From contig DUFB01000076.1 in the NCBI GenBank assembly GCA_011192005.1, positions 1-42,719 of the forward strand: 42,719 nt of DNA. Reading direction: 5' to 3'. Both the position numbers and the translations under genes were made by a program. The notes beneath the pieces were generated by a model. It searched no databases. It was not told the origin of the DNA and was given only the letters and a program-made list of their open reading frames with translations. The stretch is from Dehalococcoidia bacterium. Its GTDB lineage: Bacteria > Chloroflexota > Dehalococcoidia > Dehalococcoidales > RBG-16-60-22. Position 1 is the stretch's first letter; each line of letters starts with the position of its first letter. This document shows positions 1 to 42,719 of the stretch, piece after piece.

Positions 1-470
1 GCCAGTGACATACCTACCTCGGTACCGGCTGATACCGCAGCACCAAGAACCGCGTAGGTAACGCCGAAGTTCTCGGAGATATAGACGAGAGAACCACCGG
101 CAGCGGGATTCACAAGGGCAACTACAGTACCGTCGGTCTCGTAGCTCGGTGAAATCTTCAGGTCGACAATTAAATCACCGGCTACACCGAGTGTCACGGG
201 AGCTACTCCCCAGGTGCGGCCACCGTCTACGGATTTATAGATACCATTCGGGGCTGCCAGAGGATTAACGGCATAAATATCTCCGTTGGGGGCAACCTGT
301 ACCAGGGCTACATCCGTGCCGGCCGCTACCTGGTTAAATGCACCAGGGAGAGCCTGCAGGGAGTAGGACAACGTGGCTGCCGATGCTGGTGTCGCCCCTA
401 CAATAAAGAGAGACGCCATCAGCACGACAATCATGCCGACGCCCCATAATTTAATTATTTTCTTTTTCAT
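1..470 (-). CDS. Exported Asp-box (BNR-like) repeat protein, partial
   Basis: The reading frame is open from ATG at 470 to the window edge, giving the first 156 residues of a longer protein. The N-terminus is a classical Sec signal: MKKK, then a hydrophobic stretch, then an ATPASAA cleavage region near residues 30-34. The mature part carries an Asp-box, SVDGGRTW (about residue 84), and a degenerate second copy (YISENFGVTY), as in sialidase/BNR-type beta-propellers and in extracellular surface proteins of related bacteria. It is therefore probably secreted or cell-surface. The substrate cannot be inferred. An AAGGAG Shine-Dalgarno lies about 10 nt upstream. Transcription starts from a strong promoter at 699-726 and passes through a long structured leader. 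Confidence 0.75.
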   Translation of the reverse strand, partial: MKKKIIKLWGVGMIVVLMASLFIVGATPASAATLSYSLQALPGAFNQVAAGTDVALVQVAPNGDIYAVNPLAAPNGIYKSVDGGRTWGVAPVTLGVAGDLIVDLKISPSYETDGTVVALVNPAAGGSLVYISENFGVTYAVLGAAVSAGTEVGMSL

Positions 471-592
471 TGGTTTTTAGTTTCTCCTTATCCTTATTAG
501 GATATTTTCTAGTTTTTTGATATCACTATACCTCCGTAATTGCTTGCCATTTTCCATAATGGTTTTTTACGGAGATACATTTCCATGTAAGT

Positions 593-674
593 GGTGTGAG
601 TCGAGCGCATCGGCTCGCTGTTCCCCTGCGGGTCATTACGATAGCATCACCCCCTTTCTTCATCGAAGCACACC
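593..674 (-). promoter_or_regulatory. Candidate structured RNA in the 5' leader (unidentified)
   Basis: In the minus-strand transcript, GGUGUG (669-674) can pair with CACACC (593-598) and close an 82-nt domain. Inside it are three hairpins: CUUC/GAAG (658-668), GGGU/ACCC (630-652) and CGAGC/GCUCG (602-617). This is a compact multi-branched fold beginning about 18 nt after the predicted start site. Further downstream an 8-bp stem (TTACGGAG 567-574 with CTCCGTAA 532-539) and a TATCCT/AGGATA hairpin just before the ribosome binding site could form the expression platform. I compared it from memory with c-di-GMP, fluoride, manganese, ydaO, guanidine and purine aptamers and found no match. The rest of 471-889 is AT-rich and shows no gene. 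Confidence 0.4.
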
Positions 675-698
675 TCTAGCAGAGTATACTTCATATCC

Positions 699-726
699 AC
701 TATAGCACATTAGCATCAAATGTCAA
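699..726 (-). promoter_or_regulatory. Sigma-70-type promoter for the exported Asp-box protein
   Basis: Read on the minus strand there is TTGACA (721-726), a 16-nt spacer and TATAGT (699-704). The predicted transcription start is near 692, which leaves an untranslated leader of about 220 nt before the ATG at 470. Confidence 0.7.
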
Positions 727-742
727 TACCCCTGGAGGCTGA

Positions 743-761
743 TTTACATAAGCAATGTAAA
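743..761. repeat. Palindrome, candidate operator
   Basis: TTTACAT (743-749) and ATGTAAA (755-761) are perfect inverted repeats with a 5-nt spacer. They lie 17-35 nt upstream of the -35 box of the promoter at 699-726, a typical activator position. The binding protein is unknown. Confidence 0.35.
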
Positions 762-889
762 ATATGTTTAGAATGTCTGTTTCAATTCAATATATATATT
801 CGTAAACAGGCAAAAAAGTTACTATTTATTGAATAAAACGATAGAATTAAGAAAAGGTTAGCATATTTTTATAAAGATATTATTAAGAA

Positions 890-2146
890 TCAGGCTTCTT
901 TTTTAATAAAAGACACCAAATCACTTACCGGTACGGTTTTCTGGCTGGAATCCGCCATGTCACGTACCGTCACCGTACCGGTTTTTACCTCGTTCTCCCC
1001 GATGATTATCGCGTAACGTACTCCCAGCGAGTTGGCCTGCCTCAGCTGGGCTTTCAGGTTCTTACCGCCCGCGGTGCTGGTGGCGCTTATTCCTTCCCGG
1101 CGTAACATCGCCGCGATTTTCATCGATTCGTCCCTGGTTTCCTCTCCCACGTTAGTCATGAGTACTTTCAACCCGGGAAGAATGGGTACCCTGACATTTT
1201 CTTTTTTCAGGTTCAATATGGTCCGTTCGATGCCTATCGCCAGCCCTATCCCCGGCGTCGGCTTGCCACCCAGCTCTTCGATAAGGTAATCGTACCGGCC
1301 ACCGCCGCCCAGAGTGCTCTGGCTGCCTTCTTCCTCCGGCTGAAATTCGAACACGGTGCGGGTGTAATAATCCAGCCCCCGTACCAGCCGGTGATTCACC
1401 TCGAACGGAATACTTAGAATCTCTAGGTATTTTTGAAGATTGCTAAAATGCTCCTTACACTCAAAACACAAGTAGTCGAGATTCCTGGGCGCGGCATCGG
1501 CCAGCCTCTGGCAGCCCGCCTGTTTGCAGTCGAGCAGCCGCAGGGGATTTTTCTCGAGTCGTGTTTTACAGTCCTTACACAACTCCGCCCTGTACCCGGC
1601 ATAATATTCCGTCAGTTCCACCAAGTATCCCGGACGGCACTGCTTGCAGCCGATGCTGTTAATCTGGAGGGAAAAACGGGTCAGTCCCAGCGATTTAAAG
1701 AATTGCCATGACATCTCGATTACCTCGGCGTCCAGGGCGGCGTCCGCCTCCCCGATGGCCTCGCAGCCGAACTGGTAGTGCTGACGGTAGCGTCCTGCCT
1801 GGGGGCGGTCGTACCGGAATATCGGGGTAATGTAATAGAGTTTCACCGGTTGCGGCCGGTTGGATAGTCCGTGCTGGATGTAAGCCCGGCAAACCGGAGG
1901 GGTGCCCTCGGGTTTGAGCGTCAGGCTGTTACCGCCGCGATCTTCGAAGGTATACATTTCTTTCTGGACGATATCGGAATATTCACCGGCGCTGCGACTG
2001 AACAGGCTGGTATCCTCGAATATAGGGGTGTCTATTCGCTGGTACCCGTAAAGTCGGCAAATATCGGCGGCTTTCTGCTCAACATAGTGCCAGTAAGGTT
2101 GCTCTTCCGGTAGTATATCTGAGGTCCCGCGTGCTGCCTGGTACAA
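890..2146 (-). CDS. hisS: Histidine--tRNA ligase
   Basis: Charges tRNA-His in the cytoplasm; class II aminoacyl-tRNA synthetase. At 418 residues it has the usual bacterial length. Visible motifs are the motif 2 region (FRYDRPQAGRYRQ, about residue 110), the HisRS-specific signature LVRGLDYYTRT (about 254) and motif 3 GIGLAIGIERT (about 297), followed by the anticodon-binding domain. The ATP-site segment reads KPEGTPP where many homologues have PEGTAP. The start is TTG: MYQAARGTSDILP matches the family N-terminus, a GGGGGAAG Shine-Dalgarno precedes it, and no ATG is nearby. It is divergent from rel. Confidence 0.96.
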   Translation of the reverse strand: MYQAARGTSDILPEEQPYWHYVEQKAADICRLYGYQRIDTPIFEDTSLFSRSAGEYSDIVQKEMYTFEDRGGNSLTLKPEGTPPVCRAYIQHGLSNRPQPVKLYYITPIFRYDRPQAGRYRQHYQFGCEAIGEADAALDAEVIEMSWQFFKSLGLTRFSLQINSIGCKQCRPGYLVELTEYYAGYRAELCKDCKTRLEKNPLRLLDCKQAGCQRLADAAPRNLDYLCFECKEHFSNLQKYLEILSIPFEVNHRLVRGLDYYTRTVFEFQPEEEGSQSTLGGGGRYDYLIEELGGKPTPGIGLAIGIERTILNLKKENVRVPILPGLKVLMTNVGEETRDESMKIAAMLRREGISATSTAGGKNLKAQLRQANSLGVRYAIIIGENEVKTGTVTVRDMADSSQKTVPVSDLVSFIKKEA

Positions 2147-2173
2147 TCTGCTTCCCCCTGTTTTCTAAAGGCT

Positions 2174-2203
2174 AGAATACAGGATTGACCCTGTATTTGT
2201 AAA
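2174..2203 (-). promoter_or_regulatory. Possible hisS promoter
   Basis: Minus strand: TTTACA (2198-2203), an 18-nt spacer and TATTCT (2174-2179) preceded by TG (extended -10). This would give a leader of about 20 nt. The match is moderate. I could not choose a convincing promoter for the divergent rel gene in the same AT-rich gap. Confidence 0.35.
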
Positions 2204-2309
2204 GGCAGCATTTACACTGGAATTCTTTTGGGATATACTGAAAATATATCTTTACCTTGTTATATAGCGTAAATTTAAAGGCTTGATTTTCCTCGTTTTA
2301 TAGTGGGGC

Positions 2310-4508
2310 GTGATGCATTTCAGGACACTTCTGAAAAAAGCCCGTGAGTATCTTCCGCCCGAGAAGATATCGGTGGTGGAGGATGCCTATCATTACGCTG
2401 CGGAGAAACACCGGGGCCAGACAAGGCTTTCCGGAGACCCGTATCTGGAACATCCTTTACAGACGGCTATGATACTGGCGGAGTTCCAGCTCGACCACAG
2501 TACCCTAGCGGCGGGCCTGCTGCATGATATCCCCGAGGACTGCGGTCTGCCCGTAGAGGAAATCAAGTCCAGGTTCGGTTCGGAAATAGCCAGGCTCGTG
2601 GATGGCGTGACCAAGCTCAAGCAGGTCTCTTCAACGGCTTCGGGCGCCGTGGTGACTTCTAATCAGGCGGATAACTTTAAGAAGATGCTGATTACCATGG
2701 CGGAAGACCTCCGCGTCGTTTTTATCAAGCTGGCTGACCGACTCCACAATATGCGTACCCTGGATGCTCTGCCCGCAGAACGGCAGTTAGCCATTGCTAG
2801 GGAGACCATGGAGATATATGCCCCTCTGGCGAACGTCCTGGGGATATGGGAATGGAAATCAGAACTGGAGGACCTTGCCTTTCAGTATATCGACCCCGAG
2901 ATGTACGACGATATTGAAAAGGAGATCAATTCGCAGCAGAAACAGTGGCAGAGTTTTATCAGGAGAGTGATTCACGCCCTGGAAACGGAGTTTGACCGTG
3001 TCGGGCTGGTAGCTGATATATCCGGACGGCTCAAGCATATTTATGGCATTTATCGCAAGAAAAAGAAGTATGCTGCCATGGGCAGGCACTTCGATAAAAT
3101 ATATGATATCTTTGCGGTAAGGGTGATTGTTGATGAAAGCGATTGCTACAACGCTTTCGGCGCTATCCACGGTCTATGGCATCCCGTTCCGGGTACTTTT
3201 GATAATTATATAAGTACTCCCAAACCCAACGGGTACCGGGCGATTCACACCGTGGTCCGGGCTTTCGGCACCACCCCTGTGGAAATTCAAATCCGCTCGC
3301 ATGATATGCACGAAGTGGCCGAGCACGGTGAAGCCAGCCACTGGAAGTATAAGGAGGGTGAACATAAAGACAAACAGCTCGGTGAAAGCGTCGCCCGTAT
3401 GCGAGAGCATATCGAATCGAACCTCAGCTTAACGGGTGGTGACGAATTCATGGAGGCAATCAAGACCGATGTCTTCACCGACCAGGTTTTCGTCTATACT
3501 CCCAAGGGAGAGATTAAAGATATGCCCCGCGGCTCGACACCGCTGGATTTCGCCTACCGCGTCCATACCGAGCTGGGCCACCGCTGTATCGGGGCCAAGG
3601 TAAATGACCGTCTAGTGGCGTTCAACTACGAACTCAGGAACGGCGACGTGGTCGAAATTATCACCGCCAAGACGGATAAAGGACCGAGCCTGGACTGGCT
3701 CAATGAAAACCTGGGATACGTCCACACTTCTCATGCCAGAAACAAGATACGCCAGTGGTTCAACAAGCAGGAACGCGCTGAAAATATCGAAAACGGCCGA
3801 CTCATTCTGGAGAAGGAGCTGCGTCACCTGGGAATGCAGATAGACCGGCAGTTGCTGGCGGAGATGTTCGGCTATACAAATCCGGATGACTTCCTGGCGG
3901 CTCTCGGCAACGGCGCCATTACCGCTCCTCAGCTTGTCTTTAAGCTGGCATCCCGGGAAGAGGAGCCGGAACTCCCCGAGGCAGCCCCGCCACGCCGGGT
4001 ATCGCCGTCGGCGGTGCGAGTGCTGGGTGTCGGTGACCTGGTGACCAATCTGGCGGATTGTTGTAATCCGCTGCCCGGAGATAATATTATAGGTTATATC
4101 ACCCGCAACCGGGGGGTCACCATTCACCGTGCCGACTGCCAGAATGTTGTCAACGAGAAAGAGAAAGAAAGACTGGTTAACGTTGAGTGGGGACAGAGCG
4201 ATTTATTATATCCGGTGAATATCCAGGTGGAAGCTTGGGACAGGGTGGGATTGATGAGTGATATTACCACGGTGGTGGCTGAAGAGCAGGTGAATATCGC
4301 CGGTGTGAAGATGGCTGAGGGTGACAATCATAAAATCACCGTGGATTTAACGCTGGAAACCCGGGGATTGACTCACCTGAGTCAGGTAATGAAGAAAATC
4401 GATGCCGTTAAGAGCGTGCTGGGCGTTTCCCGGATGGGCGATGCAGTTGTGAAGAAGGCTAAGGTAAATTCCTCGAAATCGATGATTGAGATAAAGAAAC
4501 CCGACTAA
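2310..4508 (+). CDS. rel: Bifunctional (p)ppGpp synthetase/hydrolase, RelA/SpoT family
   Basis: Makes and degrades the stringent-response alarmone (p)ppGpp. Domains in order: an HD hydrolase domain (YLEHPL, LLHDIPED near residue 70, FIKLADRLHNMRTL), so the hydrolase looks active; the synthetase domain (GRLKHIYGIYRK about 237, the NGYRAIHT segment and EIQIRS about 324); TGS (about 390-455); a helical/zinc-finger part with CCNPLPGD (about 584) and RADC; and a C-terminal ACT domain (about 640-725). At 732 residues it is full length. The start is GTG at 2310 or ATG at 2313, and both follow a GGGG stretch. rpsT follows 21 nt later. It is probably the only long Rel enzyme here, but that needs the rest of the genome. 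Confidence 0.95.
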   Translation: MMHFRTLLKKAREYLPPEKISVVEDAYHYAAEKHRGQTRLSGDPYLEHPLQTAMILAEFQLDHSTLAAGLLHDIPEDCGLPVEEIKSRFGSEIARLVDGVTKLKQVSSTASGAVVTSNQADNFKKMLITMAEDLRVVFIKLADRLHNMRTLDALPAERQLAIARETMEIYAPLANVLGIWEWKSELEDLAFQYIDPEMYDDIEKEINSQQKQWQSFIRRVIHALETEFDRVGLVADISGRLKHIYGIYRKKKKYAAMGRHFDKIYDIFAVRVIVDESDCYNAFGAIHGLWHPVPGTFDNYISTPKPNGYRAIHTVVRAFGTTPVEIQIRSHDMHEVAEHGEASHWKYKEGEHKDKQLGESVARMREHIESNLSLTGGDEFMEAIKTDVFTDQVFVYTPKGEIKDMPRGSTPLDFAYRVHTELGHRCIGAKVNDRLVAFNYELRNGDVVEIITAKTDKGPSLDWLNENLGYVHTSHARNKIRQWFNKQERAENIENGRLILEKELRHLGMQIDRQLLAEMFGYTNPDDFLAALGNGAITAPQLVFKLASREEEPELPEAAPPRRVSPSAVRVLGVGDLVTNLADCCNPLPGDNIIGYITRNRGVTIHRADCQNVVNEKEKERLVNVEWGQSDLLYPVNIQVEAWDRVGLMSDITTVVAEEQVNIAGVKMAEGDNHKITVDLTLETRGLTHLSQVMKKIDAVKSVLGVSRMGDAVVKKAKVNSSKSMIEIKKPD

Positions 4509-4529
4509 TACGAATTTTGGAGGTAGATA

Positions 4530-4943
4530 TTGACCAGTAAATCGGCTGAAAAACAGGCGCGTGTCGCTTCCCGCAGGCGACTTCGTAATAAATCTGTGCG
4601 TAGTGAAATCAAGACCGGTATCACCAGGGCGGAAAAGCTGATATTTACCGGTGAACTCGAAGAGGCGCAGAAGGCGGTGGTAGCGGCGGTTTCTTCCCTT
4701 GATAAAGCCGCCAATAAGGGGATTCTCCACGCCAGTAATGTTGCCCGGCGTAAAGCCAGATTGATGAAGAAACTCAATCAGGCATCGGCTCAGGCTGCTG
4801 TCGAGCCCGAACCGGAGTCCCAACCGGAAGCCGAAGCTGAAACCGAAGGTAAAGCTGAAGCTAAAGCTAAGGCCGAAGCCAAACCCAAGGCCAAGGCTAA
4901 GACCAAGCCCAGAACAAGAGCCAAAAAAGCCAAGGCTGAGTAA
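4530..4943 (+). CDS. rpsT: 30S ribosomal protein S20 with a long C-terminal tail
   Basis: Primary 16S rRNA-binding protein of the small subunit. Residues 1-86 match S20: the basic N-terminus KSAEKQARVASRRRLRNKSVRS, then helices containing LDKAANKGILH and KARLMKKLNQ. The usual protein is about 85-90 residues. This one continues for some 50 residues of low-complexity Glu/Ala followed by Lys/Ala/Pro/Arg, an acidic stretch and then a very basic one. The start is TTG at 4530 with a GGAGG Shine-Dalgarno 6 nt upstream. It lies directly downstream of rel, possibly co-transcribed. Confidence 0.93.
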   Translation: MTSKSAEKQARVASRRRLRNKSVRSEIKTGITRAEKLIFTGELEEAQKAVVAAVSSLDKAANKGILHASNVARRKARLMKKLNQASAQAAVEPEPESQPEAEAETEGKAEAKAKAEAKPKAKAKTKPRTRAKKAKAE

Positions 4944-5017
4944 TCCGTAGAACTCTAAAGATAAAAGTACCTTATGTTATATTTACAGCTTGATTGCGTT
5001 TTTTCTTGTCGGTATGT

Positions 5018-5161
5018 CTAGTCTGAGGACGGAATAGCCTTGGCTTCCTGTACTTCCATTTCCTGGTCGCAGCAGGTCAGTTTACCCTCGCCCGCTTTAG
5101 TACAGAGTGCTTCGGTGCCGCATTTTCCGCAGCGATATCTTTTCCCTAGTTGGCTTGCCAA
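5018..5161 (-). CDS. Desulforedoxin-like small metal-binding protein, copy 2
   Basis: A 47-residue protein too short for most gene callers. GKRYRCGKCG is followed by LTCC, giving the Cys pattern C11-x2-C14 ... C30-C31 of desulforedoxin and of the N-terminal domain of desulfoferrodoxin, which binds one Fe(SCys)4 centre. It has an extra Cys20 and a longer tail than its neighbour. The start is TTG at 5161, with a GGAGGT Shine-Dalgarno 6-7 nt upstream and N-terminal alignment to the ATG-started copy (ASQLGKRYRC against ANQVGKRYRC). It lies 31 nt downstream of that copy, so the two are probably co-transcribed. A role in electron transfer or oxygen defence is inferred only from the family. Confidence 0.8.
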   Translation of the reverse strand: MASQLGKRYRCGKCGTEALCTKAGEGKLTCCDQEMEVQEAKAIPSSD

Positions 5162-5192
5162 TTTGGTACCTCCTGTACCCAACCGGGTCGTC

Positions 5193-5312
5193 TTATTTTT
5201 TCTGCTCCATAGGCTGGCCGCAACAGGTAATCGTGCCGTCGCCCCCCTTGGTGATTATCATCTCAGCACCGCACTTGGTGCATCGATATCTTTTACCTAC
5301 TTGATTTGCCAT
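5193..5312 (-). CDS. Desulforedoxin-like small metal-binding protein, copy 1
   Basis: A 39-residue protein, the size of classical desulforedoxin (about 36-37 residues). It has GKRYRCTKCG, then GGDGTITCCGQPM, with Cys at 11, 14, 30 and 31, which is the rubredoxin-like Fe(SCys)4 pattern with the diagnostic adjacent Cys pair. The start is ATG at 5312. A strong promoter lies 40 nt upstream, and the paralogous second copy follows 31 nt downstream. The partner enzyme is unknown; no superoxide reductase gene is in the window. Confidence 0.82.
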   Translation of the reverse strand: MANQVGKRYRCTKCGAEMIITKGGDGTITCCGQPMEQKK

Positions 5313-5350
5313 TATCGCACCGCCTTCTTGAGAGCCTTGTTTTCGTTAAC

Positions 5351-5379
5351 ATTATAGCTCAATAACCTGATTTAAGCAA
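5351..5379 (-). promoter_or_regulatory. Promoter of the desulforedoxin pair
   Basis: Minus strand: TTGCTT (5374-5379), a 17-nt spacer and a perfect TATAAT (5351-5356). The start site would be near 5344, about 32 nt before the first ATG. The -35 box touches the end of the upstream yjbQ gene. Confidence 0.6.
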
Positions 5380-5380
5380 G

Positions 5381-5800
5381 CTAATTATCACCGATTATCT
5401 GCAGTATCACCTGCCGCGACCTCGCCCGGTTATCGAAGTCAACGACCACTATCTGCTGCCAGGTCCCCAGTATCAGGCTCTTCTTCTCGAAAGGTACCGT
5501 CAGCGAGGCTCCCAGCAGCGAGGCGCGCACGTGCGAGTGCCCGTTACCGTCGTGCCAGCGCCGGTTGTGCTGGTACTCGATATCGGAGGGGGCAACCCGT
5601 TCCCAGAGCTCCTGGAGGTCGGCTACCAGTCCCGGTTCGTATTCCACCGTGGTAACTCCGGCCGTCGATCCCGCGATAAAGACCGTTACCGTCCCGATGG
5701 TTATTTCCGATGCCGCTACTGCTTCGGCGACCTCCCCGGTAATATCGGCGATATCCCCGTTTCCCCTGGTATCGAGCGTAATTTGTCTGGTAATGACCAT
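5381..5800 (-). CDS. YjbQ/UPF0047 family protein
   Basis: 139 residues, single-domain YjbQ family (secondary thiamine-phosphate synthase-like). The family signature is present: HNRRWHDGNGHSH followed by a conserved Gly, and the C-terminal GTWQQIVVVDFD segment. The physiological function of the family is unsettled; a weak thiamine phosphate synthase activity has been reported for the E. coli member. The start is ATG at 5800, not the in-frame GTG at 5815. The Shine-Dalgarno GGAGG (5809-5813) overlaps that longer version, and a TATAAT on the minus strand at 5821-5826 puts transcription start near 5814. Confidence 0.88.
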   Translation of the reverse strand: MVITRQITLDTRGNGDIADITGEVAEAVAASEITIGTVTVFIAGSTAGVTTVEYEPGLVADLQELWERVAPSDIEYQHNRRWHDGNGHSHVRASLLGASLTVPFEKKSLILGTWQQIVVVDFDNRARSRQVILQIIGDN

Positions 5801-5915
5801 TGATAAAACCTCCACTGCATATTATAGGAAAAAGCAGCCGATAACGAAAGAGCCTCGAATAATTATGAAATATATTAATACTAAATGTATATAATATTCA
5901 TAATCTAAGGTACTA

Positions 5916-5943
5916 TTGACAAAAAGATTAGCGGGAGTATAAT
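5916..5943 (+). promoter_or_regulatory. Perfect consensus promoter for the winged-helix gene
   Basis: TTGACA (5916-5921), a 16-nt spacer and TATAAT (5938-5943). Both hexamers match the consensus exactly. The start site would be near 5950, so the coding start has to be downstream of the TTG at 5949. Confidence 0.8.
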
Positions 5944-5993
5944 CATCATTGCCGCAGCTTTACAGGACTTTGCTGGCAGCCGGAGCAGGGAAA

Positions 5994-6227
5994 ATGACCG
6001 GGTATATGCTGACCGATGAAGGTACCGCCAGGTTCAGGAAGCGAATAGCCTCGGCGGATGAGGCCGAAGCCGCCGGCGAAGACTATAAGATACTCAATTA
6101 TCTCTACCGCCACGGCAGCGCCCCGCTGGAGGATATCGCCTACTATACCGGCCTCTCACGAAATCAGGTCATGGCGCAGATGACGGTATTTCTCAGCCAC
6201 GGACTCGTCGAAGGCACTACCGTTTAA
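5994..6227 (+). CDS. Small winged-helix/MarR-like DNA-binding protein
   Basis: 77 residues. After a short charged N-terminus, residues from about 33 read ILNYLYRHGSAPLEDIAYYTGLSRNQVMAQMTVFLSHGLV (cited in part), the helix-turn-helix-wing pattern of small winged-helix regulators. The specific family is not recognised. The start is ATG 5994 with GGAG 8 nt upstream; an upstream in-frame TTG (5949) coincides with the predicted transcription start and is rejected. It stands alone behind a perfect promoter, divergent from yjbQ, so it may regulate itself or yjbQ. Confidence 0.65.
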   Translation: MTGYMLTDEGTARFRKRIASADEAEAAGEDYKILNYLYRHGSAPLEDIAYYTGLSRNQVMAQMTVFLSHGLVEGTTV

Positions 6228-6277
6228 AAGCCAATAGTGATTTATTCCTCCCCTTAAATCCGCCCCCTCATGTATAT

Positions 6278-6703
6278 CTAATCTGGTGTGTTGCCTACCC
6301 GTGAATATTTACCGGTGACCGCGATATCCAGGAACAGCACCGGTTTATTAACTCTGGCGAAGTTTAACGGGCCATGATGAAGGCCCGCCGGTACGTAAAC
6401 CGCCGTGGGTCTGGTGATGATGTGCTTCTCCTGCTCTTCACCCAGTGAAATCTCGATTTCGGCATCGAAGTCCGTCCCATCATCAGGATTCGCCGAAAAA
6501 AAGTGCAGGTACTGGGGAAACTCGTGTTTGTGGGGCTGGGATATCATCTGGTGGGGCCTTGAGATGAAAATACTATCAACCGAGAGGTGTCCCCCGCCGA
6601 AGGTTTCTAGGTGACGCGTGCTGGTGATGGAACCCCTCTCCTTATTCGAGTCTGCTTTCACGCATTCAGTGGTAAAGTACTGGCCGTATTTTGTCTTCGC
6701 CAT
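6278..6703 (-). CDS. Cupin-fold protein
   Basis: 141 residues. The two cupin motifs are visible: a HKHEFPQYLHFF segment (about residue 58) and VYVPAGLHHGPLNF (about 107), giving a His-rich metal site in a small beta-barrel. The substrate and reaction are not known. It follows pyrK on the same strand with a 73-nt AT-rich gap and an AAGGAG Shine-Dalgarno, so it could be the last gene of the pyrimidine operon or have its own promoter. Confidence 0.7.
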   Translation of the reverse strand: MAKTKYGQYFTTECVKADSNKERGSITSTRHLETFGGGHLSVDSIFISRPHQMISQPHKHEFPQYLHFFSANPDDGTDFDAEIEISLGEEQEKHIITRPTAVYVPAGLHHGPLNFARVNKPVLFLDIAVTGKYSRVGNTPD

Positions 6704-6776
6704 TGGCTCTCCTTGTCTCGGTACTAAATATCATTAAATCATAATTATAATTGTACTGTTTTGTTATCCCTCTTCA

Positions 6777-7556
6777 TTATTGAAAATACAACTCTTCCAT
6801 CTCGAACACCGGCCCGTCCCTGCATACCTGCTTTATACCCTTTCTGGTTTTAATAGTGCAGCTGTAGCACACCCCCACCCCGCAACCCATCATTATCTCC
6901 ATCGATACCTGCACGGACATACCTTTAAGCTCAGGCATTTTGGCCATTGTACGGTACATCTCCATTGGTCCGCAGGCGAAGACCTGGTCGATGCCTTCCA
7001 GGTAGGCGGGTATCAGGTCGGTGGCCATCCCTTTATATCCTTCGCTGCCGTCCTCGGTGGCGTTGACCACGTTGAGGCTGCCTGGCTTCAGACCTTCGTC
7101 GTAGAGCTTCTGGGAAGTGGATACCGGCAGCAGGCAGTCGGCGGTACTTGCCCCGTTGATGAGGGTTACCTTTAAGCCGGCTTTCAGTAATTCATTTGCC
7201 AGGAAACAGAGCGGGGCGATGCCGATACCTCCGGCTACAATCAGCACGTTCCTGGCATTGGGCTTTTTATAAAATCCGTTGCCCAGCGGACCGAAAAAGT
7301 TCAATATTTCTCCCTTTTTCCGCTGTGAAAGCCAGTTTGTACCCCGGCCGACGACGTTAAACAGGAGCGTCAGCACGCTGCCTTCGACCCTGTGGATGCT
7401 GAACGGACGTGGCACCACCGTGTCCTCGCCGCAGCGCACCATCACGAACTGGCCCGGTTTCGCACCATTGACTATCTCCGGGGCTTCCAGCCTGACGTGG
7501 TATGTTCCCGGCAGTACCTCGCTGCGGGAGATTATCGGCGTGGTTATCTGCTTCAT
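6777..7556 (-). CDS. pyrK: Dihydroorotate dehydrogenase electron-transfer subunit PyrK
   Basis: FAD and [2Fe-2S] subunit that passes electrons from dihydroorotate oxidation (PyrD, type 1B) to NAD+. Visible are the flavin-binding RPFSIHRV, the NAD-binding [12 protein letters not shown] and the C-terminal cluster [10 protein letters not shown] plus a later Cys in QVCRDGPVF. At 259 residues it has family length. Its ATG overlaps the carB stop as ATGA (7553-7556), which indicates translational coupling. The catalytic PyrD is not in the window. Confidence 0.95.
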
Positions 7557-10500
7557 GACGGCTCCTTGTTGCGGTAGTCGGGGAGGGGCTGGACGGTATA
7601 GGTCAGGCTGCCTCCGGTTATTGTCGCCACGGCGGTGCGTATCGTGTCCAGCGAGGTGAAGCAGGGGATGCGTTTCTCCACCGCCGCCCGGCGTATGTAA
7701 AACCCGTCCCGGAAAGGTACGTTGCCGCCGGTCAGGGTATTGACCACGCCGCTGATGGTTCCGTCGTTGATGAGGTCGATGATATTCGGGTGGCCTTCGT
7801 CGAGTTTCTTGCTGGTCATGGTTACGGGTACGCCCGCCGCCTCTATCATCAGGGCGGTGCCCTCGGTGGCGTATATCTTAGTGCCCGCTCCTGCCAGCTT
7901 CTTGATTACCGGTAGCGCCTCCGCCTTGTCCCGGTCAGCGATGCTGAAGAGGACGCCGCTCTCCGGCGGCAGGGACAGTCCCGCCGCCACGATGGCTTTG
8001 GCCAGGGCTGCCTCGAAGGTATAGTCGATGCCCATTACCTCGCCCGTCGACTTCATTTCCGGGCCGAGGTGGGTGTCCACCCCGGTTAGCTTGGACATCG
8101 AGAATACCGGGGCTTTAATCGCTATCAGATTACTCACCGGCCAGAGCCCGCTGCTGTAGCCTTGCGATTTGAGGCTGCTGCCGAGCATCACCCGCGTGGC
8201 GACCTTTATCATCGGCACGCCGGTGACTTTCGATATGAAGGGCACGGTTCGGCTGGCGCGGGGATTGACTTCCAGAACGAAGACCGACGACTTTTTCTCT
8301 TCGCTGCCGGGCATGATGACGAACTGGATATTCATTAGACCGTTTATTTTCAGTCCCAGCCCGATGCGTATCGTGTAGTCGATGATGGTATCTATTTCCT
8401 CCCGGGTGAGGTTGACGCCCGGATAGACCGCCATGGAATCGCCGCTGTGCACGCCCGCCCGTTCAATGTGCTCCATGATGCCGGGGATGAGCACCGTTTC
8501 GCCGTCGCCGATGGCGTCCACCTCCACTTCTTTACCCTGGAGGTATTTATCGATGAGGACGGGATGGCTGGCGTCCAGCTCCATCGCCAGGCCGATGTAT
8601 CTTTTCAAATCGGTGTTGTTGTGGACTATCTCCATGGCGCGTCCGCCCAGCACGAAGCTGGGACGTACCATCACCGGGTAGCCGATTATCTCCGCTATCC
8701 TCAGCCCCTCGTCCAGCGACGTTATGCCAGCGCCGGGTGGCTGGGGTATCGAGAGCTCATCGAGGAACAGTTCGAACCTTTTCCTGTCTTCGGCGAGGTC
8801 TATCGCGTCGGCACTGGAGCCGATTATCGGCATGCCCGCGTTGGCCAGCGGGTTGGCCAGGTTCACCGCCGTCTGCCCGCCGAACTGGACGATAGAAGGT
8901 GGCGCGTTATCGGTTGATTCGCCCGTGTGTGCAGTACTCTCGTTCTCCAGTATATCTCTCAGGCTCTCCTCGTCGAGGGCTTCGAAGTAGAGCCGGTTGC
9001 TGGTATCGAAGTCGGTTGAGACCGTCTCCGGGTTGGAGTTCACCATGATGCTCTTGTATCCGGCGTCCTGGAGTGCCCAGGCCGAGTGCACGCTGCAGTA
9101 ATCGAACTCGATGCCCTGCCCGATGCGTATCGGCCCGCTACCGATGACCACCGCCTTGTTCTCCCTGAGGGCTTCCGCCTCGTTTTCCTGTTCGTAGGTG
9201 CTGTAGAAGTAGGGCGTTGACGCGTCGAACTCGGCGGCGCAGGTATCCACCATCTTGTAGACTGGCCGGATATTCCACTCGCGCCGCTGTCCTCTTACCT
9301 GCTCCGGCAGTCGGTCGGCTAGCGTGCCCACCTGCTCATCGGAGAAGCCCAGCCGCTTGGCACGCCACAGCAGGTCGCGGGTTATCGGCTCCGCCAGTAG
9401 CGTCTTTTCCATGTCGATGATATTCTGGAGCTTGTCCAGGAACCACATGTCAATTTTCGTATGGTCGGCGATTTCTCGTGTGGTGATGCCCCTCCGCAGC
9501 GCCGCCATTATTGCCCAGAGACGCAGGTCGTTGGGCGGCATCAATGGATAGGTATTGATGTCGCTGCCCCGCTCCCAGCCCGGGTCTTCCCATAATAGCG
9601 ACCGCTTGCCGAATTCCAACGAGCGCACCGCTTTCTGCAGTGCGGCCTCGAAGGTGCGGTCGATGGCCATCACCTCGCCGGTGGCTTTCATCTGCGTGCC
9701 GATGATACGGTCACCGGTAGCGAACTTGTCGAAGGGCCAGCGCGGGATTTTTACGACAATATAATCGAGGGCCGGTTCGAACGACGCCATCGTCTTGCCG
9801 GTGACGGCGTTGGGTATCTCGTCGAGCCGCTTGCCCACCGCTATCTTGGCAGCTACCCGCGCGATGGGATAGCCGGTGGCTTTCGAGGCTAGCGCGGAAC
9901 TACGGCTGACCCTCGGGTTGACCTCGATGACGTAGTACTTGCTGCTTTTTGGGTCGAGGGCGAGCTGGACGTTACAGCCGCCTTCGATGCCCAGCGCCCG
10001 GATGATATTCAGGCTGGCCGTCCGCAGCATCTGGTACTCGTCGTCGTTGAGGGTCTGGCTCGGTGCCACGACAATGCTGTCACCGGTGTGCACGCCCATG
10101 GGGTCGAAATTCTCCATGTTGCAGACGGTGATGCAGGTGTTGGCGGCGTCCCGCATGACCTCGTACTCTATTTCTTTCCAGCCGATGACCGATTCCTCGA
10201 GGAGCACCTGGCTGATGGGGCTGGCGCGCAGCCCCACCTCCACCTTTTCCATCAGCTCGTCCATGTCGTGGGCGATGCCTCCCCCCGTGCCCCCCAACGT
10301 GAAGGCGGGACGTATTATCAGCGGCAGCCCGATGTCCCTGGCTACCTGCTTGGCTTGGTTGAGACTGGTGACCGTCTGGCTGGGCGGCACCGGCTCGCCG
10401 ATTTTGAGGAGCAATTGCTTGAAGAGTTCGCGGTCCTCGGCGTTGCGGATGGTCTGTAGAGGAGTCCCCAGCAGGCGCACCTTGTACCTGTCGAGCACGC

Positions 10501-10810
10501 CCGCGTCGGCGAGTTCCACCGCCAGGTTGAGTCCCGTCTGGCCGCCCAGCGTGGGTAAAAGCCCGTCGGGGCGCTCGCGCTCGATGATGCGCGACAGCAT
10601 GTCCACGGTGAGCGGCTCGATGTAGACCACGTCGGCGACGTCCTCATCGGTCATGATGGTAGCGGGGTTGGAGTTGACCAGCACCGAGGTCACGCCTTCC
10701 TCGCGCATGGCCTTGCACGCCTGCGTGCCGGCGTAGTCGAACTCCGCCGCCTGCCCGATGATTATGGGTCCCGACCCTATAATCAGGACTTTAGATGGTT
10801 TGGTGGGCAA
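7553..10810 (-). CDS. carB: Carbamoyl-phosphate synthase large subunit
   Basis: Makes carbamoyl phosphate from ammonia (supplied by CarA), bicarbonate and two ATP. It has the internal duplication of two ATP-grasp halves. Each begins with a Rossmann-like start ([19 protein letters not shown] near the N-terminus and [18 protein letters not shown] near residue 560), and each has ATP-grasp glycine loops ([20 protein letters not shown]). A C-terminal MGS-like allosteric domain follows. The likely start is TTG at 10810, because AAGGAG lies 7 nt upstream. An in-frame TTG at 10831 has no ribosome site and would place that Shine-Dalgarno inside the gene. The protein is about 1085 residues. It is separated from carA by a lipoprotein gene and a repeat. 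Confidence 0.95.
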
Positions 10811-10827
10811 TTGGAGGCTCCTTTTTT

Positions 10828-11175
10828 TCAATCAACCCGTGTGAAATATATTGGTGACCAGCCGTCGTCCAGTATCAGCTGGTTACCTGAAAAGCTGTAT
10901 TCGAGGGTGACTGGATCGTATTCATCTGGGTCATACTGGCTGTCAGGAGTCAGGGTTATCTGGTTATCGCCGATATCTTTATATTTACCGGTAACGCTTT
11001 CGGAGTCAGCCCGCATTTCGAATTTTCCGTTGCCGAAAAATTCAATATATCCCGGGCCCTCGTCGAACTCCCACTTGCCCACCAGTGGAGACGACGACCC
11101 GCAGGCCGTCAGCGCAATCCCGATGATTGCCGCCAGCAACAGGACTAATACCACACGATATCCTTTATTTTTCAT
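10828..11175 (-). CDS. Small lipoprotein of unknown function
   Basis: 115 residues with a lipoprotein signal: positive MKNKGYR, a hydrophobic core, and the lipobox LTAC with the lipidated Cys about residue 25, then [12 protein letters not shown]. The mature part (about 90 residues, rich in Asp/Glu/Tyr, ending in [10 protein letters not shown]) resembles small lipocalin-like or DUF-type lipoproteins that begin with LVGKWEF, but I do not recognise a specific family. It is unusual in being inserted between carA and carB, 17 nt before carB; the carB Shine-Dalgarno is located in this short gap. Confidence 0.7.
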
Positions 11176-11289
11176 CTCGTTTTTCCCTTTCTCCTTTTTT
11201 CGGTCTTATCTATTCCCACCCAAGCCGCCCTGTATCATCCTCGGCTAATCCGGTAGTTTTTCACCCCTTACCCCCGCCTGTGGGGCGTT

Positions 11290-11357
11290 AAAGAGGGGCG
11301 CAGCCCCTCTTTCTAATTCTCCCCTTCCCCTTAACCAGATACCCAAGGAGAAGGGGA
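11290..11357. repeat. Palindromic intergenic repeat (REP-like, two hairpins)
   Basis: A perfect 10-bp stem, AAAGAGGGGC (11290-11299) with GCCCCTCTTT (11303-11312), is followed by a second inverted repeat, TCCCCTT (11320-11326) with AAGGGGA (11351-11357), which contains an inner CCTT/AAGG pair. The GC-rich, low-complexity look is that of a dispersed REP-type element. The first hairpin ends in TTT on both strands and may act as a weak bidirectional terminator between carA and the lipoprotein/carB part. The remainder of 11176-11380 shows nothing else. Confidence 0.6.
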
Positions 11358-11380
11358 CACAGGGGATAGGGTTCATCTTT

Positions 11381-12472
11381 TCAGCCTTCCTTAAATTTTT
11401 GAATATTATTTATAAAATTTTTAAACAAATAGACGTTGTCCAGCGGACCCGGCGATGCCTCAGAATGGTACTGGATGGAGAAAATGGGCAGTTCCTTGTG
11501 CCGCAGTCCCTCCACCGTGCCGTCGTTGAGGTTGATATGTGTAATCTCCAGCTCGTCGCTCAGCGTGGCAGGATCGGCGGCATAGCCGTGGTTCTGGGCG
11601 GTGATGTGGACGGCGCCCGTGGCCAGCTCGCGCACCGGGTGGTTGCCGCCGCGGTGCCCGAACTTCAGCTTGAAGTGTTTCCCGCCGAAGGCTTTATGGA
11701 GAATCTGGTTGCCCAGGCAGATGCCCATTATCGGCTTCTTCCCGACGAGTCCTTTGGCCGTCTCGGCGAGGTAGTCGAGCAGGTCAGGGTCGCCCGGTCC
11801 CGGCGAAAGCAGTATTCCGTCGGGCGTGAGATTGATAATCTCCTCCGCCGAAGTTGAGCACGGCACCACGGTAACGTGACAGCCGTGCTGACAGAGAAGA
11901 CGTAAGATGTTATACTTGAGGCCGCAGTCCAGCGCCACCACGTGGTAGCCGCTGGAGCCTGCTTCTTCCCATTTATAAGCCTTTTCCGTACTCACCTGCC
12001 GCACGAAGTCGATGGAACCGTAATCGGGCTGCTTTTTAAGTTCCTCCAGAGCTTCATGGGGCGTCTTCGACGTCGTGATAATGCCCATCATCACTCCCGC
12101 CGAGCGCAGGCGGCGAGTAATAGAACGGGTATCGATGCCGTAGATACCGGGTATGCCGCTACCGGCGAGATATTCATGGATAGTCCTGTCATCGAGGTAG
12201 TGACTGGGCATATCGCATTTCTCCCGGACGATAAAACCCCTGACCTGGATTCGCCTAGACTCTATATCCTGCTTGTTTGTCCCGTAATTGCCGATAAGCG
12301 GGTAGGTCGGCAGCACTATCTGGCCGGCGTACGAGGGGTCGGTGAGTATCTCCTGGTAGCCCGCCATGCTTGTGTTGAAAACCACCTCGCCGCAGGTATC
12401 AGTCTCGGTCCCGAAGGAGTAGCCCTCGTAAATCGAACCGTCTTTTAGAGCCAGGATTGCTTGTTTAGGCAT
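11381..12472 (-). CDS. carA: Carbamoyl-phosphate synthase small (glutaminase) subunit
   Basis: Hydrolyses glutamine and channels ammonia to CarB. The N-terminal CPSase domain has GEVVFNTSMAGYQE. The C-terminal class I amidotransferase domain carries the triad: Cys in GICLGNQ (about residue 252), and His and Glu in YHSEASPGP near the C-terminus. It is full length at 363 residues. It lies downstream of pyrC across a repeat of about 110 bp and upstream of the lipoprotein and carB, all on the same strand. Confidence 0.96.
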   Translation of the reverse strand: MPKQAILALKDGSIYEGYSFGTETDTCGEVVFNTSMAGYQEILTDPSYAGQIVLPTYPLIGNYGTNKQDIESRRIQVRGFIVREKCDMPSHYLDDRTIHEYLAGSGIPGIYGIDTRSITRRLRSAGVMMGIITTSKTPHEALEELKKQPDYGSIDFVRQVSTEKAYKWEEAGSSGYHVVALDCGLKYNILRLLCQHGCHVTVVPCSTSAEEIINLTPDGILLSPGPGDPDLLDYLAETAKGLVGKKPIMGICLGNQILHKAFGGKHFKLKFGHRGGNHPVRELATGAVHITAQNHGYAADPATLSDELEITHINLNDGTVEGLRHKELPIFSIQYHSEASPGPLDNVYLFKNFINNIQKFKEG

Positions 12473-12498
12473 AATTATCTACTCTATATTACCTTTCC

Positions 12499-12574
12499 GT
12501 CATTGTGAGCGAAGTGTGGCAATCTCAATGAGTGGGTATCGAGATTGCTTCGTCGCTGTGCTCCTCGCAATGAC
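12499..12574. repeat. Dispersed inverted repeat in the pyrC-carA gap
   Basis: The left arm (about 12499-12526, starting TCATTGTGAGCGAAG) and the right arm (12541-12574, ending CTCGCAATGAC) are imperfect inverted copies with identical outer ends, CATTG and AATCTC/GAGATTG. On the minus strand the right arm reads CATTGCGAGGAGCACAG, which resembles a common interspersed repeat of many bacterial genomes that is often mistranslated as a CHCEE-type peptide. It carries no coding capacity and is probably a non-autonomous (MITE-like) or REP element inserted in the operon. Confidence 0.6.
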
Positions 12575-12583
12575 ATATTTGGT

Positions 12584-13900
12584 TCATTTTCCCTTCAATG
12601 CTTCTATCTTTATCGCCTCGTCCATGTAGACCGGCATACCCTGATAGATGGTTGCCATGACCATACCTTTTAGTGTTTTCCCTGCCAGGGGTGTGTTTTT
12701 TCCCCTGGAAACAAACTTCTCCGGTTTGACTACCCATTCCCGGTGAAGGTCGAAAATGCAGATATCCGCCGGTGCTCCTTCTTCAAGGGTACCGAGTTTC
12801 TCATATCCGAGGACCCGTGCCGGACCTACCGTCAGCGCTTCGATGAGGTTGTTCAGGCTGAGGTCACTCTTGAATACCAGGCTTAACAGGCTGCCCAGGG
12901 CTGTCTCGAAGCCGCTGATACCGAAAGCGGCCTGTTTGAAATCGCAGTTTTTATCGACTTCGGTATGCGGGGCGTGGTCGGTAGCCACGATATCAATAAC
13001 ACCATCGTTGAGCCCCCGGAGAAGCGCCTGTATATCCTGCTTGGTACGGAGCGGGGGATTGACCTTGGCATTAGTGTTATAACCCAGAGCCGCTTCTTCT
13101 GTCAGGGTGAGGTGGTGGGGGGTTACCTCGGCGGTAACCGGAACACCCTCCTCCTTGGCCTGGCGGATAAGGTCTACCGAGCCTTCGGTGCTGACGTGGG
13201 CTACATGGAGATGACCGCCCGTTTCGCGGGCGAGGTCGATATCCCGCTTGATAATCAGTTCCTCGGCGGAAGCGGGTATACCCTGCAGGTTCAACTCCAG
13301 CGAGACGACCCCCTCGTTTATCTGCCCTCCCTGGGTAAGGAACTGGTTTTCGCAGTGGTCGATGATGGGCCGGTTAAAGTCGCGACTGTACTCCAGTGCC
13401 CGGCGCATGATGTCGGGACTGCTTAACGGAGACCCGTCATCACTGTAAGCAACGGCACCGGCCATCTCCAGCTCGTTCATGTCGACAAGCTCCTCGCCCT
13501 TTCGACCCAGCGTAACGCAGCCGATGGGAAAAACTCTTATCACGCCTTCGCGGGCCGCTACCGTCCTGACGTAATTGAGCATTGCCTCATTATCCAGGGG
13601 GGGCTCGGTGTTGGGCATACAGCATACCGTGGTAAAACCTCCCCGGGCGGCGGCGGCCGTCCCCGTGGCAATGGTCTCTTTCTCTTCGTAGCCAGGCTGC
13701 CTGAGGTGACAGTGAAGGTCGACGAAGCCCGGGCACACGATGAGGCCATCGACCTGGAGAACGGCATAGTCAGAAACGGCAGGTGAACCCTCTCCGAGCC
13801 AGGCTACTTTACCCCCGGTGACCAGCAGACTGCCTTTGTAATCGATTCCCTGTGATGGGTCGATGATGCGTCCGCCCTGGATAAGTAAGGACTCTGTCAT
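12584..13900 (-). CDS. pyrC: Dihydroorotase (class I)
   Basis: Closes carbamoyl aspartate to dihydroorotate using a binuclear zinc site. Visible residues are the metal pair DLHCHLRQPG (about residues 61-70), the following EEKETIATGTAAAARGGF, the DHCEN and HVAHVST histidines, and the metal/catalytic ATDHAPHT. At 438 residues it has the length of the class I multifunctional-type enzyme. It starts at ATG 13900, 4 nt after the pyrB stop, which implies coupling. Confidence 0.95.
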   Translation of the reverse strand: MTESLLIQGGRIIDPSQGIDYKGSLLVTGGKVAWLGEGSPAVSDYAVLQVDGLIVCPGFVDLHCHLRQPGYEEKETIATGTAAAARGGFTTVCCMPNTEPPLDNEAMLNYVRTVAAREGVIRVFPIGCVTLGRKGEELVDMNELEMAGAVAYSDDGSPLSSPDIMRRALEYSRDFNRPIIDHCENQFLTQGGQINEGVVSLELNLQGIPASAEELIIKRDIDLARETGGHLHVAHVSTEGSVDLIRQAKEEGVPVTAEVTPHHLTLTEEAALGYNTNAKVNPPLRTKQDIQALLRGLNDGVIDIVATDHAPHTEVDKNCDFKQAAFGISGFETALGSLLSLVFKSDLSLNNLIEALTVGPARVLGYEKLGTLEEGAPADICIFDLHREWVVKPEKFVSRGKNTPLAGKTLKGMVMATIYQGMPVYMDEAIKIEALKGK

Positions 13901-13904
13901 TACC

Positions 13905-15979
<2,075 letters not shown>

Positions 15980-16023
15980 GATTTAAAGGTTCTAAGTTAG
16001 CTCCTTTTTGCTGCTTTAAATAG

Positions 16024-16052
16024 AGTATAACATAGCGGGGGATTTTTTCCAA
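16024..16052 (-). promoter_or_regulatory. Promoter of the pyr operon
   Basis: Minus strand: TTGGAA (16047-16052), a 17-nt spacer and TATACT (16024-16029). The start site would be near 16017, giving a leader of about 120 nt that contains the PyrR site and attenuator. Confidence 0.65.
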
Positions 16053-16066
16053 GAATATATCAGTGC

Positions 16067-16483
16067 TTATTTTCCTTTTTGTAAAAAATATTCTTCGTTT
16101 ATTTTATCCAGTCTCTCCTTTTTGGAAAAGAAAGCTTCATTGAAAATTTGATAATCATCGGGAGAAAACCGGGTTTGGCAGATTTCCGCTTCTTTTTCGT
16201 TGTTTCTAAAGATATCCAGCAGCCTGGCGCAGGGGTATTGCGGGCACTGCCCGCAGTTTTCTATATGCTTCTCCAGCACGCAGTCTTTAATGCCCAGGTC
16301 GCAGTAGCTTACGGATGCACAGCCATGACAGGTCAGTTCTTTGGTGGATTCTTTACGTTTCCACCAGCCGACTGCCTTCCACAGAGCGGCTACTTCATCG
16401 AGTCGTTTTTCATCACCGCTCCGCGTGGCTATATACCGCGGGCAGATGTTACAATCATCGCCGCAACAGCCGATTTTCAGCAT
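16067..16483 (-). CDS. DUF3795-type Cys-rich protein
   Basis: 138 residues with many cysteines in pairs: IGCCGDDCNICPRY at the N-terminus, CHGCASVSYCDLGIKDC in the middle, and ENCGQCPQYPC. This pattern is typical of DUF3795 proteins, which probably bind a metal or an iron-sulfur cluster; the function is unknown. I place the start at ATG 16483, where the family homology begins, rather than the TTG at 16516. It lies immediately downstream of the NTF2-like gene, whose stop codon is 14 nt before this ATG. Confidence 0.72.
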   Translation of the reverse strand: MLKIGCCGDDCNICPRYIATRSGDEKRLDEVAALWKAVGWWKRKESTKELTCHGCASVSYCDLGIKDCVLEKHIENCGQCPQYPCARLLDIFRNNEKEAEICQTRFSPDDYQIFNEAFFSKKERLDKINEEYFLQKGK

Positions 16484-16496
16484 GAGCTTATCGATT

Positions 16497-16919
16497 CTAC
16501 CCCTCGCCCCATCCAATTCTAACTTTCTCAGAGTCGAAGATATAGTCCCGTACCAGAACAGCCTTACCCATCTTTGTATCGAGGGTGGTAACCCCGCTGT
16601 TCTGTAATTGTGTTCCCTCTTTATTGGTGAGTTTGATGTCCCACTCTGCGGCGATGTGGTTCGTGCCGGTCATATCAAAAATGTTCTGGACACAAATGTG
16701 CTTGAGGGTAAAGCTGATTTGCGGGAATTGTTCCATGAATTTCTGAAACCACTCCTCAATGGCCTTCTTCCCTTTGTACTCCCCGCTTACGGAGACATAC
16801 CCGGGGTAGATGAAGGTTGCATCTTCCGCCCAGTCAGATATAAAGCTGGCTACATCGCGGTTGTTTAGGCGACTAAATCCCTTGCGTACCTTGCTTTTAG
16901 CAATTAATGCTCCTATCAT
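16497..16919 (-). CDS. NTF2-like (SnoaL/ketosteroid-isomerase fold) protein
   Basis: 140 residues forming one NTF2-like alpha+beta cone. An N-terminal helix (FSRLNNRDVASFISDWAEDA) is followed by TFIYPG and, after GKKAIEEWFQKFMEQFP, a series of beta strands ending in VLVRDYIFD. Similar proteins are polyketide cyclases, isomerases or stress proteins; no catalytic residue allows a specific call. It is followed closely by the DUF3795 gene. Confidence 0.7.
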   Translation of the reverse strand: MIGALIAKSKVRKGFSRLNNRDVASFISDWAEDATFIYPGYVSVSGEYKGKKAIEEWFQKFMEQFPQISFTLKHICVQNIFDMTGTNHIAAEWDIKLTNKEGTQLQNSGVTTLDTKMGKAVLVRDYIFDSEKVRIGWGEG

Positions 16920-17006
16920 TCTCTAACCTCCCCTTATTTTTGGCAATATCATATGCCTATTCTTGACATAAGTCAATAATTATCTAAAGCTAATCTTGCG
17001 TCCCTG

Positions 17007-17015
17007 TGCTATAAT
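17007..17015 (+). promoter_or_regulatory. Extended -10 promoter of the tRNA pair
   Basis: TGC immediately before a perfect TATAAT (17010-17015), an extended -10 element. No convincing -35 box is seen at 16-18 nt. The start site would be near 17022, 16 nt before tRNA-Trp. Confidence 0.5.
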
Positions 17016-17037
17016 GAAATATAATTTTTTACGGTGC

Positions 17038-17113
17038 AGGAGTGTAGCTCAGTTGGTAGAGCAGCGGTCTCCAAAACCGCCGGTCAGGGGTTCGAGTCCT
17101 CTCACTCCTGCCA
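17038..17113 (+). tRNA. tRNA-Trp (CCA anticodon)
   Basis: A cloverleaf with a 7-bp acceptor stem, AGGAGTG (17038-17044) with CACTCCT, a D-arm with AGCTCAGTTGGTAGAGC, an anticodon loop CTCCAAA (anticodon CCA) on a GCGGT/ACCGC stem, and a T-arm with GGTTCGAGTCC. The G discriminator and CCA tail are encoded. Confidence 0.96.
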
Positions 17114-17121
17114 GTTATTAC

Positions 17122-17208
17122 GCCGAGGTGGTGGAATCGGTAGACACGCCATCTTGAGGGGGTGGTGCGCGTAAGCGCGTGGGAGTTCAAATCTCCCCCT
17201 CGGCACCA
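17122..17208 (+). tRNA. tRNA-Leu (GAG anticodon)
   Basis: A type II tRNA of 87 nt. The acceptor GCCGAGG pairs with CCTCGGC, the anticodon loop TTGAGGG (anticodon GAG) sits on CCATC/GGTGG, and a long variable arm (TGCGCGTAAGCGCGT) precedes the T-loop TTCAAAT. The discriminator A and CCA are encoded. It lies 8 nt after tRNA-Trp, so the two are one transcript. Confidence 0.96.
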
Positions 17209-17272
17209 TATTGCTCAATAGCACCGACCGGATTTTATATCCGGTTAATTACTCTCACGGGGGTAACTGCAG

Positions 17273-18814
17273 GTGAACCGGTACGACTATATCGTTATCG
17301 GCAGTGGCATCGGGGGGCTGTATACCGCCCTGCTGGCAAAAGAGCGGGGCAGCGTACTGGTTATTACCAAGGGCAGTATCGATGACTGCAATACGCGGTA
17401 TGCCCAGGGAGGTATCGCCGCGGCCATCAGCAAAGATGATTCACCCAGACTACATTCCGATGATACCGTCAACGCCGGTGCCGGACTGAGCGATAAAGAA
17501 GCGGTAGATATCCTGACGGGTGAAGCCCCGGCCCGCATCGCCGACCTGGTGGGTTACCGGGTTCCCTTCGATACTCTCGATGGTGAGATTGCCTTGGCAC
17601 AGGAAGCGGCTCACAGCGTACCCCGAGTGCTGCACGCCGGTGGTGACGCCACCGGTGAACATATCGAGGTTACCTTGAGTCGACTGGTACGTTCCTCCGG
17701 CATCAAGGTGCTGGAAGACTTCATGGCTACCGAGATTCTCGTGGAAAAGGATAAAGTTACGGGTGTTAAAGTACTGGACTGCAGGACGGGCTCGATCGAT
17801 GAATTCGAATGCCGTTTTCTCATTGTGGCTACCGGGGGCGCCGGGCAATTGTACAAATATAACACCAACTCAGACGTGGCTACCGGTGACGGTATAGCCC
17901 TTGCCTTCAACGCCGGTGCCGAGATTATCGATATGGAATTCTTCCAGTTTCACCCCACCGCATTGCGTCTGCCGGGTGTGCTGCCGTTCCTCATTTCCGA
18001 GGCTGTCCGTGGTGAAGGCGGGGTGCTGCGTAATATTGAAGGCTACCGCTTCATGTCCGATTACCATCCGGCTGGTGATATGGCGCCCCGGGATATTGTC
18101 GCCCGCAGTATCCTGAACGAGATAAAGAAAACGAACGCAGACAGGGTATTACTCGACGTTACTCATCTGCCGCCCCACACCATAACCGCCCGTTTCCCGC
18201 ATATCTATCGTTTTTGTCTCGACCACGGTCTGGATATCACCCGGGACCAGATACCGGTGGCACCGGCAGCCCATTACATGATAGGCGGTATCAGAACCAA
18301 TAACTGGGGAGAGACAAATATCGCCGGTTTATTCGCTACCGGAGAAGCTGCCTGTACCGGAGTCCATGGTGCCAATCGCCTTGCCTCCAATTCACTGCTG
18401 GAGGCTATCGTCTTCAGCAAGAGGATTATTGAGAAAGCCGGGGGGAAAGCGAAGGTCAGGGAATCAGAAGGCGATAATGACAGGATAATGTCCTGCACTC
18501 TCAGCCAGAGGCCTGTTCCAAAAGCATTTCCTCCTGCCAGTCTTACCGGGTTACAGCAACTCCACTGGGATAAAGTAGGGATAATCCGTGAAAAAGAGGG
18601 GCTGAACCAGGCTGCTACCCTTCTGGCTGCCTGGCAGCAGTCATTGCCCGCACCCGTTGACCAACCGTCCCTTGAGCTGAGTAATTTAATATTGACCGGG
18701 AGGTTGTTGACGGAAGCGGCGCTTATCCGGGAAGAAAGCCGCGGTGCCCACTACCGGTCGGATTTTCCGGAGAGTTCACCCCGCTGGCAATGCCATATCG
18801 TCTGGAAAAAGTAA
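17273..18814 (+). CDS. nadB: L-aspartate oxidase
   Basis: Flavoprotein that oxidises L-aspartate to iminoaspartate, the first step of de novo NAD synthesis. It acts with fumarate or oxygen as acceptor, and in an anaerobe presumably fumarate. FAD-binding YIVIGSGIGGLYTALLA at the N-terminus, RYAQGGIAAA, the substrate loop FFQFHPTAL, the HYMIGGIRTN segment and ATGEAACTGVHGANRLASNS are all present, with a C-terminal helical domain. At 513 residues it is full length. The start is GTG 17273 with an upstream GGGGG. nadA and nadC are not in the window; nadE is at 26963-28720. Confidence 0.95.
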   Translation: MNRYDYIVIGSGIGGLYTALLAKERGSVLVITKGSIDDCNTRYAQGGIAAAISKDDSPRLHSDDTVNAGAGLSDKEAVDILTGEAPARIADLVGYRVPFDTLDGEIALAQEAAHSVPRVLHAGGDATGEHIEVTLSRLVRSSGIKVLEDFMATEILVEKDKVTGVKVLDCRTGSIDEFECRFLIVATGGAGQLYKYNTNSDVATGDGIALAFNAGAEIIDMEFFQFHPTALRLPGVLPFLISEAVRGEGGVLRNIEGYRFMSDYHPAGDMAPRDIVARSILNEIKKTNADRVLLDVTHLPPHTITARFPHIYRFCLDHGLDITRDQIPVAPAAHYMIGGIRTNNWGETNIAGLFATGEAACTGVHGANRLASNSLLEAIVFSKRIIEKAGGKAKVRESEGDNDRIMSCTLSQRPVPKAFPPASLTGLQQLHWDKVGIIREKEGLNQAATLLAAWQQSLPAPVDQPSLELSNLILTGRLLTEAALIREESRGAHYRSDFPESSPRWQCHIVWKK

Positions 18815-18853
18815 ATAAAGGTGCTGAGAAACCAACATACGTGTTGATAGGTG

Positions 18854-18882
18854 TTGACATCGAATGAACAACGATATATAAT
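18854..18882 (+). promoter_or_regulatory. Consensus promoter of the threonine leader/operon
   Basis: TTGACA (18854-18859), a 17-nt spacer and TATAAT (18877-18882), a perfect match in both boxes and spacing. The predicted start site is near 18889. Confidence 0.85.
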
Positions 18883-18915
18883 CACGATATCATTGTTATT
18901 GGGGAATACTAGTCG

Positions 18916-19020
18916 ATGGCTCGTAAGAACAACAAGATACAACCGGCTCTGGCTAATTTATCGGGGACTACCACACCCTCTAGGGCTTGTTGTATCTTCG
19001 ATTCGGAGCTAGTGTTCTAG
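18916..19020 (+). CDS. Threonine-rich leader peptide (attenuation)
   Basis: A 34-codon reading frame starts at ATG 18916, 27 nt after the predicted transcription start, with GGGGAA about 11 nt upstream. It contains three consecutive threonine codons (ACT ACC ACA, 18967-18975) just before the second strand of the first RNA stem, and ends at TAG 19018. The peptide (N-terminus MARKNNKIQ, later SGTTTPSRACC) has no family resemblance and is best read as a regulatory leader. The downstream operon makes threonine (hom, thrC), which fits Thr codons as the sensor. Confidence 0.65.
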   Translation: MARKNNKIQPALANLSGTTTPSRACCIFDSELVF

Positions 19021-19072
19021 CAGGATATTTGGAGATACACCATGAGCCCGGGAAATATACCTGGGCTTTTTT
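18934..19072 (+). promoter_or_regulatory. Ribosome-mediated threonine attenuator
   Basis: Three competing pairings are visible. 1:2 is AAGATACAAC (18934-18943) with GTTGTATCTT (18989-18998), 10 bp. 2:3 is TGTATCTTCGA (18991-19001) with TTGGAGATACA (19029-19039), 11 pairs including G-U, extended by GGGCT (18983-18987) with AGCCC (19045-19049). 3:4 is the terminator at 19046-19072. A ribosome stalled on the three Thr codons would sit over the loop and the 5' part of segment 2, favouring 2:3 and read-through. Complete translation to the stop at 19020 would favour termination. This is the classic architecture of amino-acid operon attenuators. Confidence 0.7.
19046..19072 (+). terminator. Intrinsic terminator of the attenuator
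   Basis: GCCCGGG (19046-19052), a 7-nt AT loop, and CCTGGGC (19060-19066) form a 7-bp stem with one G-U pair, followed by six T (19067-19072). It lies upstream of the selenoprotein gene, so it controls entry into the operon. Confidence 0.85.
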
Positions 19073-19097
19073 ATTTGGTGAATTAAAGGAGAATATT

Positions 19098-19316
19098 ATG
19101 GTTGTTGAAATCCATTATTGCGTACCGTGAGGCTTTGAATCCCGTGCCGTCGGTCTGGCGGATGAACTGCAAAGAGAAACAGGTGTTGAGGTAAAACTGA
19201 TTCGGGGAGATAACGGAATTTTTAACGTTATTATTGACGGGAGCTGTATCTTTTCCAGAACTGAAACAGGGCGTTTCCCCGAGTCTGGAGAGATAATTGA
19301 TAAATTGAGGTTGTAA
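19098..19316 (+). CDS. Selenoprotein W-like (Rdx family) thioredoxin-fold protein with in-frame TGA (Sec)
   Basis: A 72-residue frame interrupted only by TGA at 19128-19130 (residue 11). It reads VEIHYCVP-Sec-GFESRA, so the TGA falls exactly on the second position of the CxxC/CxxU redox motif of the SelW/SelT/SelH (Rdx) family. The C-terminal half has family hallmarks (GIFNVIIDG, IFSRTETGRFPE). The start is ATG 19098 with AAAGGAG 6 nt upstream; the stop is TAA 19314. A hairpin resembling a bacterial SECIS follows the TGA. Its role is probably a small thiol/selenol oxidoreductase, partner unknown. If Sec machinery were absent, the gene would be a truncated pseudogene, but conservation after the TGA argues against that. 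Confidence 0.8.
19146..19159 (+). promoter_or_regulatory. Candidate bacterial SECIS element
   Basis: GCCG (19146-19149) pairs with TGGC (19156-19159) around the loop TCGGTC. The loop GGU begins 22 nt after the TGA, close to the spacing in E. coli fdhF, where the loop also contains GGUCU. The stem is short, and CC/GG pairs can extend it with a bulge. Confidence 0.5.
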
Positions 19317-19394
19317 TTACATTTGAAAACGACTACCCCTATGCATTATAAATATAGGGAACCAGTTTATTTCTGAGGGCAAGGAGTACCTGTT

Positions 19395-20675
19395 TTGGCT
19401 AAGAAAAAGAAAGACGAAAAACCACCACGTCATATTTCCAAGCGTCAGCTTTCCAGTATAAAGCGACATAAAAGAAGGCAGAGGTTAATATTTTTCAGCG
19501 GGATTATCATCATTGTCGTCGTCCTTGTTATCGTTTTTGTAGGTATATACATGGGTGAAATACGCCCTTATCACAAAACGATAGCGAAAGTCTATGACAG
19601 GGAATTCAGCGCCCAGTATTTAATGGACGCTGTTGAGTATTTTGGTCAGTACTACTCTCCGGAAACCTTTATTACGCAATTATCAAGTTTAATCAATATC
19701 GCGAGTAACTACACCGTACAGAGTGAGTTGATAAGACGCGGCGCCGAGGACCTGGGTATAACTGTTGAGGATGACGAGGTGAAAGCAAGCCTCAAAGAGA
19801 ACAAGGAGACGGTGAATGACGCCAGCGTCGACTTTACGCGCCTCGGGTTTTTGAACGAAAGGTTATTCGAAGAACATTTTTTGCCTCAGGTACCCACTAG
19901 TGCTGACCAGGTAAATATGATGGCCATGTTTCTGGAAAGCGAAAGTCAGGCAGCCAATATTACTGCTGAATTAGCCAATGGTGGCAACTTTACGGCGCTG
20001 GCCGCAGAACATTCGTTGGATGTATATTCCAAAGAAAAAATGGGTGACCTGGGCTGGCACTCTCGAGAATTTCTGGAATCCGAAATGGGTGCAACAATAC
20101 CCGTTGAATATGCCTTCACCGCTGAAATCGGTGTGTTGAGCCAGCCCCTTTATGACGAAAAGAGCAAATCTATCGGCTACTGGGTCGTCAATATTCTGGA
20201 AAGGGAGGAGGACATCCAGGCTCATGTTCAGGTAATCCTCGTGGGTAGTGTAGAAGAAGCGGACATTGTTATGCAGAAGTTGATAGACGGGGAAGATTTC
20301 GGTGAACTTGCCAGGGAGTTCTCTCAAGATATTTCCCGTGAACAAGGAGGAGACCTGGGTTGGGTAACTCCAGGTACGAGGTCGGAGGCTTTTGACGCGT
20401 ATGTTTTTAACCCGGAATTGGGAGATGTAGGTGTCCTGGGCCCGTTCCACGATGATGAAGTTACCACAACAGGCGGTTACTGGCTGGTAAAGGTTGTGGA
20501 TAGAGAGGAAAATCGACCCCTGGATGAGGAAGAGAGGGAAACCCGTGCCAGCCAGAGTTACGATGACTGGGTAACTCAATTATGGGACGTTGCTGCTAAT
20601 GAGATAGACCGGACTTATCTGACCCCGCAGATAACAACCTGGATAATGGAAAAACTAACGGATAAATATTCCTAA
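19395..20675 (+). CDS. Membrane-anchored parvulin-type peptidyl-prolyl isomerase (PrsA/SurA-like)
   Basis: 426 residues. A basic cytoplasmic N-terminus (MAKKKKDEK to about residue 30) is followed by one transmembrane segment (31-53), so the bulk is extracytoplasmic. A SurA_N-like helical region follows, then two parvulin domains: about 180-270 (LGWHSREFLESEMG, YWVVNILE) and about 276-375 (HVQVILVGS, FSQDISREQGGDLGWV, GYWLVKVVDRE). The family folds secreted proteins or assists their maturation. The start is TTG 19395 with AAGGAG 8 nt upstream. It lies between the SelW-like gene and hom, 16 nt before the hom ATG. Confidence 0.88.
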   Translation: MAKKKKDEKPPRHISKRQLSSIKRHKRRQRLIFFSGIIIIVVVLVIVFVGIYMGEIRPYHKTIAKVYDREFSAQYLMDAVEYFGQYYSPETFITQLSSLINIASNYTVQSELIRRGAEDLGITVEDDEVKASLKENKETVNDASVDFTRLGFLNERLFEEHFLPQVPTSADQVNMMAMFLESESQAANITAELANGGNFTALAAEHSLDVYSKEKMGDLGWHSREFLESEMGATIPVEYAFTAEIGVLSQPLYDEKSKSIGYWVVNILEREEDIQAHVQVILVGSVEEADIVMQKLIDGEDFGELAREFSQDISREQGGDLGWVTPGTRSEAFDAYVFNPELGDVGVLGPFHDDEVTTTGGYWLVKVVDREENRPLDEEERETRASQSYDDWVTQLWDVAANEIDRTYLTPQITTWIMEKLTDKYS

Positions 20676-20691
20676 AAACGAGGTCATGACG

Positions 20692-22005
20692 ATGAGCAGA
20701 AAGAGTATTGGCGTAGGATTAATGGGCTTGGGGGTGGTCGCCGGGCAGGTAGCCAGAGTTTTAACGGAGAAGGCAGCTGACCTCGAGGAGAAAATCGGTT
20801 GTCCTCTGGTCTTGCGGAAAATTAAAGTATTACCCGAAGACCTCTCACGACCGCAGGCGCGCGAGATGTCCTCCGGTCTATTCACCACCAGCGACGACGA
20901 CTTTTTCCAGGAATCCGATATTGATATTATCGTTGAGGCGATTGGCGGTGAAAACCCGGCACTGGGATACCACCGGCGTGCCCTGAAATCGGGCAGACAT
21001 GTCGTCACCTCAAATAAAGAGCTTATTGCCAAGCACGGGGTGGAGCTTCTGGAACTCGCCCATCAACATAACGTCAGCCTGCAATATGAAGCCAGTGTCG
21101 GTGCCGGGTTTCCGTTGATAGCTCCTTTCAAGCATGACCTTGTAGCCAACAGGATTACCGGTATTTTCGCTATTATTAACGGTACGACCAATTATATACT
21201 GACGATGATGGACCGCAAGGGTTCGGATTTTGCTGCGACGCTGGCACAGGCGCAGAAACTGGGTTATGCCGAGGCAAATCCTGAGAATGATATTGAGGGC
21301 TTCGATTCCAATTACAAGCTCGCCATCCTGGCATCGCTGGCTTTCAACATGCGGGTGCGTCCTCAGGATGTATACCGCGAAGGGATTACACGCCTGGCAC
21401 CTCGCGATTTCCGCTACGCACGGGAACTCGGGTTTACCATCAAGCTGCTGGCAATAGCCAAACAGAACGAAGATACCGTTGAAGCCAGGGTGCATCCGGT
21501 GTTTATACCCCAGGAAACACTGCTGGCTAAAGTGGACGGTGTCTATAATGCCGTGCAGGTCATGGGTGACCTGGCTGGCAGGGTGCTCTTCATGGGCGAG
21601 GGAGCCGGTCCTCTGGCAACGAGCAGCTCCGTCGTTGCCGATGTGGTCGGTGTAGCGAGGAAAATCGTTCTCGGTATCGGCAGCCTGTCCACCTGGAAAG
21701 CTGCCTCCGGAAAGCGTATCAAGCCCATAGATGATATTGAAACGCAATATTACATAAGACTGAATGCCGCCGATCAGCCTGGAGTTCTGGCTAAAATTGC
21801 CACGGTATTCGGGGATAACGAGATAAGCATCGCGTCGGCAATACAGCCCGAATCCGATGAAGCAACCGGAACGGCGGAAATAGTCATCATGACCCACCCC
21901 GCCATGGAGAAAGCCATGCAGAAGGCTTTACGTGAGCTCGGGAAGCTCGAGGTGGTTAACGAAATCAATAACTGTATCCGCGTTGAGGAAATAGAAGGAG
22001 GCTAG
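20692..22005 (+). CDS. hom: Homoserine dehydrogenase
   Basis: Reduces aspartate semialdehyde to homoserine, a precursor of threonine and methionine. N-terminal Rossmann motif [36 protein letters not shown], the catalytic domain with [21 protein letters not shown] and [15 protein letters not shown], and a C-terminal ACT domain ([19 protein letters not shown]) that is the likely threonine sensor. The start is ATG 20692, because GAGG is 8 nt upstream; the in-frame ATG at 20686 is only 2 nt from it. 437 residues. thrC begins 2 nt after the stop. Confidence 0.95.
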
Positions 22006-22007
22006 CC

Positions 22008-23060
22008 CTGAAAAAAGGAGTTTTACTGCAATATAAAGAGTATTTACCTGTTAACGATAAAACACCCCTGTTCAGCATCGGAGAAGGCGATACTCCGCTG
22101 GTTCGCTGCGATAAGCTGGCGGAGAGGTACGGCTGCGGCGAGCTTTACTTCAAACTGGAAGGGTGCCATCCCACCGGCTCCTTTAAGGACCGGGGCATGG
22201 TGGTGGCGGTGGCGAAAGCGGTCGAAGAGGGCAGCCGGGCTATTATCTGCGCCTCCACCGGTAATACGAGCGCCTCGGCGGCAGCCTACGCGGCTTATTG
22301 CGGTCTCAGCTGCATTATTATCATTCCCCGGGGAAACATCGCCTTGGGCAAGCTGGCGCAGGCTATCGTTCACGGCGCTAAAATAGTAGCTGTCGACGGT
22401 AACTTTGACCAGGCTCTCTCCATAGTAAGGAGTATCAACGAAAAGCACCCGGTCACTCTGGTCAATTCCCTCAATCCATATCGCATCGAGGGACAGAAGA
22501 CAGCCGCTTTTGAAGTCGTCGACGTGCTGGGTGACGCCCCGAACTACCTTTTCCTGCCGGTGGGTAACGCCGGGAATATTACGGCCTACTGGAAGGGATT
22601 TAAGGAGTATCACGACGCCGGGAAGTCGACGAAAAAGCCGAAGATGTACGGTTTTCAGGCCGAGGGGGCCGCGCCTATTGTCAGGGGTTATCCCATCGAG
22701 AAACCGGAAACCGTGGCTACGGCAATACGCATCGGCAATCCCGCCAGCTGGAAGAAAGCTGAAGCAGCCCGCGACGAGTCCGGAGGCATTATAGATATGG
22801 TCAGCGATGCCGAAATTCTAGCTGCCCAGAAACTGATGGCCGCCGAGGCTGGCATTTTTGGCGAGCCGGCTTCAGCCGCCTCTCTGGCCGGACTGATAAA
22901 GCTGCACAACCAGGGTAGAGATTTCTCAAATCAGGTGATTGTATGCGTGGTTACAGGTACCGGACTCAAGGATACCGAGGTCGCTCTTAAAGACGCTCCA
23001 TCTTTCCTGGAGTTGCCCGCCGACCTGGCTGCGGTGGAGAAAGCCCTGGGACTGGTCTAA
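22008..23060 (+). CDS. thrC: Threonine synthase starting at CTG
   Basis: PLP enzyme converting O-phosphohomoserine to threonine. From CTG 22008 the product reads (M)[14 protein letters not shown], then [25 protein letters not shown] with the PLP lysine at residue 60, [15 protein letters not shown], and the PLP-phosphate glycine loop [12 protein letters not shown]. This matches the family from the first residues. There is no ATG, GTG or TTG in frame between the upstream stop (21984) and ATG 22197, and starting there would delete the catalytic lysine. AAGGAGG (21995-22001) is 6 nt before the CTG. 350 residues. A second CTG (22026) is a less likely alternative. Confidence 0.9.
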
Positions 23061-23100
23061 ACGGGATATAGATTAAAATTTCTCCCCAAGGAGGAGACTG

Positions 23101-23667
23101 ATGTTTGATGAAGCTGTTATTCGGAAAGCTGTTACCGATATTATTATAGCGATTGGCGAAGACCCCTCGCGAGAAGGACTGGCAGAGACTCCGCAGCGTG
23201 TCGCCGAGATGTACTCCGAGCTTTTCGGGGGTCTGCATAAAGACCCCAAGGAAGACCTCGAGGTTGGCTTTGAGCTGGGTCACCGCGAGATGGTAATCCT
23301 TAAGGATATCCCGTTCTATTCCATGTGCGAACATCATCTCCTGCCGTTCTACGGCGTTGCTCACGTGGGCTATATCCCCAATGAGGAAGGGCGCATCGTG
23401 GGCATCAGCAAGCTGGCCAGGGTTGTTGAGACGATTGCCCGCCGCCCTCAGGTGCAGGAAAAGATGACCACCGATATCGCCGATGCTATTTTTGAGGGCA
23501 TCAGAGCCGATGGAGTGGCGGTGGTAGTCCAGGCAGAGCACCTCTGTATGGTCATGCGCGGTATCAAGAAACCGGGCAGTAATGTTATCACGTCGGCTAT
23601 CCGTGGTTCTTTCCATACCAATCCGGCTAGCCGCGCCGAGTTCTTCTCATTGATACAGGGGAAATAA
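23101..23667 (+). CDS. folE: GTP cyclohydrolase I (FolE type)
   Basis: Converts GTP to dihydroneopterin triphosphate for folate or pterin synthesis. The zinc ligands are visible: Cys and His in [10 protein letters not shown] (about residue 75) and the second Cys in [10 protein letters not shown] (about 146). [14 protein letters not shown] and the C-terminal SAIRGSF are conserved. It has the full 188-residue length, an ATG start and a strong AAGGAGG site. It is 40 nt after thrC, so probably the last gene of that operon, and convergent with gyrB. Confidence 0.95.
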
Positions 23668-23682
23668 CCTGTCTATAGTACT

Positions 23683-25724
<2,042 letters not shown>

Positions 25725-25730
25725 TGTCTA

Positions 25731-25759
25731 ATATTAGCATAGTTTAGTCGTGAAGTAAA
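25731..25759 (-). promoter_or_regulatory. Probable gyrB promoter
   Basis: Minus strand: TTTACT (25754-25759), a 17-nt spacer ending in TGC, and TAATAT (25731-25736), an extended -10. The start site would be near 25724. Confidence 0.45.
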
Positions 25760-25838
25760 GGTAAACGTGTAGAAAATGGAGGGTAAAAAGTACCGGGTCA
25801 TTTTTAACAGGGGAAGCAACGGTTCACGCGTATTACAA

Positions 25839-26837
25839 CTAAAGCTCCGAAAAGTCCTTCAATTCACCGAAATCAATCAGGCCGCTCTCCGCAATATTCT
25901 CTATTTCAATCCCGGCTTCCACGGCCGCCGCCACCGGATTCAGACCGCCAAGCTGTACCATACCGATTCTGTTCATGGCTACGGGAATCTGGTAAAGCGA
26001 CTCGCTGGTATGCCCCAGGGCGTATACCCCGCCGATACCCGCCCTTTTAAGCATGGCCAGCCTTTCCTCGACGACTCCTCTGGCGGGTGCCGGTAGGGTA
26101 CGGAATACTCCCAGTATCTTGCCGCTTCCGGTCCGGGCAGCTTGGCCGACGCTGGTCATCCGGGCGCGGATGTACTGTTCCGATGGGTCCAGGGATGTGC
26201 CGGCATAATCGATAATGGCTACGAAACGTCTGGGCTCGAAGTCCGCTATTTCGAGTATACCCCCGAATCTGAACTCGGTGGGGACTCCGGCTTTGAGGAG
26301 GACACCGTTGATAGAAGCACTGCACACGGTAGCCAGGCCTGTTTTACCTTCGGGTACGAGTACCGAACCCAGCTTCTCGCCTTCCCTGGCAACAGCTACC
26401 AGGCGACTGACACAGAGGCTGGCTTTAAAGGCATCTTTCATCGCTGACAGAGCTTTTTTGAAACTCTCACTGCTGATGAGGGAGGTGTTAATGGCAAGCT
26501 GACCGGTACGCTTTTCGGGGTTGAAGGTGGTGTGGTAAGCCATCAGTTCCAGTTTCTCGCGCACGAATCCGAGGTGCTGCGGTGCCAGGGCTTCTTTGAC
26601 TTCCCGGCGGCCTCTGGGCGTTATCATTCTGCCGTCCCTGCCGCCCGGTTCGGTATATCCGCGCTCATCGGCTATTTTTAAGTGGTACCTTACCGCCCTT
26701 TCACTCAGGAAGATACCGTCCTGCTCGAGTCGACGGGCGATGGTAATCGACCCCAGCGGCTCGGAGGATTCGCTGAGTATTTTCAGTATGGCTATAAGCT
26801 TGTTTTCAGCATCGGAGCCGACAACCGACTGGTCCAT
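25839..26837 (-). CDS. nrpR: NrpR-type (DUF128) nitrogen regulator
   Basis: 332 residues. The N-terminal winged helix (ILKILSESSEPLGSITIA, then ERAVRYHLKIADERG) and the following GRDGRMITPRGRREV are the signature of NrpR, the nitrogen repressor first described in methanogens, where 2-oxoglutarate relieves repression of glnA, nif and amt genes. One NrpR regulatory domain follows (LMAYHTTFNP ... INTSLI, GVPTEFRFGGILEI, GLNPVAAAVEAG). A second such domain, found in some archaeal proteins, is absent. It starts at ATG 26837 with a weak ribosome site. It stands at the end of the nitrogen block, and a palindrome covers its -10 box. Its role as a nitrogen regulator is inferred from family and context. 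Confidence 0.85.
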   Translation of the reverse strand: MDQSVVGSDAENKLIAILKILSESSEPLGSITIARRLEQDGIFLSERAVRYHLKIADERGYTEPGGRDGRMITPRGRREVKEALAPQHLGFVREKLELMAYHTTFNPEKRTGQLAINTSLISSESFKKALSAMKDAFKASLCVSRLVAVAREGEKLGSVLVPEGKTGLATVCSASINGVLLKAGVPTEFRFGGILEIADFEPRRFVAIIDYAGTSLDPSEQYIRARMTSVGQAARTGSGKILGVFRTLPAPARGVVEERLAMLKRAGIGGVYALGHTSESLYQIPVAMNRIGMVQLGGLNPVAAAVEAGIEIENIAESGLIDFGELKDFSEL

Positions 26838-26869
26838 AGAAAAATACTCGATTCCCCGGAATTAATCTT

Positions 26870-26885
26870 GTGGTAATTATACCAC
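26870..26885. promoter_or_regulatory. Palindrome over the nrpR -10 box (candidate autoregulatory operator)
   Basis: GTGGTA (26870-26875), ATTA, TACCAC (26880-26885) is a perfect inverted repeat. On the minus strand its centre forms TATAAT (26876-26881), the -10 of nrpR, about 40 nt before the ATG. The -35 is weak. A protein bound here would block its own promoter. Confidence 0.5.
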
Positions 26886-26962
26886 GCATTATTGAAAATC
26901 AAAATTACATATAAGAAGCAATGCACTAATACAGTAAGAACCGGGGTATTCCTGTACTGGCC

Positions 26963-28720
26963 TCAGTATTTCCTGAACTTGCTGGTAATCGGCAACCTTC
27001 TGTCTCTGCCGAAGGCCCGGGGCGTGATTTTAATACCGGGGGGCGCCTGCCGTCGCTTGTATTCGCTGGTATCCACCAGTCGGGCTACCTGTTTAACCAC
27101 AGCTTCGTCGTAGCCCATGTTAACAATCTGCCTGACACTTTTATCTTCCTCAACGTAGGCGGTCAGTATCGGGTCCAGCAGTTCGTAGGGGGGCAGGGTA
27201 TCGGTGTCCTTCTGGTCCGGCCTGAGCTCGGCCGAGGGGGCTTTGGTGATGACTGATTCTGGAATTAAATCACGCTTTTCCAGGGAATTCCGGTACTCAG
27301 CCAGCTGATAAGCCATCGTCTTGGGAATATCTTTAATCACGGCGAATCCGCCAGCCATATCACCGTATAGCGTTGAATAGCCGGTAGCCATTTCGCTTTT
27401 ATTCCCGGTGGTCAGCACCAGCCAGCCGAACTTGTTCGAAAGAGCCATCAGGATATTGCCCCTGATGCGGGCCTGCAGGTTCTCCTCGGTAACATCGGGT
27501 TCTGTGCCTTTAAGGGAATCTGCCATTATGCTCATATACGATTTATACGTGTCTTCAATAGGGATAGTAAGTAATTTAATACCTAAATTGTGTGCTAACA
27601 ACTCAGCGTCCGATACGCTGCCGGGCGAAGAGTATTGAGAAGGCATGGCTACGCCGACCACGTTTTCTTTGCCCAGGGCATCGACGGCAACGGTGGCTAC
27701 CAGACTGGAGTCCAGACCTCCTGAAAGCCCGATGAGTACCTGATTAAAACCGTTTTTCCGTATGTAATCACGCGTGCCCAGCACGAGGGCATTGTATACC
27801 TCTTCCGGAAATCCATTGACTTTAACCTTACGGGCGCTGATTCTGGGTTTCTCTGTTTTCAGAGGTTTGTCGGAAATCAGCACCTTCTCCGATATTACAC
27901 CTCCCTGCTCCTCATACAGGGCTGCTTCCTTCCGCCACCTGACGTTATCAAGGCGTGCCCGGGAAACCGACTCTATATCCAGGTCGGCGATCATCAGGTC
28001 TTCTTCGAACTGCTTACCTCTGGCTAAAAGCTTACCCTTCTCGTCGGCTATCAGGCTGTTGCCGTCGAAGACCAGTTCGTCCTGTCCCCCGATCAGGTTG
28101 GTAAGTGCGATAATAGCCAGATTGTCCGAAGCACGTGATTTCACCATCCGCTCGCGGACATTCCCTTTGCCGAAGTGATAGGGGGAGGCGCTGATGTTGA
28201 TGATTAGTTCGGCGCCGGAGAAAGCCTGAGTTCTTGTAGGGCCGTCTTCGTACCAGATATCCTCGCAGATATTTACGCCGATGTTTATTCCGCTGATGAT
28301 ATAAACGGGGCATTCCCTACCCGCCTGGAAATACCGGTCCTCATCGAAAACGCCATAGTTGGGGAGGTATATCTTGTGATAGACCCCGGCGAGTTTACCG
28401 TCATGGATGATGGCGGCGGCGTTATAAATTGTCTCCCTGCCGTCTACAAAGCCGATGATGATGCTTATTCCTGAAGTTTCTTTAGTTATTTTCTCCAGAG
28501 ATTTCAGATTATCGGCGATGAACTCCGGCTTGAAAAGCAGGTCTTCGGGCGGATAGCCGCAAATGGCTAATTCAGGAAAAGTTAAAATGTCAACACCCGA
28601 AGACCTGGCAAGTTTTATGGTATTTGTTATTTTATCTATATTACCGGTAAAATCACCGACGGTGGTATTAACCTGTGCAATGCCGATGCGGAGTCGGCGG
28701 GTATTATGTTTATAAATCAC
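26963..28720 (-). CDS. nadE: Glutamine-dependent NAD+ synthetase
   Basis: Last step of NAD synthesis, amidating nicotinate adenine dinucleotide with glutamine nitrogen. The N-terminal nitrilase-type glutaminase has its triad: Glu in [15 protein letters not shown], Lys in YHKIYLPN, and Cys in VNICEDIW. The C-terminal synthetase has the ATP pyrophosphatase P-loop [14 protein letters not shown], then [21 protein letters not shown]. 585 residues, a complete two-domain enzyme. The start is GTG 28720 with GGAGGT 9 nt upstream. It lies 17 nt after glnA, so it is co-transcribed with its nitrogen source. Confidence 0.95.
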
Positions 28721-28737
28721 CGGAGCCTGACCTCCGC

Positions 28738-30102
28738 TTATAAAATCGGCAGGTATCTATCCAGCTCGTATTCGGTAACCTGGGTACGATATTCGTTCCA
28801 CTCTATTTTCTTGTTCTGGATAAATGCTCCAAACACATGGTCGCCCAGTGCTTTTCGCACCAGCTCACTCTTTTCAGCCAGTTGAATAGCTTCCAGCAAG
28901 CTGGCAGGTAAGACACCTATCCCTCGCTTCAACCTTTCTTCTTCGTTCATTTCATATACATTTTCTTCTACCGGTGCAGGCAGTTCGTACCCCTTATCAA
29001 TGCCCTCCAGTCCGGCAGCCAGCATCACGCTGAAGGCAAGATAGGGATTGCAGGCGGGGTCAGGGGAACGGAATTCTATTCTGGTAGCTTTTTCCTTGCC
29101 GGGCTTATATTCAGGAACCCTGACCAGGTCGGCCCGGTTACGCCTTGCCCAGGATTGATATACAGGTGCTTCATAGCCGGGCACCAGACGCTTGTAGGAG
29201 TTGACCCACTGGTTACATACGGCGGTAATCTCCGGCGCGTGCTTCAGCAGGCCGGCGATATAGCCTTTGGCTATCTTCGATAAGTGGTAGGGGTCACCGC
29301 TATCAAAGAATGCGTTCCTCTCACCCTTGAAGAGAGACTGGTGTACGTGCATACCGCTGCCGTTGATGCCGTAGACCGGTTTGGGCATGAAGGTGGCGTA
29401 ACAACCGTGTTGCAGGGCGACCTCTTTGACTACCAGGCGGTAGGTCATCACATTATCGGCCATGGTCAGTGCATCGGTATACCGCATGTCGATTTCATGC
29501 TGGCTGTGAGCGACTTCATGGTGCGAGTACTCGACGCCGATACCCATCTCTTCCAGTTGTAGTACCGTGTCCTTCCGCATGTCAACGGCGGCGTCCCGGG
29601 GAGTCAGGTCGAAGTAACCGCCCTTATCGAGTACCTGGGTTGTTGGTGACGTCGGGTCGTCCGGATTTTGTTTAAAATAAAAGTATTCTAACTCGGGTCC
29701 GACGTAATAGGTGTAGCCCATGTCAGCCGCCCGCTTCAGATTTCTCTTCAGGACAAACCTGGGGTCGCCTTCGAAAGGCTGCCCGCCGGGCCTGAGAACA
29801 TCACAAAACATGCGGGCTACGGCACGGTGTTCGCGTGGTCGCCAGGGCAGCAGGTCGAAGGTATCCGGATCAGGCATGGCGACCATGTCGCTCTCGTCGA
29901 TACGGGCGAAACCTTCTATCGATGAGCCGTCGAAGCCCATCCCATCCTGCAGAGCCCCTTCCAGTTCCTCAACGGTAATGGCAAAACTCTTGAGCATGCC
30001 CAGGATATCGGTAAACCACAGTCTGATGAACTTGACATCGTGCTCTTTTGAAGTTTTAAGTACGTATTCAGCCGCCTCTTCTCTGCTTCTATTATTTGTC
30101 AT
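28738..30102 (-). CDS. glnA: Glutamine synthetase type I
   Basis: Makes glutamine from glutamate, ammonia and ATP; the dodecameric type I enzyme. Visible are [37 protein letters not shown], the [12 protein letters not shown] ammonia/glutamate loop, and the [15 protein letters not shown] segment. 454 residues, the shorter GlnA (alpha-type) length. No adenylylation-type tyrosine motif (NLYDLPPEE) is seen, so adenylylation control is unlikely. Start at ATG with an AGGAGG site. It has its own promoter in the gap after glnB, and nadE follows. Confidence 0.96.
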
Positions 30103-30125
30103 GGTATCCTCCTGTTATTGATGTT

Positions 30126-30154
30126 ATTTTAATACGTTATGCCTCTGTTGTCAT
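30126..30154 (-). promoter_or_regulatory. glnA promoter
   Basis: Minus strand: ATGACA (30149-30154), a 17-nt spacer and TAAAAT (30126-30131), each 5 of 6 consensus. The start site would be near 30119, 17 nt before the ATG. This lets glnA-nadE be expressed separately from amtB-glnB. Confidence 0.6.
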
Positions 30155-30181
30155 CATTTTTTCATAAATTTTACCCCGCAT

Positions 30182-31743
<1,562 letters not shown>

Positions 31744-31801
31744 CCTTTTTACCTCCCGACTGTCGTATTTACTTCAAGTTTAGTCGGTTATTGTTTCCGC
31801 T

Positions 31802-31830
31802 ATATTACGTCCAGGTTACAATCCTGTTAC
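31802..31830 (-). promoter_or_regulatory. Probable amtB promoter overlapped by the proximal regulator box
   Basis: Minus strand: GTAACA (31825-31830) as a weak -35, a 17-nt spacer and TAATAT (31802-31807). The -35 lies inside the regulator box at 31815-31830, the arrangement expected for activation by an OmpR-family protein. The start site would be near 31795. Confidence 0.45.
31815..31830 (-). promoter_or_regulatory. GlnR-like direct-repeat box, proximal
   Basis: Minus strand GTAAC-AGGATT-GTAAC: two identical half-sites 11 bp apart. This matches the GTnAC-N6-GnAAC layout known for actinobacterial GlnR and, generally, the 11-bp direct repeats bound by OmpR-family dimers. Confidence 0.55.
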
Positions 31831-31878
31831 AGGATATCTTGCGAACGGGCATTTCTAGCTACAATATAACCCGTTAAT

Positions 31879-31894
31879 GTTACGAACATATTAC
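31879..31894 (-). promoter_or_regulatory. GlnR-like direct-repeat box, distal
   Basis: Minus strand GTAAT-ATGTTC-GTAAC, the same 5-6-5 layout as the proximal box, 48 bp further upstream of amtB and in the same orientation. Confidence 0.5.
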
Positions 31895-31944
31895 ATAAAC
31901 AGGGGGATTAGAGAACAAAAGACTCTAATGGCAGGTAAGTAAGC

Positions 31945-32613
31945 CTATTTGATAAAACGGTAGCCGATGTTTCTTACCGTTTCAATGAAGGTATGGCTGA
32001 CATCCTCTATCTTGCTGCGGAGTCGGCGGATGTGAACGTCCACGGTCCTGTCCCCGCCGAAATAATCATAGCCCCATATCTTATCGAGCAAGGTATCGCG
32101 GGTGAAAACACGCCCACGGTTTGCGGCAAGGAGTCTGAGTAATTCGTATTCTTTAAAGGTAAGCTCCACCGCGCGCCCGTCCACCGTGACCTCGCAGGTA
32201 GCCAGGTCGATAGCCAGTCCGTCGCACTCGATTATCTCATCACCTTCGGTTTTACGTCGTTTATGAAGCAGGCGGTTTATTCTTAAAACCAGTTCACCGG
32301 AGCTACAAGGACTCGTCAAAAAGTCATCAAACTCGATATCGCCGTCTAAGCTTTCCAGCAGCTCTGCGGAGATAAGAGCTATGACCGGCAGGTTTCTCTC
32401 TCGTTTCATCCGCTTGATGAGACTCCTGGTCTCTTTATCGGGCCATTTCGCGGTTACTTCAAAGAGAAGAACATCCGGTGGTTGTTCGTTTATCACCGCA
32501 CGTACCCCGTTGGTATACGAGGTTATGGAACACTCAAGGCCCCTCTGGACGAGGTCATTGCAGAGTTCTGTCCGGTCTTCTTTTTCCCGGGATATTATTA
32601 AAAGGTTTGCCAT
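31945..32613 (-). CDS. OmpR-family orphan regulator with degenerate receiver (GlnR-like)
   Basis: 222 residues: a receiver domain (1 to about 115) and an OmpR/PhoB winged helix (about 125-222: VELTFKEYELLRLLAANRG, DKIWGYDYFGGDRTVDVHIRRLRSK cited in parts, IGYRFIK). The receiver lacks the phosphorylation residues. The acidic pair is Ser8-Arg9, the acceptor Asp position is Glu52 (LLFEVT), and the usual Lys-Pro is Ser-Pro. It is therefore probably not a conventional phosphorylated response regulator, which is also a known trait of GlnR. No histidine kinase is nearby. It lies between the GOGAT genes and amtB, and GlnR-like boxes precede amtB. A nitrogen role is inferred. Confidence 0.85.
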   Translation of the reverse strand: MANLLIISREKEDRTELCNDLVQRGLECSITSYTNGVRAVINEQPPDVLLFEVTAKWPDKETRSLIKRMKRERNLPVIALISAELLESLDGDIEFDDFLTSPCSSGELVLRINRLLHKRRKTEGDEIIECDGLAIDLATCEVTVDGRAVELTFKEYELLRLLAANRGRVFTRDTLLDKIWGYDYFGGDRTVDVHIRRLRSKIEDVSHTFIETVRNIGYRFIK

Positions 32614-32627
32614 CTGTAGCCTCCGGA

Positions 32628-33386
32628 CTAATAGGCGTAGAGCCTTCCGTACGGCCTGAGCGAGCGCGGGTAAAGCTTTATAAAATCTTTTTGCAGAATT
32701 TCTTCGGCATTGTAATTAAAATGATTGGCAAACTCATCGACAAGCTTCCGTAAAACCTGAGAATCGTTTTTGTCCAGTTCGGCCACTCCGACCTCTTTGC
32801 CCAGCTGGTATTCCTCGACTTTTCCCCGGATGTAGATCACTCCGCCGTGCATGCCGGTGCCGATGAATTTAGCCCGGTGAGATTTCCCCCGCCGGAGATT
32901 CATGCCAAGAAGGATAAGAATACCCCCGGCCATGTATTCACCGACGAAGTCCTGGGCGGTACCGCCGACGACGATGGTGGATTTCTTGTCCTTGTACTCT
33001 TTCATGTGAATTCCGGCGCGGTAGCCGACGTCTTCGCGAATGAAAATCTTGCCGCCCCGGGCGGACAGACCCACGGTATCCCCGGCGTGCCCGTGCACGA
33101 TTATCTCGCCGTCATTCATGGTATTGCCGCATCCGTCCTGGGCGTTTCCGTGGACGGTTATTCTGGGTCCGTTCATGAAAGCCCCGAGGTCGTTACCGGG
33201 CGTGCCGAATATTTCAATCTCGATGGGTCCGTTCAGGTCGGTGCCGATGTACCTCTGTCCATGAACGTTACGTAGCGTAATCCTGCGGGTGCCGTTGGCG
33301 GTCACGTTTCTCAGCCTGGTATTCAGGTCGCGGTAGTAAATCCCGCTGGCATCTATCTTGACTAAAGGTTCTTTAGCATCTGTCAT
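32628..33386 (-). CDS. Glutamate synthase GXGXG (alpha-subunit C-terminal) domain protein
   Basis: 252 residues forming the right-handed beta-helix of the GltB C-terminal domain as a separate protein. Repeated G-x-x-G-x-x-x-G turns are seen (GNDLGAFMNG, GNAQDGCGNTMNDG, GHAGDTVGLSARGG, GTAQDFVGEYMAGG). In standard GOGAT this domain is structural and shapes the ammonia tunnel. It follows the FMN-domain gene with a 2-nt gap. As in archaea, GOGAT is split here into separate polypeptides. Confidence 0.92.
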   Translation of the reverse strand: MTDAKEPLVKIDASGIYYRDLNTRLRNVTANGTRRITLRNVHGQRYIGTDLNGPIEIEIFGTPGNDLGAFMNGPRITVHGNAQDGCGNTMNDGEIIVHGHAGDTVGLSARGGKIFIREDVGYRAGIHMKEYKDKKSTIVVGGTAQDFVGEYMAGGILILLGMNLRRGKSHRAKFIGTGMHGGVIYIRGKVEEYQLGKEVGVAELDKNDSQVLRKLVDEFANHFNYNAEEILQKDFIKLYPRSLRPYGRLYAY

Positions 33387-33388
33387 TA

Positions 33389-34894
33389 TCAGCTACCTGC
33401 CATTCTTACGCCGAGGATTTCCAGTTCCGTATCGTTCAGTCCGACTCCCCTCAGATGCAGGCGGTTGCCTCTCAGGCTTTCCAGGGCGTTCACTCCCAGT
33501 CCACCCAGTATATCTTTCAACTCGATGCTCCAGCCGCGGAGAAGGTTGGCTGCCCGTCGCGCGCCGATATCCGGGTTAATGCGCTTGGTAAGGCGGAGGT
33601 CGGTGGTGCAGATACCCCAGGCGCACTTGCCGGTATGGCACTGCTGGCAGACGTGGCAGCCTAAAGATATCAGCGCTGCCGTACCGATATAAACGGCATC
33701 GGCCCCGAGAGCGATTGCCTTGGCGACATCACCGCTGTTCCTTATTCCACCGGCGACGACGATTGATGCTTGGTTGCGGATGCCTTCCTCTCTGAGTCGG
33801 GTATCCACCGATGCCAGCGCCAGCTCGATGGGAATACCCACGTTATCGCGGATGACCTTGGGGGCGGCTCCGGTTGCCCCGCGCAGTCCGTCCAGCACCA
33901 CGATATCGGCGCCGCCCCGGACAATACCGCTGGCGATAGCCGCGGAGTTATGAACGGCGGCAATCTTCACGGATACCGGCTTGGTGTAATTGGTTGCTTC
34001 TTTCAGGGCGTAGATGAGCTGGGCCAGGTCCTCGATTGAATAAATATCATGCTGGGGCGCCGGCGATAGGGCATCGGTGCCTTCGGGAATCATCCTGGTT
34101 ACCGATACCTCACTGCTTACCTTTTCCCCGGGGAGGTGCCCGCCGATGCCGGGCTTGGCTCCCTGTCCTATCTTTATCTCCACCACCCGGGCGGCATCCA
34201 GGTAATCGGCGTGCACGCCGAAACGGCCCGAAGCCACCTGTACGATGGTGTTGTTTCCGTATTTATAGAGGCTTGGATGAAGTCCGCCTTCACCGGTGTT
34301 CCATAGCGTGCCCATTTCCGTAGCCGCCCTGGCCAGCGATTCGTGCACGTTCAGGCTGACCGCCCCGTAGGACATGGCCGAAAACATGACGGGGACCTCC
34401 AGCCTTACCAGCGGTGCCATCTTGTTTTTAATTTTGAGTGTTTTGGGGTCGACTTCGAGTTTATCGGGCTTGCATCCCAACCAGGTCGTCAGCTCCATCG
34501 GTTCTCGCAGCGGGTCGATGGAAGGATTGGTCACCTGGCTGGCGTTAAGCACCAGGTGGTCCCAGTAAATGCGCTGGCTCTTGTCATCGCCCATGCCGGT
34601 AAGCAGGACACCCCCGGTCTCCGCCTGCTTGTTGATGTCCTCGATAACCTCGGGGCGCCAGTTATAGTTACCCCGGTAGTCCAGGGGGTTATAGCTTATC
34701 GTCAGCGCGTTGGTCGGGCAGAAGACCGCACAGCGATGGCAGCCTACGCATTTATCTTCATTGCTTCTGACTTCATCATCGGCTTCGTCATAGTAATTGG
34801 CATCGAAGCTGCATTGATTAACGCAAACCTGGCACTGTATGCACCGGTCCGGGTCTCTCTTGATGATAAATTTTGGTGCTAGATGTGTTTTCAT
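33389..34894 (-). CDS. Glutamate synthase FMN-domain subunit with N-terminal 2x[4Fe-4S]
   Basis: 501 residues. Residues about 10-60 hold two ferredoxin motifs (CIQCQVCVNQC and CVGCHRCAVFC). The rest is the GOGAT synthase barrel: PVMFSAMSYGAVSLNVHES, GEGGLHPSLYKYG, the KIGQGAKPGIGGHLPG loop, SVKIAA, then GGADIVVLDGLRGATGAAP and a 3Fe-4S-type Cys set (CHVCQQCHTGKCAWGIC). It reductively combines 2-oxoglutarate with ammonia from the amidotransferase subunit. This is the archaeal-type large subunit. It has ATG start, close GXGXG gene downstream, hisF upstream. Confidence 0.93.
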   Translation of the reverse strand: MKTHLAPKFIIKRDPDRCIQCQVCVNQCSFDANYYDEADDEVRSNEDKCVGCHRCAVFCPTNALTISYNPLDYRGNYNWRPEVIEDINKQAETGGVLLTGMGDDKSQRIYWDHLVLNASQVTNPSIDPLREPMELTTWLGCKPDKLEVDPKTLKIKNKMAPLVRLEVPVMFSAMSYGAVSLNVHESLARAATEMGTLWNTGEGGLHPSLYKYGNNTIVQVASGRFGVHADYLDAARVVEIKIGQGAKPGIGGHLPGEKVSSEVSVTRMIPEGTDALSPAPQHDIYSIEDLAQLIYALKEATNYTKPVSVKIAAVHNSAAIASGIVRGGADIVVLDGLRGATGAAPKVIRDNVGIPIELALASVDTRLREEGIRNQASIVVAGGIRNSGDVAKAIALGADAVYIGTAALISLGCHVCQQCHTGKCAWGICTTDLRLTKRINPDIGARRAANLLRGWSIELKDILGGLGVNALESLRGNRLHLRGVGLNDTELEILGVRMAGS

Positions 34895-34905
34895 GGTAAT
34901 TCTCC

Positions 34906-35682
34906 CTACATCCTCATCGGGATTCCCTTGTTGGCCAGGTAGTTCTTGACGGACTTTATAGAATATATCCCGTAGTGGAAAATACTGGCCGCCAAAACGG
35001 CATCGGCTTTGCCTAATACCAGCGCTTCGTAAAGGTCTTCCATCTCTCCCGCGCCGCCGCTGGCGACCACGGGCACAGAAACAGCCCCGGAGATAATCCT
35101 CAGTAATTCCAGGTCGTAACCCGCCTGAGTGCCGTCGGAATCGATGCTGTTGACAACTATCTCACCGGCTCCCAGTTCCACGGCCTGTATTGCCCACGCC
35201 ACGGCGTCTTTACCCGCCGATACGCCTCCGTCGGCTCCGGTATGAGTGTGGACATCCCAGCGTGGCGGGTCTTCCCCGGGGATACGCTGGGCGTCCATCC
35301 CCAGCACGATACACTGGCTACCAAATCGTTCGGCACCCCGCGTAATCAGGCTGGGGTCCAGGACAGCGGCTGTATTTATGGATACCTTGTCCGCGCCGGC
35401 TTCCAGCATCGCCCGCATATCGTCCACCGTTCTCAGTCCACCGCCGACCGTCAGCGGGATAAAGACCTGGTCGGCGGTACGCTTGACCACATCAAGCATG
35501 ATGTTGCGGCGGTCGCTGGAAGCGGTTATATCGTAAAAGACCAGTTCATCGGCACCCTGCTCGTTATAAAACGCCGCCAGTTCCACCGGGTCGCCGGCAT
35601 CACGGTGGTCGCGAAACTTGACGCCCTTGACCACCCTTCCGCCCTTAACGTCTAGGCAGGGTATAATCCTCTTGGTCAGCAT
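34906..35682 (-). CDS. hisF: Imidazole glycerol phosphate synthase cyclase subunit
   Basis: Uses ammonia from HisH to make IGP and AICAR in histidine synthesis. 258-residue TIM barrel with family motifs: [17 protein letters not shown] at the N-terminus (catalytic Asp in CLDV), [38 protein letters not shown], and the second catalytic Asp in [13 protein letters not shown], then [13 protein letters not shown]. Its ATG overlaps the stop of the amidotransferase gene by one base (TAATG). It is placed between two glutamate synthase genes. Confidence 0.96.
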
Positions 35683-36836
35683 TATTTCTTATCCCCGACG
35701 GTTACCGATTCCTTAACCATCTTTGATTCTTTAGTTGTTTTGTCTTTCAGCCTGCCGATAACCGGTTCGCCCCCCATGGGTATCCAGGCTTTATCCAGCT
35801 CGGGAGCTATCAGACGGATAGCCGATTCCTCGGAGGAGAGATAGAGCATGTCGCCCTTCTCGCCGACGGTCAGCGGACGCAGCCGGATGCGGTCGGTCAG
35901 CCCAATCATCTCGCCCTGATGGGCGATGATTACCGCGAACGGCCCGTTGAGGAGCAGGCTGCCGTAAACCTGGCGCAACGCCATCGAAAGCTCCTTCTCC
36001 TTTTTCGGCATCCGCTCGATGTCATCCCAGAAGGGTGCCGCCACAATCTTGGCGACTATTTTCCAGGGCAGGTTATGCTTGCGTATAAGAAGATCGACGG
36101 CGTAAGCTACTACCTCCGTATCGGTCTGCATCGTGCACATATAGCCGAATTGCTCGAGGTAGCGGCGGTTGATGCCGTATGAAGATATTTCACCGTTGTG
36201 GATAACCGTCCAGTCAAGAATCGAGAACGGATGCGCCCCACCCCACCAGGCCACGGTATTGGTGGGGAAGCGACCGTGGGCGGTCCAGAGATAGCCCTTG
36301 TACTGCTCTAGGCAGAAGTATTCCGCTATTTGTTCAGGATAACCCACGCCCTTCAAAACAGCCATGTTCTTACCGCTGGAGAACACGAACGTATCACTCA
36401 GGCCGGTATTAATCTCCATCACCTTCTCCACGACGTAATCGTCATCGGATATGTCCTCTGGTTTTGCCGCTCCGGTATCCAGAAAGTAGCGGCAGACCAG
36501 TGGAGGGTTCTTGATGACCGGTACCGAGCGTGTGGGTACTTCTTCCTTATACACGATGTTGAAGTTCTTCAGCAGGAATTCCTCGGCATCCTTGCGTGCC
36601 CGCTGGCTCAGGAACATGATGTGGAAAGCGTACTGGTCGGTAAAATCGGGATAGAGACCGTAGATGGAAAATCCGCCGCCCAGTCCGTTACCCCGGTCGT
36701 GCATGTTGGCGATGGCTTTGATAACGCTTTCCCCGGAAAACCTGGCGCCAGATAAGTTCATGGCGCCGAATATCGAGCAGGCGTCAATTACTTTATCGTC
36801 ATTATAGGTATTATTTATCAGTCGAATGTCCTTCAC
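35682..36836 (-). CDS. Class II glutamine amidotransferase subunit of glutamate synthase
   Basis: 384 residues; Ntn-type glutaminase domain equivalent to the N-terminal part of GltB. The nucleophile is Cys20 in [10 protein letters not shown], so the first 19 residues must be a propeptide that is cut off. Further motifs are [21 protein letters not shown] (cited short: AHGRFPTN), [11 protein letters not shown] and [13 protein letters not shown], which bind glutamine. It supplies ammonia to the FMN-domain subunit at 33389-34894. The C-terminal tail of about 30 residues is Lys/Glu-rich. Coupled to hisF. Confidence 0.9.
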
Positions 36837-36858
36837 GTTATTTACTCTCCGGTAAATA

Positions 36859-38205
36859 CTATTCTTCCACGACGATTTCTTCCGGTTCTTCTATCGATGT
36901 CACCACGGATATATATTTATCCGGCGGTGTCGCTAGTTTTGCCTGGCGGATATCATCCGGGAGAGAAGTTAACCCGAAATCATCGGAAATGATGGCTTCC
37001 TTGAAGCTGCTTACGTCCGTCCCGTCTTTCATGAGATTGTAGACGATGCCTGACTTCTCGATATCACCGGCAAAAACCATTCCCGCTAATTTCCCGTCCC
37101 TGAGGATAATTTTCCGGTAAATATGGTCGTGCACCTCGCGTAGAGTCTCGTAGCTTTCATCGGGTGGTACCACCAGTCCCGCCGACACAATCTTCACACC
37201 GAAATATTTCACCGCATTCATGGCGGTACCGCCCGGGTATTTGTCCGGGATGCCGGCCATATTCCTTCCTGCCGTCCTTCCGCCGGCGTAGGCGTTGGGC
37301 CAGATTGGTGTCAGTCGGTTCTCCCTGTAAATAAAGTCGAAAGCCTCGGCCACATCGCCGCAGGCGTAAACATCGGCGACTGAAGTCTGCATCTGCCGGT
37401 CGACGATGACCCCCCGGTTAACTTTTATGCCGCTGTTCTTGATGAAATCCAGACGGGGCTGTACCCCGACGGCAATAACCACCATATCGCAGGGTATGGA
37501 GCGTCCGTCGTCGAGGCTGATGCCGCTGACTTCACCCGGGAAGTAGCTGTTGATGCTGACAGCGGTATGGTCGGTGATGATTTCAACGCCACATTCAACC
37601 AGCGCTTCGGCTTCCATAGCCGAGGTCTCTTCGTCGAGAATCGTATTCAGTATGCGGTCTTTCATCTCGACGATGGTCACTTTAACTTCCCGTTTTAAGA
37701 GAGCCTCGGTGACGCTGGCTCCTATCAGACCACCGCCGATGACCACGGCTCTGATTTTTTTCGTATAGCGGTTGAGAAATTCATCGATCGACCTGGCGTC
37801 ATCGAGTTTGTTAAAGGTGAAGACTCCCTGCAGACCATTCCCTTCGATCCTCGGGATAATGGGCGAACCACCGGTCGCCAGCAGCAGCTTCTGGTAGGTC
37901 AGGGGCTTGATGCTTTCCAGCTTCACGGTGTGTTTCTCCGTGTCCAGTTGTATTACCTTATCCCCGAGTATCGTCTTGATACTATTCTTCTCGTAGAAAT
38001 CCACGGGCCGGTAGAGCATTTTCTCCACGGTATAGTCACCCGCCAGGTAATCCGAGATAAGCGGTCGCGAATAAGCGGGGTAGGGCTCATCGGAAATAAC
38101 ATTGATGGTGCCCTTTTTATCAACCTCACGGATAGCTTCGGCAGCGCCGATGCCCCCGGCCGAGTTACCGATTATAAGATATTTTATTTTCTCTGGTACG
38201 CTCAT
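36859..38205 (-). CDS. FAD/NAD(P)-dependent oxidoreductase (probable GOGAT electron donor)
   Basis: 448 residues of the pyridine nucleotide-disulfide reductase fold, closest in look to NirB-type and rubredoxin-reductase-like enzymes. FAD motif YLIIGNSAGGIGAAEAI, YSRPLISDYLAG, LLLATGGSP, the NAD motif AVVIGGGLIGASVTEALL, and the second FAD motif VYACGDVAEAFDF. There is no redox-active CxxC. An acidic C-terminal tail (SIEEPEEIVVEE) is visible. Its position within the glutamate synthase cluster suggests that it replaces GltD in feeding electrons, perhaps through the ferredoxin-type proteins. The start overlaps the hisH stop (ATGA). Confidence 0.85.
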   Translation of the reverse strand: MSVPEKIKYLIIGNSAGGIGAAEAIREVDKKGTINVISDEPYPAYSRPLISDYLAGDYTVEKMLYRPVDFYEKNSIKTILGDKVIQLDTEKHTVKLESIKPLTYQKLLLATGGSPIIPRIEGNGLQGVFTFNKLDDARSIDEFLNRYTKKIRAVVIGGGLIGASVTEALLKREVKVTIVEMKDRILNTILDEETSAMEAEALVECGVEIITDHTAVSINSYFPGEVSGISLDDGRSIPCDMVVIAVGVQPRLDFIKNSGIKVNRGVIVDRQMQTSVADVYACGDVAEAFDFIYRENRLTPIWPNAYAGGRTAGRNMAGIPDKYPGGTAMNAVKYFGVKIVSAGLVVPPDESYETLREVHDHIYRKIILRDGKLAGMVFAGDIEKSGIVYNLMKDGTDVSSFKEAIISDDFGLTSLPDDIRQAKLATPPDKYISVVTSIEEPEEIVVEE

Positions 38206-38849
38206 TTGTTACCTGCCGTTGCTAGTTTCTGCCGGTGTGGCTCCACCATCAGTTTGATGAAATTATCGTATATTTTCAGGCCCAGTTCGCCACTTTTTTC
38301 GGGATGGAACTGGGTGGCTACGAGATTGTCTTTGATAATTACACTGGGGAATGAGACTCCATACTCGGTTTCTCCGGCAATTAACTTCTTATCCTCCGGG
38401 TTGGCATAATAGCTGTGGACAAAATAGAAGTTAGCGTTATCCGGGATACCGGTGAAAATCGGGTGTACTGTTTTTTGCTTTACCTGGTTCCAGCCCATGT
38501 GCGGTATCTTCTGTCCCTCGGGCAGCCTGATTACCCTGCCCCTGATAATATCCAGGCACTCGTGCCAGCCGCCCTCTTCGGTGCCGGTAAGCAGTACTTG
38601 CATCCCGATGCAGATGCCCATAAACGGACTGTTTTTTGCCACATAGTTCTTAACAGGAGTGACCAGCCCCAGCCTTTCCAGAGCCATCATGGTATCTCCT
38701 CCTGCTCCCACACCCGGTAAAATTACGGCGTCGGCGGACAATATATCATCCGGAACATGAGTAATTTTCGGTTCGTAGCCCAGTTTACCCACGGCTTTAT
38801 ATACGCTCCGCAGGTTCCCAGCACCGTAATCAATAATCACTATTTTCAT
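38202..38849 (-). CDS. hisH: Imidazole glycerol phosphate synthase glutaminase subunit
   Basis: Class I amidotransferase that feeds ammonia to HisF. 215 residues. The nucleophile Cys80 in GICIGMQ and His/Glu in TQFHPEKSG complete the triad. Also DYGAGNLRSV at the N-terminus, LPGVGAGGDTMMAL (oxyanion region) and IPHMGWNQV. It is separated from hisF by the oxidoreductase and amidotransferase genes but on the same strand and probably the same transcript. Confidence 0.95.
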   Translation of the reverse strand: MKIVIIDYGAGNLRSVYKAVGKLGYEPKITHVPDDILSADAVILPGVGAGGDTMMALERLGLVTPVKNYVAKNSPFMGICIGMQVLLTGTEEGGWHECLDIIRGRVIRLPEGQKIPHMGWNQVKQKTVHPIFTGIPDNANFYFVHSYYANPEDKKLIAGETEYGVSFPSVIIKDNLVATQFHPEKSGELGLKIYDNFIKLMVEPHRQKLATAGNK

Positions 38850-38878
38850 AATATTTGAAAGTATATTTATAAAATGTT

Positions 38879-39247
38879 TCAGTTTTCAACGTTAACTTCG
38901 ACGATGTTCTCGCGGGCAATGGCAACTTCATCCCCGTTTTTCCTCACGAATACATGCATTAGTCCCAGTATTTCATACTGGCCATTCTCAAGTACCGTGG
39001 TATCCCACCTGATAGGGAAATTCTGCCGCTTGTCCGATGACTCGCCGATTTTTATCCAGGTATCGTTGTTTTTCTTCCGGTAATACCATGGATTTACCAC
39101 TCTAACTACCGGTCCCGGTAATCCCAGTTCGTCTAGCTCTTTTTTCAGCAGTTCCTCCTCGAGTTCCTCTCGTAGCAGGACGGCCCCGGAGTAACTCTTT
39201 ATTACTTCTGACGGAACAATGTAATGTGGTCCCCAGTTGTACGACAT
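38879..39247 (-). CDS. Unknown protein of the GOGAT cluster, C-terminal Ig-like part
   Basis: 122 residues; I do not recognise a named family. The N-terminal half (SYNWGPHYIVPSEVIKSYSG, then a Leu/Glu-rich helix LREELEEELLKKELDELG) may be a short helical linker. The C-terminal half (FPIRWDTTVLENGQYEI ... IVEVNVEN) has the WDTT-x-L-xNGxY pattern of small Ig-like beta-sandwich domains. No signal peptide is visible, which is odd for such a domain. It lies between the ferredoxin and hisH genes, so a link with the GOGAT complex is possible. Confidence 0.6.
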   Translation of the reverse strand: MSYNWGPHYIVPSEVIKSYSGAVLLREELEEELLKKELDELGLPGPVVRVVNPWYYRKKNNDTWIKIGESSDKRQNFPIRWDTTVLENGQYEILGLMHVFVRKNGDEVAIARENIVEVNVEN

Positions 39248-39289
39248 GATGCACCTCCTGGTTGATAATCGGGTATGTGAAACGGTTTT

Positions 39290-39775
39290 CTATTGGGTTT
39301 GAGTTAATTCCTTCTTTTCTAATTTATCGTTGCCGTTGGGTACTTCCATGTACAACAGGGCTTCGTTAGGGCAGTTGGCAACACATACCGGTATTTCCTC
39401 GTCCTGGCAGAGGTCGCATTTCACCATTTTCTTGTGCTCGGTGTCCATGCGTAGCGCGCCCAGGGGGCAGACGAGCATGCAGGTGCCGCAACCGATGCAC
39501 CGTTCGCTATCCGCAGTGACCAGCCGACTCACCGGGTCGCGGGTCAGTGTGCCGGTAAGGCAGGCCTGTACGCAGGGGGCGTCATCGCAGTGCTGACAGC
39601 GCGACGAGAGGGATAATACTCCTTTTTCCTCGACCCGAAGTCGTGGCAGCGGCCTGGGCGACTCCTTTTTAAAAGCCTTTATCAGGTCTTTCGACTTAGC
39701 ATGTTTGAGCTGGCAATAAATCTCACAGAGGTGGCAGCCCATGCAGACATCCTCATTAACGTAAACTCGCTTCAT
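39290..39775 (-). CDS. Polyferredoxin-type electron-transfer protein (four-cluster, DmsB/HycB-like)
   Basis: 161 residues with four Cys groups: CMGCHLCEIYC, CQHCDDAPCVQAC, CIGCGTCMLVC and CDLCQDEEIPVCVANC. This is the pattern of DmsB/HycB-type 4x[4Fe-4S] subunits. Being first in the cluster, it probably carries electrons between the oxidoreductase and the FMN subunit. The start is ATG 39775 with GGAAGG just upstream. A version begun 16 codons earlier would overlap the predicted transcription start. Confidence 0.85.
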   Translation of the reverse strand: MKRVYVNEDVCMGCHLCEIYCQLKHAKSKDLIKAFKKESPRPLPRLRVEEKGVLSLSSRCQHCDDAPCVQACLTGTLTRDPVSRLVTADSERCIGCGTCMLVCPLGALRMDTEHKKMVKCDLCQDEEIPVCVANCPNEALLYMEVPNGNDKLEKKELTQTQ

Positions 39776-39796
39776 GCTTCCTTCCTGTAAAAAGTA

Positions 39797-39818
39797 ATGC
39801 GGCAAACGGTTACCGCAT
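39797..39818. promoter_or_regulatory. Inverted repeat at the GOGAT transcription start
   Basis: ATGCGG (39797-39802) and CCGCAT (39813-39818) surround 10 nt that contain GGTTACC. It sits at about +1 to +20, where a repressor could act. The protein is unknown; NrpR and the GlnR-like protein are candidates. Confidence 0.35.
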
Positions 39819-39823
39819 ACCAT

Positions 39824-39852
39824 ATATTACCATACTGATTCTAATTTGTCAA
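39824..39852 (-). promoter_or_regulatory. Promoter of the glutamate synthase/his cluster
   Basis: Minus strand: a perfect TTGACA (39847-39852), a 17-nt spacer and TAATAT (39824-39829). The start site would be near 39817, giving a 40-nt leader before the ferredoxin gene. Confidence 0.75.
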
Positions 39853-39906
39853 TCCTATGATAAATTTATACCAGGTTCTCACCGGAGAAATTATCTCGTA
39901 CTTATT

Positions 39907-40941
39907 TTATACTATATGACTTTGTTTTTCTGCTGTTTCATGCTTGCGGTGGAATATGCCGCCCTTATACCTCTGGTAGAGGACTGCCAGTATTACTATG
40001 CTTATTCCGATTATTCCGACTACCAGCGGGAAATACGCCGTGCCCCTTAGATAATCAAAAATAAGCCTGATTATATAGGTATAAACACCGATGACACCGA
40101 ATACCAGGTAAATAACCTCCTGGAAACGTACGCTGAATCCTATCAAGACCAGATAAACCACTAGGTAAAGAATCCCGAAAAGCGCGCTGTCGCTATCGGA
40201 AAACAATATAGTAAAGCCTACCTGAAGGCCCATTAGTCCGTATAATTTTAGCCAGAAGGTATACTGAGGTTTTCTGTACAACGTTAGCCCGATACCAGAT
40301 AATATGAACACTCCACAGGTAATAGAAGTCACCAGGGCCAGGTCGGCGGAAACTATACCGCCGATAGCCAGAGCCATAAAGTGTATGATTCCTGCCACCA
40401 CCAGGAATATCAGGTGGAAGCGAGTCAGTGCCAGTAACAATACAGCTATCGGTAGGCTAATTAGATTCATATACAGGAAAGCGTAGCTCAACTCTTCAAA
40501 GGAGCCTCCTTCCGGCCACAGCCCTGTTATGTCAGCTAATGTAAAGACGAACATCGGGAACACCGCGGCGGTTATTAACAGGATAAGTCCTCCGGCTACA
40601 CGAAATCTTTTTACGAATCTGAGCCAGGTTCCCAAGCAGCCGGTGGTTAATAAAATTACCAGGGCGGTTATCAGCCGTTCTCCTTCGGAAAAATCACCCC
40701 ATCTTATGGCGATAAATATGGTGAAAGACAGTAGAGCCAAGAACCCGCCGAAATAATACGCTACGTTTACGGGATTCAGGCGTGTTTTCTTTCCGTCTGT
40801 TTCGGTTGGGGTGGTCAGGTTTGCCTCGGGGTTAATCTCCAGGTCTTCATCGGTAACGATGCGTTGTAGTTGTTCTATTGATATCAGACCTTTTTCCCGC
40901 CATCGCTGGAGGTCTTCGACCGTAAAAGTCTTCTTTGGCAT
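39907..40941 (-). CDS. Polytopic membrane protein (DUF2157-like)
   Basis: 344 residues. A soluble N-terminus of about 55 residues (FTVEDLQRWREKGLISIEQ) is followed by about 10 hydrophobic segments, beginning with VAYYFGGFLALLSFTIFIAI and ending with VVGIIGISIVILAVLYQRYK. The N-terminal helix motif and topology resemble DUF2157 proteins, whose function is unknown. It stands apart from the GOGAT promoter (about 50 nt gap on the other side) and follows the ABC pair on the same strand with a gap of about 75 nt. Confidence 0.7.
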   Translation of the reverse strand: MPKKTFTVEDLQRWREKGLISIEQLQRIVTDEDLEINPEANLTTPTETDGKKTRLNPVNVAYYFGGFLALLSFTIFIAIRWGDFSEGERLITALVILLTTGCLGTWLRFVKRFRVAGGLILLITAAVFPMFVFTLADITGLWPEGGSFEELSYAFLYMNLISLPIAVLLLALTRFHLIFLVVAGIIHFMALAIGGIVSADLALVTSITCGVFILSGIGLTLYRKPQYTFWLKLYGLMGLQVGFTILFSDSDSALFGILYLVVYLVLIGFSVRFQEVIYLVFGVIGVYTYIIRLIFDYLRGTAYFPLVVGIIGISIVILAVLYQRYKGGIFHRKHETAEKQSHIV

Positions 40942-41015
40942 GCCTTCCCTTTTTGTCGCATTTTACTGCTTTCAGAATCAAAAGGCAAGGATTCTCAGGC
41001 GTGGTAGATGACCCA

Positions 41016-41753
41016 TTATTGGCGCCGATTAACGACGATTAGAGTGATGAAAAGACCGATAACACACCAGGCGGCTACCACGGCAAATGCCAGCCCCAGG
41101 TTCACGTCAAGGTCGGTTATCGTCCCCCGGGTAAGGTCGGCCATGTATTGGATAGGGAGTACCTGGTGTATCGACTGTAACCACTGGGGCAGCCGTTCCA
41201 CCGGGAACATCACCGGGGAAAAGAGCATCACCGCAAAGCTGAATATCTGCGTTATCACCATCACCATCATCGGTTTGGGAACGAGGAAGGCTATGGAGTA
41301 ACCGAGAAAGCTACCGGACATGGCTATCAGTACGGCTGCCGGTATAACCAGGAGGCTGATATCGAGGTTGAAATCGAAATGAAAAGCGCCGAGGACGACG
41401 GGCAGAACGATGCCCGGCAGGGTCGACGCGAACATCACGGTGGCATCAGCGGCAAGGTGGGAGAGGCGGCCAACGGGTAGTGACCAGATATATTCGAAAG
41501 TCCCTTCGAGACGTGCCGACGCTATTATCTGCGGTCCTATTACGAAGCCTGCTACCAGTAATACCAGCGTCGGAGCGCCGGTGGTCAGGTATTTGGCAAC
41601 ATCCGGTGTGATTGCCGGGAAGAAGAAGCTGAGGCCGTATATCATCCCGATGGCAATCCCTATCTGAACGGCGAAATTGAGCGATAACCACGGACGATAG
41701 CTTAGGAAAGACCATTTGACCATCAGGAGGTAACCCCTCAACCACTTGGGCAT
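41016..41753 (-). CDS. ABC-2 type transporter permease
   Basis: 245 residues with about six membrane segments. An amphipathic N-terminus (MVKWSFLSYRPW) is followed by hydrophobic helices (VQIGIAIGMIYGLSFFF, LVLLVAGFVIG, LPGIVLPVVLGAF, LLVIPAAVLIAMSGSFLG, IFSFAVMLFSPVMFPVE), ending in NRRQ. The helix 5 region FSPVMFPVERLPQWLQ is typical of ABC-2 exporters. Its partner ATPase lies directly upstream (2-nt gap). The substrate is unknown. Confidence 0.88.
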   Translation of the reverse strand: MPKWLRGYLLMVKWSFLSYRPWLSLNFAVQIGIAIGMIYGLSFFFPAITPDVAKYLTTGAPTLVLLVAGFVIGPQIIASARLEGTFEYIWSLPVGRLSHLAADATVMFASTLPGIVLPVVLGAFHFDFNLDISLLVIPAAVLIAMSGSFLGYSIAFLVPKPMMVMVITQIFSFAVMLFSPVMFPVERLPQWLQSIHQVLPIQYMADLTRGTITDLDVNLGLAFAVVAAWCVIGLFITLIVVNRRQ

Positions 41754-41755
41754 GG

Positions 41756-42706
41756 CTACGTTACCTCCCCGGGTTGTTCCACCTCATCGGGATTCTGGAC
41801 CAGCCGTACATAGATATCCTCCAGCGTGGCCGGACCGAGTTTAAATTCCTCGATAATGTCACTTTCCTTCAAACCCCTCGCCCATTCTATAGCCTTGGTA
41901 ATATCCGCCGGATCAACGCGGGCGATGATGCGGCGGTTAACGGTAACCGGATTCTGCAGGTAGTCGGGCAAGTCGGGTTCCGTCTGGTTCGGTTCCAGTG
42001 TCAGTTCCAGTTCCAGGTGCATGGCGCCACCCTCGTCCTCTTTAAGGCGGGCCGGCGTGCCCATTCCTTTTACCTGTCCCTGGTCGATAATCGCCAGGCG
42101 ATCGACGACGCGTTCGGCTTCGAGTACATTATGTGTCACCAGGAGGACGGCAGACCCGTGTCTGGCAAGTTCCTGGACTTCCTCCCAGAGTATCCGCCGG
42201 CGCAGGGGGTCGATATCGTTCGTGGGCTCGTCAAGTATGACGATTTTTCCCGGGGTTACCGCTGCCATGCAGAAAGCGACGAGACGGCGCACGCCGCCGG
42301 AAATGGTAACCCCCATCATTTTCTGCCATTCGCCCATATCCAGCTTATCGATAAGATCCATGGCTCGCTGACGTACCTCGGCTTTCTTACCTCCCCGTAT
42401 CCGCCCCACCAGTTCGATTGCCTGCAGAGTGCTGAGTCCTGATATCGGTACCTGTGTCTGTGCCTGGAAAGAGCAGTGCTCCCGGGCGTATCCGGGATTA
42501 GCGATGACGTCCACGCCATCGAGGGTAATACTGCCCGAGGTGGGCTTGGTCAATCCTATTATCTGGTTAACCAGGGTGGTCTTGCCCGCTCCGTTGGGAC
42601 CCAGCAGGCCGAAGACCTCGCCCTCGGCGATGGAAAGGCTGATATTATCGTTGGCTCTGATCTTCTTCTTATAGACCTTGGTAATGTTGTTTATCTCTAG
42701 AAGCAT
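41756..42706 (-). CDS. ABC transporter ATP-binding protein
   Basis: 316 residues. Walker A GPNGAGKTT (about residue 36), Q-loop FQAQTQ, a signature reading TISGGVRRLV in place of LSGGQ, Walker B IVILDEPTND and switch His in VTHN. The C-terminal extension of about 90 residues after the ATPase core resembles the DUF4162-type tail of drug exporters. It pairs with the permease that follows. The upstream neighbour lies beyond the window edge. Confidence 0.92.
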   Translation of the reverse strand: MLLEINNITKVYKKKIRANDNISLSIAEGEVFGLLGPNGAGKTTLVNQIIGLTKPTSGSITLDGVDVIANPGYAREHCSFQAQTQVPISGLSTLQAIELVGRIRGGKKAEVRQRAMDLIDKLDMGEWQKMMGVTISGGVRRLVAFCMAAVTPGKIVILDEPTNDIDPLRRRILWEEVQELARHGSAVLLVTHNVLEAERVVDRLAIIDQGQVKGMGTPARLKEDEGGAMHLELELTLEPNQTEPDLPDYLQNPVTVNRRIIARVDPADITKAIEWARGLKESDIIEEFKLGPATLEDIYVRLVQNPDEVEQPGEVT

Positions 42707-42719
42707 CTATCTGTTTCTC

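Follow-up and report, generated by a model that had tools for sequence, protein, structure and literature searches.

The principle of attenuation is classical, and the common view is that each operon acquired its leader-peptide attenuator independently. In the thrABC operon of Escherichia coli (thrL; Rfam family Thr_leader, RF00506), a leader peptide with eight Thr codons, competing stems and an intrinsic terminator stand ahead of the homoserine dehydrogenase gene. Attenuators of his, ilv and tRNA-synthetase genes, where the position of the ribosome decides between antiterminator and terminator, have been reported in Proteobacteria, Actinobacteria and Firmicutes, in a paper that discusses the repeated independent origin of leader peptides and whose main text leaves Chloroflexi and Dehalococcoides unmentioned (PMC2965389). 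For msrD, vmlR and yxjB, it is reported that drug-stalled translation controls ABC-F or rRNA methyltransferase genes (PMC10314930, PMC9226507, PMC6851288).

We analyzed a stretch of 42,719 nucleotides from a Dehalococcoidia genome (G000, contig 83), hereafter called the window, in which a preliminary description had proposed a threonine attenuator ahead of hom and thrC. The parts of this element are listed in Table 1. The promoter announced as perfect does follow the consensus at every position, the 34-codon leader with ACT ACC ACA is there, the three competing pairings and the terminator with six T could all be located, and Pfam and NCBIfam agree with the selenoprotein, parvulin, hom and thrC identities that had been given. 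We consider it very likely that this element is a ribosome-mediated transcription attenuator sensing charged tRNA-Thr, and one member of a homologous family built on a common Dehalococcoidia chassis. As a prediction from sequence comparison, the name "threonine attenuator" appears well supported. The proposed match with the E. coli thr attenuator holds for the logic, but not for the RNA. The Rfam scan of the window gave only two tRNAs, and no Thr_leader (RF00506) match at the gathering score. The window has three control codons instead of eight, located in the loop between regions 1 and 2 and not in region 1; selW and a parvulin gene with its own promoter intervene; and the homologues of this RNA are Val, His, Tyr, Met and other attenuators within its own bacterial class.

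Table 1. Features of the attenuator and of the genes that follow it, in positions of the window. G022 is a relative in the same family as the genome of the window.
Feature	Positions	Strand	Supporting observation
Sigma-70-type promoter TTGACA-17-TATAAT of the attenuator transcript	18854..18882	+	12/12 consensus; start about 18889
Leader peptide ORF, 34 codons, MARKNNKIQPALANLSGTTTPSRACCIFDSELVF	18916..19020	+	ATG 18916, TAG 19018-19020; sequence
Threonine control codons ACT ACC ACA	18967..18975	+	ACT ACT ACG at the same position in G022
Region 1, AAGATACAAC + GGCTCT, pairs with region 2	18934..18952	+	Duplex and compensatory change in G022
Region 2, GGGCTTGTTGTATCTTC, antiterminator 5' strand	18983..18999	+	Covariance model match; 2:3 covariation
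Region 3, GGAGATACACCATGAGCCC, antiterminator 3' strand and terminator start	19031..19049	+	
Intrinsic terminator 3:4, GAGCCCGGG-N7-CCTGGGCTT + T run	19044..19072	+	
selW-like selenoprotein (Rdx family; CVPU, TGA 19128-19130)	19098..19316	+	Pfam Rdx PF10262, NCBIfam TIGR02174
Separate promoter of parvulin-hom-thrC, TTGAAA-18-TATAAA	19323..19352	+	Conserved in relatives; retained in G022
Membrane-anchored parvulin-type peptidyl-prolyl isomerase	19395..20675	+	Pfam Rotamase
hom, homoserine dehydrogenase with ACT domain	20686..22005	+	Pfam and NCBIfam
thrC, threonine synthase (start codon approximate)	22008..23060	+	NCBIfam TIGR00260 above cut-off

According to local folds, stem 1:2 pairs 18934-18943 with 18989-18998 and is extended by GGCTCT (-26.4 kcal/mol), stem 2:3 pairs 18983-18999 with 19031-19049 (-30.5 kcal/mol) and the terminator 3:4 spans 19044-19068, followed by six T (-15.3 kcal/mol). 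These structures are mutually exclusive because region 2 pairs with either region 1 or region 3, and because the GAGCCC of region 3 doubles as the 5' arm of the terminator; the window thus contains an antiterminator and an intrinsic terminator that cannot coexist. The region 1:2 duplex itself amounts to -21.4 kcal/mol, a value equalled by 1% of codon shuffles, and the chance of three consecutive Thr codons in a 34-codon ORF is roughly 0.5% with the Thr usage of this genome. The whole 187-nt leader is more stable than its dinucleotide shuffles (z = -4.0, with 0 of 200 as stable), but z is only -0.8 when the 3' arm of the terminator is left out, to which most of the stability excess is thus owed. 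Folding energy alone is therefore weak proof, and single-sequence statistics are only suggestive. The decisive support for this putative attenuator is the comparative evidence.

The preliminary description had made the conservation of leader and stems in relatives a touchstone, and G022 keeps the element at the same place. The order nadB-attenuator-selW-promoter-parvulin-hom-thrC-folE is common to both genomes, with a thrC copy 81% identical next after hom in G022. The two leaders differ at most codons, and those outside the GTTTP pentapeptide and the paired segments have mostly changed non-synonymously. GTTTP itself has been kept through three synonymous changes (GGG/GGT, ACC/ACT, ACA/ACG) and none that is non-synonymous, as part of a conserved GTTTPxRA in which the Thr and Gly codons are synonymous. 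In addition, a three-way compensatory change (T to C in region 1, A to G in region 2 and T to C in region 3) leaves both 1:2 and 2:3 paired, the T-A pair of 1:2 becoming C-G; a further pair is kept as G-U in 1:2 and as C-G instead of T-G in 2:3. This pattern is the one to be expected if a single segment is under selection for two pairings that exclude each other. The anti-antiterminator 1:2 is strong in the window and in G022, with one compensatory pair. These are the two known Thr members, both from incomplete assemblies and with three Thr codons each, and the genome of the window, as far as assembled, holds only this copy of the chassis.

A DNA search with the window leader matched only one other genome, G034, where the same terminator module lies before ilvD with the leader MNLQKLNTGLVLIVVVALLCERPGVSAEN. 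A covariance model of these three sequences (R1: window, G022 and G034), searched against the order, found further members, and a second model of 20 members (R2) raised their number. After inspection, and leaving out the short matches L081-L084, 40 members were accepted in 20 genomes of seven families, five of them in the order and two in the same class. The window obtains E = 3.2e-19 with the 20-member model, in which it is itself included, other members having already been found with the three-sequence model. The pattern of the chassis, present in the window, is a GGGCYTGGYGTGTCT-like region 2, a region 3 AGACACA-N-AAGCCCGGG and a terminator CCCGGGCTTTTTT in fixed order, and nearly all family members have a TTGACA-type promoter about 110-140 nt before region 2.

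Over 20 homologues, 92% of the cells of the 2:3 helix are paired and 9 of its 14 pairs have changed on both sides. Its covariation score is 0.219, against 0.141 +/- 0.013 for shuffled alignments (0 of 500 match) and at most 0.067 for slid ones, with an alignment that was fitted to the structure and leans towards it. Stem covariation, which the preliminary description had put forward as a check, is thus found for 2:3, and for 1:2 as the compensatory change in G022 but not in the family at large. Conservation of 1:2 throughout the family was not supported: this pairing is strong in Thr, ilvD and some his members and no better than codon shuffles in most of the family. Elsewhere, other hairpins or the ribosome terminating on the leader may therefore establish the default state. 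Region 2 (window 18982-18999) is usually read in an R-A-W-C-V-F frame and in another one (RPGVSA) in ilvD members, which suggests that conservation acts on the RNA and not on the peptide.

The weak model matches L060-L063, L065-L070, L078, L080, L087, L088, L101 and L105, which lack a fitting leader, promoter or region 2, were discarded as plain terminators or chance. In the phylum outside the class, with few candidates scored per genome, only plain terminators were found, and the matches L132-L134 were rejected as such. A pattern scan of about 85,000 species returned ten stretches, i.e. five Dehalococcoidia members, four chance occurrences and one locus (L109) from the Desulfobacteraceae MAG SURF_4 (minus strand, 4543-4700). 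The leader of the latter, RKTTRRTKRGWAWRG, resembles that of an attenuator and is followed by a truncated asd/argC-like ORF and an argD-like gene. It looks like a separate attenuator sharing the short GGGCTTGG/CCAAGCCC, a resemblance that is possibly convergent or due to transfer.

The genes downstream of the family members were named with Pfam and NCBIfam. The leaders SVVVVVTGAW and DLVVVVSWG precede valS, IHHHTHHSLTTHRAW and similar ones precede hisZ/hisS-like genes, TYYSEYYYSGKAWY precedes tyrS, SLMMMPRAW a homocysteine biosynthesis enzyme (PF01837), LVLIVVVALL ilvD and YYRYYYFYYFSW a DAHP synthase. Arginines are found before ornithine carbamoyltransferase (argF), a weak class (4 and 2), and GTTTP in both threonine cases. 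Cognate residues occupy 84 of the 252 positions before region 2 in 18 leaders, whereas 22.5 +/- 7.7 are expected when leaders are permuted among operons; in 20,000 permutations the maximum was 55, and none reached the observed count. Because related leaders do not count independently, this is not a strict probability. The residues regarded as cognate were chosen by gene name with the leaders already known, but the choices are the obvious ones. If the ribosome covers the standard 15 nt or so beyond its P site, as we assumed here, a ribosome on the first cognate codon would not reach region 2 in any of the 18 leaders. In the window, the predicted edge of a ribosome with the first Thr codon in its A site falls just before region 2; the Thr codons stand at -15/-12/-9, which almost coincides with the positions of the three Met codons in the members before homocysteine genes (-12/-9/-6). 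The synonymous conservation of the Thr codons, the match between codons and genes and the presence of hom-thrC downstream point to a leader with cognate control codons, whose translation is predicted.

Some members deserve a separate mention. Met triplets (MMM or MVM) precede the PF01837 homocysteine gene in five genomes (L076, L085, L086, L093 and L097), which makes a predicted methionine attenuator. In L098 (G146:C53, 12536-12630, minus strand) and L104 (G146:C52), the chassis lies directly before tRNA genes. The L098 operon consists of tRNA-Leu(tag), tRNA-Leu(taa) and tRNA-Gln(ttg), and in its leader region 2 is immediately preceded by CTA CAA TCA TTA, codons that are read by these same tRNAs; it may be a switch sensing its own tRNAs. 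Genes of resistance type follow L051 and L075 (ABC-F), L054, L057, L058, L073 and L096 (MFS), L064, L077 and L095 (GNAT), and L079, L090 and L091 (methyltransferase). Their leaders have no amino-acid runs and are alike within some gene types (AISAGxSPRA for ABC-F, CC-rich for GNAT). Judging from the gene type, such members may sense ribosome-targeting compounds. Finally, an aromatic-rich leader, FGFSFYFWTYKY, is found before a GNAT gene and then a second ORF in L102 (G146:C17).

From the sequence parts, their conservation, their covariation and the codon-gene match, which are directly observed, we infer a scheme of leader translation, stalling, folding timing, termination efficiencies and read-through, with an effect on hom-thrC. 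With enough threonine, the ribosome would pass ACT-ACC-ACA; region 2 would then be either paired with region 1 or covered by the ribosome terminating on the leader, the 3:4 terminator would form, and transcription would end about 180 nt from its start. When threonine is short, a ribosome stalled at the Thr codons, its front ending immediately short of region 2, would part regions 1 and 2; region 2 would pair with region 3, the terminator would lose its 5' arm, and RNA polymerase would enter selW. With no strong terminator in between, it could go on into parvulin-hom-thrC, on top of transcription from their own promoter. For the RNA left free when a ribosome occupies the first Thr codon, the minimum free energy structure combines a partial 2:3 stem and the terminator. 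Antitermination would therefore have to depend on folding timing, before the 3' arm of the terminator is made, as in other attenuators.

The TGA of selW, read as Sec in a CxxU motif, is kept in all homologues found in the order, and the genome of the window has a tRNA-Sec. The parvulin gene is present in 138 of 156 genomes of the order, hom adjoins it in 29 of 30 fetched parvulin loci, and a promoter TTTGAAAA-N-TTATAAATAT lies directly 5' of it in most loci examined that have neither selW nor attenuator. This parvulin-hom promoter shows strong conservation across the order, including the end of the spacer and the -10 element (TTATAAATAT). In nine genomes of the same taxonomic family (G015, G012, G013, G016, G002, G005, G018, G006 and G001), nadB precedes parvulin without selW or attenuator, and only G000 and G022 have both between nadB and the parvulin promoter. 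The attenuator and selW thus look like an insertion ahead of an older operon with its own promoter; a gain in two lineages or a loss in others may both be compatible with this distribution. The preliminary description had placed the whole operon under threonine control. This would stand for selW directly, but since parvulin-hom-thrC has its own conserved promoter, control would reach hom and thrC only by read-through.

Among the points against a threonine switch, the gene directly downstream is selW, which has no known threonine link, hom-thrC has its own conserved promoter, and only two Thr members are known, with no more than three Thr codons each. No attenuator was found at selW elsewhere in the order, and threonine therefore has no obvious link to selW itself; the link would be hom and thrC. 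One could thus imagine a threonine attenuator acting on selW only, parvulin-hom-thrC being driven by its own promoter and unaffected. The TTGAAA/TATAAA promoter between selW and parvulin, conserved in most relatives examined, would agree with such an arrangement, which we nevertheless find rather unlikely: no convincing plus-strand terminator was found between selW and hom, the gene order is kept in both attenuator-bearing genomes, and a Thr sensor makes sense only with hom-thrC. We lean towards a real contribution of the attenuator to hom-thrC transcription. The selenoprotein would in any case be tied to threonine-responsive transcription.

An attenuator of the same family could also sense general translation stress or a ribosome-targeting drug, with selW as its redox target and the Thr run as an incidental feature. 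In about half of the family, the gene that follows is of the ABC-F, MFS, GNAT or methyltransferase type, and the leaders are devoid of obvious control-codon runs; the first gene here does encode a redox selenoprotein, and the Thr codons are only three. On the other hand, the changes in the Thr triplet are all synonymous although the rest of the leader has diverged, Met members likewise have three control codons in almost this position, hom and thrC are downstream in both genomes, and selW is found elsewhere in the order without attenuator, all of which makes such a sensor quite improbable in the window. As to chance, the element could be an ordinary nadB terminator or part of an unrelated transcript, its short ORF being spurious and the complementarity of its segments accidental. 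Chance alone can be expected to produce a site resembling a terminator, and the stems without the terminator are not unusually stable compared with shuffles (z = -0.8). This explanation hardly survives the perfect promoter, the G022 homologue and the covariation and codon matches of about 38 further members; unless the alignments are wrong, it appears already refuted by the comparative data. We thus retain a threonine attenuator as the preferred reading.

How does this family relate to known systems? It shares with his, ilv and tRNA-synthetase attenuators the decision by ribosome position, but we saw no homologous chassis across many specificities described for them (PMC2965389). The msrD, vmlR and yxjB attenuators, as they are reported (PMC10314930, PMC9226507, PMC6851288), parallel the L051, L075 and L090 members by gene type; the Dehalococcoidia chassis also serves amino-acid genes. 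In the open-access literature, we found no description of a Chloroflexota leader-peptide attenuator or of one chassis re-coded across so many specificities, an absence that is not proof of novelty, and Rfam scans of the window and six other loci gave no family for the chassis and no T-box match. If true, such a family, homologous throughout but with control codons that can be exchanged, would illustrate the ways in which these switches spread and acquire new specificities, and would provide a predictable code for reading Dehalococcoidia regulation from sequence. Dehalococcoidia are mostly uncultured and include relatives of dehalogenating bacteria; from a 180-nt leader, an amino-acid specificity or likely drug-responsive genes could be assigned in this class. 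The chassis also suggests a ready-made platform for synthetic sensors.

T-box riboswitches, which stand before synthetase and biosynthesis genes, likewise adapt a single RNA framework to many amino acids, but the sensor of the chassis would be a translated leader with its ribosome, instead of direct tRNA binding. Promoter, region 2, region 3 and terminator are conserved in the chassis, and the control codons would have been exchanged to suit the downstream gene. It seems to us reasonably probable that Dehalococcoidia use a single homologous, re-codable attenuator RNA as Firmicutes use T-boxes, its frame having been copied before at least eight kinds of amino-acid-related operons (Thr, Met, His, Val, Tyr, Leu/Ile/Val, Arg and aromatic), a tRNA-Leu/Gln operon and several resistance-type genes, with a few swapped codons setting the specificity.
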